NCBI RefSeq assembly: GCF_014303735.1 | Contig: NZ_CP060296.1 | Location: 4,423,501-4,487,500 of the forward strand | Reading direction: 5' to 3' | From: Variovorax sp. PAMC28562 | Lineage (GTDB): Bacteria > Pseudomonadota > Gammaproteobacteria > Burkholderiales > Burkholderiaceae_C | DNA length: 64,000 nucleotides | Part shown: piece after piece, positions 1 through 64,000 of the stretch | How positions within the stretch are numbered: position 1 is the stretch's first letter | Layout of the letters: each line of letters opens with the position of its first letter | Made by a program: the position numbers and the translations under genes | Notes under the pieces: generated by a model | Databases searched by the model: none | What the model saw: the letters and a program-made list of their open reading frames with translations, nothing else | Told to the model about the DNA's origin: nothing

Positions 1-701
1 CCCACGCCCGCCTTCACCGACAGCAGCAGGCCGAGCACGCTGTCGTTGCGTGCCACCACGGTGGCACCGGGTGCTACCTGGCGCAGCCACTGGCTCGCGC
101 GGTGGGCCGCCATCGATTCCTCGAATGCCACGATCGGGTGGCCAGAAAGCTCTTCGACACTCGACGGCTTTCCGTGTCGCGTCACGTAGTTCTTGCTGGC
201 ATAGACGGCCCACAGCGAATCGCCCACCTTGCGCCCCACCAGCACGCCATCGTCGGTGTCCCCGGAACGCAGTGCGACATCGGCGTCTCCGGCACGCAGG
301 TCGATGTACTTGTCGCTCATCACGAACTCGACGTGCAAGCCGGGGTGCTGCGCACTGAAGCGGTCGAGCAGGCCTGATCGCGTCAGGCGATTGACCAGCG
401 GCTCCGGGCAGGTGAGCCGGATCGCACCGGCCGCATTGCGCCTGGAGACAGAGAGCGCCTGCTCGAAGGCCTGCACGGCGCACTCGACTTGCTGCGCCGC
501 TTCGAGCATCTCGGTACCGAAGTCGGTGAGCCGGTAGCCGCTGGTGTGACGCTGAACCAGGGCGCGACCGATGTGTCGCTCCAGCGCGGTCAGTCGCCGC
601 TGAACGGTCGATTGGTCGACTTCCAAAGCCCGGCCCGCGGCAAGCGTGCTGCCGTGCCGCGCCACCGCTACCAAGTACTTCAGGTCATTCCAGTCGAGCA
701 T
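1..701 (-). CDS. LysR-family transcriptional regulator (3' end cut by window)
   Basis: The reading frame starts at an ATG whose complement is at 699-701 and stays open to the window edge, giving about 233 residues. The N-terminus (MLDWNDLKYLVAVARHGS) and the following helix-turn-helix (AAGRALEVDQSTVQRRLTAL, about residues 20-40) are typical of LysR proteins. The effector-binding domain begins near residue 90 and lacks its C-terminal part here. It is divergent from a Bug-type receptor gene, so it may control that gene; this is inferred from position only. The family is clear, the ligand is not. Confidence 0.9.
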   Translation of the reverse strand, partial: MLDWNDLKYLVAVARHGSTLAAGRALEVDQSTVQRRLTALERHIGRALVQRHTSGYRLTDFGTEMLEAAQQVECAVQAFEQALSVSRRNAAGAIRLTCPEPLVNRLTRSGLLDRFSAQHPGLHVEFVMSDKYIDLRAGDADVALRSGDTDDGVLVGRKVGDSLWAVYASKNYVTRHGKPSSVEELSGHPIVAFEESMAAHRASQWLRQVAPGATVVARNDSVLGLLLSVKAGV

Positions 702-864
702 GCTGCGTTATGCACTACTGCGGCCCCGTTCTGCAAGTCTGCGCCTTGTGGCGGGCTGGTTGCATGCTTACGCTGAGTCTCCAAATCACATCGCCGCAAC
801 CATGAAGACACACGCCCTCGCGACTGGCTTAGTGCATCGCAGCACGAACGGCCTGAAGAGCTTT

Positions 865-1893
865 ATGCCAAGGCGCAGCGTGCTGCTCGCCGCCGCCGCC
901 ACCGCCGCCGCCACGCTCGTCAGCCCGTTCGGCTTCGCGCAAACCCCGTCGACACCCAGGCGCGAGCGGCTTCGAATCATTTGCACCGGCCCCGCAGGCA
1001 GCGTGCCGGACACCATCGCGCGTCGCTTCGCCGAAGAACTCACGGGCGTGTTCGCGCAGCAGGTGTTTGTCGACAACCGCGTGGGTGCAGCGGGGCAAAT
1101 CGCGGTGCAGGCGCTCAAGTCGGCACCACCCGATGGCTCGACCTGGCTGCTTGGTCAGGGCGCGCTCGCCAGCCTCTACCCCACGCTCTACGAGAAGCTC
1201 GGCTACGAACCTGCGCGCGATCTTCGGCCGGTTTCTCTCGCCGCGGAAATGAAGCTCGGCGTGGTCGTTGGCCCGGCAGTGCCGGCCGATGTCGACAGCA
1301 TTGCATCGCTGATCGACTGGATGCGGCGCAACCCTGCTTCGGCCAATGCGGCATCGCCGGGAACCGGCACCCTGCCGCACATCCTGGAGGCGATGCTGTT
1401 CGACAAGGCTGGCCTGGACTGGCGCCATGTGCCATACCCCGGCGGGCCGCCAGCCATGGTCGCGCTGCTCGGGGGCCAGGTCGCGGTGCTGGTGCTGCCG
1501 GAAGGGCTGCTGTTGCCGCACCTGGCGAATATGGCGAGTTCGACGAGTCCGCCAAGTGCAGCTGGCGCCCGCCTGCGAATGCTCGGCACCTCGGGACTCG
1601 AACGCAGCCGGTTTTCGCCGGGCGTACCAACGCTGATCGAGCAAGGCTACGCGCGATCGGAAATGCGCGAGTGGTTCGCCTTCTTCTTGCCGGGTGGCGC
1701 ATCGGCCGGCGTCGCAGAGGAAGCCTCGGCGGCAGTGAACACTGTCGTCGCTCGTGAGGAACTGGGGCGGCGATTCAATGACGCGGCGATGGTCGCCGTG
1801 CACAGCACGCCGGCACAACTCGCCGCGAAGGTCGACGAAGACCGGCGGGCCTGGGCGCCGCTTCTGGTCAGCGCTGGTATCCGGGGCGACTGA
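865..1893 (+). CDS. Bug/TctC-family tripartite tricarboxylate transporter substrate-binding protein
   Basis: This is a periplasmic binding protein of the Bug family, the receptor part of TTT transport. From ATG 865 it has 342 residues and begins with a signal peptide containing a twin arginine (MPRRSVLLAAAATAAATLV) and ending near GFAQ. The mature part carries the family's N-terminal pattern (IICTGPAGSVPDTIAR), the VDNRVGAAGQIA segment and the GTLPHILEAMLFDKAG region. An upstream in-frame ATG at 802 would add 21 residues ahead of the signal peptide; 865 is preferred because it puts the signal at the very N-terminus. No transporter membrane genes are adjacent, so it is an orphan receptor. The ligand cannot be read from sequence. 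Confidence 0.85.
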   Translation: MPRRSVLLAAAATAAATLVSPFGFAQTPSTPRRERLRIICTGPAGSVPDTIARRFAEELTGVFAQQVFVDNRVGAAGQIAVQALKSAPPDGSTWLLGQGALASLYPTLYEKLGYEPARDLRPVSLAAEMKLGVVVGPAVPADVDSIASLIDWMRRNPASANAASPGTGTLPHILEAMLFDKAGLDWRHVPYPGGPPAMVALLGGQVAVLVLPEGLLLPHLANMASSTSPPSAAGARLRMLGTSGLERSRFSPGVPTLIEQGYARSEMREWFAFFLPGGASAGVAEEASAAVNTVVAREELGRRFNDAAMVAVHSTPAQLAAKVDEDRRAWAPLLVSAGIRGD

Positions 1894-2412
1894 AGGGGCC
1901 GACGCGCGGAGGCCGACAACGCGTTGTGTCCACCACGGCTTTCACCACGAGTGCGCGAAGACGGGCCGCTGCGATGCCACGATGGCCGCATGCAGGCGCC
2001 GAACGATGCGGACCGACACATAGCCATGAGGCGCACGACGCGCCACCTCGCGTTGCGAGACTGGCGCAATGCGCCAGACCGACGCCGTGCGTGCAATCAC
2101 ACATCGGGCTTGCGCAGTGGGGACGAGGAGCATGTGAGATTCCGGGGATCGTAATGAAAAGGAACGCGTGGCAACCCAGCGGATTCTGGGGACGCGCACG
2201 CCAGCCGCAAACGAACGAATTCGTGTTTGTTGATACGCTTTTCGTTGCAGGCGCACGCCCGCTGTATGTGCTTGAGCTCGCGAGTTTTTGCGAGGTCCAC
2301 TCAGATCATTCGCTTATTTAAAAGCAACGAATCGGTAGTTCGGAATTCGAAGGCGCGTGCACAGAATTGAAGACCAGCTGCCTGCTGGCACTGCTTCTTT
2401 TTTCTGGGTTCC
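1894..2412. other. Intergenic stretch, no gene recognised
   Basis: About 520 bases lie between the Bug receptor and the CysB-like regulator. Several short open frames exist on both strands but none resembles a known protein. Base composition falls toward the right end (about 2290-2400), where A/T-rich sequence probably holds the promoter of the downstream regulator. No repeat, RNA or clear operator was seen. Confidence 0.5.
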
Positions 2413-3444
2413 ATGAATTTCCAACAGTTGCGCTCCGTGCGCGAAGCCGTGAGATGCGGCTTCAATCTCACCGAAGCAGCGCATGCGCTGCACACCTCGC
2501 AGCCCGGGGTCAGCCGACAGATTCGCGAGCTCGAAGACGAGTTGGGCATCGCCCTCTTCGCGCGCGCAGGCAAGCGATTGACCGGGCTCACCGCGCCCGG
2601 CGGTCACCTGCTGCCGATCATCGAGCGCGTGCTGATGGAGAGCCAGAACTTGCGCCAGGCCGGCCAGGAATTCCTGGCGCAGGAAGACGGCTTGCTCTCC
2701 ATTGCCGCGACGCATTCGCAGGCCCGCTACGCCCTGCCGATGGCGGTGCAGGAGTTCCGCGGCCGCTTCCCCAACGTGCAGTTGCACCTGCGCCAGGGAT
2801 CGCCTCAGCAAGTCGCTCGGATGCTGCTCGAAGGCGAGGCCGATGTCGGCATCGCCACCGAAGCGCTGGGCGACTACACGCAGCTCGTGGCGCTGCCATG
2901 CTTTCGCTGGACGCATTCGTTGATCGTGCCGCCGGGCCATGCGCTGCTCGAAGGGCTGCTCACCATCGAGCGCTTGGCGGGCTATTCGCTCGTCACCTAC
3001 GACAGCGGTTTCACGGGACGCACGCGTATCGATCAGGCCTTCGCCGAGGCCGGCCTGAAGCCGGATCTGGCCATCACGGCGATGGATGCCGATGTCATCA
3101 AGACCTATGTCGAACTGGGCATGGGCGTCGGCATCGTCGCCGGCATTGCCTTCGAAGCGGAGCGCGATCTCAGACTGCGCGCCGTCGACGTGGGACATCT
3201 CTTCGGTATCAACCTCACCAAGCTGGCTGTGCGCCGCGGCGCTTATCTGCGGTCCTATGTCTACGCTTTCATCGAAGCCTTCTCGCCGACGCTGACGCGA
3301 CCGGCTGTTGAAGAAGCACTTGCCGCATTGGGTCCGCTTGGAAATGGCACAGCAGATGAAGGCGAAGCGCTGCCCGAATCGGCACTGGCACAACTGCTAT
3401 CGCGTTCGCCGGGCGCTGGCGGCTCGATTCCCGCACGGCATTGA
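2413..3444 (+). CDS. CysB-like LysR-family regulator
   Basis: The product is 343 residues. It opens with MNFQQLRSVREAVRCGFNLT followed by the helix-turn-helix (EAAHALHTSQPGVSRQIREL), a pattern shared by CysB and Cbl, the regulators of sulfate and sulfonate assimilation in Proteobacteria. The effector domain includes the CysB-like THSQARYALP segment and the TGRTRIDQAF region. The stop at 3442-3444 lies 11 bases before a decayed flavin-dependent monooxygenase gene, and an FMN reductase gene lies beyond that, so the context is organosulfur use. Whether it is the true CysB or a paralogue dedicated to this locus cannot be decided here. Confidence 0.85.
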   Translation: MNFQQLRSVREAVRCGFNLTEAAHALHTSQPGVSRQIRELEDELGIALFARAGKRLTGLTAPGGHLLPIIERVLMESQNLRQAGQEFLAQEDGLLSIAATHSQARYALPMAVQEFRGRFPNVQLHLRQGSPQQVARMLLEGEADVGIATEALGDYTQLVALPCFRWTHSLIVPPGHALLEGLLTIERLAGYSLVTYDSGFTGRTRIDQAFAEAGLKPDLAITAMDADVIKTYVELGMGVGIVAGIAFEAERDLRLRAVDVGHLFGINLTKLAVRRGAYLRSYVYAFIEAFSPTLTRPAVEEALAALGPLGNGTADEGEALPESALAQLLSRSPGAGGSIPARH

Positions 3445-3455
3445 GTCGAAGTTCG

Positions 3456-4044
3456 ATGTCATCTACAACTCCTTTCGCTCCCGCCACTGTCACTCGCCCT
3501 TCCACCGCGTTCTCTTCACAGCAACTCGCCGAACGCTTTCGCCCGATCTTCAAGCGCATCGCCGAAGGCGCCTTGCAACGCGAGAACGATCGCGCTTTGG
3601 CTTACGAGGCCGTCGGCTGGCTGCGCGAGTCTGGCTTCGGCGCGCTGCGCGTGCCCATCGCAGACGGCGGTCTCGGCGCATCGCCAGAGCAATTTTTCGA
3701 TCTCCTGATCGAGCTCGGCGAGGCCGACTCCAACTTGCCGCAGGTGCTTCGGGCGCACTTCGGCTTCATAGAGTCGACGACTGGCGCGGCTTCGGTCAAC
3801 GGTTGAGTGCTTCAGGCACGACGCGGTTTCACGATGTCCGTATCGACCCGGCTAACGTGTTGTGTTCGACGTGGGTGGCGCGTCCGCGCTGCAGGAAGAC
3901 GCGCGGCTCGATCGGCACTGGCGCAACGCCCGTACGCTGGCGTCGCACAACCCGGTCATCTACAAGGCGCGCGTGGTGGGCGATCACGCACTCAACGGGA
4001 TCGATCCGACCTTCTACTGGACAGTCGGCGCCAACGCGAGTTGA
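3456..4044 (+). pseudogene. Decayed acyl-CoA-dehydrogenase-fold flavin monooxygenase (DszC/SfnC-like)
   Basis: Three pieces of one protein family lie in order but in three different frames. Positions 3456-about 3770 encode the N-terminal helical domain (LAYEAVGWLRESGFGALRVP, then QVLRAHFGFIE). About 3780-3865 encode a middle piece (DDWRGFGQRL, then TTRFHDVRIDPANVL). About 3862-4044 encode the C-terminal part (DVGGASALQ, then ASHNPVIYKARVVGDHALNG). Full proteins of this group have about 400 residues; only about 200 remain. Two internal deletions, each shifting the frame, explain this. Relatives oxidise sulfur compounds with reduced FMN, which matches the neighbouring CysB-like regulator and FMN reductase. 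Confidence 0.75.
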
Positions 4045-4084
4045 GTGGCGATCAGGGTGGATTAACCGCCTTGCTGCGGCGTGC

Positions 4085-4657
4085 TCAGACCAACGCCGGC
4101 GCCGCGACAGCGCGCTGACTGCGTTGCAACAACACCGGAACTGCACGCTCGACGGCCAATGCGATACGTGCCCGCAGCGCGTCGCTGCTCACACGGTAAT
4201 TGTCGAACTCCTTGTCGGTCGCATACACGCCGATGGGCAGTGTGTGGGCCTGAAAGAAACTGAACAACGGCCGCAGCTGATGGTCGATCGCCAGCGCGTG
4301 GCGGTCGCTGCCGCCGGTCGCGGCCAGCAGCACCGGCACGTCGATCAAGGACTCGTGGTGAACGAAGTCGAACAGGTGCTTGAAGAGCCCGGTGTAAGAA
4401 CCGCGGTAGATCGGGCTGGCGACCAGCAACAAATCGGCCGTCTCGATATCGCGCAGGATCGCCTCGATCTCCGGCGGCAGATGGGCGCGCTGCAGCACGC
4501 TGCCGAACTTCGGGACGATCTCGCCCAGCTCGACGAGCCGCGTGTTGGCCGGCACCGCATCGTTCAACCCTTCGAGCAAGTTTTCCACCAGTGCAAGGGT
4601 GCGTGACGGACGTTGCAGGCCGCCGGAGACGGCGACGATCTTGAGTTTTTTTGACAT
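4085..4657 (-). CDS. NAD(P)H-dependent FMN reductase, MsuE-like
   Basis: The product is 190 residues from the ATG at 4657 (MSKKLKIVAVSGGLQRPSRT). It has the flavodoxin-like fold of the FMN reductase family: an N-terminal phosphate-binding loop (SGGLQRPSRT) and the LLLVASPIYRGSYTGLFKHL segment that contacts flavin. MsuE and SsuE supply reduced FMN to sulfonate and sulfone monooxygenases. The gene converges on the decayed monooxygenase, its probable former partner. The frame can be extended to 4681, but the start at 4657 fits the family. The fold is sure; the assignment to MsuE rather than another member rests on similarity and context. Confidence 0.8.
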   Translation of the reverse strand: MSKKLKIVAVSGGLQRPSRTLALVENLLEGLNDAVPANTRLVELGEIVPKFGSVLQRAHLPPEIEAILRDIETADLLLVASPIYRGSYTGLFKHLFDFVHHESLIDVPVLLAATGGSDRHALAIDHQLRPLFSFFQAHTLPIGVYATDKEFDNYRVSSDALRARIALAVERAVPVLLQRSQRAVAAPALV

Positions 4658-4737
4658 ATTGAGTGCTGCGCAGAATTGCAAGACCTCTGACTGTGCAGCC
4701 GCAGCGCGCGGTTCGCCATTCCCGGGCTAGAAGCATT

Positions 4738-4941
4738 TCAGTTATCGATATGCGCATTTCTGAAGTCGGTGCACGGATAGACGGTGCCCTTGACGTCGAC
4801 CTAGAGGTTCTCCAGCGGCACCTGCCGCTCGGCCGCCTCGGTCTCCAGATGAGCGGACCGTGCAGTGCTCGATTCGATGGAGGCGTTGCGCGCCTGCAGA
4901 ACTGCGCATTTTCGAGCGAAGTAGTCGTTCAGATGGCTCAT
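4738..4941 (-). pseudogene. Possible OsmC-like gene remnant
   Basis: A 46-codon frame (ATG at 4941, TAG at 4801-4803) begins MSHLNDYFARKCAVLQARNA, which resembles the N-terminal helix of some proteobacterial OsmC-family proteins. After the TAG the same frame continues for 20 codons (VDVKGTVYPCTDF) to a TGA at 4738-4740. It lies directly upstream of the FMN reductase on the same strand. It could be a decayed gene, a short real gene ending at 4801, or chance. The OsmC match is from memory of a short segment, so confidence is low. Confidence 0.3.
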
Positions 4942-5092
4942 GGTTTTCTTTCGTCCATTCGTTCGGCAAACCTCGCTGTTCGGGTAGAAGGTGGACGGGG
5001 ATCAAGAAAAACTGGCTGCAGCAGCTTTCGCATGTAGCTGGCTGGATGTAGCTGTCTGGTTGACGTAGATCGACGCGCGAAGCCAGAAAACG

Positions 5093-5128
5093 AAAAAGGG
5101 GTTGGCGGATGTTTATCTGCCAACCCCT
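5093..5128 (-). terminator. Rho-independent terminator after tRNA-Pro
   Basis: On the minus strand an AGGGGTTGG arm and a CCAACCCC arm flank a loop and are followed by five T residues. It begins about 8 bases past the 3' end of the tRNA-Pro gene and would end its transcript. Confidence 0.8.
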
Positions 5129-5135
5129 GTCGATC

Positions 5136-5212
5136 TGGTCGGTGTGAAAGGATTCGAACCTTCGACCCCTTGCACCCCATGCAAGTGCGCTACCAGGCTG
5201 CGCCACACACCG
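5136..5212 (-). tRNA. tRNA-Pro (anticodon GGG)
   Basis: On the minus strand the sequence folds as a cloverleaf. The acceptor stem is CGGTGTG paired with CACACCG, followed by A and an encoded CCA. The D arm contains AGCCTGGTAGCGC. The anticodon stem is CTTGC/GCAAG with loop ATGGGGT, which gives anticodon GGG. The T arm contains GGTTCGAATCC. The length is 77 bases including CCA. It reads proline codon CCC. It follows the merR-like gene on the same strand. Confidence 0.95.
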
Positions 5213-5238
5213 AAGTCTCAGATTATAGCGGGGACGTT

Positions 5239-5700
5239 TCAGCGTCCGACGGAGAGGAGCTCGCGAATTTCGAAGAGCTCACGGCGCAGCAAGATGAGCT
5301 GCGCGCGGTCGACCTGTCGGGGTGGGTTGGTATCGAGTGCCTGTTGCAGCACGACAGCAGCATCGAACTCTTCCTGATCGATTTCGACTGCCTCCATGCC
5401 CTCCAGCGGCACCTCGCCGGCTTTGCGCTTGTCGCGCTCGTTTTGCACCAGTTCCTGCAGCTTGTTGCGGGCGCCGCTGATGGTGAAACCCTGGTCGTAC
5501 AGGAGGTCGCGGATGCGGCGAATCATGAGCACCTCGTGGTGCTGGTAATAGCGTCGGTTGCCGCGACGCTTCATCGGCCGAAGTTGCGTGAATTCCTGTT
5601 CCCAGTAGCGCAACACGTGCGGTTTGACGCCACAGAGTTCGCCGACTTCACCAATGGTGAAGTAGCGTTTAACAGGAATAGGCGGGAGCGTTTTCTCCAT
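5239..5700 (-). CDS. MerR-family transcriptional regulator
   Basis: The product is 153 residues from ATG 5700; a TTG three codons upstream is less likely. The N-terminal winged helix-turn-helix is plain (YFTIGEVGELCGVKPHVLRYWE, then GNRRYYQHHEVLMIRRIRDL), followed by a coiled-coil dimerisation helix and a C-terminal tail without conserved metal-binding cysteines. It is the last protein gene of the pheST-ihfA block and is widely kept in this position in Beta- and Gammaproteobacteria. Its target is not known from sequence. Confidence 0.9.
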   Translation of the reverse strand: MEKTLPPIPVKRYFTIGEVGELCGVKPHVLRYWEQEFTQLRPMKRRGNRRYYQHHEVLMIRRIRDLLYDQGFTISGARNKLQELVQNERDKRKAGEVPLEGMEAVEIDQEEFDAAVVLQQALDTNPPRQVDRAQLILLRRELFEIRELLSVGR

Positions 5701-5764
5701 TGAAATCAAGACGGTGCCGGGGGAAGCTCAGAGGTTACCCCACGTGCACGCAGAGCCACAAGAA

Positions 5765-6154
5765 CTATTCGGCGCCCACGCTCCACTCAACCTCTTTTGC
5801 GCCACTGCTTTCGTCTTCGGCAGGGACGATGCTGCCGTGAATCTGCTCTTTGAGCTTTGCGCTTGCATGAAAGGTGGCGACCCGGCGCGCGCCGATCGGG
5901 ATCGCTTCGCCGGTGCGCGGGTTGCGGCCAGGCCGTGGCGCCTTCACCCGGATCTGGAAGTTGCCGAAGCCCGAGATCTTGACGTCTGTGCCTTCGATCA
6001 GACTGCCGGCGACCAGATCGAAAAACGCTTCGACCATGTCTTTGGATTCGCGCTTGTTGAGGCCGATCTGCTCGAACAGCAGGTCTGCCAGATGCGCCTT
6101 GGTCAGGGCCGGTGTTTCGAGCGCTTCAAACGTAAATTCCATGGCGTCGATCAT
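5765..6154 (-). CDS. ihfA: Integration host factor subunit alpha
   Basis: The product is 129 residues and belongs to the HU/IHF family. It forms a heterodimer with IHF-beta that bends DNA. The core includes ALTKAHLADLLFEQIGLNKR at the N-terminus, the GFGNFQIRVKAPRPGRNPRTGE segment that forms the DNA-binding arm, and RRVATFHASAKLKEQI. The tail after about residue 105 is longer than in E. coli and acidic. Its ATG overlaps the pheT stop by four bases (ATGA), so the two are translationally coupled, as in many Proteobacteria. Confidence 0.95.
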   Translation of the reverse strand: MIDAMEFTFEALETPALTKAHLADLLFEQIGLNKRESKDMVEAFFDLVAGSLIEGTDVKISGFGNFQIRVKAPRPGRNPRTGEAIPIGARRVATFHASAKLKEQIHGSIVPAEDESSGAKEVEWSVGAE

Positions 6155-8589
6155 CCACGCAAACGCGCGCCGAGCTTGGCAGAAAGTTGATCGACGATGG
6201 CACGGACTGCCGGGTCGACCTGTTCATCGGTGAGCGTCGCGCTGTCGTCATGAAAAGTCAGCCGAACCGCCATGCTCTTCTCGCCCGATGCGAGCCCTGG
6301 AGACGCCAGCACCGTGCCGTCGCGTCCGGCTTGCGGCCGATAGATGTCGAACAATGCGGCGTCGCGTAGCAGGCCACCGGTCGATGCCGAGTCGATCGCA
6401 GCCGACAACGCTGCGAAGCTGACGGCCTCGGCCACCACGACTGCGATATCGCGCTCCACAGACTGATGCCTGGGCACGGGTTGCGCGAGCGGAACGGGTC
6501 GCGCGGTCACCGCGTCGAGATCGAGTTCGAACAGCACGGGCGCTTGCGCGAACTCCCATTGCTGACGCCATCGCGGATGCAACTCGCCGACCACACCAAT
6601 CGCTTTTCCATCGACGAGCACGCGTGCGGCGCGGCCTGGATGCAGCGCCGGATGTTCAGTGCGTTCGAATGTCGGCGCCAAGGGTGCCAGCAACGCTTCG
6701 ACATCGCCCTTGACGTCGAAGAAGTCGGCGCGCGCCGGCTTGGCATCCCAACGCGCCGCCTGCGCATCGCCCCAGGCCAGGCCCGCGACGCGCATCGGTT
6801 GATGGATGCCCTTGACGGTGGTGTCGGTCGTCGCGACGGTGGCGTCACGCAAAAAGACGCGGCCGATCTCGAAGACGCGCGCCGCCGCCGCTTTGCGGTC
6901 GAGGTTGAACTTGAGCACCTGCAACAGCGAGCCGAGCAACGACGAACGCATCACGCTCATCTGGCTGGCAATTGGATTGAGAAGCTTCACCGGATGCGCA
7001 TTGCCGACCAGGTCACGCTCCCAGTCGGCTTCGACAAAGCTGAAGTTGATGGTCTCCTGGTAACCCAGCGAGGCGAGCCGCTGCCTCACGGCGAAGCGGC
7101 TGCGCTGCGCCTCGGTTTGCACGCGCGCAGTGATGGGCGCGAGCGGCGGTGTCGTAGGCAGGTTGTTGTAGCCGATGAGGCGTGCAACCTCTTCGATCAG
7201 GTCTTCCTCGATGACAAGATCGAACCGATGCGGCGGCGGCGTGACGACCAATGTGCCGTCGCCTTCGATCAAGGCAAAGCCGAGTCGGCTCAACGCATCG
7301 GCGCATTGCGCCTGAGTCAACGGCATGCCGATGACGCGCGCCGCGCGTGCAATGCGCAACGTGACGGGCTTCAAGTCTGGAAGGTGCAGGGTCTGGTCGT
7401 CGGTCGGCCCTGGCTGGCCGCCACAGATATCAACGATCAACTGCGTGATGCGTTCGATGATCTGCACGGTGCGGCTCGGGTCAACGCCACGCTCGAACCG
7501 ATGACCGGCATCGGTCGAAAAGTTGAAGCGGCGCGAGCGCCCCTGGATCGCATCGGGCCACCAGAACGCGGCCTCGACATAGATGTTGCGCGTGCCGTCG
7601 GACACGGCGGTGGCGTCACCACCCATGATGCCGGCAAGCGATTCGACTTCGCGCTCATCGGCAATCACGCCGACCTTGTCGTCGACGGTCACGGTGTTGC
7701 CATTGAGCAGCTTGAGCTGCTCGCCGGGTTGACCCCAACGCACGGTAAGGCCGCCGTGGATCTTGTCGAGGTCGAAGATGTGCGTAGGTTGCCCGTACTC
7801 GAACATCACGTAGTTCGAAATGTCGACCAGCGCGGTGACGCTGCGCTGGCCGCAACGGGACAGCCGGTCGATCATCCACGCAGGAGTCTTCGCTTCAGGG
7901 TCGACGCCCTTCAGCACGCGGCCCGAAAAGCGGCCGCAGAGTTCAGGCGCATCGACCTTCACTGCGAGCTTGCTGTCGTGCGTCGGCATGACGGCGGGTG
8001 TCGCCGGCGTCTTGAGGGGCACGCCAGTCAATGCAGACAGTTCGCGCGCCACGCCGTAGACACTGAGGCCATGTGCCAGGTTCGGTGTGAGCTTGAGTGT
8101 GAGCAGCACATCGTCGAGCTTCAACACGTCGCGCACGTCGACGCCAATTGGCGCGTCTGCGGAGAGTTCGAGAAGACCGCCGTGGTCTTCGCTGAGCTGA
8201 AGCTCGCGCGCTGAGCACAGCATGCCTTGGCTCTCCACGCCGCGCAGCTTGCCGAGCTTGATCAAGAAGGGCTTGCCGTCTTCACCAAGCGGCAGTTCTG
8301 CACCTACGAGCGCGCACGGCACCTTAATGCCGACGCGCGCATTGGGCGCGCCACAGACGATGTTGAGCAACGCTCCCTGCCCGACATCGACCTGGCAAAC
8401 CTTCAGGCGATCAGCGTTCGGGTGCGGCGTCGCTTCCTTGATTTCGCCGACCACAATTTTCGTGAAGGCAGGTGCGGCGGACCGACGCTCTTCGACTTCG
8501 AAACCGCCCATCGTGAGCGTGTCAGCCAGCTCAACGCTGCTGAGCGGCGGGTTGCAGAACTCGCGCAACCAGGACTCGGGGAATTGCAT
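6151..8589 (-). CDS. pheT: Phenylalanine-tRNA ligase beta subunit
   Basis: The product is 812 residues, the usual bacterial size of about 790-815. With PheS it forms the (alpha-beta)2 enzyme that charges tRNA-Phe. Visible parts in order are the N-terminal tRNA-binding OB fold (about residues 40-150, with TPHPNADRLKVCQVDVG), the B3/B4 editing domain (about 210-400, with ESLAGIMGG), the B5 domain, a catalytic-like core, and the C-terminal anticodon-binding ferredoxin fold (RDIAVVVAEAVSF to the end). It starts 20 bases after the pheS stop and overlaps ihfA by four bases, so it is part of one operon. Confidence 0.97.
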   Translation of the reverse strand: MQFPESWLREFCNPPLSSVELADTLTMGGFEVEERRSAAPAFTKIVVGEIKEATPHPNADRLKVCQVDVGQGALLNIVCGAPNARVGIKVPCALVGAELPLGEDGKPFLIKLGKLRGVESQGMLCSARELQLSEDHGGLLELSADAPIGVDVRDVLKLDDVLLTLKLTPNLAHGLSVYGVARELSALTGVPLKTPATPAVMPTHDSKLAVKVDAPELCGRFSGRVLKGVDPEAKTPAWMIDRLSRCGQRSVTALVDISNYVMFEYGQPTHIFDLDKIHGGLTVRWGQPGEQLKLLNGNTVTVDDKVGVIADEREVESLAGIMGGDATAVSDGTRNIYVEAAFWWPDAIQGRSRRFNFSTDAGHRFERGVDPSRTVQIIERITQLIVDICGGQPGPTDDQTLHLPDLKPVTLRIARAARVIGMPLTQAQCADALSRLGFALIEGDGTLVVTPPPHRFDLVIEEDLIEEVARLIGYNNLPTTPPLAPITARVQTEAQRSRFAVRQRLASLGYQETINFSFVEADWERDLVGNAHPVKLLNPIASQMSVMRSSLLGSLLQVLKFNLDRKAAAARVFEIGRVFLRDATVATTDTTVKGIHQPMRVAGLAWGDAQAARWDAKPARADFFDVKGDVEALLAPLAPTFERTEHPALHPGRAARVLVDGKAIGVVGELHPRWRQQWEFAQAPVLFELDLDAVTARPVPLAQPVPRHQSVERDIAVVVAEAVSFAALSAAIDSASTGGLLRDAALFDIYRPQAGRDGTVLASPGLASGEKSMAVRLTFHDDSATLTDEQVDPAVRAIVDQLSAKLGARLRG

Positions 8590-8609
8590 CTCGTCGTACT
8601 CGTTTCTGT

Positions 8610-9686
8610 TTATTGGAACTGCGACAAGAAGCGCAGGTCGCCGTCGAAGAAGTGGCGCAAGTCGTTCACGCCGTAGCGAAGCATCGCGAGCCGGTCAGGC
8701 CCCATGCCGAACGCAAAGCCGATGTAGCGCTCCGGGTCCAGTCCCATATTGCGCACGACGTTCGGATGAACCTGACCCGCTCCGGACACTTCCAGCCAGC
8801 GACCGGCCAACGGGCCGGTTTGAAACTGAATATCGATCTCGGCACTCGGCTCGGTAAACGGGAAGAAGCTCGGCCTGAAACGGAGCACCAGGTCGTCGGT
8901 TTCGAAAAAAGTACGGCAGAAGTCGGTGAACACGACCTTCAAATCCTTGAAGCTCACATTGGCGCCGAGCCACAGCCCTTCGCACTGGTGGAACATCGGC
9001 GAATGCGTGGCATCGCTGTCGACGCGGTAGGTACGGCCCGGCGCGATGACGCGGATCTCGGGTGCATGCACGGTGCCGGTGGTGTCCCTGGCCGCGGCCT
9101 CGAACAACGCGGCGTGCTTCTTGATGTGCTGGTGCGCGTATCGCACCTGCATCGGGCTGGTGTGCGGACGCAGGTTGTACGGCACGCCATCTTCACCGTC
9201 GATGTCGACATAGAAGGTGTCTTGCATCGACCGCGCCGGATGGTTCGGCGGGTTGTTCAGCGAGGTGAAGCTGTGCCAGTCGCTTTCGATTTCGGGGCCG
9301 TCGGCCACATCGAAACCCATGCTGGAAAAAATCGCTTCGATGCGCTCAAGCGTGCGGGTCACCGGATGCAAACCGCCACCGGTGCGACGTCGGCCCGGCA
9401 GGCTGATATCGAGCGCTTCGGCCTTCAGTTGCAGGTCGAGCTCGGCATCGGCAAGTTGCTGCCGACGTTCGGTCAGTGCAGCCTCTATGGCCTGCTTGGC
9501 AATGTTGATCGCTGCGCCACGCGACTTTTTCTCGTCGACAGCGAGCTGGGCCATGCCCTTCATCAGTTCGGTGATGCGCCCGGATTTACCAAGAAACAGT
9601 GCCTTGGCGTTCTCGAGATCCGCGGGGGCCTTGGCATCTGCAAATGCAGTGCGGGCGTTGTCGACCAGGGTGTCCAGCTCGTTCAT
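8610..9686 (-). CDS. pheS: Phenylalanine-tRNA ligase alpha subunit
   Basis: The product is 358 residues, the catalytic subunit of the phenylalanyl-tRNA synthetase. It has an N-terminal coiled coil (about residues 1-90) and the class II catalytic core with motif 2 region ([14 protein letters not shown] and [14 protein letters not shown]) and motif 3 ([18 protein letters not shown]). It precedes pheT. A terminator-like hairpin lies in its 5' region, between rplT and pheS, so expression from the upstream ribosomal-protein genes is probably reduced. Confidence 0.97.
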
Positions 9687-9716
9687 GGGATTCTTGAATT
9701 ACTTGGCGCGGGGAAA

Positions 9717-9753
9717 TAAAAAAGGGCTGGAGCTTTTTCAAGCGCCAGCCCTT
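9717..9753 (-). terminator. Terminator-like hairpin between rplT and pheS
   Basis: On the minus strand AGGGCTGG and CCAGCCCT flank an A-rich loop (with inner pairing AGCGCTT/AAGCT) and are followed by six T residues. It lies 31 bases before the pheS start. It may be a partial terminator that lowers readthrough from rplT. I found no phenylalanine-rich leader frame beside it, so classical attenuation is not supported. Confidence 0.75.
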
Positions 9754-9806
9754 GTACCGTGGGCGCAAACCACCGTCCCGGGAGACGGCTGGTTCGCTGT
9801 GCAGGA

Positions 9807-10166
9807 TCAAGCGGCCAGCTTGGCCTTGACCTGCTCCACGATGCCGGCAAAAGCGGCCTTGTCGTGCACTGCGATGTCCGCAAGCATCTTGCGGTCGATC
9901 TCGATGCCGGCCTTGCGGATGCCGTTGGCGAACTGGCTGTAGGTCAGGCCCAGTTCACGCGAGGCGGCGTTGATACGCGCAATCCACAACTGACGGAAAA
10001 CACGCTTCTTGGTACGGCGATCACGGTAGGCGTATTGGCCTGCCTTCATCACCGCCTGTTTGGCGACGCGGAAGACATTGCCGCGACGACCGCGGAAACC
10101 CTTGGCGAGTGCGAGAACTTTTTTGTGGCGGGCGCGAGCCGTTACACCACGTTTGACGCGAGGCAT
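9807..10166 (-). CDS. rplT: 50S ribosomal protein L20
   Basis: The product is 119 residues, the normal size for L20. It is rich in Arg and Lys at the N-terminus ([20 protein letters not shown]) and has the conserved core [20 protein letters not shown]. It binds 23S rRNA early in 50S assembly and in other bacteria also represses the infC-rpmI-rplT mRNA. A good ribosome-binding site (AAGGAG) precedes the ATG. Confidence 0.98.
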
Positions 10167-10190
10167 GTGTGTACTCCTTGTTCGTCTTGG

Positions 10191-10394
10191 TTAAATGCCA
10201 CGACCGGGCAGCATTGCGGCGACAGAAACCATATTGGTTTCATGCACTGCGACTGCACCACGAAGGTGACGCTTGTTCTTGGTGGTCTTCTTGGTCAGGA
10301 TGTGACGTTTGAAGGCTTGACCGCGCTTGACGGTGCCACCTGGACGAACGCGGAAACGTTTTTTCGCGCTGCTCTTGGTCTTCATTTTGGGCAT
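10191..10394 (-). CDS. rpmI: 50S ribosomal protein L35
   Basis: The product is 67 residues and very basic, with the L35 pattern ([20 protein letters not shown], ending MLPGRGI). It lies 24 bases upstream of rplT and is preceded by a strong ribosome-binding site (AAAGGAG). Confidence 0.97.
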
Positions 10395-10547
10395 GTAATG
10401 CTCCTTTAATTGTGCTCGTGAGGCGCCGCGGATATTCCACGAGCTTGTTGGCCCCGAGACACTTCTTTATCTCGCTGCTGCCTGCACATTTCAGCGCCGG
10501 CAGCCACGAAATTCCTGCAACTAGCTAAAACTTCAAATCGATCGGGC
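10395..10547 (-). promoter_or_regulatory. Structured spacer between infC and rpmI, possible L20 operator
   Basis: This 153-base spacer is long for an operon and contains complementary segments on the minus strand, for example CTCGTG with CACGAG close to the rpmI ribosome-binding site. In E. coli, L20 represses translation by binding the infC-rpmI region. The same role here is inferred from position and from these pairings only. Confidence 0.35.
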
Positions 10548-11147
10548 CTAGGCCGTTGCGGGTGCCGCGGATTCCGCCGCCGGCTTCGCCGGTGCTCCCG
10601 CCTTCTTGCGGCCGGGTGCGATCATCATGATCATCTGGCGGCCTTCAAGCTTCGGAAACTGCTCGACCATGATCAGGTCAGCCAGCTCATCGCGAATACG
10701 CTGCAAAAGAGCCAGACCGAGTTCCTGGTGCGTAATCTCGCGGCCGCGAAAGCGCAGCGTGATCTTGCATTTGTCGCCCTCTTCAAGAAAGCGCTTGATA
10801 TTGCGCATCTTGATGTTGTAGTCACCATCGTCGGTACCGGGCCGGAACTTGATTTCCTTGACCTCGATGACCTTTTGCTTGGACTTCGCCTCGGCAGCCT
10901 TCTTTTGTTCGTGGTACTTGAATTTTCCGTACTCGATCAGTCGACAGACCGGCGGGTTGGCCGCAGCCACGACCTCTACCAAATCCACGTCTTGTTCACC
11001 GGCCAGGCGCAAGGCCTCGACAAGACTCACAACTCCCAATGGCTCATTTTCCGGGCCGATCAGGCGGACTTCCGGGGCCATGATTTCCCGGTTAAGGCGG
11101 TGTTGGCGTTCCTCGCGGTGGCGGCGGTCGCGAAATGCAGTAGCGAT
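10548..11147 (-). CDS. infC: Translation initiation factor IF-3 (AUC start codon)
   Basis: IF-3 binds the 30S subunit and checks start-codon pairing. The protein has an N-terminal domain ([20 protein letters not shown]), a lysine-rich linker ([12 protein letters not shown]) and a C-terminal domain ([20 protein letters not shown]). The first ATG is at 11081, but the family N-terminus ([13 protein letters not shown], ending LNREI) is encoded just upstream. It begins at an ATC codon at 11147-11145 with AAGGA eight bases before it. A rare AUU or AUC start is known for infC and lets IF-3 control its own synthesis. With this start the protein has 199 residues; its C-terminal tail is Ala/Pro rich. 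Confidence 0.93.
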
Positions 11148-11255
11148 GGTCAGAATCCTTCAAAATTTGCTACAGAATCTGTAGCGAACACCGTTCAGCC
11201 CTCGCGGACAAGCGGTACGTTTGGCCTGAAGCAGATGGAGTGCTTCAGGGACAAA

Positions 11256-13163
11256 TCAACGCTTGTCGGCAATGTCCTGAAAGAGCCGCTGTTTGAACGA
11301 ATCAAGGGACATTGCACCGAGGTCTTGATTGCCTCGGGCGCGCACTGCGACGGCACCGGCTTCCTTTTCCTTGTCGCCTACGACAAGGATGTAAGGGAGC
11401 TTTTGCAACGAATGCTTGCGTATTTTATACGTGATCTTCTCGTTGTGCAGGTCGAGCTGGGCCCTAACCCCTTGATCCTGCAGCGTTTTAGCCACTTCCG
11501 CAGCGTAATCCGCCTGACCTTCGCTGATATTTAGCACCACGACCTGCACCGGCGCAATCCAGGCGGGCATCGCGCCGGCGTGGTGTTCGATCAGCATGCC
11601 GATAAATCGCTCGAGGCTACCGACGATGGCACGGTGCAGCATGACCGGGCTGGCACGGCCGCTGGTTTCGGTCACGTATTCGGCGCCAAGGCGCTCTGCC
11701 GTGTTGAAGTCGACCTGCATCGTGCCGCACTGCCACTGCCGGCCCAGCGCGTCTTTGAGCGTGTACTCGATCTTCGGGCCGTAAAAGGCGCCGTCGCCGG
11801 GCGAGATGATGAAGTCCACGCCCGACCTGCGGAGTGCCTCCATGCAGGCGTGCTCTGCCTTGTCCCACAACTCATCGGCGCCCACACGGTTCTCGGGGCG
11901 CGTCGCCACCTTGTACAAAATCTCGCCAAAACCGAAGTCGGCATAAACCTTTTGCAACTTGGCCGTGTAAGCCACGCATTCGTCGAGGATCTGGTCTTCG
12001 GTGCAAAAGACGTGGCCGTCGTCCTGAGTAAAGCCACGAACACGCATGATCCCGTGCAGCGCGCCCGAGGGCTCGTTGCGATGGCATTGGCCGAACTCGC
12101 CATAACGGATCGGCAGGTCGCGGTAGCTACGCAAGTCGCTCTTGAAAATCAGCACATGGCCCGGGCAGTTCATCGGCTTGAGTGCGTATTCGCGCTTTTC
12201 CGACTCGGTCGTGAACATGCTTTCGCGGTAGTTCTGCCAATGGCCCGTTTTCTCCCACAGACTCTTGTCGAGGATCTGTGGGCCTTTTACTTCCTGATAG
12301 CCCGTCTCGCGGTAGACGCGACGCATGTATTGCTCGACCTCTTGCCACATCGCCCAGCCCTTCGGGTGCCAGAAAACGACGCCCGGCGCCACCTCGTCGA
12401 TGTGGAACAGGTCGAGTTCCTTGCCGAGTTTTCGGTGGTCGCGCTTCTCTGCTTCTTCGATGCGCTGGATGTACTGATCCAGCTGCTTTTTGTCGGCCCA
12501 CGCCGTGCCGTAGATGCGCTGCAGTTGCTCGTTTTTCGCGTCACCGCGCCAATAGGCGCCCGCCAGCTTCGTCAGCTTGAAAACCTTCAGGAAGCGCGTG
12601 TTGGGCACGTGCGGTCCGCGGCACATGTCGACGTATTCCTGGTGGTAGTAGAGACCCATCGACTGCTCGTCGGGCATGTCGTCGACCAGGCGCAGCTTGT
12701 AGTCTTCGCCGCGCGCCTTGAAGACGTCGATGACCTCCGCACGCGGTGTCATTTTCTTGACGACGTCGTAGTCCTGCGCGATCAGCTCGCGCATCCGCGC
12801 TTCGATGGCCGCCATGTCGTCGGGCGTGAACGGCCGCTCGTACGAGATGTCGTAATAAAAGCCTTCGTCGATGACCGGGCCGATCACCATCATCGCCGTC
12901 GGATACAGCTGCTTCACCGCATGGCCCAGCAGGTGCGCCGTCGAATGACGAATGATCACCAGCCCTTCTTCATCGCGCGGCGTGATGATCTGCAGCTTGG
13001 CGTCACGATCGATGATGTCGCTGGCATCGACCAGCAGCCCGTCGACCTTGCCGGCCACGGTCATTTTCGCCAGGCCGGGGCCGATGGATTGAGCGACTTC
13101 GGCGACCGAAACGGGGCCGGGATACTCGCGGCGCGAGTTGTCGGGAAGCGTGATCTGGATCAT
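11256..13163 (-). CDS. thrS: Threonine-tRNA ligase
   Basis: The product is 635 residues, as usual for bacterial ThrRS. In order it has the TGS domain (about 1-60), the editing domain (residues about 65-225, with [16 protein letters not shown]), the class II catalytic core with zinc-binding Cys in [10 protein letters not shown] and motif 2 near [14 protein letters not shown], and the C-terminal anticodon-binding domain ([17 protein letters not shown] to the end). The gene heads the infC operon. Its leader contains a short threonine-containing frame and a terminator hairpin, listed separately. Confidence 0.98.
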
Positions 13164-13186
13164 GTGAAAACCTCGGGGCAGAAAAC

Positions 13187-13214
13187 AAAAAAGCGCGGTG
13201 ATCGACCGCGCTTT
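13187..13214 (-). terminator. Terminator hairpin in the thrS leader (possible attenuator)
   Basis: On the minus strand AAAGCGCGGT and ACCGCGCTTT pair around a short CGATC-like loop and run into a series of T residues. It lies 24 bases before the thrS ATG and after the separate aceA terminator. If the thrS promoter is in the 13218-13376 gap, the hairpin sits inside the thrS leader. The GCGCGG arm can also pair with CCGCGC at 13247-13253, directly after the leader-frame stop codon. Confidence 0.7.
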
Positions 13215-13253
13215 GCATTGGCTTGATTGCCGGAGAAATCCAGCGTGCGCGGG

Positions 13254-13316
13254 CTACCGGTCCCGTCCGTTCAGGAAAAGACCGCTGATGGCTTGCGGCG
13301 TAGTTCGCGGTGTCAT
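13254..13316 (-). CDS. Candidate thrS leader peptide (20 aa)
   Basis: A 20-codon frame begins at ATG 13316, preceded by AAAGG, and reads MTPRTTPQAI with three Thr codons in the first six. It ends in TAG at 13254-13256. The next bases (CCCGCGC, 13247-13253) can pair with the 5' arm of the terminator at 13187-13214. This is the arrangement of ribosome-stalling attenuators: a ribosome at the stop would hide this segment and allow termination, while a stall on Thr codons would free it. No homologue is known to me, so this is an inference from layout. Confidence 0.45.
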   Translation of the reverse strand: MTPRTTPQAISGLFLNGRDR

Positions 13317-13376
13317 AGCCAAAATGCCTTTCTCGCCCTGGTTGCCGATCGGACCGCAGATTCTATCCGCGAGCAC

Positions 13377-13403
13377 AAAAAAGCCCGGCCAAGGCCGGGC
13401 TTT
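13377..13403 (-). terminator. Rho-independent terminator after aceA
   Basis: On the minus strand AAGCCCGGCC and GGCCGGGCTT form a strong GC-rich stem followed by T residues, 40 bases past the aceA stop. Confidence 0.85.
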
Positions 13404-13442
13404 GGGGTCACGTTCACGTTCGCATTTGTCATGAACGCAGGT

Positions 13443-14762
<1,320 letters not shown>

Positions 14763-14847
14763 GTGCACTCCGTGAGGTTGATTGGTTGACTTGGATCGGT
14801 TGGGCGCTTCCGCCATGTGACAAACTTTAACGCGAAGCCAAAGTCTT

Positions 14848-14865
14848 ATGTCTTATAGAAGACAT
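14848..14865. promoter_or_regulatory. Inverted repeat upstream of aceA, candidate operator
   Basis: ATGTCTT and AAGACAT form a perfect 7-base inverted repeat around a 4-base centre (ATAG), 86 bases upstream of the aceA ATG. It overlaps A/T-rich sequence where a promoter is expected. The shape suits a dimeric regulator such as a GntR- or IclR-type protein; the binder is unknown. Confidence 0.5.
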
Positions 14866-14915
14866 ATAAATACCGATGCAAAATCAACCACTTACAGAGG
14901 CTTTTCTCAATGCGG

Positions 14916-14946
14916 AATAATTTTTCTTATATTGAGAAAAATTATT
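14916..14946. repeat. Long A/T-rich palindrome upstream of aceA
   Basis: AATAATTTTTCT (14916-14927) and AGAAAAATTATT (14935-14946) are perfect 12-base inverted arms around TATATTG. It stands out in a high-GC genome. It could be a second operator for aceA or a weak two-way terminator; low GC argues against a stable terminator. Confidence 0.55.
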
Positions 14947-15220
14947 GCGTTGCACCAAAGTCGGATTTTGCGATGTGCAATCAAGTATTCGCTTGTGAAA
15001 CTGCGACGGCAGCCTTCATCGACATCGAAACCAGTCACCACTTTCGATGACGGCGCGCCCGACAACACGCGACGGAGGGATCTCGTAGACAAGACAACGC
15101 AACGTCATCTCGCCTGCTTCGGTTCGCGGGGCCTGATCCGGACAGCACCAACTCGATCTCTCGCTTGACGTACAACTTCATCGGGCATCATCGATCCATT
15201 GATTCAATCGTGCCAGTCTA
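14947..15220. other. Intergenic stretch, no gene recognised
   Basis: Together with the two palindromes this fills about 460 bases between aceA and the EamA gene, which diverge. Short open frames here show no recognisable protein. It presumably holds the EamA gene promoter. Confidence 0.5.
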
Positions 15221-16195
15221 GTGAACCCACCTGCATCAGCGGCATCCACGGTGTCCGCCGCGCCAGCATCTAGCCGTCTCGTTGCCTATGCCTGCCTTGC
15301 CTTGAGCATGACGCTCGTCGGCAGCTATGTCGCTCTCTCCAAGCCACTCGTCGCCGCACTGCCGGTGTTGCTGCTCGCGTGGATGCGCTTCGGCATCGCC
15401 GCATTGGCCATGCCGCACTGGCTGAAGCGGCCGGCCGACGAACCACCGATGACACGACGCACGCGAGGCCTCGTCTTTCTCGAATCGTTCCTCGGCAACT
15501 TCATGTTCTCGATCTGCATGCTCTTTGGCGTGAGCATGACGAGCGCGGTGTCGGCCGGCGTGATCATGGCGTCGATCCCGGCGGTGGTCGCGTTGACCAG
15601 CTGGATCTTCCTGCGCGAGCGCATCACGCTGCGCGTAGCCGGCGCCATCGGCTGTGCCGCCGGAGGCATCGCACTGCTGGCGTTCGCGCCCGTGCACGTG
15701 ACATCGACTGCAGCGTCAGCGCCGATATCAGGCGCAGTGCAAAGCAATATGCCTTGGCTCGGGAACCTGCTGGTGTTCTGCGCGGTGCTGTGCGAGTCGG
15801 CGTATGCGGTCATCGGCAAGTCGCTTACCGGACGTCTCGGACCCAAGCGCATCTCGTCGCTCATCAACCTCTGGGGCTTCGCGCTGTCGACGCCGTTCGG
15901 CCTCTGGTTCGCATGGCGGTTCGACTTCGCTTCAGTGCATGTCGGCACCTGGCTTTTGCTCGTGGTCTATGCGATGGCCGCGAGCATCTGGACGGTGTGG
16001 TTGTGGATGACCGGCCTGCGCAATGTGCCCGCATCGCAGGCTGGCGTTTTCACCGTGATGCTGCCTGTGAGCGCGGCGCTGGTGGGCGTGCTGGTGCTCG
16101 GCGAAAGCCTCTCGATGCTGCAGCTTGTGGCGTTCGCCGCGGCGCTCATGGGCGTGATGCTCGCGACCTGGCCTGCCCGCTTGGCGAAACCATAG
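15221..16195 (+). CDS. EamA/DMT-family membrane transporter
   Basis: The product is 324 residues from a GTG start. It has about ten hydrophobic segments in two EamA repeats (the first starting LVAYACLALSMTLVGSYVAL, the second near NLLVFCAVLCESAYAVIGKS), the usual drug/metabolite exporter layout. The C-terminal repeat contains the family-typical PVSAALVGVLVLGE. Such proteins export amino acids or other metabolites; the substrate cannot be read here. It stands alone, transcribed away from aceA. Confidence 0.88.
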   Translation: MNPPASAASTVSAAPASSRLVAYACLALSMTLVGSYVALSKPLVAALPVLLLAWMRFGIAALAMPHWLKRPADEPPMTRRTRGLVFLESFLGNFMFSICMLFGVSMTSAVSAGVIMASIPAVVALTSWIFLRERITLRVAGAIGCAAGGIALLAFAPVHVTSTAASAPISGAVQSNMPWLGNLLVFCAVLCESAYAVIGKSLTGRLGPKRISSLINLWGFALSTPFGLWFAWRFDFASVHVGTWLLLVVYAMAASIWTVWLWMTGLRNVPASQAGVFTVMLPVSAALVGVLVLGESLSMLQLVAFAAALMGVMLATWPARLAKP

Positions 16196-16378
16196 GGCGC
16201 CATCTCTCGGCTCTCCCCCGCATTCCCCGCAGTTTCTCCTCTGAAAAAAACAACAGCCCCCAATGAAAAAGTCTCTTTTCCGCTTGGAAACGCGTTTTTT
16301 CTCCTTTAGCATCCGCAGTGCCAGTGGAGACGCTGTTTTTCATTGGTGAATGTCCAACCAAAAAAAGGAAATCAAACC

Positions 16379-16798
16379 ATGGCAACTGCAAAAAAGGCTC
16401 CGGCCAAAAAGGCTCCCGCAAAGAAGGCTGTTCCAGCGAAGAAAGTAGCTGCTCCGGCAAAGAAGGCTGCTCCTGCGAAAAAGGCTGCGCCCGCAAAGAA
16501 GGCTGCTCCTGCGAAGGCTCCTGCAAAGAAGGCTGCTCCCGCCAAGAAGCGCACGCCCAACGCTGCCTTCATGAAGGCCCTGACCCCCAGCCCGGCACTC
16601 GCCGCTGTCGTCGGCTCTACGCCGCTGCCGCGTACCGCAGTCGTCAGCAAGCTGTGGGACTACATCAAGAAGAACAACCTTCAAGACAAGGCCAACAAGC
16701 GCAACATCAATGCCGACGCCAAGCTGAAGGAAATCTTCGGCAAGCCGCAAGTGTCGATGTTCGAACTGGCTGCGCTGATCGGCAAGCACGTCAAGTAA
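16379..16798 (+). CDS. Lysine-rich (histone H1-like) protein with SWIB/MDM2 domain
   Basis: The product is 139 residues from ATG 16379, with AAGGA upstream. Residues about 4-60 are a run of AKKA and APAKK units, like eukaryotic H1 tails and bacterial AlgP/Hc1-type proteins. Residues about 62-139 form a SWIB domain (LAAVVGSTPLPRTAVVSKLW, DYIKKNNLQD, LKEIFGKPQVSMFEL). The basic tail should bind DNA nonspecifically; SWIB is a protein-binding fold known from eukaryotic chromatin factors and from chlamydiae. A strong terminator follows. The function in Betaproteobacteria is not established. Confidence 0.9.
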   Translation: MATAKKAPAKKAPAKKAVPAKKVAAPAKKAAPAKKAAPAKKAAPAKAPAKKAAPAKKRTPNAAFMKALTPSPALAAVVGSTPLPRTAVVSKLWDYIKKNNLQDKANKRNINADAKLKEIFGKPQVSMFELAALIGKHVK

Positions 16799-16828
16799 GC
16801 CTCGGGTGCGTTGTGCACCTGACACTGG

Positions 16829-16855
16829 AAAGCCGGCTCATGCCGGCTTTTTTTC
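16829..16855 (+). terminator. Rho-independent terminator after the SWIB gene
   Basis: AAAGCCGGC and GCCGGCTTT flank TCAT and are followed by T residues, 31 bases past the SWIB gene stop. It also lies at the end of the convergent ThDP-enzyme gene. Confidence 0.85.
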
Positions 16856-16857
16856 GT

Positions 16858-18582
16858 TCAAGGTGAAGGCCGCGCTTGCGCTGCTTTGGTGATCGACGAC
16901 AACGTGCCGCGCGTCGAGATGATCTCCGCATCGAGCGGTATCTCAATCAGCGTGCCGGTGTCAGCTTCCAGCGCCCGCAGCAAGGCGCCTTCGAACTGCG
17001 ACGTGGCAGTCACTTTCTCAGCCGCATAGCCGTATGCCCTGGCAAGCGCGCAGAAGTCCGGGTTGCGCAGCGCGGTGCCGCTGACCTTGTTGGGGTACTC
17101 GCGCTCCTGATGCATGCGGATGGTCCCGAACATGCCGTTGTTCAGCAGCACGATGATGCTTTTGCCACCGTGCTGCGACGCCGTCGCCAGCTCCTGTCCG
17201 TTCATCAAAAAGTCACCGTCGCCAGCAATCGTGAAGGCGATGCGGCCGGTCGTCAGATTGGCCGCGATGCCGGCTGGCACGCCATAGCCCATGGCGCCGC
17301 TCGTCGGCGCCAACTGCGTCTTGTGGCCCTTCGCAAGCCCGTGGTAGCGAAAAAAGCGATGCACCCAGCTGGCGAAATTGCCGGCGCCGTTGGTGATGGC
17401 GGCATCGTGGGGCAGATGCTTTTGAAGCAACGCCACCACCTCGGCCATGTCGACCGCACCACGCGGCATGTCGGCCGGCAAGCCGGGCAACGGTTGCGGT
17501 ACGAGGTTGGCGAGGTAGTCCGTGTGGGCTGCCGATGTCCAGTCTTCCCAAGGCACTTCAGGCGGGGCACTGAGCACCTCCAGGCTGCGCGCCGCGGCGC
17601 TCATGCCTGCATTGATGGCCAGGTCGGCCTGGTACACGCGGTTGAGCTCTTCGGCGCTGGCGTGGATGTGCACCAGCGTCTGCTTCGCCTTGGGGGCTTC
17701 GAGCAGTGTGTAGCCACCGGTAGTCATCTCGCCCAGGCGTGGTCCGATCGCGATGATCAGGTCGCTGTCTTTGATGCGCGCGGCGAGCTTGGGATTGATG
17801 GCGATGCCGACGTCCCCCGCATACAGCGGATGGTGGTTGTCGAACGTATCCTGAAACCGAAACGCATTGCCGACCGGTAGCTTCCAGTTCTCTGCAAAGC
17901 GCTGCAGCGCCTGCGCGGATTGCGTCGTCCAGCCACTGCCGCCAGCGATCACGAACGGGCGCTGCGCCTTCATGAGCAGTTCACGCAGCGTGCGCAGCGA
18001 TCCCGGATCGCTCCACGGCTGCACCGCCTCGACGCGGCCGAGCGGGCGCGCGGCTGTGGTCGACCTCAGCATGTCTTCCGGCAGCACCAGCACGACCGGG
18101 CCGGGCCGGCCGTTCATCGCGGTCGAGAACGCGCGCGCGATGTATTCGGGAATGCGACTCGCATCGTCGATGCGCTCCACGCGCTTGGCGAAACCCTTGG
18201 TGCTCGGCCCGAAGAAGCTGCCGTAGTCGACCTCCTGAAAGGCTTCACGATCGCGAAAATCGCTGCCGACGTCGCCCACGAAAAGAACAAGTGGCGTCGA
18301 ATCCTGAAACGCGTTGTGCACGCCGATCGATGCGTTGGTGGCTCCCGGGCCGCGCGTCACGAAGCAGATGCCAGGCCGCCCGGTAAGCCGCCCATGCGCA
18401 TCCGCCATGAAGGCCGCGCCACCCTCCTGCCGGCTCACGATGAAGCGAATGCGGTCCTCGTACGCATGAAAGCCGTCGAGCACCGCGAGGAAACTTTCTC
18501 CCGGCACGCCGAATGCAATTTCGACGCCTTGCTCTATGAGGCACTCGACGATCAAGTGCCCCGCTGTCTGCTGCTTTTGCAT
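16858..18582 (-). CDS. Thiamine-diphosphate-dependent enzyme, acetolactate-synthase-like
   Basis: The product is 574 residues with the three-domain fold of the POX/AHAS family. The N-terminal pyrimidine domain has the catalytic Glu in SRQEGGAAFMADAHGR. The middle domain binds nucleotide or is structural. The C-terminal domain has the ThDP motif from GDGDFLMNGQEL to LLNNGMFG. A single catalytic gene with no small regulatory subunit nearby suggests a catabolic enzyme rather than biosynthetic IlvB. It is convergent with the SWIB gene and divergent from the TetR regulator. The substrate (pyruvate, a benzoylformate-like acid or other 2-oxo acid) is undetermined. Confidence 0.88.
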   Translation of the reverse strand: MQKQQTAGHLIVECLIEQGVEIAFGVPGESFLAVLDGFHAYEDRIRFIVSRQEGGAAFMADAHGRLTGRPGICFVTRGPGATNASIGVHNAFQDSTPLVLFVGDVGSDFRDREAFQEVDYGSFFGPSTKGFAKRVERIDDASRIPEYIARAFSTAMNGRPGPVVLVLPEDMLRSTTAARPLGRVEAVQPWSDPGSLRTLRELLMKAQRPFVIAGGSGWTTQSAQALQRFAENWKLPVGNAFRFQDTFDNHHPLYAGDVGIAINPKLAARIKDSDLIIAIGPRLGEMTTGGYTLLEAPKAKQTLVHIHASAEELNRVYQADLAINAGMSAAARSLEVLSAPPEVPWEDWTSAAHTDYLANLVPQPLPGLPADMPRGAVDMAEVVALLQKHLPHDAAITNGAGNFASWVHRFFRYHGLAKGHKTQLAPTSGAMGYGVPAGIAANLTTGRIAFTIAGDGDFLMNGQELATASQHGGKSIIVLLNNGMFGTIRMHQEREYPNKVSGTALRNPDFCALARAYGYAAEKVTATSQFEGALLRALEADTGTLIEIPLDAEIISTRGTLSSITKAAQARPSP

Positions 18583-18646
18583 GCCACGCCCGATTGAGTA
18601 GATGAAGAGATGTCGCCGATTATCGTCAGGGAAAAATCGGGTTGGC

Positions 18647-18657
18647 TTTAATTCACC
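18647..18657. promoter_or_regulatory. Candidate TetR operator half-site upstream of the tetR gene
   Basis: TTTAATTCACC lies 18 bases before the TetR start. Its exact reverse complement GGTGAATTAAA appears at 19378-19388, upstream of the transporter receptor gene. An 11-base match at both promoters points to a shared operator for the TetR protein between them. Confidence 0.55.
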
Positions 18658-18675
18658 AAACAGTTAAAAGAACGC

Positions 18676-19326
18676 ATGAAATCCGTTGCAGCCATCGCAC
18701 CCGAACCGCGCCTCAGAGACGCCGACAGATCGCAGCAAGCGATCCTCGACGCTGCGCGCGAAGAGTTCGCGCTGCTGGGACTGGCCGGTGCGCGCGTCGA
18801 CAGCATCGCGGAGCGTGCGGGCCTCAACAAGCGACTGATCTACTACTACTTCAGCAGCAAGGACGACCTGTTTCTGGCAGTGCTGGAGAGCGCCTACGCC
18901 AACATTCGCGAGGCCGAAAAAGAGTTGCATCTGCTCGACTTGCCGCCGGCCGAAGCCGTGCGCCGACTCATGGAATTCACCTGGAACTATTACCTCGAAC
19001 ATCCCGAGTTCATCACCCTTCTCAACAGCGCCAACCTGCACCAAGCGCGCCATCTGCAAAAGTCCAAGCGCGTGCGTGAAATGAACTCGCCGGTGATCCA
19101 GACGCTTGGCGACATTCTCGAACGTGGCCGCAAGGAAGGCGTGTTTCGCGGCGGTGTCGATCCAGTGCACCTCTACATCTCGATCGCCGGCCTCGCGTAC
19201 TTCTATCTTTCCAACAACTACACGCTGTCAGCCATCTTCGGGCGCGACCTCATGACGCGCAAAGCACGCAGCGAACGCCTCTCACACATGTGCGATGTGA
19301 TCCTAGGGTATGTCCTGAGGGACTGA
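18676..19326 (+). CDS. TetR/AcrR-family regulator of the downstream TTT cluster
   Basis: The product is 216 residues. The N-terminal helix-turn-helix spans about residues 20-66 (AILDAAREEFALLGLAG, then VDSIAERAGLNKRLIYYYF), and the C-terminal ligand domain is of the RutR-like type (FITLLNSANLHQARHL). It precedes an eight-gene plus-strand cluster. Matching A/T-rich sites before its own start and before the next gene suggest it represses both. Its inducer is likely the substrate or an intermediate of the cluster. Confidence 0.88.
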   Translation: MKSVAAIAPEPRLRDADRSQQAILDAAREEFALLGLAGARVDSIAERAGLNKRLIYYYFSSKDDLFLAVLESAYANIREAEKELHLLDLPPAEAVRRLMEFTWNYYLEHPEFITLLNSANLHQARHLQKSKRVREMNSPVIQTLGDILERGRKEGVFRGGVDPVHLYISIAGLAYFYLSNNYTLSAIFGRDLMTRKARSERLSHMCDVILGYVLRD

Positions 19327-19365
19327 CCGGCGTGGTCCGTTGACGCTCCGCTTCGCGATAGTCAG

Positions 19366-19388
19366 AATTCACCCGCTGGTGAATTAAA
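19366..19388. promoter_or_regulatory. Candidate TetR operator upstream of the TTT receptor gene
   Basis: AATTCACC (19366-19373) and GGTGAATT (19378-19385) form a perfect inverted repeat around CGCT. The right arm extended to GGTGAATTAAA matches the element before the tetR gene. It lies 23 bases before the tctC-like ATG, a position where binding would block transcription. Confidence 0.6.
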
Positions 19389-19410
19389 ACCATAACTGGA
19401 GACCTTCGTG

Positions 19411-20427
19411 ATGCATGCCGATTCCGTTCGCAACCTGGCTCGCCGGGTGTTTGTCGTCGCCGTTCTGTCTGCCGCTGCGTCCAGCGCGCTGGCCCAGTGG
19501 AAGCCCTCTCGCCCCATCAACTTGATCGTGCCGTGGGCGGCAGGCGGCTCGACCGATCAGGTCACGCGCGTCACTGCAGGCGAGATCGAAAAAGCACTCG
19601 GCCAAACTGTCGTCATCATCAATCAGCCGGGTGCATCCGGCGCGATCGGCACCAAGAGCGCGCTCGACGCTGCAAAGGATGGCTACACGTGGACGGCCGG
19701 TGCCGCACAAGACCTGGGCACCTACGAAACGCTCGGCTCGCTGCAAACGAAGATGAGCGACTGGCACATCTTCCTGACGGTCGCCAACATCCAGGTGATC
19801 GGCGTGAATCCGGCAACGCCGTACAAGACAGCCAAGGACCTGATCGACGCCATGAAGGCTCAGCCCGGCAAGATCACGGTGGCGACGGCAGGTGTCACCT
19901 CCGCAGGCCACAACGCGATGGACTTCATCGCCGGGGCTACCGGCGTCAAGTACCGCGAAGTGCCTTACGACGGCGGCAACCCTGCCGTCGTCGCCACCGT
20001 GTCGGGCGAGGCAGAAGTCACCACGCAACTGGCCGTCGAGCAGGCGGACATGATCCGTGGCAAACGCCTGCGTCCGCTGGCCACCGTCAGCGACAAGCCG
20101 CTCGACCTCGAAGGCTTCGGCGTCATCCCGCCGCTGTCGCAGACCATTCCCGGCTTTACCGCGCCGGCCAACTACTTCGGCATTTTCATTCCCAAAGGCG
20201 TGCCGGATGAAGTCGTGAAAACGGTGCAGAAGATCTGGGAAGAAAACATCCCGAAGAGCGAGGGGCTGAAGAAGTACGCGAGCAGCCGCGGCGCGCTGTT
20301 CCTGCCGACCTCAGGCGAGGCTGCGCAGAAGGCGGTGATGCCGGCTGTGCAGGCGAATGCGTGGATGCTGTTCGGGGCGGGCAAGGCCAAGGTGTCGCCC
20401 GACACCGTGGGCATTCCGAAGCCTTGA
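19411..20427 (+). CDS. TctC/Bug-family substrate-binding protein of a TTT transporter
   Basis: The product is 338 residues from ATG 19411 (a GTG one codon upstream is also possible), with GGAG before it. A signal peptide ends near SSALAQ. The mature protein shows the Bug features: INLIVPWAAGGSTDQVTR, VIINQPGASGAIGT, and ITVATAGVTSAGHNAMDFI. It is followed directly by the small and large membrane subunits, so this is a complete tripartite tricarboxylate transporter. These systems carry carboxylates and related anions, so the imported compound probably carries an acid group. Confidence 0.9.
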   Translation: MHADSVRNLARRVFVVAVLSAAASSALAQWKPSRPINLIVPWAAGGSTDQVTRVTAGEIEKALGQTVVIINQPGASGAIGTKSALDAAKDGYTWTAGAAQDLGTYETLGSLQTKMSDWHIFLTVANIQVIGVNPATPYKTAKDLIDAMKAQPGKITVATAGVTSAGHNAMDFIAGATGVKYREVPYDGGNPAVVATVSGEAEVTTQLAVEQADMIRGKRLRPLATVSDKPLDLEGFGVIPPLSQTIPGFTAPANYFGIFIPKGVPDEVVKTVQKIWEENIPKSEGLKKYASSRGALFLPTSGEAAQKAVMPAVQANAWMLFGAGKAKVSPDTVGIPKP

Positions 20428-20436
20428 TTCGTGTCC

Positions 20437-21030
20437 ATGACGCCTCCCGCTACATCGACCTCTGCACAGCCAAAGCAGTTGTCCGAGCTCCCGACGTCGC
20501 CGGTTGAAGAAGCCCGAATCGTCAGCCCGCGCTCCGACCTGATCGCTGCCTTCGCGTGGATGATCTTCGGCGCGGCGGTGCTGATCGGCTCGCTCCGCAT
20601 GGACCGGCTCGAGAAGCAGGACATCAATCCGTATACCGCGCCTGGACTGTTGCCGGGCTTGCTCGGCATCGTGACGGTGTTGCTGGGGTTTCTGCTGGCG
20701 CTGCGCAGTTGGCGTCGACTCTCTGCGCATTCCGGCGAAGCCGCAGTGGCGACACATGCCACCAGCAGCGTCGAGAAGAAACGCATCGTGCTGGTGGTGG
20801 GTTTGTGCGTCGTTTTCGCGGTCGGGCTCGTGGGGCACGGACTGCCCTTCTGGGCGGCAGCCGCGCTGTTCGTGACCATCGCGATCCTGAGCCTGCAGCA
20901 CGTGCAACGCAAGGCAGCAGGCGAGTCGCTCACGCTGCCGATCTTCTGCAAGACGCTGGCAATCGGCCTCGGCGCCGGCATCGTCATCACGCTCGTGTTC
21001 CAGGAACTGTTCCTGGTGCACCTACCTTAA
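20437..21030 (+). CDS. TctB-like small membrane subunit of a TTT transporter
   Basis: The product is 197 residues from ATG 20437; the frame also offers GTG 20431. After a polar N-terminal tail it has four hydrophobic segments: AAFAWMIFGAAVLIGSL, GLLPGLLGIVTVLLGFLLAL, IVLVVGLCVVFAVGLVGHGL and GLGAGIVITLVFQELFLV. The YTAPGLLPGLLG motif is typical of TctB. It lies between the receptor and the large permease gene. Confidence 0.88.
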   Translation: MTPPATSTSAQPKQLSELPTSPVEEARIVSPRSDLIAAFAWMIFGAAVLIGSLRMDRLEKQDINPYTAPGLLPGLLGIVTVLLGFLLALRSWRRLSAHSGEAAVATHATSSVEKKRIVLVVGLCVVFAVGLVGHGLPFWAAAALFVTIAILSLQHVQRKAAGESLTLPIFCKTLAIGLGAGIVITLVFQELFLVHLP

Positions 21031-21058
21031 GCAACTCTCTGAGCTCAGCAAGACCACC

Positions 21059-22597
21059 ATGTTCGAAGGCCTCGCGCTCCTCGGTCACGCCTACCTCGGC
21101 TTCCTCAACATCACGTCGATCACCTTCGGGCTCGGCGGTGCGTTGATCGGCATCATCGTCGGCTGCCTGCCAGGCTTGTCGGCAACGCTGTGCATCGCGT
21201 TGCTGACGACGCTCACCATCAAGCTGCCGGCGAACGACGCGATCCTGATCCTGATCTGCTCGTATGTCGGCACCCTTTATGGCGGCTCTCGCACAGCCAT
21301 CCTGCTGAATATTCCGGGCACCGCTGCAAACGCGGCATCGTGTGCCGATGGCTATGCGCTGGCGCGCCGCGGAGAGGCCGGTCGAGCCATCGGCATTGCC
21401 ACTTCGGGCGCCTTCATGGGGACGCTCTTCGGCGTTCTTTGCCTTGCAGCCTTTACGCCGTTGCTGGCCGAAGTCGCGTTGTCGTTCGGCGCCTACGAGT
21501 TCTTCTGGCTGGCCCTCTTTGGTGTCGCAATGTCGGGCAGCATCGTCGGCGACGATCCGCTCAAGGGCTGGCTGATGGGTGCGCTCGGCTTGTTCGTCGC
21601 GCAGATCGGGCAAGAAGGCTTGTACGCGTACAACCGATTCACCTTCGACTGGGACCAGCTCTCAGGCGGCATCTCGCTGATACCCGCGCTGGTGGGCGCA
21701 TTCGGTTTTGCCGAAGTGTTGACCACGCTGGCCGACCCGGTCGAGAAGAAGATGGTCGAGTTGCGTGATTCGGTATTGCCGCGCTTTCGCGAAGTGGTTC
21801 AGTACTGGCCCACCGTGTTGCGCTCCGGCGTGATCGGCGTGCTCACCGGCTTGATGCCAGGCGTCGGAGAAGACTCCGGTGCGTGGATGTCGTACGCCGC
21901 GGCCAAGGCGGCAAGCAAAGAAAAGGAGCTCTTCGGCAAGGGCTCGATCGACGGCTTGATGGCCGCCGAGACCGGCGATATGGCGTCGATTCCGGGCCAC
22001 ATCATCCCGGCACTGGCGCTCGGCATTCCAGGTTCGGCACCGTCCGCCGTGCTCATGGCCGCGATGATCATCCACGGCATCCAGCCCGGTCCGATGATGA
22101 TGATCTCGCACCCGCAGTTCGTCTACGACGTGGTCGCGATGACCTCGCTCGCCACCATCAGCATCCTGATCTTCGGCCTGTTTTTGGTGAAGCCGCTGCT
22201 GCTGGTGCTGCGCATCAAGCGAACCGTCCTGATGCCGATCATCTTTCTGCTGTGCACTGTCGGCGCCTTCGCCAGCGCGTCGCGGTTGTTCGACATTTAC
22301 TGCATGCTGGTCATCGGCATAGGCGCCTTCTTTCTGCGGCGCCGGGGCTACCAGATGGCGCCCTTCGTTCTTGGTCTGGTGCTCGGTCCGCTGCTCGACA
22401 AGAGCTTGCGCCGCGGGCTGGTTTTGTCCGATGGCGACCTGTCGCCCTTCTTCACACGGCCGATCTGCATCGGTTTTGCGACGGTCACGATCTTCACGAT
22501 CCTGTTGTATGTGCCGGCCTTCAAGGCGCTGGTACAGAGCATCACCGGTGGCTTCAGCCGCACGCTGAAGTCGCTCGTTTCAAGGCAACCCTCATGA
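21059..22597 (+). CDS. TctA-like large membrane subunit of a TTT transporter
   Basis: The product is 512 residues, the usual TctA size, with about eleven or twelve membrane segments. Diagnostic motifs are GGALIGIIVGCLPGLSATLC near residue 23, YGGSRTAILLNIPGTA near residue 75, and in the second half MPGVGEDSGAWMSYA and IPALALGIPGSAPSAVLMAA. It is the channel part of the sodium- or proton-coupled carboxylate importer. Its stop overlaps the next gene's ATG (ATGA). Confidence 0.93.
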   Translation: MFEGLALLGHAYLGFLNITSITFGLGGALIGIIVGCLPGLSATLCIALLTTLTIKLPANDAILILICSYVGTLYGGSRTAILLNIPGTAANAASCADGYALARRGEAGRAIGIATSGAFMGTLFGVLCLAAFTPLLAEVALSFGAYEFFWLALFGVAMSGSIVGDDPLKGWLMGALGLFVAQIGQEGLYAYNRFTFDWDQLSGGISLIPALVGAFGFAEVLTTLADPVEKKMVELRDSVLPRFREVVQYWPTVLRSGVIGVLTGLMPGVGEDSGAWMSYAAAKAASKEKELFGKGSIDGLMAAETGDMASIPGHIIPALALGIPGSAPSAVLMAAMIIHGIQPGPMMMISHPQFVYDVVAMTSLATISILIFGLFLVKPLLLVLRIKRTVLMPIIFLLCTVGAFASASRLFDIYCMLVIGIGAFFLRRRGYQMAPFVLGLVLGPLLDKSLRRGLVLSDGDLSPFFTRPICIGFATVTIFTILLYVPAFKALVQSITGGFSRTLKSLVSRQPS

Positions 22598-23424
22598 AGA
22601 TCGCTCTGTGCAACGAAGTGCTCGCCGGCATGTCGCTGGAGAAGCAATGCGAGGTCGCCGCAGCACTCGGCTACGACGGGCTCGAAGTCGCGCCTTTCAC
22701 ACTCAGCGACACGCCAGAAAAGATCACATCGGGCGAAGCGGCACGCATCCGCGCCACCATCGAATCGTTCGGTCTCATCGTCACCGGTCTTCACTGGCTG
22801 CTGGTCAAGCCCGAAGGCTTGTCGTTGACCGATCCCGATGCCGCACTGCGCTCACGCACCCTCGAAGTGATGTCGCGCCTGACCGGCTTGTGCGCCGAAC
22901 TCGGCGGCATGGTGCTGGTGCACGGCTCGCCCAAGCAGCGGCAGATTCCTGACGGAGAGAGCCACGCCGTCGCCTTGGCGCGTCTGCAGGACGGCCTGGC
23001 GCGCGTCGCGGAATCGGCAGCCGCCAACGGTGTCATCTACTGCATCGAGCCGTTGTCGCCGCACGAAACATCGATGCTCAATACGGTGGCCCAGGCGGCA
23101 GAGGTGGTGCGCACCGTCGACCACCCCAACCTGCGCACGATGATCGATTGCAGCGCCGCCGGCCTGAGTGAAAGCGAGAGCGTGCCCGACCTGATCGACC
23201 GCTGGTTGCCGACCGGGCTCATCGGCCACATTCAGGTGAACGACCCCAACCGCCGCGGACCGGGTCAAGGCGCGATGCAGTTCGCGCCGATCTTCGCGGC
23301 ATTGAAGCGCCATCGCTACGCCGGCGCGATCGGCGTCGAACCCTTCGACTACGTGCCCGACGGCCCAGGCGTGGCCGCGTTCTCGGCCGGCTACCTGAAG
23401 GGCTTGCGCGAAGCGCTGGCCTGA
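22594..23424 (+). CDS. TIM-barrel sugar phosphate isomerase/epimerase family protein
   Basis: The product is 276 residues and belongs to the xylose-isomerase-like TIM barrel group (Hyi, IolE and tagatose epimerase relatives). Metal or acid ligands are suggested by CIEPLSPHET, HIQVNDPNRRGPGQG and IGVEPFDY. Its ATG overlaps the tctA stop by four bases, so the two are translationally coupled. In the cluster it likely isomerises or dehydrates a sugar-acid-like intermediate. The exact reaction is not known. Confidence 0.85.
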   Translation: MKIALCNEVLAGMSLEKQCEVAAALGYDGLEVAPFTLSDTPEKITSGEAARIRATIESFGLIVTGLHWLLVKPEGLSLTDPDAALRSRTLEVMSRLTGLCAELGGMVLVHGSPKQRQIPDGESHAVALARLQDGLARVAESAAANGVIYCIEPLSPHETSMLNTVAQAAEVVRTVDHPNLRTMIDCSAAGLSESESVPDLIDRWLPTGLIGHIQVNDPNRRGPGQGAMQFAPIFAALKRHRYAGAIGVEPFDYVPDGPGVAAFSAGYLKGLREALA

Positions 23425-23430
23425 CCTTTT

Positions 23431-23455
23431 CCCGCATCCTTTCCCCGCATCCTTT
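23431..23455. repeat. Short tandem repeat between two cluster genes
   Basis: CCCGCATCCTTT occurs at 23431-23442 and again at 23444-23455 (period 13) in the 54-base gap between the isomerase and the enolase-like gene. It probably reflects a small duplication of the spacer; no function is evident. Confidence 0.5.
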
Positions 23456-23478
23456 TCGCAGGTCTTCTAGCGGTCGCC

Positions 23479-24909
23479 ATGTCCATTCCGTTTCGCATCC
23501 TCGACATCCAGCTCTTCGAACGCGGCGTGAAGATGCGCATGCCGTTCCGCTTCGGCGTCGTCACGCTGACAGCTTGCCCGCAGGCCTTCGTGCGCGTTCG
23601 CATCCGCACAGACGACGGCGTTGAAGCCGAAGGCGCTTCAGCCGAGTTACTCGCGCCCAAGTGGTTCGACAAGAACCTCGCACTCAGCAACGACGACAAC
23701 TTCGACCAGCTGCGCACGTCGCTTCGTTTGGCGAAGGCCGCCTATCTCGCCGATGGCGAATCGCGCCCTGCTTTCGCGCACTTCACAGCGAACTACCAGC
23801 CGCAGATCGACGCAGCGGCGGTGCAGCAACTCAACCCGCTCATCGCGTGCTTCGGTCCGGCTTTGATCGACCGCGCGTTGATCGATGCGCTGTGTCGCGC
23901 CGAAGATATTTCGTTCTATGAAGCGGTGCAACGCAACCTTCCCGGCATCGATGCGACGCTCACGCCAGACCTCGACGCGTTCGACTTCGCCAGCTTCCTC
24001 GGGTCACTAGCGCCAGCGAACCGCATCGCGCTGCGCCACACCGTCGGGCTGGTCGACACCATCACGGCAGCCGACGTACAGCAACGCGTGGGCGACGGCT
24101 TGCCCGAGACGCTGGAAGAAGTCGTCGCAGCCACCGGCTGCCGCTACTTCAAGCTTAAGGTCGCCGGCAACGCAGAGCAAGATCTGGCACGGCTGACGCG
24201 CATTGCCGCGGTCATCGACCGCGTGCCCGATTACGTCGTCACGCTCGACGGCAACGAGCAGTTTGCCGATGCCGAAGCCGCCGCGCGCTTCTGGCAACAA
24301 GTGCAGGCAACGCCCGCACTACATCGCCTCGCAGCGGCAACCCTCTACATCGAACAACCATTGCCACGCGCAACCGCATTGCAAAGCGATGTGCGCGCGC
24401 TCGCTGCGATGCGCCCGGTGCTGATCGATGAGTCCGACGGCACGCTCGATGCGTTTCCGCAGGCGCTGACCTGCCGCTACACGGGCGTGTCGAGCAAGGA
24501 TTGCAAGGGCATCTATCGCTCGTTGCTCAACGCTGCTCGTTGCCGGCAACTCAACCTGCAAGCCGCCTCCGAAGGTCGGCCGGCCGCTTATTTCATGTCG
24601 GCCGAAGACCTGACAACGCAAGCCGGCCTCGCCGTGCAGCAAGACCTCGCCCTGGTCAACCTGATCGGGCTCACGCACGTCGAGCGCAACGGCCATCACT
24701 ACGTCGACGGCTTCAGCGGCCAGGGCGGCAGTGCAGCAGAAGCGCAGGGTTTCTTGCGGGCGCAACCCGGACTCTACGAAGCATGCGGCGACAAGGTGCG
24801 GCTTTCTGTGCACGGTGGAATGCTCGACATCACCTCGCTTGCTGCGCCTGGCTTTGCCGCCAGCACGCAACCCGACTGGGCCACGCTCCAGCCGCTCGCC
24901 GGCAGTTGA
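23479..24909 (+). CDS. Enolase-superfamily (mandelate racemase/MLE-like) protein
   Basis: The product is 476 residues, longer than the usual 370-400. The N-terminal capping domain (MPFRFGVVTLTACPQAFVRV) is followed by a barrel with the KxK-type base in CRYFKLKVAG, metal ligands in VVTLDGNEQF, LYIEQPLP and VLIDESDG, and a second lysine in SSKDCKGIYRS. This is the muconate-lactonizing-enzyme layout of two lysines and three acidic ligands. Such enzymes abstract a proton next to a carboxylate, for racemisation, dehydration or lactonisation. The middle and C-terminal insertions are unusual. The substrate is presumably an acid imported by the TTT system. Confidence 0.8.
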   Translation: MSIPFRILDIQLFERGVKMRMPFRFGVVTLTACPQAFVRVRIRTDDGVEAEGASAELLAPKWFDKNLALSNDDNFDQLRTSLRLAKAAYLADGESRPAFAHFTANYQPQIDAAAVQQLNPLIACFGPALIDRALIDALCRAEDISFYEAVQRNLPGIDATLTPDLDAFDFASFLGSLAPANRIALRHTVGLVDTITAADVQQRVGDGLPETLEEVVAATGCRYFKLKVAGNAEQDLARLTRIAAVIDRVPDYVVTLDGNEQFADAEAAARFWQQVQATPALHRLAAATLYIEQPLPRATALQSDVRALAAMRPVLIDESDGTLDAFPQALTCRYTGVSSKDCKGIYRSLLNAARCRQLNLQAASEGRPAAYFMSAEDLTTQAGLAVQQDLALVNLIGLTHVERNGHHYVDGFSGQGGSAAEAQGFLRAQPGLYEACGDKVRLSVHGGMLDITSLAAPGFAASTQPDWATLQPLAGS

Positions 24910-24957
24910 GCCCACACAAGACCTCCTCAAGAACATCGCAAAACAAGGACCTCTGAT

Positions 24958-26121
24958 ATGGCGACCCAACGACTCGGAATCATCATGCACGGCGTCACCG
25001 GCCGCATGGGCATGAACCAGCATCTGATCCGCTCCATCTGCGCCATTCGCGCGCAAGGCGGCGTGACGCTTTCGAACGGCGACAAGGTCATGCCCGACCC
25101 GATCCTCATCGGCCGCAATGCCGACAAGATCGAGGCGCTGGCCAACGCGCACGGCATCGCACGCTGGGGCACCGACCTCGACCTCGCGCTGCAGAACAAG
25201 GACGACACGATCTTCTTCGACGCAGGCACGACGCAGATGCGCCCCACCCTGCTGGCCAAGGCGATCCGCGCCGGCAAGCACGTGTACTGCGAGAAGCCGA
25301 TCGCGACCAATTTGAACGAAGCAGTCGAGGTCGCCCGTCTCGCGCAAAGCTCGGGCTTGAAGCATGGCGCGGTGCAGGACAAGCTCTTTTTGCCCGGCCT
25401 GCGCAAGCTCGATATGCTGCGTCGCGCCGGCTTCTTCGGCCGCATGCTGAGCGTGCGCCTCGAGTTCGGCTACTGGGTGTTCGAAGGCGATCTGCAACCG
25501 ATTCAGCGTCCGAGCTGGAACTACCGCAAGGAAGACGGCGGCGGCATGATCCTGGACATGATGTGCCACTGGCGCTATGTGCTCGACAACCTGTTCGGCG
25601 AGGTGAAGTCGGTCAGCTGCCTCGGCACCACGCACATTCCCAAGCGCTGGGACGAGGCCGGCGAACCCTACGAAGCCACCGCGGACGATGCGGCCTACGC
25701 CACCTGCCAACTGGTCGGACACAACGGCGAGCCGGTCATCGCGCAGATCAACATGAGCTGGGTCACGCGCGTGCGCCGCGACGACCTTGTCACCTTCCAT
25801 GTCGATGGCACCGATGGCTCCGCGGTGGCCGGCCTGTCGAGCTGCCGTGCGCAGTCGCGCGTCGCTACACCGCGCCCGGTATGGAACCCGGACGAAAAGC
25901 AGACGATGAACTTCTTCGACCAATGGCAGGAGATTCCGGACTCGCAGGTCTACGACAACGGCTTCAAGATCCAGTGGGAACACTTCATCCGCCATGTCGT
26001 CGAAAACGCGCCTTACAAGTGGACGTTGCCCGAAGGCGTCAAGGGCGTGCAGTTGGTCGAAGCCGCGCTCGAAAGCTGGGGCGAGCGCCGTTGGGTGGAC
26101 GTGCCTGCGCTGAGCATCTGA
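24958..26121 (+). CDS. Gfo/Idh/MocA-family oxidoreductase
   Basis: The product is 387 residues. The N-terminal Rossmann domain starts RLGIIMHGVTGRMGMNQHL and contains the family EKP motif (VYCEKPIATNLNEA, catalytic Lys). The C-terminal domain has GGGMILDMMCHWRYVLDNLF with the usual Asp/His pair. These enzymes oxidise or reduce sugar or cyclitol hydroxyls with NAD(P). In this cluster it likely forms or uses a keto intermediate. It is spaced 48 bases after the enolase-like gene and 13 before the DUF993 gene. Confidence 0.9.
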   Translation: MATQRLGIIMHGVTGRMGMNQHLIRSICAIRAQGGVTLSNGDKVMPDPILIGRNADKIEALANAHGIARWGTDLDLALQNKDDTIFFDAGTTQMRPTLLAKAIRAGKHVYCEKPIATNLNEAVEVARLAQSSGLKHGAVQDKLFLPGLRKLDMLRRAGFFGRMLSVRLEFGYWVFEGDLQPIQRPSWNYRKEDGGGMILDMMCHWRYVLDNLFGEVKSVSCLGTTHIPKRWDEAGEPYEATADDAAYATCQLVGHNGEPVIAQINMSWVTRVRRDDLVTFHVDGTDGSAVAGLSSCRAQSRVATPRPVWNPDEKQTMNFFDQWQEIPDSQVYDNGFKIQWEHFIRHVVENAPYKWTLPEGVKGVQLVEAALESWGERRWVDVPALSI

Positions 26122-26134
26122 CGAGGTCGACAGC

Positions 26135-27334
26135 ATGGCGTTGACCCTCACCCTCCCGACCGCCGACGGCGCGCTGTCAGCCTATTCGTTGCGCGGCGCT
26201 ATGCCCGCCAAGCCGGCGGCCGGCGTCGTTTTCAACCGCATCGCCTATTCGGCAGCACACGTCGTCGCCGATCCGGTGGCCGCCATCGATCCGTGGTTGC
26301 AATGCGCGGTCGACTGGGACGCGACCATTGGTTATCGCCGGCATCTGTGGTCGCTTGGTCTTGGCGTCGCGGAAGCGATGGATACAGCGCAACGTGGCAT
26401 GGGCCTCGACTGGCCGACCTCGCTGGAGCTCATCCGCCGCTCGCTCGATGCGGCGAAGGACTTCTCTTCGAAAGACGGCAGCGCGCTCGTCGCGTCAGGC
26501 TGCGGCACCGACCATCTCGACATCGACAGCGTCAAGAACGTCGACGATGTGATTCGCGGCTACGAAGAACAGATGGCCGCCATCGAAGCGCTCGGCGGCA
26601 AGCTGATCGTCATGGCAAGCCGCGCACTGGCCCGCGTCGCGAAGAGCCCGGCCGATTACGAGCGCGTGTACGACCGCGTGCTGTCGCAGGCGAAGCAGCC
26701 GGTCGTGCTGCATTGGCTCGGCCCGATGTTCGACCCCGCGCTGGCCGGTTACTGGGGATCGGCCAATGTCGACAAGGCCATGGACACCGCGCTCGGCATC
26801 ATCGCCGCGCACCCGGACAAGGTCGACGGCATCAAGATTTCGCTGCTCGACAAGGACAAGGAAATCGCAATGCGGCGACGGCTTCCGCCGGGCGTGCGCA
26901 TGTACACCGGCGACGACTTCAACTATGCCGAGCTGATTGCCGGCGATGGCTTCGGCAGCGACCCGACACACGGTCAGAGCGACGCGCTGCTTGGCATCTT
27001 CGACGCGATTGCGCCAGCGGCCAGCGCGGCGCTCGGTGAGCTGGCTCTGGGCAACGTCGACAAGTTCCACGCCATCCTCGGCCCGACCGTGCCGCTGTCG
27101 CGCCACATCTTCGCGGCGCCCACGCGCTTCTACAAAACCGGCGTCGTGTTCATGGCGTGGCTCAACGGCCACCAGTCGCACTTCACCATGGTCGGAGGCC
27201 AGCAAAGCACGCGGTCGTTGCAGCATCTGGCCGAGTTGTTCCGCCTTGCCGATGCGGCCGATCTGCTGGAGCATCCGGCGTTGGCCGTGCACCGCATGAA
27301 GACCTTGCTCGCAATGCACGGCGTCGAAGCCTGA
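26135..27334 (+). CDS. DUF993 family, dihydrodipicolinate-synthase-like protein
   Basis: The product is 399 residues and matches the DUF993 group, a branch of the DHDPS/aldolase class I barrel. The segment VDGIKISLLDKDKE places a lysine (Lys234) where DHDPS-type enzymes carry their Schiff-base lysine. Other conserved-looking parts are SGCGTDHLDIDS, VVLHWLGPMFDPALAGYWGS and YTGDDFNY. An aldolase or hydratase step that cleaves a keto-acid is a reasonable guess. It lies between the dehydrogenase and a second isomerase gene, tightly spaced on both sides. Confidence 0.82.
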   Translation: MALTLTLPTADGALSAYSLRGAMPAKPAAGVVFNRIAYSAAHVVADPVAAIDPWLQCAVDWDATIGYRRHLWSLGLGVAEAMDTAQRGMGLDWPTSLELIRRSLDAAKDFSSKDGSALVASGCGTDHLDIDSVKNVDDVIRGYEEQMAAIEALGGKLIVMASRALARVAKSPADYERVYDRVLSQAKQPVVLHWLGPMFDPALAGYWGSANVDKAMDTALGIIAAHPDKVDGIKISLLDKDKEIAMRRRLPPGVRMYTGDDFNYAELIAGDGFGSDPTHGQSDALLGIFDAIAPAASAALGELALGNVDKFHAILGPTVPLSRHIFAAPTRFYKTGVVFMAWLNGHQSHFTMVGGQQSTRSLQHLAELFRLADAADLLEHPALAVHRMKTLLAMHGVEA

Positions 27335-27342
27335 GGCGACGT

Positions 27343-28221
27343 ATGCGCGACTTCTCGCAGAACCACGACGGGCTGTCGATCAACACCGCGACGGTGCGCA
27401 AACAACGCGGCGTCGAAGTCCCGCTCGACCGCATCGTCGACCAATGCGCCGAGCGCGGCATCAGGGCGATCAGCCCGTGGCGCGATCAGGTCGCAGCGGT
27501 GGGCATCGACAAGCTCGCCAAGCAACTCAAGGCGCATGACATCGGCCTTTCGGGCTACTGCCGCGGTGGCTTCTTTCCGGCACCCGATTCGGCTGGGCTC
27601 AAAGCCGCACTCGACGACAATCGCCGCGCGATCGACGAAGCAAAGACGCTCGCCGCACCGTGTCTCGTGCTCGTGGTGGGCGCGCTGCCCGGCGCGCTCG
27701 ATGGCAAGGCGGCTTACAAGGACATCGGCCGCGCGCGCAACGAGGTGCGCGACGGCATCGCGGCATCTCTGGAGTACGCACGCGAAGTCGGCATGCCGCT
27801 CGCCATCGAGCCGCTGCATCCGATGCAAGCCGCGGACCGCGCCTGCATCAACACGCTGGAACACGCATTGGACCTGTGCGACGCGCTAGACCCCGGCAAG
27901 ACCGGCGCACTCGGCGTGGCGCTCGACATCTATCACGTGTGGTGGGACCCGAAGCTGCAGCAGCAGATCGAACGCGCGGGCAAATCGCGCTTGCTGGCGT
28001 ACCACGTTTGTGACTGGTTGACGCCGACACGCGACCTGTTGTCCGACCGCGGAATGATGGGTGATGGGGTGGTGGAGCTGAAGAAGATTCGGGGCTGGAT
28101 GGAGGCTGCGGGCTTCGAGGGATTCAGCGAAGTCGAGATTTTTTCCAATCTCGACTGGTGGCAACGTACCGGAGAAGAGACGCTCGACGTTTGCATTGCG
28201 CGGCACAAGACTGTGGTGTGA
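27343..28221 (+). CDS. Second TIM-barrel sugar phosphate isomerase/epimerase family protein
   Basis: The product is 292 residues from ATG 27343, which has GAGG seven bases before it and lies 8 bases after the DUF993 stop. It starts LSINTATVRKQRGVEVPLDR and carries LAIEPLHPM, VALDIYHVWWDP, AYHVCDWLTPTRDLL and FSEVEIFS, the acidic and histidine positions that bind metal in this barrel family. It is only distantly similar to the isomerase at 22594, so the two probably act on different intermediates. It is the last gene of the cluster. Confidence 0.87.
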   Translation: MRDFSQNHDGLSINTATVRKQRGVEVPLDRIVDQCAERGIRAISPWRDQVAAVGIDKLAKQLKAHDIGLSGYCRGGFFPAPDSAGLKAALDDNRRAIDEAKTLAAPCLVLVVGALPGALDGKAAYKDIGRARNEVRDGIAASLEYAREVGMPLAIEPLHPMQAADRACINTLEHALDLCDALDPGKTGALGVALDIYHVWWDPKLQQQIERAGKSRLLAYHVCDWLTPTRDLLSDRGMMGDGVVELKKIRGWMEAAGFEGFSEVEIFSNLDWWQRTGEETLDVCIARHKTVV

Positions 28222-28323
28222 ACACGAAGGCGGGGGACATGAGCGGAAGGGGGTCACCCGGCGCCATCGGCCACCCCACAAAACGCCGCTCCAGCAAACA
28301 AGCGTTGTGCTGCAATCACCAGC

Positions 28324-29418
28324 ATGTCAGACCCGACCCTCGATGAGCTGCGCCGCTACGCCGTAGCCCGCACCCTCTTCAAACCGACGACATTGCCGCG
28401 TGCGATCCAGCGTCTCGGGTTCGTGCAAGCCGACCCGATTCGCGCACCCGCAAGAGCGCAAGACCTCACGTTGCGTCATCGCGTGAAGGACTACCGCGCC
28501 GGTGACCTCGAAGCGCGTTACCCAAGACTTGCGATCGAAGAAGACAGCCTCGTCAACTACGGCTTTCTGCCGCGCGAACATTTGGCGTTGATGCACCCGC
28601 GTGAGCCCAAGTTGGCTTGGGATGCGGAGACTCGGCGCAAGGCTGCGGACGTGCTGGCCTTCGTGCGCGAGCGCGGGCAAGTGCATCCGCGTGATGTCGA
28701 TGCGCACTTCTCGCACGGCCGCATGACCAACTATTGGGGTGGATCGAGCAACGCGAGCACACACCTGCTCGACGGCATGCACTACCGCGGCATGTTGCGC
28801 GTAGCTCGGCGCGACAGCGGCACGCGCGTCTACGAAGCGGTCGACCATGCACCACCGATCGATGACAGCCCGACCGGTCGCGCATTGCGTGCTGCGGCGC
28901 TGCTCGAACTCATCGTGCGCAAGTACGCCCCGCTGCCAGCCGCGAGCCTCACCTACCTCGTGCGCTTGCTCAATTACGGTGCGCCACATCTGAGCACGCA
29001 CACCCAGGCCGCGCTGAGTGAAGCACGCGAGGTGCTCGCCAGCAACCGCATCGACGGCACGATCTGGTACTGGCCGGTCAACGAGAACCCAGCTTCCAAG
29101 CGTCACGCGCCTGACGATGCGGTTCGGCTGCTGGCGCCGTTCGATCCGGTGGTGTGGGACCGTCGCCGCTTCGAGTTGCTCTGGGGCTGGACGTACAAGT
29201 TCGAGGCTTACATGCCAGCGCCGAAGCGGCAGTTCGGCCACTACGCATTGCCATTGCTGTGGCACGACCGGGTGATCGGCTGGGCGAACGTGACAGCCAC
29301 GGCAGGACGGTTGAAGCCGAGCTTCGGCTATATCGACAAGAAGCCGAACGGCGCTGCGTTTCGTGCGGCCCTCGACGACGAGTTTCAACGCATGACGGCC
29401 TTCATGGCGCCGCGCTGA
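28324..29418 (+). CDS. Winged-helix DNA glycosylase of the AlkX/YcaQ type
   Basis: The product is 364 residues and belongs to the HTH_42 family, whose members open or repair DNA with alkylated bases or crosslinks. The segment LGFVQADPIRAPARAQDL near residue 31 contains a Q-x-D catalytic motif (QAD), the version of the YcaQ/AlkX branch rather than the Q-x-Q of AlkZ. Later parts typical of the family are DSLVNYGFLPREH, LLAPFDPVVWDRRR and FELLWGWTYKFEAYMP. It stands alone after the catabolic cluster. Confidence 0.85.
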   Translation: MSDPTLDELRRYAVARTLFKPTTLPRAIQRLGFVQADPIRAPARAQDLTLRHRVKDYRAGDLEARYPRLAIEEDSLVNYGFLPREHLALMHPREPKLAWDAETRRKAADVLAFVRERGQVHPRDVDAHFSHGRMTNYWGGSSNASTHLLDGMHYRGMLRVARRDSGTRVYEAVDHAPPIDDSPTGRALRAAALLELIVRKYAPLPAASLTYLVRLLNYGAPHLSTHTQAALSEAREVLASNRIDGTIWYWPVNENPASKRHAPDDAVRLLAPFDPVVWDRRRFELLWGWTYKFEAYMPAPKRQFGHYALPLLWHDRVIGWANVTATAGRLKPSFGYIDKKPNGAAFRAALDDEFQRMTAFMAPR

Positions 29419-29527
29419 AGGTCCCGAAACCGCAGCACGACTCGCCGTGGGGCTTTGGCTCGTGCGTGACAGCGCCGCCCTGCGCTCGTCTCTAGAATCG
29501 ACATCGCTCCGATGCAAGTCGGGGCAA

Positions 29528-29683
29528 GCGTTCTCAGGGCGGGGTGCAATTCCCCACCGGCGGTAATGGCGACTCGTTCGCACAAGCCCGCGAGCGCCCG
29601 GTCTTCCACGAAGGTCGGGGTCAGCAGATTTCGGTGCGATTCCGGAGCCGACGGTCACAGTCCGGATGAAAGAGAGCGCGAAC
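29528..29683 (+). ncRNA. FMN riboswitch (RFN element)
   Basis: The conserved RFN blocks are present in order: TTCTCAGGGCGGGGTGCAAT, TTCCCCACCGGCGGTAATG, a variable arm around GCCCGCGAGCGCC, GGTCAGCAGA, GGTGCGATTCCGGAGCCGAC and GGTCACAGTCCGGATGAAAG. It lies about 100 bases before the lumazine synthase start and should turn that gene off when FMN is plentiful. A short CAGG-AAA-CCTG stem followed by seven T residues at about 29747-29764 could act as the expression-platform terminator. Confidence 0.95.
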
Positions 29684-29784
29684 CGTCTGCATTGCCGCGC
29701 GCATTACGTCGCGTGGCTTTGCCGTCGCCTTCGTGCGCCCTGATTCAGGAAACCTGCTTTTTTTCAAAAGGCATCAGAGGCACC

Positions 29785-30297
29785 ATGAGTCAGATCAACG
29801 ACCTTCCCCTTTCCGTCACGGCCGCCACCGATGCGCCACGCGGTAACCGTATCGCCTTCGTCGAAGCGCAATGGCATGCCGACATCGTGCATCAGGCACG
29901 CGACGCTTTTCTCGCCGAGATGGAGCGCCTGGGCGTGCCTGCCGACACCATCGATGTGTTCGACGTTCCAGGCGCTTTCGAGATTCCGCTGCACGCCAAG
30001 CGGCTGGCCAACTCGGGCAAGTACGCCGCCATCGTCGGCTGCGCGCTGGTGGTCGACGGCGGCATCTACCGTCACGAGTTCGTCGCGACCACCGTGGTCA
30101 ACAGCCTGATGGCGTTGCAGCTCGAAACCGGCGTGCCGATCTTGTCTGCCGTGCTCACACCGCATCACTTCCACGAGCATGCGGAACACCGCAAGTACTT
30201 CCACCGCCACTTCGCGATCAAGGGCACTGAGGCTGCCGAAGCCTGCGTGAAGACGATCGAAGGGTTGCGAAAAGTCGACGCGCTCTGCGCGAGCTAG
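29785..30297 (+). CDS. ribH: 6,7-dimethyl-8-ribityllumazine synthase (type II, RibH2-like)
   Basis: The product is 170 residues from ATG 29785 (AGAGG upstream). It makes the riboflavin precursor lumazine from 3,4-dihydroxy-2-butanone 4-phosphate and the pyrimidine intermediate. It has VPGAFEIPLHAKRL, GCALVVDGGIYRHEFVATTV and a C-terminal HHFHEH cluster, features of the type II enzymes (as in Brucella RibH2), not the common type I GVIRG-T-HFD pattern. It is under an FMN riboswitch and no other riboflavin gene is next to it, so a housekeeping copy is probably elsewhere. Confidence 0.9.
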   Translation: MSQINDLPLSVTAATDAPRGNRIAFVEAQWHADIVHQARDAFLAEMERLGVPADTIDVFDVPGAFEIPLHAKRLANSGKYAAIVGCALVVDGGIYRHEFVATTVVNSLMALQLETGVPILSAVLTPHHFHEHAEHRKYFHRHFAIKGTEAAEACVKTIEGLRKVDALCAS

Positions 30298-30331
30298 AGA
30301 ACGCGGGCTGAAAGACGCGAAGTAAAAGACT

Positions 30332-31588
30332 TCAGACGGCTGCGGGCACAGCGCCGTGCAACCGACGGGTTCGCAGCAAGAGCATCGCGGCGATCGACAT
30401 GTTGAGCAGGTTCCAAGCGATGCCGTTGACAAAGGCCGCGTGATAGCTGCCGGTGAGATCGAACACCTTGCCCGACATCCAGCCACCGAGCGCCATGCCC
30501 AGCAACGTGCAGCCGATGACGGTGCCCACGCGCGCGCTGGCCTCGGCCGGCGGAAAGTATTCGCGCACGATGATCGCGTACGACGGAACGAGGCCGCCCT
30601 GGAACAAGCCGAACATGGCCGACACCACGAAGAGCGGCACCATGCCGTCGAACGGCAGGAACATGAAGAGCGCGACGCATTGCAGCATCGATCCGAGCAA
30701 CAGCGTGCGCAAGCCACCGATGCGGTCGCAGAGGGCACCGGAGACAAGGCGACTCACGATGCCGCAGGCGAGCATCAACGACAGCATTTGCGCCCCGCGT
30801 GCAGCGCCGAAGCCGAGGTCGGTGCAGTAGGCGACGATGTGAACCTGCGGCATCGCCATTGCCACGCAACAGGCGGTGCCAGCTACGCACAGCAACCCTT
30901 GCGCCGTCCCTAGGCTGAAGCCGAAGGGGCGGGCCGCCGCGTCGATACCAGCGCGGCCCGCAACCGCCGCGGGCGGCGCATCCATGACGTTCGCCGGTGG
31001 CCGCGTTCGCATGAACAGCGACAGCCCCGCCATCGCCAGCCCGCAAAACAGGCCCAGCCCCACATAGGTCGCTCGCCAACCGGAGGCCTCCACGAACTTC
31101 TGCACGATGGGCGGCCACACCGCCCCCGCGAGGTAGTTGCCGCTGGCGCACACGGCCACCGCCATGCCGCGGCGCTTGACGAACCACAACGAGGTGTCGG
31201 CTACCAGGGGCGCGAACACCGCACCGCTGCCCAGCCCGACGAACACTCCCTGCACCACAGAAAAAGCAACGATACCGGTCGCGAAACTGGAGGCCACGAA
31301 GCCGACACCCACGCACACTGCGCCCAGCAGCAGCGGCCACATCACGCCATGGCGGTCGGCCAGCTTGCCCATGACGATTCCGCCAAGACCGAAGCCGATC
31401 ATCAACAGCGTATAGGGCAGCGAGGCCTCGGCCCGCGCCACGCCGAAGTCGGACTGGATTGCCGGCAACACCACCGACACGACATACATGCCGCAACTAC
31501 CGACCGTCATGATCAGCAGCGTGACGAAGAGCCGCAGCATCGCGTATCGCGAATCGGGCTGATGACGTTGCAAGGCGTTGGTCGACAT
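30332..31588 (-). CDS. MFS transporter
   Basis: The product is 418 residues with about twelve membrane segments and the MFS loop motif GGIVMGKLADRHGVMWPLL after the second helix and SGALCDRIGGLRTLLLG in the second half. It resembles the monocarboxylate/oxalate-formate antiporter branch in its N-terminal half. It follows another MFS gene on the same strand after 55 bases. The substrate is unknown. Confidence 0.88.
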   Translation of the reverse strand: MSTNALQRHQPDSRYAMLRLFVTLLIMTVGSCGMYVVSVVLPAIQSDFGVARAEASLPYTLLMIGFGLGGIVMGKLADRHGVMWPLLLGAVCVGVGFVASSFATGIVAFSVVQGVFVGLGSGAVFAPLVADTSLWFVKRRGMAVAVCASGNYLAGAVWPPIVQKFVEASGWRATYVGLGLFCGLAMAGLSLFMRTRPPANVMDAPPAAVAGRAGIDAAARPFGFSLGTAQGLLCVAGTACCVAMAMPQVHIVAYCTDLGFGAARGAQMLSLMLACGIVSRLVSGALCDRIGGLRTLLLGSMLQCVALFMFLPFDGMVPLFVVSAMFGLFQGGLVPSYAIIVREYFPPAEASARVGTVIGCTLLGMALGGWMSGKVFDLTGSYHAAFVNGIAWNLLNMSIAAMLLLRTRRLHGAVPAAV

Positions 31589-31643
31589 GGTGCTCAGTGT
31601 GCGCGCCGACCCTGCAACGGCAGCGCGGGCAGTGCAGCAGCGC

Positions 31644-32897
31644 TCAAGCAGTCGCGGAGACCAGTGACGTGCGCCGCACGCGCGTCACATTGAACGCGCT
31701 CGCTATCAACACACCCTGCACCACTGCCAGCCCGACGATCACGCTCATGTACTGGCCGTTGTCCATCAAGCGGCCGAACACCAGCGGCGCCAGAGCCTGG
31801 CCGATGTCGAGTCCGGCGTAGACCACGCCATAGACGCGCCCCGTCGCATTGGGCGGCGTCGAGCGCTTGACCAGCAGATCGCGCGAAGGCCCCGCGATGC
31901 CGGACGCGAAGCCCATCGCCCCGAAGATCACCGGCACCAGCATGCCGGGGAAGTCTCCAAAGGCCAGCACCAGCGCCAGCGCAGCCGCGACGCCAAAGCC
32001 CGCGCCGACGATGCGCGCACAGCGTGTCGGGTCCGACGCGAGAAAGCCGCCGAACACCATGCCCGCGGCACTCGCAACCATGTAGACCGTCAGGCAAACC
32101 GCGACCAGGGCGACCGGCACGTCGTGCAGATGGCCGGCCGCGACGGGCGCGAAGGTCTGCACCACGCTGATGACGGCGGCGTAGAAAAAGAAGAAAGCGA
32201 AGCACATCCACACCGCCGGAATGCGCAAGAAATCGAACTCTCCGCCGATGGGCGCAGCGCCGGCATGCCCGGTCGCTTTCTGCACCGTCTTGACGTCGAG
32301 CGACAGCACACTGCGGTAGATCCAAAGCACCAGCAGCACGACCACGGCGAGTACACCGGCCGATGCCAATGCCACGCGCCATGAATACGCGATGGCGATC
32401 GGCACCACGAAGGCCGGCGCCAACGCCCAGCCCAGACTGCCAGTGATGCCGTGCACGCTGTACGCATGGCCGAGCCGCGTCGGCGCGACCTTGCGGTTGA
32501 AGAGCGTGTAGTCGACCGGATGAAAGACACCGTTGCCGATGCCGCCCAGCACCGCGAAGGCCAGCAGCATCCAGTAGCTCGTCGCCATCGCGTAGCCAAA
32601 GGCCGCCAGCGCCAACGCGCCGAGTCCGACGAACAGCACCGGACGCGGGCCGAGCTTGTCGACGATGAATCCCGACGCCGCCTGCACCAGGCAAGAGACC
32701 ACGAAGAACACGGTCAACACCGCGCCCAACTCGGTATAACTCACGTTGAAAGCATCTTTCAACCACGGAAACAGTGGCGCCAGCACCAACTGGCTGAAGT
32801 GGCTGACGGCATGCGCGAGGCCCACAAGGCCGATCAACTGGGCGTCGGCACGCAAGGTGGGTGTCGAGGATGAAACTGCTGTGGCTGAAGACGACAT
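31644..32897 (-). CDS. MFS transporter, divergent from an AraC regulator
   Basis: The product is 417 residues, with about twelve membrane segments. The first (LIGLVGLAHAVSHFSQLVLA) and the ASGFIVDKLGPRPVLFVGL loop resemble the fosmidomycin-resistance-like (Fsr) MFS branch. A large central loop with KTVQKATGHAG separates the halves. It is transcribed away from an AraC-type regulator that likely controls it, so an inducible efflux pump is plausible. Confidence 0.87.
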   Translation of the reverse strand: MSSSATAVSSSTPTLRADAQLIGLVGLAHAVSHFSQLVLAPLFPWLKDAFNVSYTELGAVLTVFFVVSCLVQAASGFIVDKLGPRPVLFVGLGALALAAFGYAMATSYWMLLAFAVLGGIGNGVFHPVDYTLFNRKVAPTRLGHAYSVHGITGSLGWALAPAFVVPIAIAYSWRVALASAGVLAVVVLLVLWIYRSVLSLDVKTVQKATGHAGAAPIGGEFDFLRIPAVWMCFAFFFFYAAVISVVQTFAPVAAGHLHDVPVALVAVCLTVYMVASAAGMVFGGFLASDPTRCARIVGAGFGVAAALALVLAFGDFPGMLVPVIFGAMGFASGIAGPSRDLLVKRSTPPNATGRVYGVVYAGLDIGQALAPLVFGRLMDNGQYMSVIVGLAVVQGVLIASAFNVTRVRRTSLVSATA

Positions 32898-32966
32898 GGA
32901 TTGCTACAAATATGACGGGCGGGCCTTGATCCTATGTCGCCAGCTGCCGTCAGAATGACGATACAG

Positions 32967-32981
32967 CGACAACATTTGTCG
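32967..32981. promoter_or_regulatory. Inverted repeat in the MFS/araC intergenic region
   Basis: CGACAA and TTGTCG flank CAT as a perfect inverted repeat, 5 bases before the araC-type ATG and about 70 before the MFS start. It may be the operator for the divergent pair. Confidence 0.4.
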
Positions 32982-32986
32982 GAACC

Positions 32987-33868
32987 ATGCCAGCCACTGC
33001 TTCTATACCTGCCGCTCTTCCAGCATCGCCGCCATCATCGACCGTCGTGCAACCGTCGCTGGCACCGTCGATCAGCGTGGGCCCGCTCACGCCGCATCTC
33101 TATGCGCCTGATGCCGTGCGGCCGCTGCGCGCCAAAGAGCATTTCCTCAAGGCCGACACGCTGGTCGAGCTCCATGCGCATCCGTGGCCCCAGCTGACCT
33201 TCTCGACCCGCGGCGTGATCCGGCTCAGCACCGAAGACGGCAGCTACATCGTTCCGCCGTCGCGCGCGCTCTGGGTGCCGGCTGATATGCAGCACAGCAT
33301 CACGCTCATCGAAGATGCTGAGCTGCGCACCATCTACCTGCATGCTTGGCTCGCACCTAGCTGGGAGAAATGCGAGGTGCTGGAGATCAGCCCGCTGCTG
33401 CGCGCATTGATGCTGGCGCTCGACACCACGCCCGATGGCTTGCCGCCGGTCGATGCCGAAGCCGCGCCGCGTGAACGCATGATCGCGCCGTTGCTCATCA
33501 GCGAACTGGAACGCGCGACGCAGATTCAGATCGATGTACCGCTGCCCAACGACAAGCGACTGCGGCAGCTCTGCGAGACGTTGCTGCGCAACCCGGCCGA
33601 TCGCGCAACGCTGGCGGAACGGGCCGCCGCCATCGGCGCCAGCGAGCGCACCGTGGCGCGACTGTTCAGGGTTCAGCTCGACACCAGCTGGCAGCAATGG
33701 CGACAGCAAGCCGTGATGGCGCATGCCCTTCCTTTGCTGGCGCGCGGTATGGCGGTGAGTCGTGTCGCAGCGGCCAGCGGCTACGCCACGGACAGCGCGT
33801 TCTGCGCCATGTTCAAGGCCGCGACCGGGCAATCACCGACCGCGTTCCAGCACAAGAAACGACAGTAA
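32987..33868 (+). CDS. AraC-family transcriptional regulator
   Basis: The product is 293 residues. The N-terminal cupin domain (about 40-160) has HAHPWPQLTFSTRGVIRLST and YIVPPSRALWVPADMQH. The C-terminal AraC domain (about 205-290) has two helix-turn-helix units, TLAERAAAIGASERTVARLF and GMAVSRVAAASGYATDSAFC. This is the NimR-like layout, in which a divergent MFS exporter is the usual target. The start may be somewhat further downstream because the first 35 residues are low in complexity. Confidence 0.9.
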   Translation: MPATASIPAALPASPPSSTVVQPSLAPSISVGPLTPHLYAPDAVRPLRAKEHFLKADTLVELHAHPWPQLTFSTRGVIRLSTEDGSYIVPPSRALWVPADMQHSITLIEDAELRTIYLHAWLAPSWEKCEVLEISPLLRALMLALDTTPDGLPPVDAEAAPRERMIAPLLISELERATQIQIDVPLPNDKRLRQLCETLLRNPADRATLAERAAAIGASERTVARLFRVQLDTSWQQWRQQAVMAHALPLLARGMAVSRVAAASGYATDSAFCAMFKAATGQSPTAFQHKKRQ

Positions 33869-33917
33869 ACATCGCGCTCATCCATACCACCCAACTCATC
33901 TTCAAAGAATAGCCACC

Positions 33918-34310
33918 ATGAAAACACGCACCGCTCTCGCTTCACTTCTTCTGGCGTCCATCGGCGCATCGGTCGGCGCATCCGCTGGCGCTTCGAACCT
34001 GCTCGACTCGCTCAAGTCACAGGCCGGAAACTACGCGATGCCGGCGATGGGCAGCAACACGGTCGGCAATGCGGCCGGCGTGCTGCAGTACTGCGTCAAG
34101 AACAACTACCTCGGCGGCGATGCAGCGTCGATCAAGGACAAGTTGCTCGCCAAGGTCACGGGTCAACCCCAGCAACAGACCGGCTTTGCCAACGGTGCCA
34201 AAGGGTTGTTGCAGGGCGACGGCAAGTCGATCGACTTGAAGTCGGTGTCTGGCAAAGTAAAAACGAAGGCCTGCGACTACGTGCTTAAAAACGCGAAGTC
34301 GTTGATCTAG
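33918..34310 (+). CDS. DUF2501 (YjjA-like) secreted protein
   Basis: The product is 130 residues from ATG 33918. A signal peptide covers MKTRTALASLLLASIGASVG to about residue 25. The mature part (ASNLLDSLKSQAGNY, GVLQYCVKNNYLGG, VKTKACDYVLKNAKSLI) matches DUF2501, with two cysteines that could form a disulfide. The role is unknown; E. coli YjjA is a stress-associated periplasmic protein of the same group. Its 3' end overlaps the convergent next gene by 26 bases. Confidence 0.85.
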   Translation: MKTRTALASLLLASIGASVGASAGASNLLDSLKSQAGNYAMPAMGSNTVGNAAGVLQYCVKNNYLGGDAASIKDKLLAKVTGQPQQQTGFANGAKGLLQGDGKSIDLKSVSGKVKTKACDYVLKNAKSLI

Positions 34311-34791
34311 CGTCGGCGCCGACGCCGTCTGCCCAGCGCATGGCTGGTGAGTCGAGCGTGCGCACCGCTTCGGCTGCACCGGGCAACCAGAGCTGCACTG
34401 TCGTCAGATAAATGCGCAGCAGAAAACGCATCGCCTCCATTGCAGCCTCTTCGCGGCCAATCGCTTTGAGCAGCGCCCAGTCGGCTTCTGCGGCCAGCGG
34501 CAGGCCGGTCGCCTGCGCGTCCTGCAGCGCGTACCAGACCGATACCGTCGCACGCGACGCAGGCTGGCCCAAGGCGGGCCGCGCACGCTCCGCGAGCGTG
34601 ACGTCGAGCCAGCGTCGAAGGCCATCGTCGATCCCGGTGACCGAATGGACCAGCGCATGGGCCAACGGTACTGCCGTCAAAGGCAACGCTTGCACTGTGA
34701 GGCCGTAGGGACCAAACCGGTCGAAGCGATCGAACGAGCGTCGCGTCTGCCAGCTCCGGAGATCGGCGAATGGGCGAAACCATTTGTGCAT
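34285..34791 (-). CDS. Hypothetical protein
   Basis: The frame from ATG 34791 gives 168 residues (MHKWFRPFADLRSWQTRRSF). I do not recognise the family. It is rich in Ala, Arg and Leu, with likely helices (VSVWYALQDAQATGLPL, EEAAMEAMRFLLRIYLTT) and no signal peptide or clear membrane segment. It is convergent with the DUF2501 gene and divergent from the SulP gene. The opposite strand has no long competing frame, and the gap between neighbours fits a real gene, but the ribosome-binding site is weak. Confidence 0.55.
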   Translation of the reverse strand: MHKWFRPFADLRSWQTRRSFDRFDRFGPYGLTVQALPLTAVPLAHALVHSVTGIDDGLRRWLDVTLAERARPALGQPASRATVSVWYALQDAQATGLPLAAEADWALLKAIGREEAAMEAMRFLLRIYLTTVQLWLPGAAEAVRTLDSPAMRWADGVGADARSTTSRF

Positions 34792-34845
34792 AGTCGAGCG
34801 TCGCTGAAGCAATCGGTTTGCGATGTAGGCGCAGTCTGAATCGTG

Positions 34846-36678
34846 ATGCGTTTTTCGACGCATTTCTCTGTGATTCACGCCTCTATACTTGGCGTTCATC
34901 CTCAATCAAAAACAAGTGAGAGGCGCGCCAAGACGCCACTCCAAGCTACGGTTTTGATAGCAACCACGCCTTCTTTGCGGCAGCGGCTCGCCCGCTGGAT
35001 GCCCTGCCTCGCATGGCCGTGCCCGAGTCGCACGCTGTTGCAAGGCGAGGCACTCGCCGGAATCACGGTCGCGCTGATGGTGATCCCGCAAGGCGTTGCG
35101 TACGCAGCCCTCGCCGGCATGCCGCTGGTCACCGGCGTGTACGCGGCCCTGTGGCCCGCACTGGTCGCGGTGCTGTTCAGTTCGTCGCAGCGCCTGTCGG
35201 TCGGGCCGACTGCCCTCACCAGTCTGCTGGTCGGTGCTTCGCTGGCGCCCCTCGCGGTCGCGGGCAGCGCCGAGTGGGTGGCAATGGCGGTGTGGCTGAC
35301 CCTACTGTCGGGTGGCATCCAGATCCTGATCGGTGCCGGGCGACTCGGCTGGATACTGCGACTGGTCAACTCGCCGGTGCTCACCGGATTCACGCAGGGC
35401 GCGGCGATTTTGATCGCGGTGTCGCAGCTGCCTTCGCTGCTCGGGTTCACCGGTCGTACCGTGCCGCAGCTTCTGCGCGGTGGCTCGCCTCCGGACTGGA
35501 CTGCGATGGCTTTCGGCCTTGGCAGCATGGCCGTGCTGTGGGCCGGCAAGCGCTGGCTGCCGCGCTTCCCCACGACCATGGCGCTCGTCGCCGGCGCAGC
35601 GGCGTTGAGCTGGTCGCTCAGCTATGCGCTCCTCGGCGGCGCCGTGGTCGGCGCACTGCCTTCGGGCTTGCCGTCCCTGTATTGGCCAAGCGCTCTGCCA
35701 GGCGGCACGCTGCACACGCTGGGCATGTTGCTGCTGCCCGCGCTCACGATCACCTTGGTGAGCTTTCTCGAAACGGCATCGAGCGCGAAGATCGACAACG
35801 CACGCGCGGGCACGCTGTGGAACGAAAACCAGGACTTGATCGGCCAGGGCCTCGCCAAGGTGGCGTCGGGCCTGACCGGTGCTTTTCCGACCAGTTCGTC
35901 GTTCTCTCGTTCGGCCATCACGCTGTATGCGGGCGCGCAGACCGGCTGGGCCACGCTGTTCAGCGTCGTCGTGGTGGCGCTCACATTGCTATGGCTGATG
36001 CCGCTGCTCTATCACGTGCCGCAGGCCGTGCTGGCCGCAGTCGTGATGACGGCCATCATCGGGCTCATCAAGCCGCGCAGCTTCGCGGTGCTGTGGCGTG
36101 TGTCGCGCATCGAGGCCGGCATCGCCATCGGCACCTTCGCACTCACCATCGCGACCGCGCCGTCGATCTACTGGGGCGTGCTCGGCGGGCTGCTTGCGAG
36201 CCTCGCGAACTACATGTACCGCCACCTGCATCCGCGCATCATCGAGGTCGGCTTGCACGGCGACGGCAGCCTGCGCGACCGGCATCTGTGGCATTTACCA
36301 CCGCTGGCGCCCACTCTCTACGCACTGCGCATGGATGCGGAGCTCGACTTCGCTTCTGCGGGCACGCTCGAGCGCGCGATTGCCGAAGTGCTTGCAGCGC
36401 GGCCTGAAGTCACCGACGTCTGTCTCTTCGCGCATCCCATCAACCGCATCGACATCAGCGGCGCCGAGGTGTTCGGCTCGCTGCGTCGCTTGCTCGAGAG
36501 CAAGGGCGTGCGGTTGCACCTCAGCGGCCTCAAATTACCGGCGCAGCAAGTGCTCGACCGTGCGGGCTTGCTGGTGCCCGGACCCATGCTCTTCAACTAC
36601 CGTACCGATGCCGATGCGCTGCAAGCGTTGATGAAGCACTGCGCGCGGGACGAGTCGCGATCGCCGCCAGCGGGCTAG
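34846..36678 (+). CDS. SulP-family anion transporter with STAS domain
   Basis: The product is about 610 residues. The membrane domain (from about residue 65) begins LLQGEALAGITVALMVIPQG, followed by VAYAALAGMPLVTGVYAALW, the SulP signature region, and SGLTGAFPTSSSFSRSA near the centre. A C-terminal STAS domain runs from about residue 500 to 595 (LYALRMDAELDFASAGTLER, RIDISGAEVFGSL). SulP proteins carry sulfate, bicarbonate or other anions. The N-terminal start is uncertain: the first 35 residues look like untranslated leader, and an in-frame TTG at 34954 is an alternative. Confidence 0.88.
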   Translation: MRFSTHFSVIHASILGVHPQSKTSERRAKTPLQATVLIATTPSLRQRLARWMPCLAWPCPSRTLLQGEALAGITVALMVIPQGVAYAALAGMPLVTGVYAALWPALVAVLFSSSQRLSVGPTALTSLLVGASLAPLAVAGSAEWVAMAVWLTLLSGGIQILIGAGRLGWILRLVNSPVLTGFTQGAAILIAVSQLPSLLGFTGRTVPQLLRGGSPPDWTAMAFGLGSMAVLWAGKRWLPRFPTTMALVAGAAALSWSLSYALLGGAVVGALPSGLPSLYWPSALPGGTLHTLGMLLLPALTITLVSFLETASSAKIDNARAGTLWNENQDLIGQGLAKVASGLTGAFPTSSSFSRSAITLYAGAQTGWATLFSVVVVALTLLWLMPLLYHVPQAVLAAVVMTAIIGLIKPRSFAVLWRVSRIEAGIAIGTFALTIATAPSIYWGVLGGLLASLANYMYRHLHPRIIEVGLHGDGSLRDRHLWHLPPLAPTLYALRMDAELDFASAGTLERAIAEVLAARPEVTDVCLFAHPINRIDISGAEVFGSLRRLLESKGVRLHLSGLKLPAQQVLDRAGLLVPGPMLFNYRTDADALQALMKHCARDESRSPPAG

Positions 36679-36703
36679 GCATATGGGCCGCGACGCGCGG
36701 CCG

Positions 36704-37093
36704 CTACAACGCCGAAAACTGCGAAGGCCGATCGGTATTGCAGAAGTCGAAGAACGCGTCGAGCTCGTTGGACTTGTCGAACACCGCATCGGCGCCCAAC
36801 TCAGTACAGCGGTTGCGCATTTCCGGCGTCGCGTAGTTACTGAGCACCACGACCCGCTGCTGTTCACCGCGCTGCCGGCATGCGGCCAGCACGCCCAGAC
36901 CGGAGCCCTGCTTCAGGAACAGGTCGACGACCGCCAGGTGCCAATCGTCGCGGTGGGAAGCGAGCCAGTCGATCGCATCTGCCTCGGATTCCGCGAAGCC
37001 GGCCACCTCGGCGTTTGCCAGATCTTCCAGTGTCGGGATGAGGTTCTCCCGAATCGTGGGGTTGTCTTCGACGATAAAGGTGATGAGCGACAT
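36704..37093 (-). CDS. Single-domain response regulator (CheY-like)
   Basis: The product is 129 residues from ATG 37093, a receiver domain alone. It has the acidic pair in FIVEDNPTIRENL, the phosphoacceptor Asp in HLAVVDLFLKQGSGLG, Ser in VVVLSNYATPE and the switch Lys in AVFDKSNELDAF. No output domain and no kinase gene is near, so it probably relays phosphate or acts by protein binding. It converges on the SulP gene. Confidence 0.88.
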   Translation of the reverse strand: MSLITFIVEDNPTIRENLIPTLEDLANAEVAGFAESEADAIDWLASHRDDWHLAVVDLFLKQGSGLGVLAACRQRGEQQRVVVLSNYATPEMRNRCTELGADAVFDKSNELDAFFDFCNTDRPSQFSAL

Positions 37094-37183
37094 GGCGGGT
37101 GATGAGCGTCGCCAGTTTATGCCACGCCGCGGCGTTGTCGGAGCGTCCACTGAAGATCGTGCGGCTTCGCGGCCAGACCAGAC

Positions 37184-37594
37184 TCAGTCCTGCACACGTC
37201 CCCGCAGGTTCTTGATTTCCGAGCGCTGGCTCTTGCCTTGCAGCCGTCGCTGCTTCGAACCATAGGTCGGCTTGGTGGCCCGACGCACCAGGGGCGCCGT
37301 GGCCACGCTGTCGACCACCTCCTGCAACCGCGCCAGCGCGTCGCTGCGATTCATCTCCTGGGTGCGGTGCTGCTGCGCCTTGAGCACCAGCACGCCTTCT
37401 TGCGTGATGCGGTTGTCGCGCAAGGACAGCAGTCGCTCCTTGACGTCGTCCGGCAGCGAGCTGGCCGGAATGTCGTAGCGCAGATGCACCGCACTCGAAA
37501 CCTTGTTGACGTTTTGGCCGCCCGCACCCTGCGCACGAATGGCGCTCAGTTCGACTTCGTTCTCGTCGACAAGGATCGGCTTGCGCAGCGGCAT
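37184..37594 (-). CDS. arfB: Alternative ribosome-rescue peptidyl-tRNA hydrolase ArfB
   Basis: The product is 136 residues. It has the release-factor GGQ motif in IRAQGAGGQNVNKVSSAVHL and a basic C-terminal tail (PTYGSKQRRLQGKSQRSEIK) that enters the empty mRNA channel of stalled ribosomes. It frees nonstop ribosomes without tmRNA. It starts 7 bases after the thiolase stop and is probably cotranscribed with it. Confidence 0.93.
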   Translation of the reverse strand: MPLRKPILVDENEVELSAIRAQGAGGQNVNKVSSAVHLRYDIPASSLPDDVKERLLSLRDNRITQEGVLVLKAQQHRTQEMNRSDALARLQEVVDSVATAPLVRRATKPTYGSKQRRLQGKSQRSEIKNLRGRVQD

Positions 37595-37601
37595 CGTCCG
37601 C

Positions 37602-38786
37602 TCAAACTCTCTCGAAAATCGCCGCGATCCCCTGCCCGCCGCCGATGCACATCGTGACCAACGCATAGCGCCCGCCGGTGCGGTGCAACTCGGCAATGGC
37701 CTTGGTCGTGATGATGGCGCCGGTCGCGCCGACCGGGTGTCCCAGCGAGATGCCCGAGCCGTTGACGTTGACCTTGGCCGGGTCGAAACCCAGCTCCTGG
37801 ATAACGGCACAAGCTTGCGCCGCGAAGGCTTCGTTCGACTCGATCACGTCGAGGTCGCTCACCTTCAAGCCGGTGCGCTCCAGCACCTTGCGCGTGGCCG
37901 GCACCGGGCCGATGCCCATGTAGGCGGGCTCGACGCCGGCATGTGCGTAACCGACCAACCGGGCCAGCGGCTTGAGGCCGAGCGCCTGCACGCGTGAGCC
38001 TTCGGCCAGCACCACCGCGGCAGCACCGTCGTTGATGCCCGACGCATTGCCCGCCGTCACCAGGCCGTCCTTCTTAAAGGCCGGTTTCATCTTGCCCAGC
38101 GTTTCCATCGTGGTGTCGGCGCGCACATGCTCGTCGGTGTCGAACAGCACGATGCCCTTGCGCGTCTTGACCTCGACCGAAACGATCTGCTCCTTGAAGC
38201 GGCCAGCCGCGATGGCCGCAGCAGCGCGCTGCTGGCTCATGACCGCCAGCTCGTCCTGCTGGCCGCGCGAGATGTTGTAGCGCGCTGCCACGTTCTCGGC
38301 AGTGATGCCCATGTGCATCTTTTCCCAGGGGTCGTGCAGGATGCCGAGCATGTAGTCGACCAGCACGGCATCGCCCATGCGCGCGCCATAGCGCGCCGAG
38401 GTGTCGAAGTAAGGGCCACGACTCATGGATTCGGAGCCACCGCCGATGGCGATGTCGCAATCACCGAGCTGGATCGCCTGCGCCGCCGAAATGATCGCCT
38501 GCAGGCCGGAGCCGCAGAGCCGGTTCACGTTGAATGCGGGCGTCTCGATCGGGCAGCCGGCATCAATGGCGGCGACCCGGCTCAGGTACGCGTCCTTGAC
38601 GTCGGTGGGGATCACGTTGCCCATGACGACGTGGCCAATGGCGTCGGGCGCCACGCCGCTGCGCTGCAGGGCGGCCTTGACGGCGGTGGTGGCCAGCTGG
38701 GTGTTGGGCACGTCTTTCAGCGAGCCGCCAAAAGTGCCGATGGCGGTGCGGGCGGTGCCGACCACGAAGATGTCTCGTTGAGTCAT
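37602..38786 (-). CDS. Thiolase (acetyl-CoA C-acyltransferase, BktB/PhaA-like)
   Basis: The product is 394 residues. It has the acyl-accepting Cys in NRLCGSGLQAI (about residue 90), the HPVGATGA motif with the catalytic His near residue 350, and the second Cys in MCIGGGQG near 380. It condenses or cleaves acyl-CoA, in beta-oxidation or polyhydroxybutyrate synthesis. No phaB or phaC gene is nearby, so the pathway is open. ArfB follows after 7 bases. Confidence 0.92.
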   Translation of the reverse strand: MTQRDIFVVGTARTAIGTFGGSLKDVPNTQLATTAVKAALQRSGVAPDAIGHVVMGNVIPTDVKDAYLSRVAAIDAGCPIETPAFNVNRLCGSGLQAIISAAQAIQLGDCDIAIGGGSESMSRGPYFDTSARYGARMGDAVLVDYMLGILHDPWEKMHMGITAENVAARYNISRGQQDELAVMSQQRAAAAIAAGRFKEQIVSVEVKTRKGIVLFDTDEHVRADTTMETLGKMKPAFKKDGLVTAGNASGINDGAAAVVLAEGSRVQALGLKPLARLVGYAHAGVEPAYMGIGPVPATRKVLERTGLKVSDLDVIESNEAFAAQACAVIQELGFDPAKVNVNGSGISLGHPVGATGAIITTKAIAELHRTGGRYALVTMCIGGGQGIAAIFERV

Positions 38787-38793
38787 GTCAATC

Positions 38794-39111
38794 TCACTTG
38801 GGTTGAACGTCTGTCACGCCGCCGCCAACGCCATGCACACGCACCGGACGCTCCGAAGACTCACCCAGCGCGCGGGCGCTGACGACGTCGGCGGCCGAAG
38901 GTTCGACTGGCTGCGCCGCTGCGCGAAACCGGTTGAAACCTGCCCCTGGGTTGAAGCGCATGACCCACGGCGTGACGGGTCGGCCGGTGAGCCGTGCCCA
39001 GCCGTAGCGCACGCCCCAAACTGCCGCGAGCAACAGCACCGCAACGGCGAGGCTGGCCGCGAAGACCAGGCCCAACATGAAGAGAACCAAGCGAAGGATG
39101 AAGTTCATCAC
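38794..39111 (-). CDS. Small membrane protein, function unknown
   Basis: The product is 105 residues from tandem ATGs. One strong membrane segment covers about residues 4-33 (FILRLVLFMLGLVFAASLAV), followed by a basic stretch (YGWARLTGRPVTPWVMRFNP) and a polar tail. It lies 5 bases after the clpB stop and 7 before the thiolase start, on the same strand. I do not recognise a named family. Confidence 0.7.
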   Translation of the reverse strand: MMNFILRLVLFMLGLVFAASLAVAVLLLAAVWGVRYGWARLTGRPVTPWVMRFNPGAGFNRFRAAAQPVEPSAADVVSARALGESSERPVRVHGVGGGVTDVQPK

Positions 39112-39116
39112 TGCGA

Positions 39117-41756
<2,640 letters not shown>

Positions 41757-41773
41757 ATAAGTTCCTGCATTCG

Positions 41774-41801
41774 AAATAAGGTCGTTTGCACGGCCTTCAA
41801 G
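41774..41801 (-). promoter_or_regulatory. Sigma-32 (RpoH)-like promoter of clpB
   Basis: On the minus strand CTTGAAG (41795-41801) and CCTTATTT (41774-41781) are separated by 13 bases. This fits the heat-shock consensus CTTGAAA-N13/14-CCCCATNT with few mismatches. The predicted start lies about 10 bases before the clpB ATG. Confidence 0.6.
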
Positions 41802-41913
41802 GGCGGACCGGCTCTTCGAGCGCGGCCGTCGCCCCGCGTCGTTGCCCTCCTTGTAGACGCCGCAGGGCTGTCAGGCCTTGCGCAGGCGCAAGCTAACGAG
41901 AAATCAGGAGGGA

Positions 41914-42411
41914 TCAGCCGTTGGTCGCGGCGATGCCCCAGCGCGCGAGCGCCTTGTCGTCGGCAACGCGGGCATCGACCCAGCGCGCACCCTCGGACGT
42001 CTGTTCTTTTTTCCAGAACGGAGCCTGCGTCTTCAGGTAGTCCATCAGGAATTCGCAGGCCTGAAAGCTTTCGCCGCGGTGCGCGGACACCACCGCGACC
42101 ATCATGATCTGTTCGAGTGGCTGCAACAGGCCGATGCGATGGATCACGCGGGCTCCGAGGATGTCGAAGCGACGGTGCGCTTCGTCGATCATGGCCTCGA
42201 TGGCCTTCTCTGTCATGCCCGGGTAGTGCTCGAGCTCCATCGACGCCACGTCGGCCCCGTCGTTGCGGTCGCGTACCGTGCCTACAAAGCTGCAGACAGC
42301 GCCGACGGCCGAATTGCTCGCGCGCAGAGCAGCGATCTCGGCCGCGAGATCGAAGTCGGCGGCTTGGACGACGACGCGCAATGACATGTTCCCAGAGGCG
42401 CTGGTGGACAT
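41914..42411 (-). CDS. moaE: Molybdopterin synthase catalytic subunit
   Basis: The product is 165 residues (start possibly eight codons later, at MSLRVVVQ). With MoaD it inserts sulfur into precursor Z to form molybdopterin. It shows GAVCSFVGTVRDRNDG, ELEHYPGMTEKAIEAM, HRIGLLQPLEQIMMVAVVSAHR and FWKKEQTSEGARWVDA, where the Lys residues act in catalysis. It follows moaD on the same strand. Confidence 0.95.
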   Translation of the reverse strand: MSTSASGNMSLRVVVQAADFDLAAEIAALRASNSAVGAVCSFVGTVRDRNDGADVASMELEHYPGMTEKAIEAMIDEAHRRFDILGARVIHRIGLLQPLEQIMMVAVVSAHRGESFQACEFLMDYLKTQAPFWKKEQTSEGARWVDARVADDKALARWGIAATNG

Positions 42412-42424
42412 GCGTTGGCCGCCT

Positions 42425-42676
42425 TCAGCCGCCGGTGACAGGCGGAAAGAACGCCACTTCAGCGCCGTCGACCAGCCTGGCGCTCTCCGCGCTCATCACC
42501 TGATCGAGCGCCATGCGGACCGCCTTGCCACGCGCCAGTGCTTCCGCGTAGGGAGCACCCCGCGCGATCAATTCGTCCCGCAACACAGCGAGCGTTTCGG
42601 CATTCGTCTCCACGGACTCGCTGGACTTCGCAAGAGCTTCGCGGACCGAGGCGAAGTAGCGAATCGAGATTTTCAT
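42425..42676 (-). CDS. moaD: Molybdopterin synthase sulfur carrier subunit
   Basis: The product is 83 residues from ATG 42676 (an ATG at 42700 would add eight). It is a ubiquitin-like protein (MKISIRYFASVREALAKS) ending in the required Gly-Gly (FFPPVTGG), which carries the thiocarboxylate sulfur. It lies between moeA and moaE in one operon. Confidence 0.93.
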   Translation of the reverse strand: MKISIRYFASVREALAKSSESVETNAETLAVLRDELIARGAPYAEALARGKAVRMALDQVMSAESARLVDGAEVAFFPPVTGG

Positions 42677-42707
42677 GTGCGTCTTTGTTGCGGCAGTCAT
42701 CGAGCGC

Positions 42708-43961
42708 TCATGCAATCAGCGAGGCGAACGGAATGAACCTCACCGTATCGCCCTTGTTGATCGGCTGGCCTGCCGGGGTATCGACGACGCCGTCACCCCA
42801 GACGGCGGAGGTCAACACGCCCGAACTCTGATTGGCGAACAGATCCAGCCCGCCGTCGGCGTTGCGACGTGCGCGAAGGAACTCGCGGCGCCGGTCGGGC
42901 CGTGGCCAGTCGAAGTCTGCGCGCATCGCGACAGATTCCACCGTCACGCGCGCCGCGCCTTGCAAGGTGAGGATGAAGGGCCGCACCAGCAACAGAAATG
43001 TCATGAAGCTCGACACCGGATTGCCGGGCAGCCCGGTGATGTGCGTGCCGTTGATGTTGCCGTAGGCAAACGGCTTGCCCGGCTTCATCGACAGTGACCA
43101 GAGCTGAAGTTCGCCGAGTGCCTGGATGGCGGCCTTGATGTGATCTTCTTCGCCGACCGACACGCCCCCTGTCGTGATGATGAGGTCGTTGTTGGCCGCT
43201 GCTGTGCGCAGCGCATCGATGGTCGCATCGCGCCGGTCGGGCACGATGCCGAGGTCGTTGACCTCGCAGCCGAGCCGGTGCAACAGCGCGCGCATGAAGA
43301 AGCGGTTCGAGTTGTAGATGGAGCCCGCCTTCATCGATTCCGGCGCCACTTCGCCGGGCATCACGAGCTCATCGCCGGTCGACAGCAGCGCGACGCGCGG
43401 GCGCTTGGCGACAGTCAGTCGATCGAAGCCGACGCTGGCTGCGAGACCGAGCGCTGCGGGCGTCAGGCGTTCGCCGCGCGCCAGCACGACATCGCCGGCC
43501 GCGACGTCTTCGCCGGCTCGGCGAATCCACTGGCCAGCGTCTGGCGCGACGTTGATGCACACGCTGCCGAGCCCGTCTTCCTGCGGCAACGTCGACGTGT
43601 CTTCCTGCATCACGATCGCGTCAGCCCCCTCGGGAATTTGCGCGCCAGTGAATATCCGGGCGGCGGTGCCGGCAGCGAGCGCCGAGCCGACCGTGCCAGC
43701 AGGAATGCGCTGCGTCACCTGCAAAACCGAATCGGCGGTGGCGCAATCGGCTGCTCGCACAGCGTAGCCATCCATCGCGCTGTTGTCGCGCGGCGGCACG
43801 GTCAGCGCCGAGACGACGTCTTGCGCCAGCACGCGTCCGTCTGCTTCGAAGGTGAGGACGCTTTCAGTGCCGACCGCGGGCGCGGCCTTGGCAAGCAGGC
43901 TGGCGACCGCCTCGTCGAGCGGCATCAACGAAGGACGTGAGGTTGGCGCGGATTCAGGCAT
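42708..43961 (-). CDS. moeA: Molybdopterin molybdenumtransferase
   Basis: The product is 417 residues. MoeA inserts molybdate into adenylylated molybdopterin. It has PPRDNSAMDGYAVRA near residue 60, the VALLSTGDELVMPGE segment, TTGGVSVGEEDHIKAAI with the molybdate-site acid residues, and MKPGKPFAYGNINGTHITGLPGNP. It overlaps mobB by eight bases and precedes moaD. Confidence 0.96.
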   Translation of the reverse strand: MPESAPTSRPSLMPLDEAVASLLAKAAPAVGTESVLTFEADGRVLAQDVVSALTVPPRDNSAMDGYAVRAADCATADSVLQVTQRIPAGTVGSALAAGTAARIFTGAQIPEGADAIVMQEDTSTLPQEDGLGSVCINVAPDAGQWIRRAGEDVAAGDVVLARGERLTPAALGLAASVGFDRLTVAKRPRVALLSTGDELVMPGEVAPESMKAGSIYNSNRFFMRALLHRLGCEVNDLGIVPDRRDATIDALRTAAANNDLIITTGGVSVGEEDHIKAAIQALGELQLWSLSMKPGKPFAYGNINGTHITGLPGNPVSSFMTFLLLVRPFILTLQGAARVTVESVAMRADFDWPRPDRRREFLRARRNADGGLDLFANQSSGVLTSAVWGDGVVDTPAGQPINKGDTVRFIPFASLIA

Positions 43962-44496
43962 GGTGCTGGTTGTATTCGAAGCGATCGCCGCTGTCGATCA
44001 GCCAACGCGCCAGTGCTTCGGCATCGTTCAGGTCGAACACCGGCAGCGTCGTGGGCGCAGACAGGCGGGTCGCATCGTCGGTCGCGATGCCGACGATGAA
44101 GCGATCGTCGATGTAGTGCGCGGTGCGTGCCGCCTCACCGTCTTGTGCTGCACGCCAGACCTCGATCTTGGGCAAGTCGGCATGCCGAAAGCCTTCGACG
44201 AAAACCCAGTCGATTCGGGCATCGAGTTCGGCGATGAGGTCATGGACCGAAAGCTGCGTCGGCTGTTCGAACTCGCGCATCAACGCGAGCCGCTTGTCCG
44301 ACGCCACCACTACCTCGAAGGCGCCCGCCTCACGATGACGGTAGGTGTCCTTGCCCGGACGATCGACGTCGAACTTGTGGTGCGCATGCTTGACGACCGA
44401 AACGCGTCGGCCCTGTCGCTTCAACACCGGTATCAAGCGCTCGACCAGCGTGGTCTTGCCAGCGCCGGAATATCCAGAAAAGCCGATCGCTTTCAT
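43954..44496 (-). CDS. mobB: Molybdopterin-guanine dinucleotide biosynthesis protein MobB
   Basis: The product is 180 residues, a small GTPase-like protein with a P-loop (GYSGAGKTTLVERLIPVL) at the N-terminus, VVKHAHHKFDVDRPGKDTYRHREAGA and WVFVEGFRHADLPKIEVWR. It assists attachment of GMP or another nucleotide to molybdopterin. It starts the mob-moe-moa group directly after thrC. Confidence 0.94.
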   Translation of the reverse strand: MKAIGFSGYSGAGKTTLVERLIPVLKRQGRRVSVVKHAHHKFDVDRPGKDTYRHREAGAFEVVVASDKRLALMREFEQPTQLSVHDLIAELDARIDWVFVEGFRHADLPKIEVWRAAQDGEAARTAHYIDDRFIVGIATDDATRLSAPTTLPVFDLNDAEALARWLIDSGDRFEYNQHHA

Positions 44497-44502
44497 GCCG
44501 AC

Positions 44503-45930
44503 TCAGTCCGAGTTTTGCGCAATGTAGGCTTTGATGGCTTCGGCATCGGCCGGCAATTTGACGACACGCTTGGGCAATGCCTCGATGCCTTCGAAGCCCG
44601 GGGGCCGCTCTGGCTCACGACCCAGTGCCTCGACGATCGTTGCGGCGAACTTGATCGGCAGAGCCGTCTCCAGCACGATCATCGGCACGCCCGGCGTGAG
44701 GTGTTCGCGCGCAGCCTTGAGGCCGTCGGCGGTGTGCGTGTCGATGAGCGTCGCAAAGCGCTTGTCGGTGTCGCGAATCGTGGCGAGCCGGTCGGCGTGC
44801 GTGCTGCGGCTGCTTTTAAAACCAAACCGCGTGGCCGCCTGTGCGAACGCCGGATCGTCGCTCAGGTCGAAACGGCCGGTGCGTGCGAGCTCGGTGTCGA
44901 ACAAGCTGTGTAAACGCTTCGCGTCGCGGCCCAGCAAGTCGAACACGAAGCGCTCGAAGTTGCTGGCCTTGCTGATGTCCATCGACGGGCTCGATGTCTC
45001 GTGCGTGTCGGCGGCCGCGCGCACACGGTAGACGCCGGTGCGAAAGAACTCATCGAGCACATCGTTCTCGTTGGTGGCGACCACCAGCGTGTGGATCGGC
45101 AGGCCCATCATCCGCGCGACGTGGGCGGCGCAGACGTTGCCGAAATTGCCGGAGGGCACCGCGAAGCTCACTTGCTTGTCGTTCCCATCTTTCGCTGCCG
45201 GCGTCGCCTGGAAATAACCAGCGAAGTAGTAGACGACCTGCGCCAGCAACCGCGCCCAGTTGATCGAATTGACCGTGCCGATCTTGTACTTGCGCTTGAA
45301 AGCGAGATCGTTCGACACCGCCTTCACGATGTCCTGGCAATCATCGAAAACGCCGGCGATCGTGATGTTGTGAATGTTGGCGTCTTGCAGGCTGAACATT
45401 TGTGCCTGCTGGAACGGGCTCATGCGGCCTTCGGGTGACGTCATGAAAACGCGCACGCCCTTTTTGCCGCGCATCGCGTATTCGGCCGCGCTGCCAGTGT
45501 CGCCACTGGTCGCACCAAGGATGTTGAGTTCGGCGCCACGGCGCGCCAGTTCGTACTCGAACAAATTGCCGAGCAACTGCATCGCCATGTCCTTGAAGGC
45601 GAGCGTCGGGCCGTTCGAGAGGGCTTCGAGGTACACACCGTCTTCGAGCTCGCGCAGCGGCACGATCTCGTCGCTGCCAAAGACTTCAGCGGTGTACGTC
45701 TTAGCGCAGAGCGCTTTCAGATCGGCCGGCGGAATGTCGTCGATGTAGAGCGACAGGATCTCGAATGCGAGTTCGGCATAGGGCAGATCGCGCCACTTCG
45801 CCAGCATGGCCGAATCGACTTGCGGATAGTGCTCGGGCAGGTACAGGCCACCGTCGGGTGCCAAGCCTTCGAGCAGGATTTCGCAAAAGCGTTTGCGATC
45901 GGGGTGACCGCGCGTACTCAGGTAGTTCAT
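44503..45930 (-). CDS. thrC: Threonine synthase
   Basis: The product is 475 residues from ATG 45930. It converts O-phosphohomoserine to threonine. The PLP lysine is in SNGPTLAFKDMAMQLLGNL, and ILGATSGDTGSAAEYAMRG binds the cofactor phosphate. The N-terminus (MNYLSTRG) is the standard one for the long fungal/proteobacterial type. It follows hom by 8 bases, so the last two steps of threonine synthesis are made together. Confidence 0.97.
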   Translation of the reverse strand: MNYLSTRGHPDRKRFCEILLEGLAPDGGLYLPEHYPQVDSAMLAKWRDLPYAELAFEILSLYIDDIPPADLKALCAKTYTAEVFGSDEIVPLRELEDGVYLEALSNGPTLAFKDMAMQLLGNLFEYELARRGAELNILGATSGDTGSAAEYAMRGKKGVRVFMTSPEGRMSPFQQAQMFSLQDANIHNITIAGVFDDCQDIVKAVSNDLAFKRKYKIGTVNSINWARLLAQVVYYFAGYFQATPAAKDGNDKQVSFAVPSGNFGNVCAAHVARMMGLPIHTLVVATNENDVLDEFFRTGVYRVRAAADTHETSSPSMDISKASNFERFVFDLLGRDAKRLHSLFDTELARTGRFDLSDDPAFAQAATRFGFKSSRSTHADRLATIRDTDKRFATLIDTHTADGLKAAREHLTPGVPMIVLETALPIKFAATIVEALGREPERPPGFEGIEALPKRVVKLPADAEAIKAYIAQNSD

Positions 45931-45938
45931 CGATTCGG

Positions 45939-47261
45939 TCAGCTCAGTTCTTCTTTGCGAATCCGCACGATCGGCGCCAGCACCGTCGGCAGCGCCTGCA
46001 GCTCGGCAATCACGTCGTTGACCGTGCCCTCGCGCGCGTCGTGCGTGAGGATGATGAGGTCGGTCTGCGTCGAGCCCTCGCCGCCCACCTCGTCGGCTTC
46101 GCGCTGAAGCACGGCGTCGATGCTGATGCCGGCGGTCGCCAGCAGGCCGGTTACCTTGGCGAGCACGCCTGCCTGGTCGGCCACGCGCAGCCGCAGGTAG
46201 TAGCTGGTGACGACTTCGGTCATCGGCAGCACCTTGAGGTCGCTCATCGCGTCGGGATGGAACGCCAGATGCGGCACGCGGTGCGCGGCGGCGGCCGTGT
46301 GCAGGCGCGTGATGTCGACCAGGTCGGCGATCACGGCGCTGGCAGTAGGCTCGCTGCCCGCGCCCTTGCCGTAGTACAGCGTGTTGCCCACCGCGTCGCC
46401 GTTGACCAGGACGGCGTTCATCGCGCCTTCGACGTTCGCCAGAAGGCGCTTCGACGGCACCAGACTCGGGTGTACGCGCAGCTCGATGCCGTTGGGCATG
46501 CGCTTGGTGATGCCGAGCAACTTGATCCGGTAGCCGAGCTGTTCGGCGTACTTGATGTCTTGCGCCGACAGCTTGGTGATGCCCTCGACGTGCGCCTTGT
46601 CGAACTGCACCGGAATGCCGAAAGCGATCGCGCTCATCAGCGTGACCTTGTGCGCGGCGTCGACGCCTTCGATATCGAAGGTCGGGTCGGCTTCTGCGTA
46701 GCCGAGGCGTTGCGCATCCTGCAGCGCAGTTGCAAAGTCGAGACCCTTGTCTCGCATCTCCGACAGGATGAAGTTGGTCGTGCCGTTGATGATCCCGGCA
46801 ATCCACTGGATGCTGTTGGCAGTGAGCCCTTCGCGCAGCGCCTTGATGATCGGGATGCCCCCGGCGACTGCGGCTTCGAAAGCGACCATCACGCCCTTGG
46901 CGTGTGCAGCCGCAAAAATCTCGGTGCCGTGCACTGCGAGCAGTGCTTTGTTGGCGGTGACCACGTGCTTGCCGGCCGAAATGGCCTCGAGCACGAGTTG
47001 CTTCGCAACGCCGTAGCCGCCGATGAGTTCGACCACGATGTCGATGTCCGGATTGGCGATGACGGCGCGCGCATCGTTCACGACCTGCACGGCGTCGCCG
47101 ACGACGGCTTTGGCGCGCTCGGTGTCGAGGTCGGCCACCATCGTGATCTCGATACCCCGGCCGGCCCGGCGTTTAATTTCTTGCTGGTTGCGCTCAAGCA
47201 CCTTGAAGGTGCCGCTGCCGACCGTGCCGATGCCGAGCAGGCCTACTTGGATGGGTTTCAT
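45939..47261 (-). CDS. hom: Homoserine dehydrogenase
   Basis: The product is 440 residues. It has the NAD(P) motif VGLLGIGTVGSGTFKVL, the catalytic-region segment AGIINGTTNFILSEM, GYAEADPTFDIEGVDAAHK, and a C-terminal ACT domain (about 355-430, RVADQAGVLAKVTGLL) for feedback inhibition by threonine. It is monofunctional, with no aspartokinase fused. Confidence 0.97.
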   Translation of the reverse strand: MKPIQVGLLGIGTVGSGTFKVLERNQQEIKRRAGRGIEITMVADLDTERAKAVVGDAVQVVNDARAVIANPDIDIVVELIGGYGVAKQLVLEAISAGKHVVTANKALLAVHGTEIFAAAHAKGVMVAFEAAVAGGIPIIKALREGLTANSIQWIAGIINGTTNFILSEMRDKGLDFATALQDAQRLGYAEADPTFDIEGVDAAHKVTLMSAIAFGIPVQFDKAHVEGITKLSAQDIKYAEQLGYRIKLLGITKRMPNGIELRVHPSLVPSKRLLANVEGAMNAVLVNGDAVGNTLYYGKGAGSEPTASAVIADLVDITRLHTAAAAHRVPHLAFHPDAMSDLKVLPMTEVVTSYYLRLRVADQAGVLAKVTGLLATAGISIDAVLQREADEVGGEGSTQTDLIILTHDAREGTVNDVIAELQALPTVLAPIVRIRKEELS

Positions 47262-47282
47262 TCTTGGAATCTCTTCGAAAAA

Positions 47283-48506
47283 TCAGGCGTTGCGCGTGCG
47301 GTAGCGTTCGAGGAACTTGGCGATGCGGTTGATCGCTTCGCGCAGGTCTTCTTCGTGCGGCAAAAACACGATGCGGAAATGGTCTGGCGTGGCCCAGTTG
47401 AAGCCGGTTCCTTGCACCAGCATCACCTTGGTTTCCTTCAGCAACTCGAGAAAGAAAATCCGGTCGTCGTCGATCGGGTAGACCTTCGGGTCGAGCTTGG
47501 GAAACATGTAGAGCGCAGCCACCGGCTTCACGCAGGTCACCCCAGGAATGGCGGTGATCAGTTCGTACGCCATGTCGCGCTGGCGGCGCAAGCGCCCTCC
47601 CTTGCCCACCAGATCGTTGATGCTCTGGTAGCCGCCGAGAGCGGTTTGAATCGCCCACTGGCCCGGCACATTGGCGCACAGCCGCATGTTGGAGAGCATG
47701 TTGAGCCCCTCGATGTAGTCGAGCGCCTCCTTCTTGTCGCCCGACACCACCAGCCAGCCGGCGCGGTAGCCGCACGAACGATAGCTCTTGGATAGCGAGT
47801 TGAAGGTGAGCGTGAGCACGTCGGTGCTCAGGCTGGCAATGGCGGTGTGCTTGACGCCGTCGTACAGCACTTTGTCGTAGACCTCGTCGGCCAGCAGCAC
47901 CAGGCCATGCTCACGCGCGATGTCGACAATGGCCTTCAGAATCTCGTCGGAATAAAGTGCTCCGGTCGGGTTGTTCGGGTTGATGACGACGATGCCCTTG
48001 GTGCGCGGCGTGATCTTGGAACGCAGGTCGTCCAGGTCGGGCATCCAGCCGTTCGCTTCGTCGCACAGGTAGTGCACCGGCGTACCGCCCGACAAGCTCG
48101 ACACCGCAGTCCATAGCGGATAGTCCGGCGCCGGCAGCAACAGTTCGTCGCCATCGTTCAGCAGTGCGTTGGTGGCCATGGCAATGAGTTCGCTTGCGCC
48201 ATTGCCCAGATAGATGTCGTCGAGCGTGACGCCGGCAATGCCCTGCTTTTGCGTTTCGTGCATCACCGCCTTGCGCGCTGCGAAGATGCCCTTGCTGTCC
48301 GAGTAACCCGCCGACGCCGGCAGATTGCGGATCATGTCTTGCTGCACCTCCTCAGGTGCGTCGAAGCCGAACATGGCGAGGTTGCCGATGTTGAGCTTGA
48401 TGATCTTCTGGCCCTCTTCTTCCATCTGCTTGGCGGCATCCATGATCGGACCGCGGATGTCGTAGAGGACGTTGGCCAGTTTGGCCGATTTCTTGATTTG
48501 CTTCAA
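47283..48506 (-). CDS. PLP-dependent alanine-type aminotransferase (AlaA/AlaC-like)
   Basis: The product is 407 residues, a class I aminotransferase. The N-terminus (LYDIRGPIMDAAKQMEEEG, then KIIKLNIGN) and the PLP lysine in FNSLSKSYRSCGYRAGW match the glutamate-pyruvate transaminases AlaA and AlaC. It precedes hom and thrC on the same strand with 21 bases between. In this lineage the three usually travel together, linking alanine and threonine synthesis. Confidence 0.9.
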   Translation of the reverse strand: MKQIKKSAKLANVLYDIRGPIMDAAKQMEEEGQKIIKLNIGNLAMFGFDAPEEVQQDMIRNLPASAGYSDSKGIFAARKAVMHETQKQGIAGVTLDDIYLGNGASELIAMATNALLNDGDELLLPAPDYPLWTAVSSLSGGTPVHYLCDEANGWMPDLDDLRSKITPRTKGIVVINPNNPTGALYSDEILKAIVDIAREHGLVLLADEVYDKVLYDGVKHTAIASLSTDVLTLTFNSLSKSYRSCGYRAGWLVVSGDKKEALDYIEGLNMLSNMRLCANVPGQWAIQTALGGYQSINDLVGKGGRLRRQRDMAYELITAIPGVTCVKPVAALYMFPKLDPKVYPIDDDRIFFLELLKETKVMLVQGTGFNWATPDHFRIVFLPHEEDLREAINRIAKFLERYRTRNA

Positions 48507-48605
48507 AACGGAAAGCCCTCCCGGGCGGGTTGCTCGAAAGGCCCTGCGGGGCCTCGTGTCACTGGAGAAAACCTATAATTTGACCACAGTTCGCACCCCT
48601 GCCAG

Positions 48606-48992
48606 ATGAAGCTCCAGCCCGACAAATCCGACGTTCAGACTCTCACCGCGCACGGCCCTGGCTGGGTCGCGATCAACAACGAAAAGGTCGAGGGCAGCAT
48701 CGTGGTGGGCTCTCGCGGCGAGCGTTTCGAGTGGGACTGCACCAGCTTCGACCAGATCGGTGCCGAGCACTTTGCCCAACTTGCTGCGCTGGGGGCCGAG
48801 CTCATCATTTTCGGCAGCGGCAAGCGCATTCGGTTTCCGCAAGCGGCGTGGCTTCAGCCGTTGATGGCAAAGCGCACCGGCGTCGAGACGATGGACACTC
48901 CCGCCGCCTGTCGCACCTACAACATCCTGGCCGGTGAAGGACGCCACGTGGTGGCGGCCCTGCTGGTCGAGCCGCCCGACGGTGCCGGATAG
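48606..48992 (+). CDS. Mth938-like domain protein (DUF498)
   Basis: The product is 128 residues. It matches the Mth938/NDUFAF3-like fold (VQTLTAHGPGWVAINNEKVE, ELIIFGSGKRIRFP, VETMDTPAACRTYNILAGEG). The human relative NDUFAF3 assists complex I assembly; the bacterial role is unclear. A TATAAT box at 48574-48579 likely belongs to its promoter. It is divergent from the aminotransferase gene. Confidence 0.87.
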   Translation: MKLQPDKSDVQTLTAHGPGWVAINNEKVEGSIVVGSRGERFEWDCTSFDQIGAEHFAQLAALGAELIIFGSGKRIRFPQAAWLQPLMAKRTGVETMDTPAACRTYNILAGEGRHVVAALLVEPPDGAG

Positions 48993-49113
48993 TTCTCTTT
49001 TCGGGGTAAAATCGCGGGTTGCGACACGGCGAGCTGCCCTCAGTTAGCAACGACCAATCCTTCACTTCGACGAGTGTGCTCGCAAGTGAAACCCAACGGA
49101 GAAAACAAGTTTC

Positions 49114-49590
49114 ATGGCGATCGTTGTCAACAAACCCATCCCTGAATTCGATGCCAACGCCACTGGTGGCCTCAAGGTTTCGAACACTTCGCATCTCGGT
49201 CACGTACTGGTGATGTACTTCTACCCCAAAGACAACACCCCTGGTTGCACGACTGAAGCAATGCAGTTCCGCGACCGGTTCAAGGACTTCGTGAAGGCTG
49301 GTGCCACTGTGTTTGGCGTGTCCCGCGACAATATGAAATCGCATGACGAGTTCAAGGCCAAGCTCGAGCTTCCTTTCGAACTGATCGCCGACACCGAAGA
49401 GAAGATGTGCCACATGTTCGGCGTGGTCAAGAACAAGATCATGTACGGCAAGAAGGTCAAGGGCATCGAGCGAAGCACCTTCCTGATCGGCGCCGATGGC
49501 ATTCTGAAAGCCGAATGGCGCGGCCTCAAGGTTCCAGGCCATGTCGACGACGTGCTCAAGGCCGTCAAGGCCCTGAAAAAAGCCGCATGA
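49114..49590 (+). CDS. bcp: Bcp/PrxQ-like thioredoxin-dependent peroxiredoxin
   Basis: The product is 158 residues. The peroxidatic Cys lies in DNTPGCTTEAMQF (about residue 46). The resolving Cys that in E. coli Bcp sits five residues later is replaced by Met-Gln, and the only other Cys is in EEKMCHMFGV (about residue 97). It may use that Cys or an outside thiol. It removes organic peroxides and H2O2. A TAAAAT box at 49008-49013 and a terminator downstream mark it as a single transcription unit. Confidence 0.92.
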   Translation: MAIVVNKPIPEFDANATGGLKVSNTSHLGHVLVMYFYPKDNTPGCTTEAMQFRDRFKDFVKAGATVFGVSRDNMKSHDEFKAKLELPFELIADTEEKMCHMFGVVKNKIMYGKKVKGIERSTFLIGADGILKAEWRGLKVPGHVDDVLKAVKALKKAA

Positions 49591-49708
49591 AAATGCGATT
49601 AGTCGCTGTTTGACCGTTGCAGCCGCAACACGAACGGCTTCGGATGCGTCATCCGTGGTGTGCATAATGGCTTCATGCCGTTGAGCTCCACGACCGCATT
49701 CCTCGAAC

Positions 49709-49738
49709 AAAGCCGCCTTGGCCTTAAGGCGGCTTTTT
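49709..49738 (+). terminator. Rho-independent terminator after bcp
   Basis: AAGCCGCCTT and AAGGCGGCTT form a ten-base stem around GGCCTT, followed by five T residues, about 120 bases past the bcp stop and 40 before the phoH-like start. Confidence 0.85.
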
Positions 49739-49777
49739 CGTTTTCTGGTTCCCCCTATCCTGCGAGCGAACTCCCAC

Positions 49778-51580
49778 ATGCCCTTGCCTCCTGCCCCCAC
49801 GAAACGCGCCGCCCTGCTCTCTCCCGACGCGCTCGACGCGCCAGCGCACTCATCGCAAAAGGCGCCCCGACGCGGTGGCGGCCGCCACGCTGACGAAGCG
49901 CCGGTCGCCAGCACTCAGCCGCTGGAATTGTTAGATCGCCGCAATGCCGACGCAGGCGGCGCGTCCACCACCGGGCCGGCCCAGCAAGTCGAGACGAAGC
50001 CACGTCCCGTCGTCAGGGCGGAACTGTCATCCGAACCGACGCAAGCCAGGGCCGAACGCACGCCTTCGCCGGCTCAGACGCCAGTGCCTGCGCCCGCCCC
50101 GGTAACACGTGCGCGGCCAGAGCGCGCACCGCAGGACAGCGCGCGGCCGCGCCGCGCAAAGTCAGCAGGCCCGGCCAAGCTGTTCGTGCTGGACACCAAC
50201 GTGCTTCTGCACGATCCGATGTGTCTGTTTCGCTTCGAAGAGCACGACATTTTCCTGCCGATGATCGTGCTCGAAGAACTGGACGGTCACAAGAAAGGTA
50301 CGACCGAAGTCGCGCGCAATGGCCGCCAGACCAGCCGCACGCTGGACGCACTGGCCGGCGCCAAGGATGCCGATATCACCAAGGGGCTGAAGCTCGACGC
50401 CACCGGCCATCGGGGTGCGGGTGGCAAGCTGTTCTTTCAGACGGCGCCGCTCGATTACTCGCTGCCGACCAGCCTGCCGCAAGGCAAGGCGGACAACCAG
50501 ATCCTGGGTGTGGTGCAGGCGCTGCGCGACCTCTATGCCCAGGACGCACCAGGTCGGCCGAAGCAGGAAGTGGTGCTGGTGTCGAAGGACATCAACATGC
50601 GCGTGAAGGCGCGCGCACTGGGCCTTGCGGTCGATGATTACCAGAACGACAAGACGCTCGAAGACGGCGACCTTTTGTACGCCGGCTCCTTCGCCCTGCC
50701 GCTCGACTTCTGGACGCGTCAGAGCAAGACGGTCGAAAGCTGGCAGAGCGGTAGCACGACCTTCTATCGGATCAGTGGCCCCATCGTGCCCAACCTGTAC
50801 ATCAACCAGTTCGTGTACTTCGAGGCGCCCGGCGAGCCGAGCATGTACGCTCGCGTGACTGAAATCCGTGAGAAGACCGCGGTGCTCAAGACGCTCAAGG
50901 ACTACAGTTCCGGCAAGAACGCGGTGTGGGGCGTGGCCACCCGCAACCGCGAGCAAAACTTCGCGATGAACCTGCTGATGGACCCGGACATCGACTTCGT
51001 CACGTTGACCGGTACTGCCGGCACTGGCAAAACACTGATGGCGCTGGCGTCGGGTCTCACGCAGGTGCTCGACGATCGGCGCTACACCGAGATCATCATG
51101 ACTCGCGCCACGGTAAGCGTGGGCGAGGACATCGGCTTTTTGCCGGGCACGGAAGAAGAAAAGATGGGCCCGTGGATGGGGGCATTGGACGACAACCTCG
51201 AGTTCCTGGCCAAGGGCGATGGCGGCGGCGCCGGCGAGTGGGGCCGCGCGGCCACCAATGAGTTGATCCGCAGCCGCATCAAGATCAAGAGCATGAACTT
51301 CATGCGCGGGCGGACGTTTTTGAACAGGTACGTGATCGTCGACGAGGCACAGAACCTGACGCCCAAGCAGATGAAGACGCTCATCACCCGGGCCGGACCG
51401 GGCACCAAGATCATCTGCATGGGCAACCTCGCGCAGATCGATACGCCGTACCTGACCGAAGGCTCGTCGGGTCTGACCTTCGCGGTCGACAAGTTCAAGG
51501 GATGGCCACACGGCGGCCACATCACGCTGGCGCGCGGCGAGCGTTCGCGACTCGCGGACTTCGCCAGCGAAGTGCTCTAG
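49778..51580 (+). CDS. PIN-domain/PhoH-family ATPase
   Basis: The product is 600 residues from ATG 49778. A Pro/Ala-rich, probably disordered stretch covers residues about 1-130. A PIN nuclease-like domain follows (KLFVLDTNVLLHDPMCLFRF, IVLEELDGHKKG, VVLVSKDINMRVKA). The C-terminal half is a PhoH ATPase with Walker A TGTAGTGKTLMALASG and Walker B RYVIVDEAQNLTPKQMK. This PIN-PhoH (PhoH2/YlaK-like) pairing acts in RNA processing in other bacteria. A strong terminator follows. Confidence 0.92.
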   Translation: MPLPPAPTKRAALLSPDALDAPAHSSQKAPRRGGGRHADEAPVASTQPLELLDRRNADAGGASTTGPAQQVETKPRPVVRAELSSEPTQARAERTPSPAQTPVPAPAPVTRARPERAPQDSARPRRAKSAGPAKLFVLDTNVLLHDPMCLFRFEEHDIFLPMIVLEELDGHKKGTTEVARNGRQTSRTLDALAGAKDADITKGLKLDATGHRGAGGKLFFQTAPLDYSLPTSLPQGKADNQILGVVQALRDLYAQDAPGRPKQEVVLVSKDINMRVKARALGLAVDDYQNDKTLEDGDLLYAGSFALPLDFWTRQSKTVESWQSGSTTFYRISGPIVPNLYINQFVYFEAPGEPSMYARVTEIREKTAVLKTLKDYSSGKNAVWGVATRNREQNFAMNLLMDPDIDFVTLTGTAGTGKTLMALASGLTQVLDDRRYTEIIMTRATVSVGEDIGFLPGTEEEKMGPWMGALDDNLEFLAKGDGGGAGEWGRAATNELIRSRIKIKSMNFMRGRTFLNRYVIVDEAQNLTPKQMKTLITRAGPGTKIICMGNLAQIDTPYLTEGSSGLTFAVDKFKGWPHGGHITLARGERSRLADFASEVL

Positions 51581-51599
51581 GCCAACGCGCATCACCGAA

Positions 51600-51636
51600 A
51601 GAGCCCGCGCTGCCGATGGTTGCGCGGGCTTTTTCG
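51600..51636 (+). terminator. Rho-independent terminator after the PhoH gene
   Basis: AGCCCGCGC and GCGCGGGCT pair around an 11-base loop and are followed by T residues, 20 bases past the stop. Confidence 0.85.
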
Positions 51637-51733
51637 TCTACAAAAAAACTCGTTGCAACGACGTTGTTGAAAGGTGTGCCATCACCGAGTCTTGCCGCGA
51701 TGTTGCGACGCCTGCAGCTTATTCCGCAGCGGG

Positions 51734-53137
51734 CTAGTACTCGTACCCGCCGCCGCTCGCCAGACTCTCGAACTTGGTGATCGGCTTCAGGAACGCAAGC
51801 TTGATGGTGCCGGTTGGCCCGTTTCGCTGTTTGCTGATGATCACTTCTGCAACGCCCGGCTCTTTCGAATCCTTGTTGTAGTAGTCGTCGCGGTAGATGA
51901 ACATGATCACGTCAGCGTCCTGCTCGATGGCGCCCGACTCGCGCAAGTCGCTCATCATCGGACGCTTGTCGGTGCGGCTTTCAACACCGCGACTCAACTG
52001 CGACAGCGCGATCACGGGGCACTTCAGCTCCTTGGCGAGCATCTTCAAACCGCGAGAGATTTCACCCACCGCAGTGGCACGATTTTCATCGCTCATCGAT
52101 GTCGAGACGCTCATGAGTTGCAGGTAGTCGACAACGATCAGGCCGAGCTGTCCGCAGGTGCGAGCCAGCCGCCGCGCGTTGGCGCGCAGTTCACTTGTCG
52201 TGAGGCCTGGCGTATCGTCGATATGCAGCGAGATGTTTCGCAGTTTCTCGATGGCTTCGGTCAAGCGCGGCCACTCTTCGTCGGTCAGCTTGCCGGTGCG
52301 CAGATGCGTCTGGTCGATGCGGCCGATGGAACCGACGATCCGCACCGCAAGTTGCGAGGCACCCATTTCCATCGAAAACACCGCGACAGGCAGGCCTTCG
52401 TTGAGCGCAACGTGCTCGGCAATATTGATCGCCAGGGCGGTCTTTCCCATCGAAGGGCGAGCGGCCAGCACGATCATGTCGCCCGCCTGAAAGCCCGAGG
52501 TCATCCGGTCGAGGTCCACAAAGCCGGTCGGCACGCCCGTGATGTCGTTCGGGTTGTCTGCCATCTCGGTCACGCGATCGAGCAGTTCGACCACCAGGGA
52601 ATCCATCCCCTGGAAACCCTGCTTCATGCGCGAGCCTTCCTCGCCGATGTTGAAGATCTTTTGCTCGGCCTCGTCTAGGATTTTGTCGACGGCTTTGCCT
52701 TGCGTATTGAAGGCGTTGGTGGCGATCTCGTCGCTGGCCGAAACCAGCTTGCGCAAGATCGAGCGCTCTCGAACGATCTCCGCGTAGCGTCGGATGTTGC
52801 TCGCGCTCGGGACGTATTGCGCGAGCGAATTCAGATAGACGAGGCCACCGATTTCGTCGGCCTTGCCGAGGTTCTGCAAGTGCTCGTAGACGGTGATCAC
52901 GTCCGCCGGCTTGGTCGCATTGATGAGTGCACCGACCGACGCGTAGATCAGCTTGTGTTCATAGCGATAGAAGTCACTGTCGACCAGCAGGTCGCCCATC
53001 CGGTCCCATGCGTTGTTGTCGAGCAGCAGGCCGCCGAGCACGCTCGACTCCGCTTCGATGGAATGCGGCGGGATGCGAAGTTGCGCAACCTGACGGTCGG
53101 AAGAATCGTTTTCGACGAAAGAAAAAACAGCGGACAT
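51734..53137 (-). CDS. dnaB: Replicative DNA helicase DnaB
   Basis: The product is 467 residues. The N-terminal domain (about 15-120, LRIPPHSIEAESSVLGGLLL) and linker are followed by the RecA-like helicase domain with Walker A LAARPSMGKTALAINIAE and Walker B region LIVVDYLQLMS. No intein is present. It unwinds DNA at the replication fork as a hexamer. It lies downstream of rplI with a terminator and a repeat cluster between, so it probably has its own promoter. Confidence 0.98.
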   Translation of the reverse strand: MSAVFSFVENDSSDRQVAQLRIPPHSIEAESSVLGGLLLDNNAWDRMGDLLVDSDFYRYEHKLIYASVGALINATKPADVITVYEHLQNLGKADEIGGLVYLNSLAQYVPSASNIRRYAEIVRERSILRKLVSASDEIATNAFNTQGKAVDKILDEAEQKIFNIGEEGSRMKQGFQGMDSLVVELLDRVTEMADNPNDITGVPTGFVDLDRMTSGFQAGDMIVLAARPSMGKTALAINIAEHVALNEGLPVAVFSMEMGASQLAVRIVGSIGRIDQTHLRTGKLTDEEWPRLTEAIEKLRNISLHIDDTPGLTTSELRANARRLARTCGQLGLIVVDYLQLMSVSTSMSDENRATAVGEISRGLKMLAKELKCPVIALSQLSRGVESRTDKRPMMSDLRESGAIEQDADVIMFIYRDDYYNKDSKEPGVAEVIISKQRNGPTGTIKLAFLKPITKFESLASGGGYEY

Positions 53138-53188
53138 GGGGCCTCGAATTGGAACGGCATGCTACGCCCACGAAGGGCGCAGCGTCCA

Positions 53189-53240
53189 TGCACAACGCTG
53201 TGCATGTGCTGTGTATCTGCTGTGCAAAACCCTGTGCACA
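53189..53240. repeat. Phased CTGTG(C/T)A repeats upstream of dnaB
   Basis: CTGTGCA or CTGTGTA starts at 53198, 53209, 53220 and 53232, that is every 11, 11 and 12 bases, close to one DNA turn. The first also forms a perfect inverted repeat TGCACA-ACGC-TGTGCA (53189-53204). The units resemble degenerate DnaA boxes (TGTGGATAA orientation). They lie 50-100 bases before the dnaB start and may bind a regulator. Confidence 0.5.
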
Positions 53241-53286
53241 GGCGCTGAACAACATGGGAAAAGCTGGGTGACCGTCGAGGGGACAA

Positions 53287-53313
53287 AGAAAAAGCCGCCC
53301 GGAGGCGGCTTTC
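53287..53313 (-). terminator. Rho-independent terminator after rplI
   Basis: On the minus strand AAAGCCGCC and GGCGGCTTT flank TCCG and are followed by T residues, 49 bases past the rplI stop. It ends the rpsF-priB-rpsR-rplI transcript before dnaB. Confidence 0.85.
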
Positions 53314-53361
53314 GCAGCGGCGCACCTCTGTGCGCTCCATCAACTTGGTTTCAGGCCTGGA

Positions 53362-53814
53362 TCAGGCGGTTTCGCCGTACACCGTCACGGTGATGTCCAC
53401 CACCACATCAGTGTGGAGCGCCACGCTCACAGTGCTGTCACCGACTATCTTGATCGGACCGTTGGGCATGCGCACTTGCGACTTGGCAACCTTGTAGCCC
53501 TGCTTGTTCAACTCTTCGGCGACATCGCCGTTGGTGACAGAGCCGAACAACCGACCGTCGACGCCAGCTTTTTGTGTGAGCTTGATGGCCGTGCCGCCTA
53601 GCTTTTCGCCTTGTGCCTGCGATTCGGCGAGCTTGGCAGCCGCCGCTTTTTCGAGATCGGCGCGCTTGGCGGCGAATTCGGCCTTGTTGGTTTCCGTGGC
53701 GCGACGAGCGCGGCCCGACGGAATCAGGAAGTTACGTGCATAGCCGTCCTTGACCTTGACGATATCGCCGAGGGCGCCGACGTTGACGATCTTGTCCAGA
53801 AGAATGATTTGCAT
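53362..53814 (-). CDS. rplI: 50S ribosomal protein L9
   Basis: The product is 150 residues from ATG 53814. It has the L9 N-terminal domain ([36 protein letters not shown]), a long connecting helix and the C-terminal domain ([20 protein letters not shown]). It is the last gene of the rpsF operon. Confidence 0.97.
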
Positions 53815-53827
53815 GGTGTCGAACTCC

Positions 53828-54109
53828 TTAGACGCGGTGCTGGTCGCTGTACGGCACCATTGCGAGGAAGCGTGCACGCTTGATCGCGGTGTTGAGCTGG
53901 CGCTGATAAATCGCGCGGGTGCCGGTCAGTCGTGCGGGAATGATCTTGCCGTTTTCGCTGATGAAATCGCGCAGGGTGTCGATGTCCTTGTAGTCGATCT
54001 CTTCGACATTCGCGACGGTAAAGCGGCAGAAACGCTTGCGCTTGAATAGCAGCGACTGGGTGTTGCGCTTCGGACGCTTGTCTTTATTGAATTTCTTGAA
54101 CGTGGCCAT
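53828..54109 (-). CDS. rpsR: 30S ribosomal protein S18
   Basis: The product is 93 residues. It shows the S18 core ([40 protein letters not shown]) after a basic N-terminal tail. S18 pairs with S6 on the small subunit. The Cys in RFCRF is of the kind often seen in zinc-free C+ remnants. It lies between priB and rplI. Confidence 0.97.
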
Positions 54110-54127
54110 GATGGGACCTCTCGAAAA

Positions 54128-54442
54128 TTAATCTTGCTGAAAATCCTGGATGTGCAGTACGGGATGCTTACCGTTGCCGGGAGTCGCCAGAAAGCCCTGA
54201 AATCGCCAGAGACTTCCCAACGCCTGACTTGCGAGTCGCTCGGCGGTTGTGCCGAACGCCACGGCCTTCAAAGCCGCCTTCACCTGCCTGGCCTGCCCTG
54301 CTTCTTCGATCTTCGATTCATGGTCGAGTCGAAGATCAATGGCGGGCAAGCCGGATGGCGTGAATCGCAAGGCACCGAGTTCGGCGACCACGGCTGTCAG
54401 CAGGAGCTGATTGGCCGCGACCGCTTTGTCGGTCACCGTCAC
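54128..54442 (-). CDS. priB: Primosomal replication protein N (PriB)
   Basis: The product is 104 residues from a GTG at 54442. It is a single OB fold (NQLLLTAVVAELGALRFTPS, LPAIDLRLDHESK, SLWRFQGFLATPGNG) that binds single-stranded DNA and helps PriA restart forks. Its start lies 4 bases after the rpsF stop, inside the ribosomal operon as in other Beta- and Gammaproteobacteria. Confidence 0.92.
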   Translation of the reverse strand: MTVTDKAVAANQLLLTAVVAELGALRFTPSGLPAIDLRLDHESKIEEAGQARQVKAALKAVAFGTTAERLASQALGSLWRFQGFLATPGNGKHPVLHIQDFQQD

Positions 54443-54446
54443 ACCA

Positions 54447-54824
54447 TCAGTTGTTGTTGTTGTTCGCGTACTCGGCTTGTTGGGCCTTGCGAGCCTCTTC
54501 GCGCTCGACCGTCTTCATCATCGACGAAGGACCAGTGTCGGCCTTCTTCTTGACCACGGTCAGGTGGCGCAGCACGGCGTCATTGAACTTGAACGCGTGT
54601 TCGAGTTCTGCCATCACGGTTTGCTCAGCTTCGATGTTGACGCACAGGTAGTGAGCCTTGCTGAGCTTGTTGATCTGATAGGCCAGTTGGCGACGGCCCC
54701 AGTCTTCAACGCGGTGGATCTTGCCGCCACCGGTCGTGATGAGACCCTTGTAGCGCTCCAGCATGGCCGGAACTTGTTCGCTTTGATCCGGATGGATCAG
54801 CAGAATGATTTCATAGTGACGCAT
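54447..54824 (-). CDS. rpsF: 30S ribosomal protein S6
   Basis: The product is 125 residues from ATG 54824, with AAGGAG before it. The ferredoxin-like fold is plain ([60 protein letters not shown]). The C-terminal tail ends in a run of Asn residues encoded by repeated AAC codons. It heads the operon with priB, rpsR and rplI. Confidence 0.97.
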
Positions 54825-54862
54825 AGCACTCCTTGTGGAATTTTCCTCAAAACGAGGGGAAA

Positions 54863-54891
54863 GCCACCCGCAGCGTCGGACGCGGTGTGGC
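54863..54891 (-). promoter_or_regulatory. Candidate S6:S18 mRNA operator in the rpsF leader
   Basis: On the minus strand GCCAC and GTGGC enclose an inner stem CCGC/GCGG with an unpaired A and the loop GTCCGACGCT, which holds CCG. In many bacteria the S6:S18 complex binds an rpsF leader hairpin with a conserved CCG and represses the operon. The similarity is by eye, not by covariance model. Confidence 0.45.
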
Positions 54892-54906
54892 AAGGGAAAG
54901 CCAACG

Positions 54907-54912
54907 ATTATA
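54907..54912 (-). promoter_or_regulatory. Promoter -10 box of the rpsF operon
   Basis: A perfect TATAAT on the minus strand lies 83 bases before the rpsF ATG, just upstream of the candidate S6:S18 hairpin. The -35 region is not obvious. Confidence 0.5.
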
Positions 54913-54950
54913 GCAGTCACCCCTCCCACGACGCACTTCGCGTGCCTGCA

Positions 54951-55610
54951 TCAGCCTTCGAGTGCGCGGTCGAGTTCAGCGGCTTTGTCCGCACCAACGG
55001 CTGAGCGGATCTTCGGCGCCAATGCCAGGAGCTCGTCGTACGTGGAGGTGCCCTCGACCGACAGGTTCAAGCGAAAACCGCGCAACCCGAGTGATCCGGT
55101 CAGCCGCGTCGCAATGGGATAAGCGTCTTGATATCTTTGTTGGCGCGAGCGCGTGGACGTTGGCTGCAACGGGGCGGCAGCAAGAAAGGCGGGGGCGGCC
55201 GCCGGGGACGACAACGGCGCGGGTGAAAACGGCTGGGTTGCTTGTACAGGCGCGGGACGGCTGGGAGCAGGAGCGGGCTCCGCCGATACAGATCGAGCCA
55301 TCGCATGCGCGCCCATTCCGGTGAGCAGCGCGAGCAGCCCCAAATCAACCATGTGATCGAGATCTTCTTGCGAGATTCCCATGCCGGCCGCGAGCACGTC
55401 GTCGATCGAACGCCTGCCGTCGCACAGGATGAACGCCGAGCGCTGCCGCGGCGTCAGCCGCACCGAACGGTCCTTCAACGTCTGCTGACCCGAGTCGGTC
55501 TTGACAAGAATCATGATTTCGATGGTCCGAAGTGAATGGTCGATTGCCGCCAGCGCATCGGTTGCTACCAACACCGCCGGACGCGCTTCATCGATTTCGG
55601 AGTTTGACAT
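54951..55610 (-). CDS. Conserved hypothetical protein
   Basis: The frame from ATG 55610 gives 219 residues; a later ATG at 55514 (MILVKTDSGQQTLKDRSVRL) is an alternative start. I do not recognise a named family. The first part looks like a small helical domain (LTPRQRSAFILCDGRRSIDD, VLAAGMGISQEDLDHMVDLG) resembling winged-helix or response modules. It is followed by a Pro/Ala-rich linker and a C-terminal helical part (YPIATRLTGSLGLRGFRLNL). It lies after ppsA on the same strand. The domain order suggests a regulatory or scaffold protein, but no function is assigned. Confidence 0.65.
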   Translation of the reverse strand: MSNSEIDEARPAVLVATDALAAIDHSLRTIEIMILVKTDSGQQTLKDRSVRLTPRQRSAFILCDGRRSIDDVLAAGMGISQEDLDHMVDLGLLALLTGMGAHAMARSVSAEPAPAPSRPAPVQATQPFSPAPLSSPAAAPAFLAAAPLQPTSTRSRQQRYQDAYPIATRLTGSLGLRGFRLNLSVEGTSTYDELLALAPKIRSAVGADKAAELDRALEG

Positions 55611-55716
55611 CAAAAAAGCATTTGGTTGCAATTACACGAAGCTGACGCGGGCATTGCGTCAGCAGTGTGAATAAATTGGCAGCGCGGGCGCAACAGCCGC
55701 ACGCTGCCCGGCAGGC

Positions 55717-58110
<2,394 letters not shown>

Positions 58111-58292
58111 GGGAAAGCTCCAGAAGTTAAAACCGGTGCCGCATGCAGTCGACTCAGCACGATCGTTCTCGTTGCTCTGGGTGCGTAGGCGTTCTGCATG
58201 GGATGTGTGGAGGGCGGGTAGCAGATTCCCGATAATGGGCCGAATTGTAGGCGTGGCACCGTTGTACGCGCCGCAGGACAAGGCCGCAGATC

Positions 58293-59114
58293 ATGCAAAC
58301 CCGTACCGTTTTCTTCATCTCCGACGGCACCGGCATCACTGCCGAAACCTTCGGCAACGCCGTTCTGGCCCAGTTCGAAATGAAGCCGCGCCACGTTCGG
58401 CTGCCCTTTACCGACACGGTCGACAAGGCGCATCAGGCTGTCAGGCAAATCAACCATACGGCGGAGATCGAGGGCGTACGGCCGATCGTCTTCACCACCA
58501 TGGCGAACATGGAGGTGCTCGAGGTGATCGAAACCGGCAGCAAGGGCATGCTGCTCGACATGTTTGGCACCTTCGTGCGCCCACTGGAGATCGAGCTGGG
58601 CGTCAAGTCCAATCACCGCATCGGGCGGTTCAGCGATGTGAGCAAGAGCAAGGAATACACCGCGCGAATCGCAGCGATCGACTTCAGCCTGGCCCACGAC
58701 GATGGCCAGAGCAATCGCGACCTCGAAGGTGCGGATGTCATCCTGGTGGGTGTGAGCCGAAGCGGAAAGACGCCGACGTCGCTCTATCTGGCCATGCAGC
58801 ACGGCCTCAAAGCCGCTAACTACCCGCTGATTCCGGAAGACTTCGACCGGCGCCAACTGCCGCCGGCGTTGCTGCCGCATCGCAAGAAGATGTTCGGGCT
58901 CACGATCCAGCCCGAGCGCCTCGCTGAAATCCGCAATGAGCGCCGACCGAACTCACGTTACGCAAGCCTCGAGAACTGCCGGCACGAAGTAAGTGAAGCC
59001 GAGGCGATGATGCGGCGTGCTGGCGTTCGCTGGCTCTCGACGACCACCAAGTCGATCGAAGAAATCGCGACCACGATCCTTCAGGAACTGCGGCCCGAAC
59101 GACTCGTCTATTAG
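58293..59114 (+). CDS. ppsR: PEP synthase regulatory protein (DUF299 kinase/phosphorylase)
   Basis: The product is 273 residues. It has the DUF299 N-terminus ([20 protein letters not shown]) and a P-loop ([20 protein letters not shown]). It uses ADP to phosphorylate and inactivate PpsA and removes the phosphate with inorganic phosphate. Its head-to-head position with ppsA fits the usual arrangement in this lineage. Confidence 0.95.
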
Positions 59115-59157
59115 CCGCTCAGACCGCCGCGCTTCCTGCTGAGAGTGCTCATCGCAT

Positions 59158-60753
59158 TCAGGCAGCGACAGCGACCTTCGGTTGCGCAGATTCTTCCTCG
59201 ATCGGTGCCGTCGTTCGAATCAAGTGATCGAACGCACTGAGCGCAGCCTTGGCGCCATCACCCGCGGCAATGATGATCTGCTTGAACGGCACCGTCGTCG
59301 CATCGCCGGCAGCGAACACGCCGGGCACCGAAGTCTGGCCCCGTGCGTCGACGATGATTTCGCCGTGCTTCGACAACTCGACCACGCCCTTGAGCCAATC
59401 GGTATTCGGCACGAGGCCGATCTGGATGAAGACGCCTTCGAGCGCAACCGTGCGCAACTCACCCGATACGCGATCCTTGTAGAGCAGACCATTGACCTTC
59501 TGGTCGCCGGTGATTTCCGTGGTCTGCGCATTGGTGAAGACCTCGACGTTTTTCAGGCTCATCAGCTTGCGCACCAGCACTGCATCTGCGCGCAGTGCCG
59601 TGTCGAACTCGATGAGAGTCACGTGACCGACGATACCCGCCAAATCGATGGCCGCTTCAACGCCTGAATTGCCGCCGCCGATCACCGCAACGCGCTTGCC
59701 CATGAAGAGCGGGCCGTCGCAGTGCGGGCAGTACGCCACACCCTTGTTCTTGAATTCGTGCTCACCGGGCACGTTGATGTTGCGCCAGCGAGCGCCCGTT
59801 GAAATGATGATTGACCGGCTCTTCAGCGACGCGCCGCTTTCCAGCTGAACCTCGATGAATTCCTTGCCTGGCACCAGTGCCTTGGCGCGCTGCAAATTCA
59901 TGATGTCGACGTCGTAATTGCGAACGTGCTCCTCGAGTGCGTGGGCGAACTTCGGGCCCTCGGTTTCTTTGATAGAAATGAAGTTTTCGATGCCCAGGGT
60001 GTCGAGCACCTGACCTCCGAATCGCTCGGACGCAACGCCAGTGCGGATACCTTTGCGCGCTGCGTACACGGCGGCAGCGGCACCAGCCGGTCCGCCGCCG
60101 ACGATCAGCACGTCGAACGGGTCCTTGGCGTCGATCTTCTTCGCTTCGCGCTCAACGCCGCTGGTGTCGATCTTGGCGAGAATTTCCTCGAGCGTCATGC
60201 GGCCTTGACCGAACTCGGTGCCGTTCAGGAACACGGTCGGCACGGCCATGATCTGACGTTCCCTGACCTCGTCCTGGAAGGTGCCGCCTTCGATCATCGT
60301 GGTGCGGATGCGCGGGTTCTGCACCGCCATCAGATTGAGTGCCTGCACGACGTCCGGGCAGTTGTGACAGGTCAGCGAAACGTAGATCTCGAATTCGAAA
60401 TCGCCGTCCAGCGCCTTGATCTGGTCGATGATGGCTTGCTCGACCTTGGGGGGATAGCCGCCGATCTGCAGTAGGGCAAGGATCAGCGACGTGAATTCGT
60501 GGCCCATCGGCAGGCCGGCAAAACGCGGACCGTGGTTCTCGCTCGGGCGATTCACCGAGAAAGAGGGTTTGCGATGGCTGTCGTCGCGGCTCTCGGTCAG
60601 CTTGACGAGCGGCGACGATTCAGCGACGTCCTTCAGCAACGACAACAGCTCACCCGAGGCATTGCTGTCGTCCAGCGAGGCGACGATTTCGATCGGCTGC
60701 GTCGCACGTTCGAGATAACTTTTCAGTTGGGCTTTGGTGGCGGTGTCGAGCAT
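59158..60753 (-). CDS. ahpF: Alkyl hydroperoxide reductase subunit F
   Basis: The product is 531 residues. It has an N-terminal tandem thioredoxin-like domain with the redox pair in [16 protein letters not shown] (about 130), then a thioredoxin-reductase-like part with FAD motif [18 protein letters not shown] and the active disulfide in [14 protein letters not shown] (about 345). It passes electrons from NAD(P)H to AhpC. It lies after ahpC with a terminator hairpin between, so it may be made in smaller amounts. Confidence 0.97.
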
Positions 60754-60791
60754 GACGAACTCACTTCTTTAAGAACGATCTTCTGTAGAAA

Positions 60792-60823
60792 CAAAAAAGC
60801 CCGGGAGCAAACGCGCCCGGGCT
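60792..60823 (-). terminator. Terminator hairpin between ahpC and ahpF
   Basis: On the minus strand AGCCCGGG and CCCGGGCT pair around a ten-base loop and are followed by six T residues, 18 bases past the ahpC stop. It probably makes ahpC more abundant than ahpF. Confidence 0.82.
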
Positions 60824-60840
60824 CGGGCTCAGCTTGGTGC

Positions 60841-61404
60841 TTAAATCTTGCCGACGAGGTCGAAGGACGGCGCAATCGTCTTGTCGCCTTCGTTCCATTT
60901 GGCGGGGCAGACTTCATTTGGGTGTGCAGCGGTGTACACAGCGGCCTTGAGCTTGCGCAGTGTTTCCTTCACATCTCGCGCGATTTCGTTGGAGTGCACT
61001 TCAGCGGTCTTGATGATGCCGTCCGGGTTGACCACGAAGGTACCGCGCAAAGCCAAGCCTTCTTCTTCGATATACACATCGAATCCCTTGGCGAGCACAT
61101 GCGTCGGGTCACCTACCAGCGGGAACTTTGCCTTGCCAACGGCAGGCGAAGTGTCGTGCCAAACCTTATGCGAGAAATGGGTGTCGGTGGTCACGATGTA
61201 AACCTCTGCGCCCAGCTTCTGAAACTCAGGATAGTTGTCAGCCGCGTCTTCGACTTCGGTCGGGCAGTTGAACGTGAACGCAGCCGGCATAAAGATCAGG
61301 ACCGACCATTTGCCCTTGAGCGTGTCGTTGGAAACCTCGACGAACTTGCCATTGAGATAGGCCTGCGTCTTGAAGGGGACGATTTGGGTGTTGATCAGAG
61401 ACAT
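60841..61404 (-). CDS. ahpC: Alkyl hydroperoxide reductase subunit C (typical 2-Cys peroxiredoxin)
   Basis: The product is 187 residues. The peroxidatic Cys is in FMPAAFTFNCPTEVEDAA (about residue 47) and the resolving Cys in AHPNEVCPAKWNEG (about 166). It reduces H2O2 and alkyl peroxides with AhpF. An OxyR-type site and a TATAAT box lie upstream, so induction by peroxide is likely. Confidence 0.97.
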   Translation of the reverse strand: MSLINTQIVPFKTQAYLNGKFVEVSNDTLKGKWSVLIFMPAAFTFNCPTEVEDAADNYPEFQKLGAEVYIVTTDTHFSHKVWHDTSPAVGKAKFPLVGDPTHVLAKGFDVYIEEEGLALRGTFVVNPDGIIKTAEVHSNEIARDVKETLRKLKAAVYTAAHPNEVCPAKWNEGDKTIAPSFDLVGKI

Positions 61405-61442
61405 GCTGGGTTTCCTTAGTGCTTGTGAAAAATTGATTGATT

Positions 61443-61448
61443 ATTATA
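61443..61448 (-). promoter_or_regulatory. ahpC promoter -10 box
   Basis: A perfect TATAAT on the minus strand, 39 bases before the ahpC ATG. The -35 position is weak and abuts the OxyR-type site, as usual for an activated promoter. Confidence 0.6.
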
Positions 61449-61469
61449 ACTACCGACAAAGTTATTTTA

Positions 61470-61506
61470 ATAGTTCAATGCTATTGAGAGCATTGCATGA
61501 CGCTAT
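61470..61506. promoter_or_regulatory. OxyR-type binding site upstream of ahpC
   Basis: ATAG (61470-61473), CTAT (61481-61484), ATTG (61492-61495) and CTAT (61503-61506) occur with exactly seven bases between each. The OxyR consensus is ATAG-N7-CTAT-N7-ATAG-N7-CTAT; only one base differs. It lies just upstream of the ahpC promoter and about 150 bases before bfr on the other strand. Confidence 0.75.
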
Positions 61507-61652
61507 GAAATCCAGAGGCGACGCTGCGCCACCCGGGTTGCCAACGCGAACGTGTATCAGCATCACACGCATGCAGACCGCCTGCGCATGGAATTGCTTG
61601 CCCCGACGGGCTTCAACCTCGGACAATCTCCCTTCATAACAAGGAAAAGATC

Positions 61653-62129
61653 ATGAGGGGCGACCCACAAGTCATCGAACACCTGCAGGCGCAGCTTAAA
61701 AACGAGCTGACTGCAATCAACCAGTATTTCCTGCACTACCGCATGCTCAAGCATTGGGGTCTGGGCAAGCTGGCCAAGAAAGAATACGAAGAATCGATCG
61801 GCGAGATGAAGCATGCCGACTGGCTGATGGACCGCATCTTCATGCTCGACGGCTTGCCCAATCTGCAGGACCTCGGCAAGCTCAATATTGGCGAAGATGT
61901 ACCAGAGCTGTTGAACTGCGACCTCGGTGCAGAAACCGCAGCGCAAGCGACCATCAAGGCTGGCATCGCACATTGCGAATTGGTACGCGACTATGTCTCG
62001 CGTGATCTGCTGCAGAAAATCCTCGACGACACCGAGGAGCACATTGATTTCCTTGAAACGCAGATCGATCTGGTCGGCAAGGTTGGACTGCAAAATTACC
62101 TGCAGAGCCAGATGGGCCAACACGAATAA
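61653..62129 (+). CDS. bfr: Bacterioferritin
   Basis: The product is 158 residues, a four-helix ferritin that stores iron in a 24-mer. The haem ligand Met52 is present ([13 protein letters not shown]). Counting from residue 1, ferroxidase ligands Glu18, Glu51, His54, Glu94 and His130 are present, but residue 127 is Thr ([13 protein letters not shown]) where E. coli Bfr has Glu; Glu128 and Glu129 follow. No bfd gene is adjacent. The OxyR-type site to its left is closer to ahpC. A strong terminator follows. Confidence 0.95.
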
Positions 62130-62146
62130 GGCAGCCCTGTCTTGAC

Positions 62147-62181
62147 AAACAAAGCGGGGCCTCGGCCCCGCTTTGTTTTTT
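62147..62181 (+). terminator. Rho-independent terminator after bfr
   Basis: AAACAAAGCGGGGC and GCCCCGCTTTGTTT form a fourteen-base stem around CTCG and run into T residues, 18 bases past the bfr stop. Confidence 0.9.
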
Positions 62182-62300
62182 GGCTTTACCTGCCGTTTAC
62201 CCAAGCTACCATGCTATCTATTCGATAGCTCCGCTGGCAATCAGGCGGGGCTATGCGGGCCATTCTCCCCACCATAGACCTGCCTCCAACTGCTATCGGA

Positions 62301-62320
62301 AATAGTATTCATTCTCATTT
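62301..62320. promoter_or_regulatory. Candidate Fur box upstream of the PepSY gene
   Basis: AATAGTATTCATTCTCATTT agrees at most positions with the common proteobacterial Fur-box form AATGATAATCATTCTCATTT. It ends 24 bases before the PepSY-gene ATG, so iron-bound Fur would block transcription. Confidence 0.6.
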
Positions 62321-62344
62321 GTGAGGATAGAATTGCAGCCTCCG

Positions 62345-63010
62345 ATGACAGCAGCAGCCCCCTCCTCCGCCACTGACAACCGCCGACGCGCCTACTGGCT
62401 CAAGACACTGCACGAGTGGCACTGGGTGAGTTCGGCGATGTGCCTGATCGGGTTGATTCTTTTCAGTGTGACTGGCTTCACCCTTAACCACGCAGGCCAG
62501 ATCGAAGCCAAGCCGGCAGTCACCAATCGCCACGCGAAGCTCGACGCGGCACTGCAGTCCAGGCTTGAAAGTCGAACCGCGGTAGTCAAGGCAGATAAAG
62601 CGAGCAAAGGCAAAGCGCCCATGCCGGTCGAACTGCATTCATGGCTACAGAAACAGTTTGCGGTCGACACCTCGGGCCGCGACGCCGAATGGTCCGATGA
62701 CGAGATCTATCTATCGCTGCCCCGTCCCGGTGGCGATGCGTGGTTGCGTGTCAGCCTTACCGAGGGCGATGCCGAATACGAGCGCACCGACCGAGGCTGG
62801 CTCTCGTATCTGAACGATCTCCATAAAGGCCGCAACACCGGTAAGGCGTGGAGCTGGTTCATCGACATTTTTGCAGGCGCCGCGTTGGTCTTCTCGATCA
62901 CCGGCCTGTTCATTCTCAAGATGCACGCGGGCAACCGACCGTTCACCTGGCCGATGGTCGGCATGGGCTTCGTCATTCCTGTGGTGCTTGCGCTGCTCTT
63001 TATTCATTGA
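62345..63010 (+). CDS. PepSY-associated TM helix protein
   Basis: The product is 221 residues from ATG 62345 (GTG 62321 and TTG 62333 are in-frame alternatives). It has one membrane segment after an amphipathic start (WVSSAMCLIGLILFSVTGFT), a periplasmic part, the conserved LNDLHKGRNTGKAWSWFIDI and two more segments at the C-terminus (AGAALVFSITGLFILKM, MVGMGFVIPVVLALLFIH). This is the PepSY_TM layout often linked to siderophore uptake and ferric reduction. It heads the iron-related cluster under a Fur box. Confidence 0.85.
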   Translation: MTAAAPSSATDNRRRAYWLKTLHEWHWVSSAMCLIGLILFSVTGFTLNHAGQIEAKPAVTNRHAKLDAALQSRLESRTAVVKADKASKGKAPMPVELHSWLQKQFAVDTSGRDAEWSDDEIYLSLPRPGGDAWLRVSLTEGDAEYERTDRGWLSYLNDLHKGRNTGKAWSWFIDIFAGAALVFSITGLFILKMHAGNRPFTWPMVGMGFVIPVVLALLFIH

Positions 63011-63031
63011 CTCCTTTCCAAGAGGTTTTAC

Positions 63032-63565
63032 GTGCAACTTCGCTATGCCCTGGCCCCGCTCACCGCTTCGGTCCTGTTCGCCGCCCCGGCCCTCGCTGGC
63101 GGCTTGGGCGTGAACATCGAGGTGCCGCGCCTTAGCGGGTCGGAATACCACCGCCCTTACGTTGCCGCGTGGATCGAACGTGCCGACAATTCGCTCGAAA
63201 CCACGCTCGCGGTCTGGTACGACGTGCGCACCAAGACCAACAACCCCGAAGGCGAAGGCACCAAGTGGCTGAAAGATCTGCGCCAGTGGTGGCGCCGCGG
63301 TGGACGAGAGCTCGCAGTGCCTGCCGACGGCATCACGGGCGCCACCAAGCCGGTCGGCAAACAACAACTCAACTTCACCGAAGGCACGGGTGCGATGCCC
63401 AATCTCGCTGCGGGCTCATACAAGCTGGTGGTCGAAGCCGCACGCGAAGCCGGTGGGCGCGAAGTCGTGAGCATCCCGTTCCAGTGGCCGCCGAATTCCT
63501 CACAGCCCAAGGTGGCAACGGGCAAGGAAGAGCTGGGCGAAATTACTCTCCAACTCAAACCGTGA
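63032..63565 (+). CDS. DUF2271 periplasmic protein
   Basis: The product is 177 residues from a GTG start with AGAGG upstream. A signal peptide ends near PALAGG. The mature part (VNIEVPRLSGSEYHRPYVAA, WIERADNSLETTLAVWYDVR, then LKDLRQWWRRGG) matches DUF2271, usually found beside PepSY and DUF4198 proteins in iron-uptake loci. The biochemical role is unknown. Confidence 0.88.
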   Translation: MQLRYALAPLTASVLFAAPALAGGLGVNIEVPRLSGSEYHRPYVAAWIERADNSLETTLAVWYDVRTKTNNPEGEGTKWLKDLRQWWRRGGRELAVPADGITGATKPVGKQQLNFTEGTGAMPNLAAGSYKLVVEAAREAGGREVVSIPFQWPPNSSQPKVATGKEELGEITLQLKP

Positions 63566-63617
63566 TCCGGGCAAACGTCAAGATTGATCGATCCACTCTC
63601 AGTCACCGGAGTCAGCT

Positions 63618-64000
63618 ATGAAAATTTCCGTTCTCTCGACCGCCGCCACGGCCCTCGCCCTTACCACCGTGCTCGGAACGGCCCAAGCGCACAACGCCTG
63701 GTTACTGCCTTCGACCACTGTATTTTCAAAGGCCGACGTCGTCAGCATCGATGCTGCCGTGTCGAACGATCTGTTTGTCGCCAACCACGCTCCGCTGCGT
63801 CTTGACGGCCTTTTGATCACAGCGCCGGACGGCAGCACGATCAAACCCGAGAACGAAGCCAAGCTCAAGCAACGCACCGTGTTCGACGTCGCTGTGGCGC
63901 AGCCGGGCACTTACCGCATTGCGGTCATCAATTCCGGCGCGTTCGCTTCCTGGAAAGACAAGGCCGGTGCGCAAAAACGGGCGCGTGGTACGGCGGAAAC
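63618..64000 (+). CDS. DUF4198 periplasmic protein (3' end cut by window)
   Basis: The frame opens at ATG 63618, with GGAG nine bases upstream, and stays open to the window edge (127 codons). A signal peptide (MKISVLSTAATALALTTVLG) ends at AQAHN. The mature start HNAWLLPSTTVFSKADVVSI is the typical beginning of DUF4198 (CbtB/NikM-like) proteins linked to metal uptake. It is the third gene of the Fur-box cluster; a TonB receptor may follow beyond the window. Confidence 0.88.
   Translation, partial: MKISVLSTAATALALTTVLGTAQAHNAWLLPSTTVFSKADVVSIDAAVSNDLFVANHAPLRLDGLLITAPDGSTIKPENEAKLKQRTVFDVAVAQPGTYRIAVINSGAFASWKDKAGAQKRARGTAE

Follow-up and report, generated by a model that had tools for sequence, protein, structure and literature searches.

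The locus at positions 18676-28221 of the window (the whole 64,000-nucleotide stretch of Variovorax sp. PAMC28562 DNA analysed) raises the question of what compound its genes serve to import and degrade, and by what reactions. The locus consists of tetR followed by an eight-gene operon, tctC-tctB-tctA-ISO1-ENO-GFO-DUF993-ISO2, all on the plus strand (Table 1). All nine gene products exceed the Pfam cut-offs of the families named in the preliminary description (TetR, TctABC, two TIM-barrel isomerases, an enolase-superfamily protein, a Gfo/Idh/MocA dehydrogenase and DUF993). TctA, TctB and TctC are encoded together, each above its cut-off, as a TTT transporter. The intergenic gaps from tctC to ISO2 are 3, 28, −4, 54, 48, 13 and 8 bp in order. 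These values agree with the tight spacing on one strand in that description but not with its plural overlaps, because the only true overlap is that of the tctA stop codon and the ISO1 start codon (ATGA). We consider it somewhat more probable than otherwise that the operon belongs to a catabolic regulon, repressed by TetR, that serves the use of a polyhydroxylated carboxylate such as a sugar acid, a uronate derivative or a cyclitol-type acid.

Table 1. Features of the locus, with positions in the window
Feature	Position	Strand	Basis or remark
Degenerate operator copy (AATTCACC half and weak second half)	18650..18669	no strand	Directly 5' of tetR; 4 mismatches, counted by eye
TetR-family regulator	18676..19326	+	PF00440, PF17938 (TetR_N/TetR_C_29)
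Promoter-like site, -10 overlapping operator	19340..19368	+	Promoter search of 18400-28500
Perfect 20-bp palindrome AATTCACC-N4-GGTGAATT, proposed TetR operator	19366..19385	no strand	Between tetR and tctC
TctC, TTT periplasmic receptor	19408..20427	+	PF03401, E 1.3e-28
TctB, TTT small membrane subunit	20431..21030	+	PF07331, E 2.8e-9
TctA, TTT large membrane subunit	21059..22597	+	PF01970, E 2.2e-127
ISO1, AP_endonuc_2 TIM barrel, closest to ketose 3-epimerases	22594..23424	+	PF01261
ENO, MR/MLE-type enolase-superfamily protein	23479..24909	+	MR_MLE_C
GFO, Gfo/Idh/MocA dehydrogenase	24958..26121	+	PF22725, PF02894, PF01408
DUF993, class I aldolase-like TIM barrel	26135..27334	+	PF06187
ISO2, AP_endonuc_2 TIM barrel, SMc04130 type	27343..28221	+	PF01261

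The same nine genes are present on a Paroceanicella plasmid. The Xenophilus loci L112 and L113 keep the gene order but contain one more TctC-like gene, and other genera and another class also carry the gene set. This recurrence indicates that the grouping is beyond chance and bears out the expectation that the gene group is conserved in other genomes. Locus genes were labelled by tblastn according to the best match to a hand-made reference set, so that the labels TauA, UgpC and ribATP may be loose. The ENO family occurs in at least 573 contig stretches. Of 80 ENO loci, 71 are in DUF993-bearing genomes (70 of 79 assemblies, since the contig names of L154 and L184 indicate one assembly), whereas DUF993 is present in only 36 of 398 sampled Pseudomonadota genomes. 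When both families are counted in this same draw of 398 genomes, ENO is present in 15 and both are present in 14 (Fisher p = 2.4e-15, kinship not controlled for), and 22 of the 36 DUF993 genomes lack ENO. Likewise, G025, G026 and G265 contain GFO-DUF993 and lack ENO. The nine ENO loci in genomes without DUF993 belong to six metagenome or similar partial genomes and to three isolates, Rhodoplanes serenus, Rhodoplanes tepidamans and Siccirubricoccus deserti. Because of these three isolates, another aldolase or route must exist.

The TTT transporter is not a fixed part of the gene set. An ABC transporter often stands in for it at the same place in the cluster. In all six fetched Bradyrhizobium-like loci, TTT is replaced by an ABC transporter whose receptor is of the NMT1/SsuA type, and the same exchange is seen in 6 of the 12 fetched Variovorax main DUF993 loci. 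When five of the ABC-transporter proteins are compared with Pfam, three are receptors (PF09084), one is a permease and one is an ATPase. The TTT and NMT1/SsuA-type receptors suggest that the substrate is anionic.

The palindrome between tetR and tctC is the sole perfect copy in the genome, and the next best site has 3 mismatches. When up to 2 mismatches are allowed, 22 sites are found in 17 of the 80 ENO loci, while five control patterns give no site in the same 80 loci. All but one of the 22 sites precede a labelled pathway gene (TctC 7, Epim 7, GFO 3, TauA 2, TetR 1 and DHDPSx 1), where Epim is an NAD-epimerase and DHDPSx is a second DHDPS-like, aldolase-like protein. In Ramlibacter cellulosilyticus and Caenimonas sedimenti, the palindrome is present at TetR-TctC-GFO-DUF993-ISO2 (L225 and L226) and again at separate TTT-ISO1-ENO loci (L144 and L125). 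The absence of the palindrome from 63 of the 80 ENO loci at the 2-mismatch limit counts against the proposed regulon. The promoter search finds one site where 1.1 are expected by chance, and therefore only its position is suggestive. TetR probably binds the palindrome and represses the operon. The palindrome offers a direct way to study how the operon is regulated and what induces it.

ENO has an MR/MLE enolase fold (model pLDDT 93.0). Its residues K225, K227, D257, E292, D317 and K340 are invariant in 46 aligned rows and are located at or next to the ends of model strands. The MLE-like subgroup is characterized by a KxK motif, three acidic metal ligands and a lysine on strand 6, and ENO has this pattern. 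GFO has the Gfo/Idh/MocA domain, is related to PDB 3oqb (E 1.3e-189), and contains K113, D200 and H204, which are invariant in 18 rows and which we take to be the Lys/Asp/His catalytic residues. ISO1 is similar to D-psicose 3-epimerase in the PDB (E 5.9e-19), with E152, D185, H212 and E249 invariant in 19 rows, and ISO2 is similar to 3ju2 and 3qc0 (E 2e-101 and 3e-101), with E156, D195, H221 and E265 invariant in 17 rows. GFO, ISO1 and ISO2 do not reach any NCBIfam cut-off. The best match of GFO is inositol 2-dehydrogenase IolG (61.5 bits against a cut-off of 355), and that of ISO1 and ISO2 is 5-keto-L-gluconate epimerase IolO (92.2 and 20.4 bits against 300); neither assignment is accepted.

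DUF993 has the DHDPS-type TIM-barrel fold of its superfamily, although PF06187 is its sole Pfam match and PF00701 is not matched. K234 is invariant in 34 rows and is located on model strand 230-236. It is a candidate for the Schiff-base lysine, its equivalence to the DHDPS lysine being judged from motif and strand order. Comparison of DUF993 by hhalign with one DHDPS or with the DHDPSx family gives no support for a relationship. This result is uninformative, because the alignments are shallow and because DHDPSx against DHDPS is also missed, although DHDPSx matches PF00701. The DHDPS/NAL class has a GTTGE-like motif that binds the pyruvate carboxylate. This motif is absent from DUF993, in which AEAMDTAQRGMGLDW occupies the position where it is expected. 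DUF993 may be read as an aldolase because of its fold and lysine, and replacement of the motif that normally binds pyruvate may mean that its substrate is not a pyruvate-type 2-oxo acid. We tentatively propose, with more doubt than confidence, that DUF993 represents a novel type of Schiff-base aldolase acting on a non-pyruvate-type ketone, in a widespread undescribed catabolic regulon whose substrate is an acidic derivative of a sugar or cyclitol and is abundant.

The following sequence of reactions and type of substrate are inferred. TctABC would import a polyhydroxylated carboxylate, and GFO would use NAD(P) to convert a hydroxyl into a ketone. ISO1 and ISO2, as metal-dependent TIM barrels, would catalyse epimerization or a carbonyl shift. 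ENO would abstract the proton next to the carboxylate, with subsequent elimination of water or opening of a lactone. DUF993 would form a Schiff base between Lys234 and the ketone thus produced and release C3-type fragments by retro-aldol cleavage, and these fragments would enter glycerate-level metabolism. Glycerate kinase and tartronate-semialdehyde-reductase-like genes adjoin several DUF993 clusters. This scheme is of the general class proposed in the preliminary description (import, oxidation, isomerization or dehydration, and aldol cleavage of a sugar-acid-like carboxylate), which is compatible with the protein families and conserved residues. GFO-DUF993-ISO2 would be the minimal core, and the TTT or NMT1/SsuA-type ABC transporter, ISO1 and ENO would be the entry module, which in relatives would also include Epim and DHDPSx. 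Many other DUF993 clusters contain CoA-transferase, enoyl-CoA hydratase and acyl-CoA dehydrogenase genes, which are superfluous to the proposed scheme and count against it.

In relatives, Epim and DHDPSx often follow the same proposed operator. In this genome, the pair is located at C1:1828097-1830205, far from the window, and no palindrome is seen in the stretch read upstream of it. Because these genes share the palindrome in relatives and sit elsewhere here, the claimed completeness of the cluster is not supported. In a rather unlikely alternative, a uronic acid, free or as its methyl ether, is degraded by a route that works like the oxidative uronate pathway without being homologous throughout: oxidation of the uronate falls to the Epim-like protein, and lactone opening or loss of water or methanol to ENO, DHDPSx processes the keto-deoxy acid, and GFO-DUF993-ISO2 forms a second part or serves an alternative epimer. 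The oxidative hexuronate pathway consists of uronate dehydrogenase, galactarolactone cycloisomerase and keto-deoxy-glucarate dehydratase. The extended regulon of the relatives resembles it in combining an NAD-epimerase-family protein, an MR/MLE enolase and a DHDPS-family enzyme. Epim-DHDPSx-TTT-ISO1-ENO is contiguous in many loci, and in G198 ISO1-ENO-Epim-GNAT-DHDPSx lies beside an ABC transporter, with no DUF993 found. Structures near ENO include galactarolactone cycloisomerase and 3,6-anhydro-galactonate cycloisomerase, but structures of many different functions tie as its closest matches. A methylated substrate is hinted at by a MetE-like gene present in 12 of the 80 ENO loci, but any function given to Epim, GNAT or the MetE-like protein is guesswork. 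The proteins here match none of the NCBIfam models of the pathway, and no NCBIfam model at all is matched by the Epim-like and DHDPSx proteins that were compared. Two of the three kinds of protein are not encoded nearby in the window, where GFO, DUF993 and two TIM-barrel isomerases are present in addition.

It is improbable that the ISO1-ENO entry module and the GFO-DUF993-ISO2 core are two distinct pathways placed under one regulator because their substrates co-occur. This separation would account for L071, which lacks ISO1-ENO in a genome without ENO, for L225 and L226, which carry the core away from the ENO locus, and for the presence of ENO without DUF993 in G198, the two Rhodoplanes isolates and Siccirubricoccus. 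However, ENO is nearly always accompanied by DUF993 at the genome level, as counted above, and the 80 loci include 17 cases in which ENO and GFO are same-strand neighbours at most 250 bp apart.

The least probable alternative is a cyclitol route, in which GFO oxidizes the substrate to an inosose, ISO2 dehydrates it as IolE does and DUF993 cleaves the ring to a deoxy acid: the best NCBIfam matches of GFO, ISO1 and ISO2 are to inositol-pathway enzymes and the CoA-transferase and enoyl-CoA hydratase of many DUF993 clusters fit a deoxy acid, but the scores are far under the cut-offs, the receptors suggest an anion, and no IolB, IolC or IolD match is found among the genes searched with Pfam and NCBIfam. 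The myo-inositol (iol) pathway combines a Gfo/Idh dehydrogenase with AP_endonuc_2 enzymes, as does the operon, which reaches no iol model cut-off and has the class I aldolase-like DUF993 instead. Levoglucosan and 3-keto-sugar routes likewise combine a Gfo/Idh dehydrogenase with TIM-barrel enzymes, but GFO scores 47.9 bits against the levoglucosan dehydrogenase cut-off of 650, and this assignment is rejected.

Consistent with the preliminary description, no described pathway of this kind is found in the open-access literature searched. The same literature contains no paper on DUF993, which is present in 36 of 398 sampled Pseudomonadota genomes, or on SMc04130. The structural-genomics entries SMc04132 (4dnh), SMc04130 (3ju2/3qc0) and 3oqb are direct homologues of DUF993, ISO2 and GFO, respectively. 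They were deposited without a stated function, and a search with their entry codes finds no relevant paper. The proposed regulon would tie these three kinds of uncharacterized crystal structure and the ENO family into one testable pathway. PMC4996985 describes arylmalonate decarboxylases whose neighbours include TTT and MR/MLE proteins, but these are a different enzyme. In one table of a paper on S. meliloti PhaR (PMC12542648), SMc04132 is given as an uncharacterised protein, SMc04133 as a putative oxidoreductase and SMc04135 as a putative amino acid or peptide ABC binding protein, once each.

A divergent TPP gene lies beside tetR at 16858-18582 of the window. No TPP gene is labelled in the fetched Bradyrhizobium-like loci, and this gene is excluded from the proposed pathway, despite its palindrome-like sites. 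It adjoins tetR in 13 fetched loci and in Xenophilus, and in 12 of these 13 loci the stretch that separates it from tetR contains an operator copy with 2-3 mismatches.

All nine genes that the preliminary description assigned to the cluster are found at the positions and on the + strand that it gave, and all score above the Pfam cut-offs. ISO1, the first AP_endonuc_2 TIM barrel, starts at 22594 and overlaps the tctA stop by 4 bp, and ISO2, the second, starts at 27343. The host genome is a single contig of 4.69 Mb, and the closest named homologues of the window's DUF993 and ENO (the enolase-superfamily protein) are Variovorax proteins. Neighbouring and related features are listed in the table. 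The AlkZ-like glycosylase gene stays behind the operon in several Variovorax loci.

Features of the operon region and related genes elsewhere (C1, contig of the window's genome; L121, an ENO locus)
Feature	Position	Strand	Remarks
Short protein, histone H1-like look	16343-16798	+	N-terminal half repetitive, alanine/lysine-rich
Thiamine-pyrophosphate (TPP) enzyme	16858-18582	-	NCBIfam PRK08199 subfamily, 782 bits, above cut-off; divergent from tetR
Palindrome, candidate TetR operator	19366-19385		AATTCACC-N4-GGTGAATT
AlkZ-like DNA glycosylase	28324-29418	+	PF06224; immediately 3' of operon
Epim-DHDPSx pair	C1:1828097-1830205		
MetE-like gene (example)	L121:7783-8796	-	PF01717; also in 11 other loci

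The operon is real and conserved. DUF993 is present in 33 of the 36 other genomes of the genus, and the three without a match are 73-88% complete. When the main DUF993 locus is compared in 12 fetched genomes out of these 33 carriers, six loci (L068, L072, L073, L074, L101, L103) combine an ABC transporter with ENO, GFO, DUF993 and ISO2, and three (L069, L104, L105) have GFO-DUF993, then epimerase and DHDPS-like genes and TTT-ISO1-ENO-ISO2. One each has the minimal TctC-GFO-DUF993-ISO2 (L071), a tartronate-semialdehyde-reductase-like gene (L106) and the arrangement of the window (L102). Conservation of the gene group extends to Paroceanicella profunda, which has all nine genes in the order TctC-TctB-TctA-TetR-ISO1-ENO-GFO-DUF993-ISO2. 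Six loci, which we take to be Bradyrhizobium-like (L082, L083, L084, L095, L096, L107), have TetR-ABC-ENO-GFO-DUF993-ISO2, and Chelatococcus has ABC-ENO-GFO-DUF993-ISO2-TetR. All three ABC receptors tested with Pfam contain the NMT1/THI5-like domain PF09084.

A scan with nine ENO proteins (set A3) gives at least 573 relatives among at least 595 pattern stretches, of which the best 80 were kept as loci; some end at contig ends, and L154 and L184 are from the same assembly, judging by contig name. These best 80 loci contain ISO1 (62), TctC (49), TctA (46), DHDPSx (42), TctB (41), DUF993 (39), GFO (38), TetR (34), Epim (34), TauB (32) and ISO2 (31). Same-strand pairs at most 250 bp apart are ISO1-ENO (51), GFO-DUF993 (31), DUF993-ISO2 (20), Epim-DHDPSx (18) and ENO-GFO (17). 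DUF993 is absent locally from 41 of the 80 loci and is encoded elsewhere in the same genome for 32 of these 41; therefore, 71 of the 80 lie in DUF993-bearing genomes. DUF993 is not found genome-wide for the other nine, three of which are isolates. The Rhodoplanes isolates L175 and L186, which have ENO, TTT, ISO1 and ISO2 (and GFO in L186) and in whose genomes DUF993 is not found, are a natural instance of DUF993 replacement or bypass. Genes for a double-GNAT protein (19 loci), a single-domain MetE-like protein (PF01717; 12 loci) and a second Gfo/Idh protein (8 loci) recur among the best 80, one member of each being Pfam-tested. The 12 MetE-like proteins are closely alike. A second enolase-superfamily gene and an ABC transporter lie near ENO in L075, L116, L120, L121, L124 and L163; the L075 copy is muconate-cycloisomerase-like, below cut-off.

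ENO is also linked to DUF993 in 398 Pseudomonadota genomes chosen without regard to ENO. To judge from the genome handles, the searches for the two families covered the same draw. DUF993 is found in 36 genomes, ENO in 15 and both in 14 (Fisher p = 2.4e-15, kinship uncontrolled), the sole ENO genome without DUF993 being G198; 22 DUF993 genomes lack ENO. The ENO distribution is nearly nested inside that of DUF993, and not vice versa. Among 27 genomes tested, Epim and DHDPSx occur in the identical 13, and ISO1 in 7, with one weak match.

The simplest reading of the gene set is a route in which a polyhydroxylated anion would be imported, oxidised, isomerised, subjected to elimination and cleaved. 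Glycerate kinase and tartronate-semialdehyde-reductase-like genes close to other DUF993 clusters suggest that C3 glycerate-level products form. Other clusters carry CoA-transferase, enoyl-CoA hydratase or acyl-CoA dehydrogenase genes, suggesting that DUF993 is used by more than one upstream route. DUF993-ISO2 accompanies acyl-CoA dehydrogenase, SDR, ETF and glycerate kinase in L034 (S. meliloti pSymA), L109 and L110, with CoA-transferase and enoyl-CoA hydratase additionally in L034 and L109; these clusters probably represent a different, CoA-dependent route employing the same pair. Transporter-fed catabolism of sugar acids is familiar as a general type, but this gene combination and DUF993 are not known. 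No description of the operon's pathway was found in the open-access literature searched, in agreement with the earlier statement that no described pathway is known to have this exact combination.

The window palindrome is the genome's sole perfect site; six further places have 3 mismatches, and the reversed pattern occurs at one place. A promoter-like site ending at 19368 overlaps it, one such site being expected by chance. At up to 2 mismatches, 22 sites are detected in 17 of the best 80 ENO loci and none in the other 63, and five control patterns matched to it in base composition give no site in these 80 loci. All but one of the 22 lie between 60 bp inside and 350 bp upstream of a labelled pathway-gene start. 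In loci from Caenimonas and Ramlibacter (L125, L136, L139, L140, L148), Epim has such a site upstream, and so do the core genes in L225 and L226, from the genomes of L144 and L125 respectively. Because such sites precede both Epim and the core genes, with two genomes shared, both modules appear to be under one type of regulator. No palindrome is found in the stretch read upstream of the Epim-DHDPSx pair of the window's genome. The TPP gene adjoins tetR in conserved fashion. A weaker palindrome-like site (2-3 mismatches) lies between the two in 12 of the 13 fetched loci with that pair, and the divergent TPP gene might be a member of the regulon.
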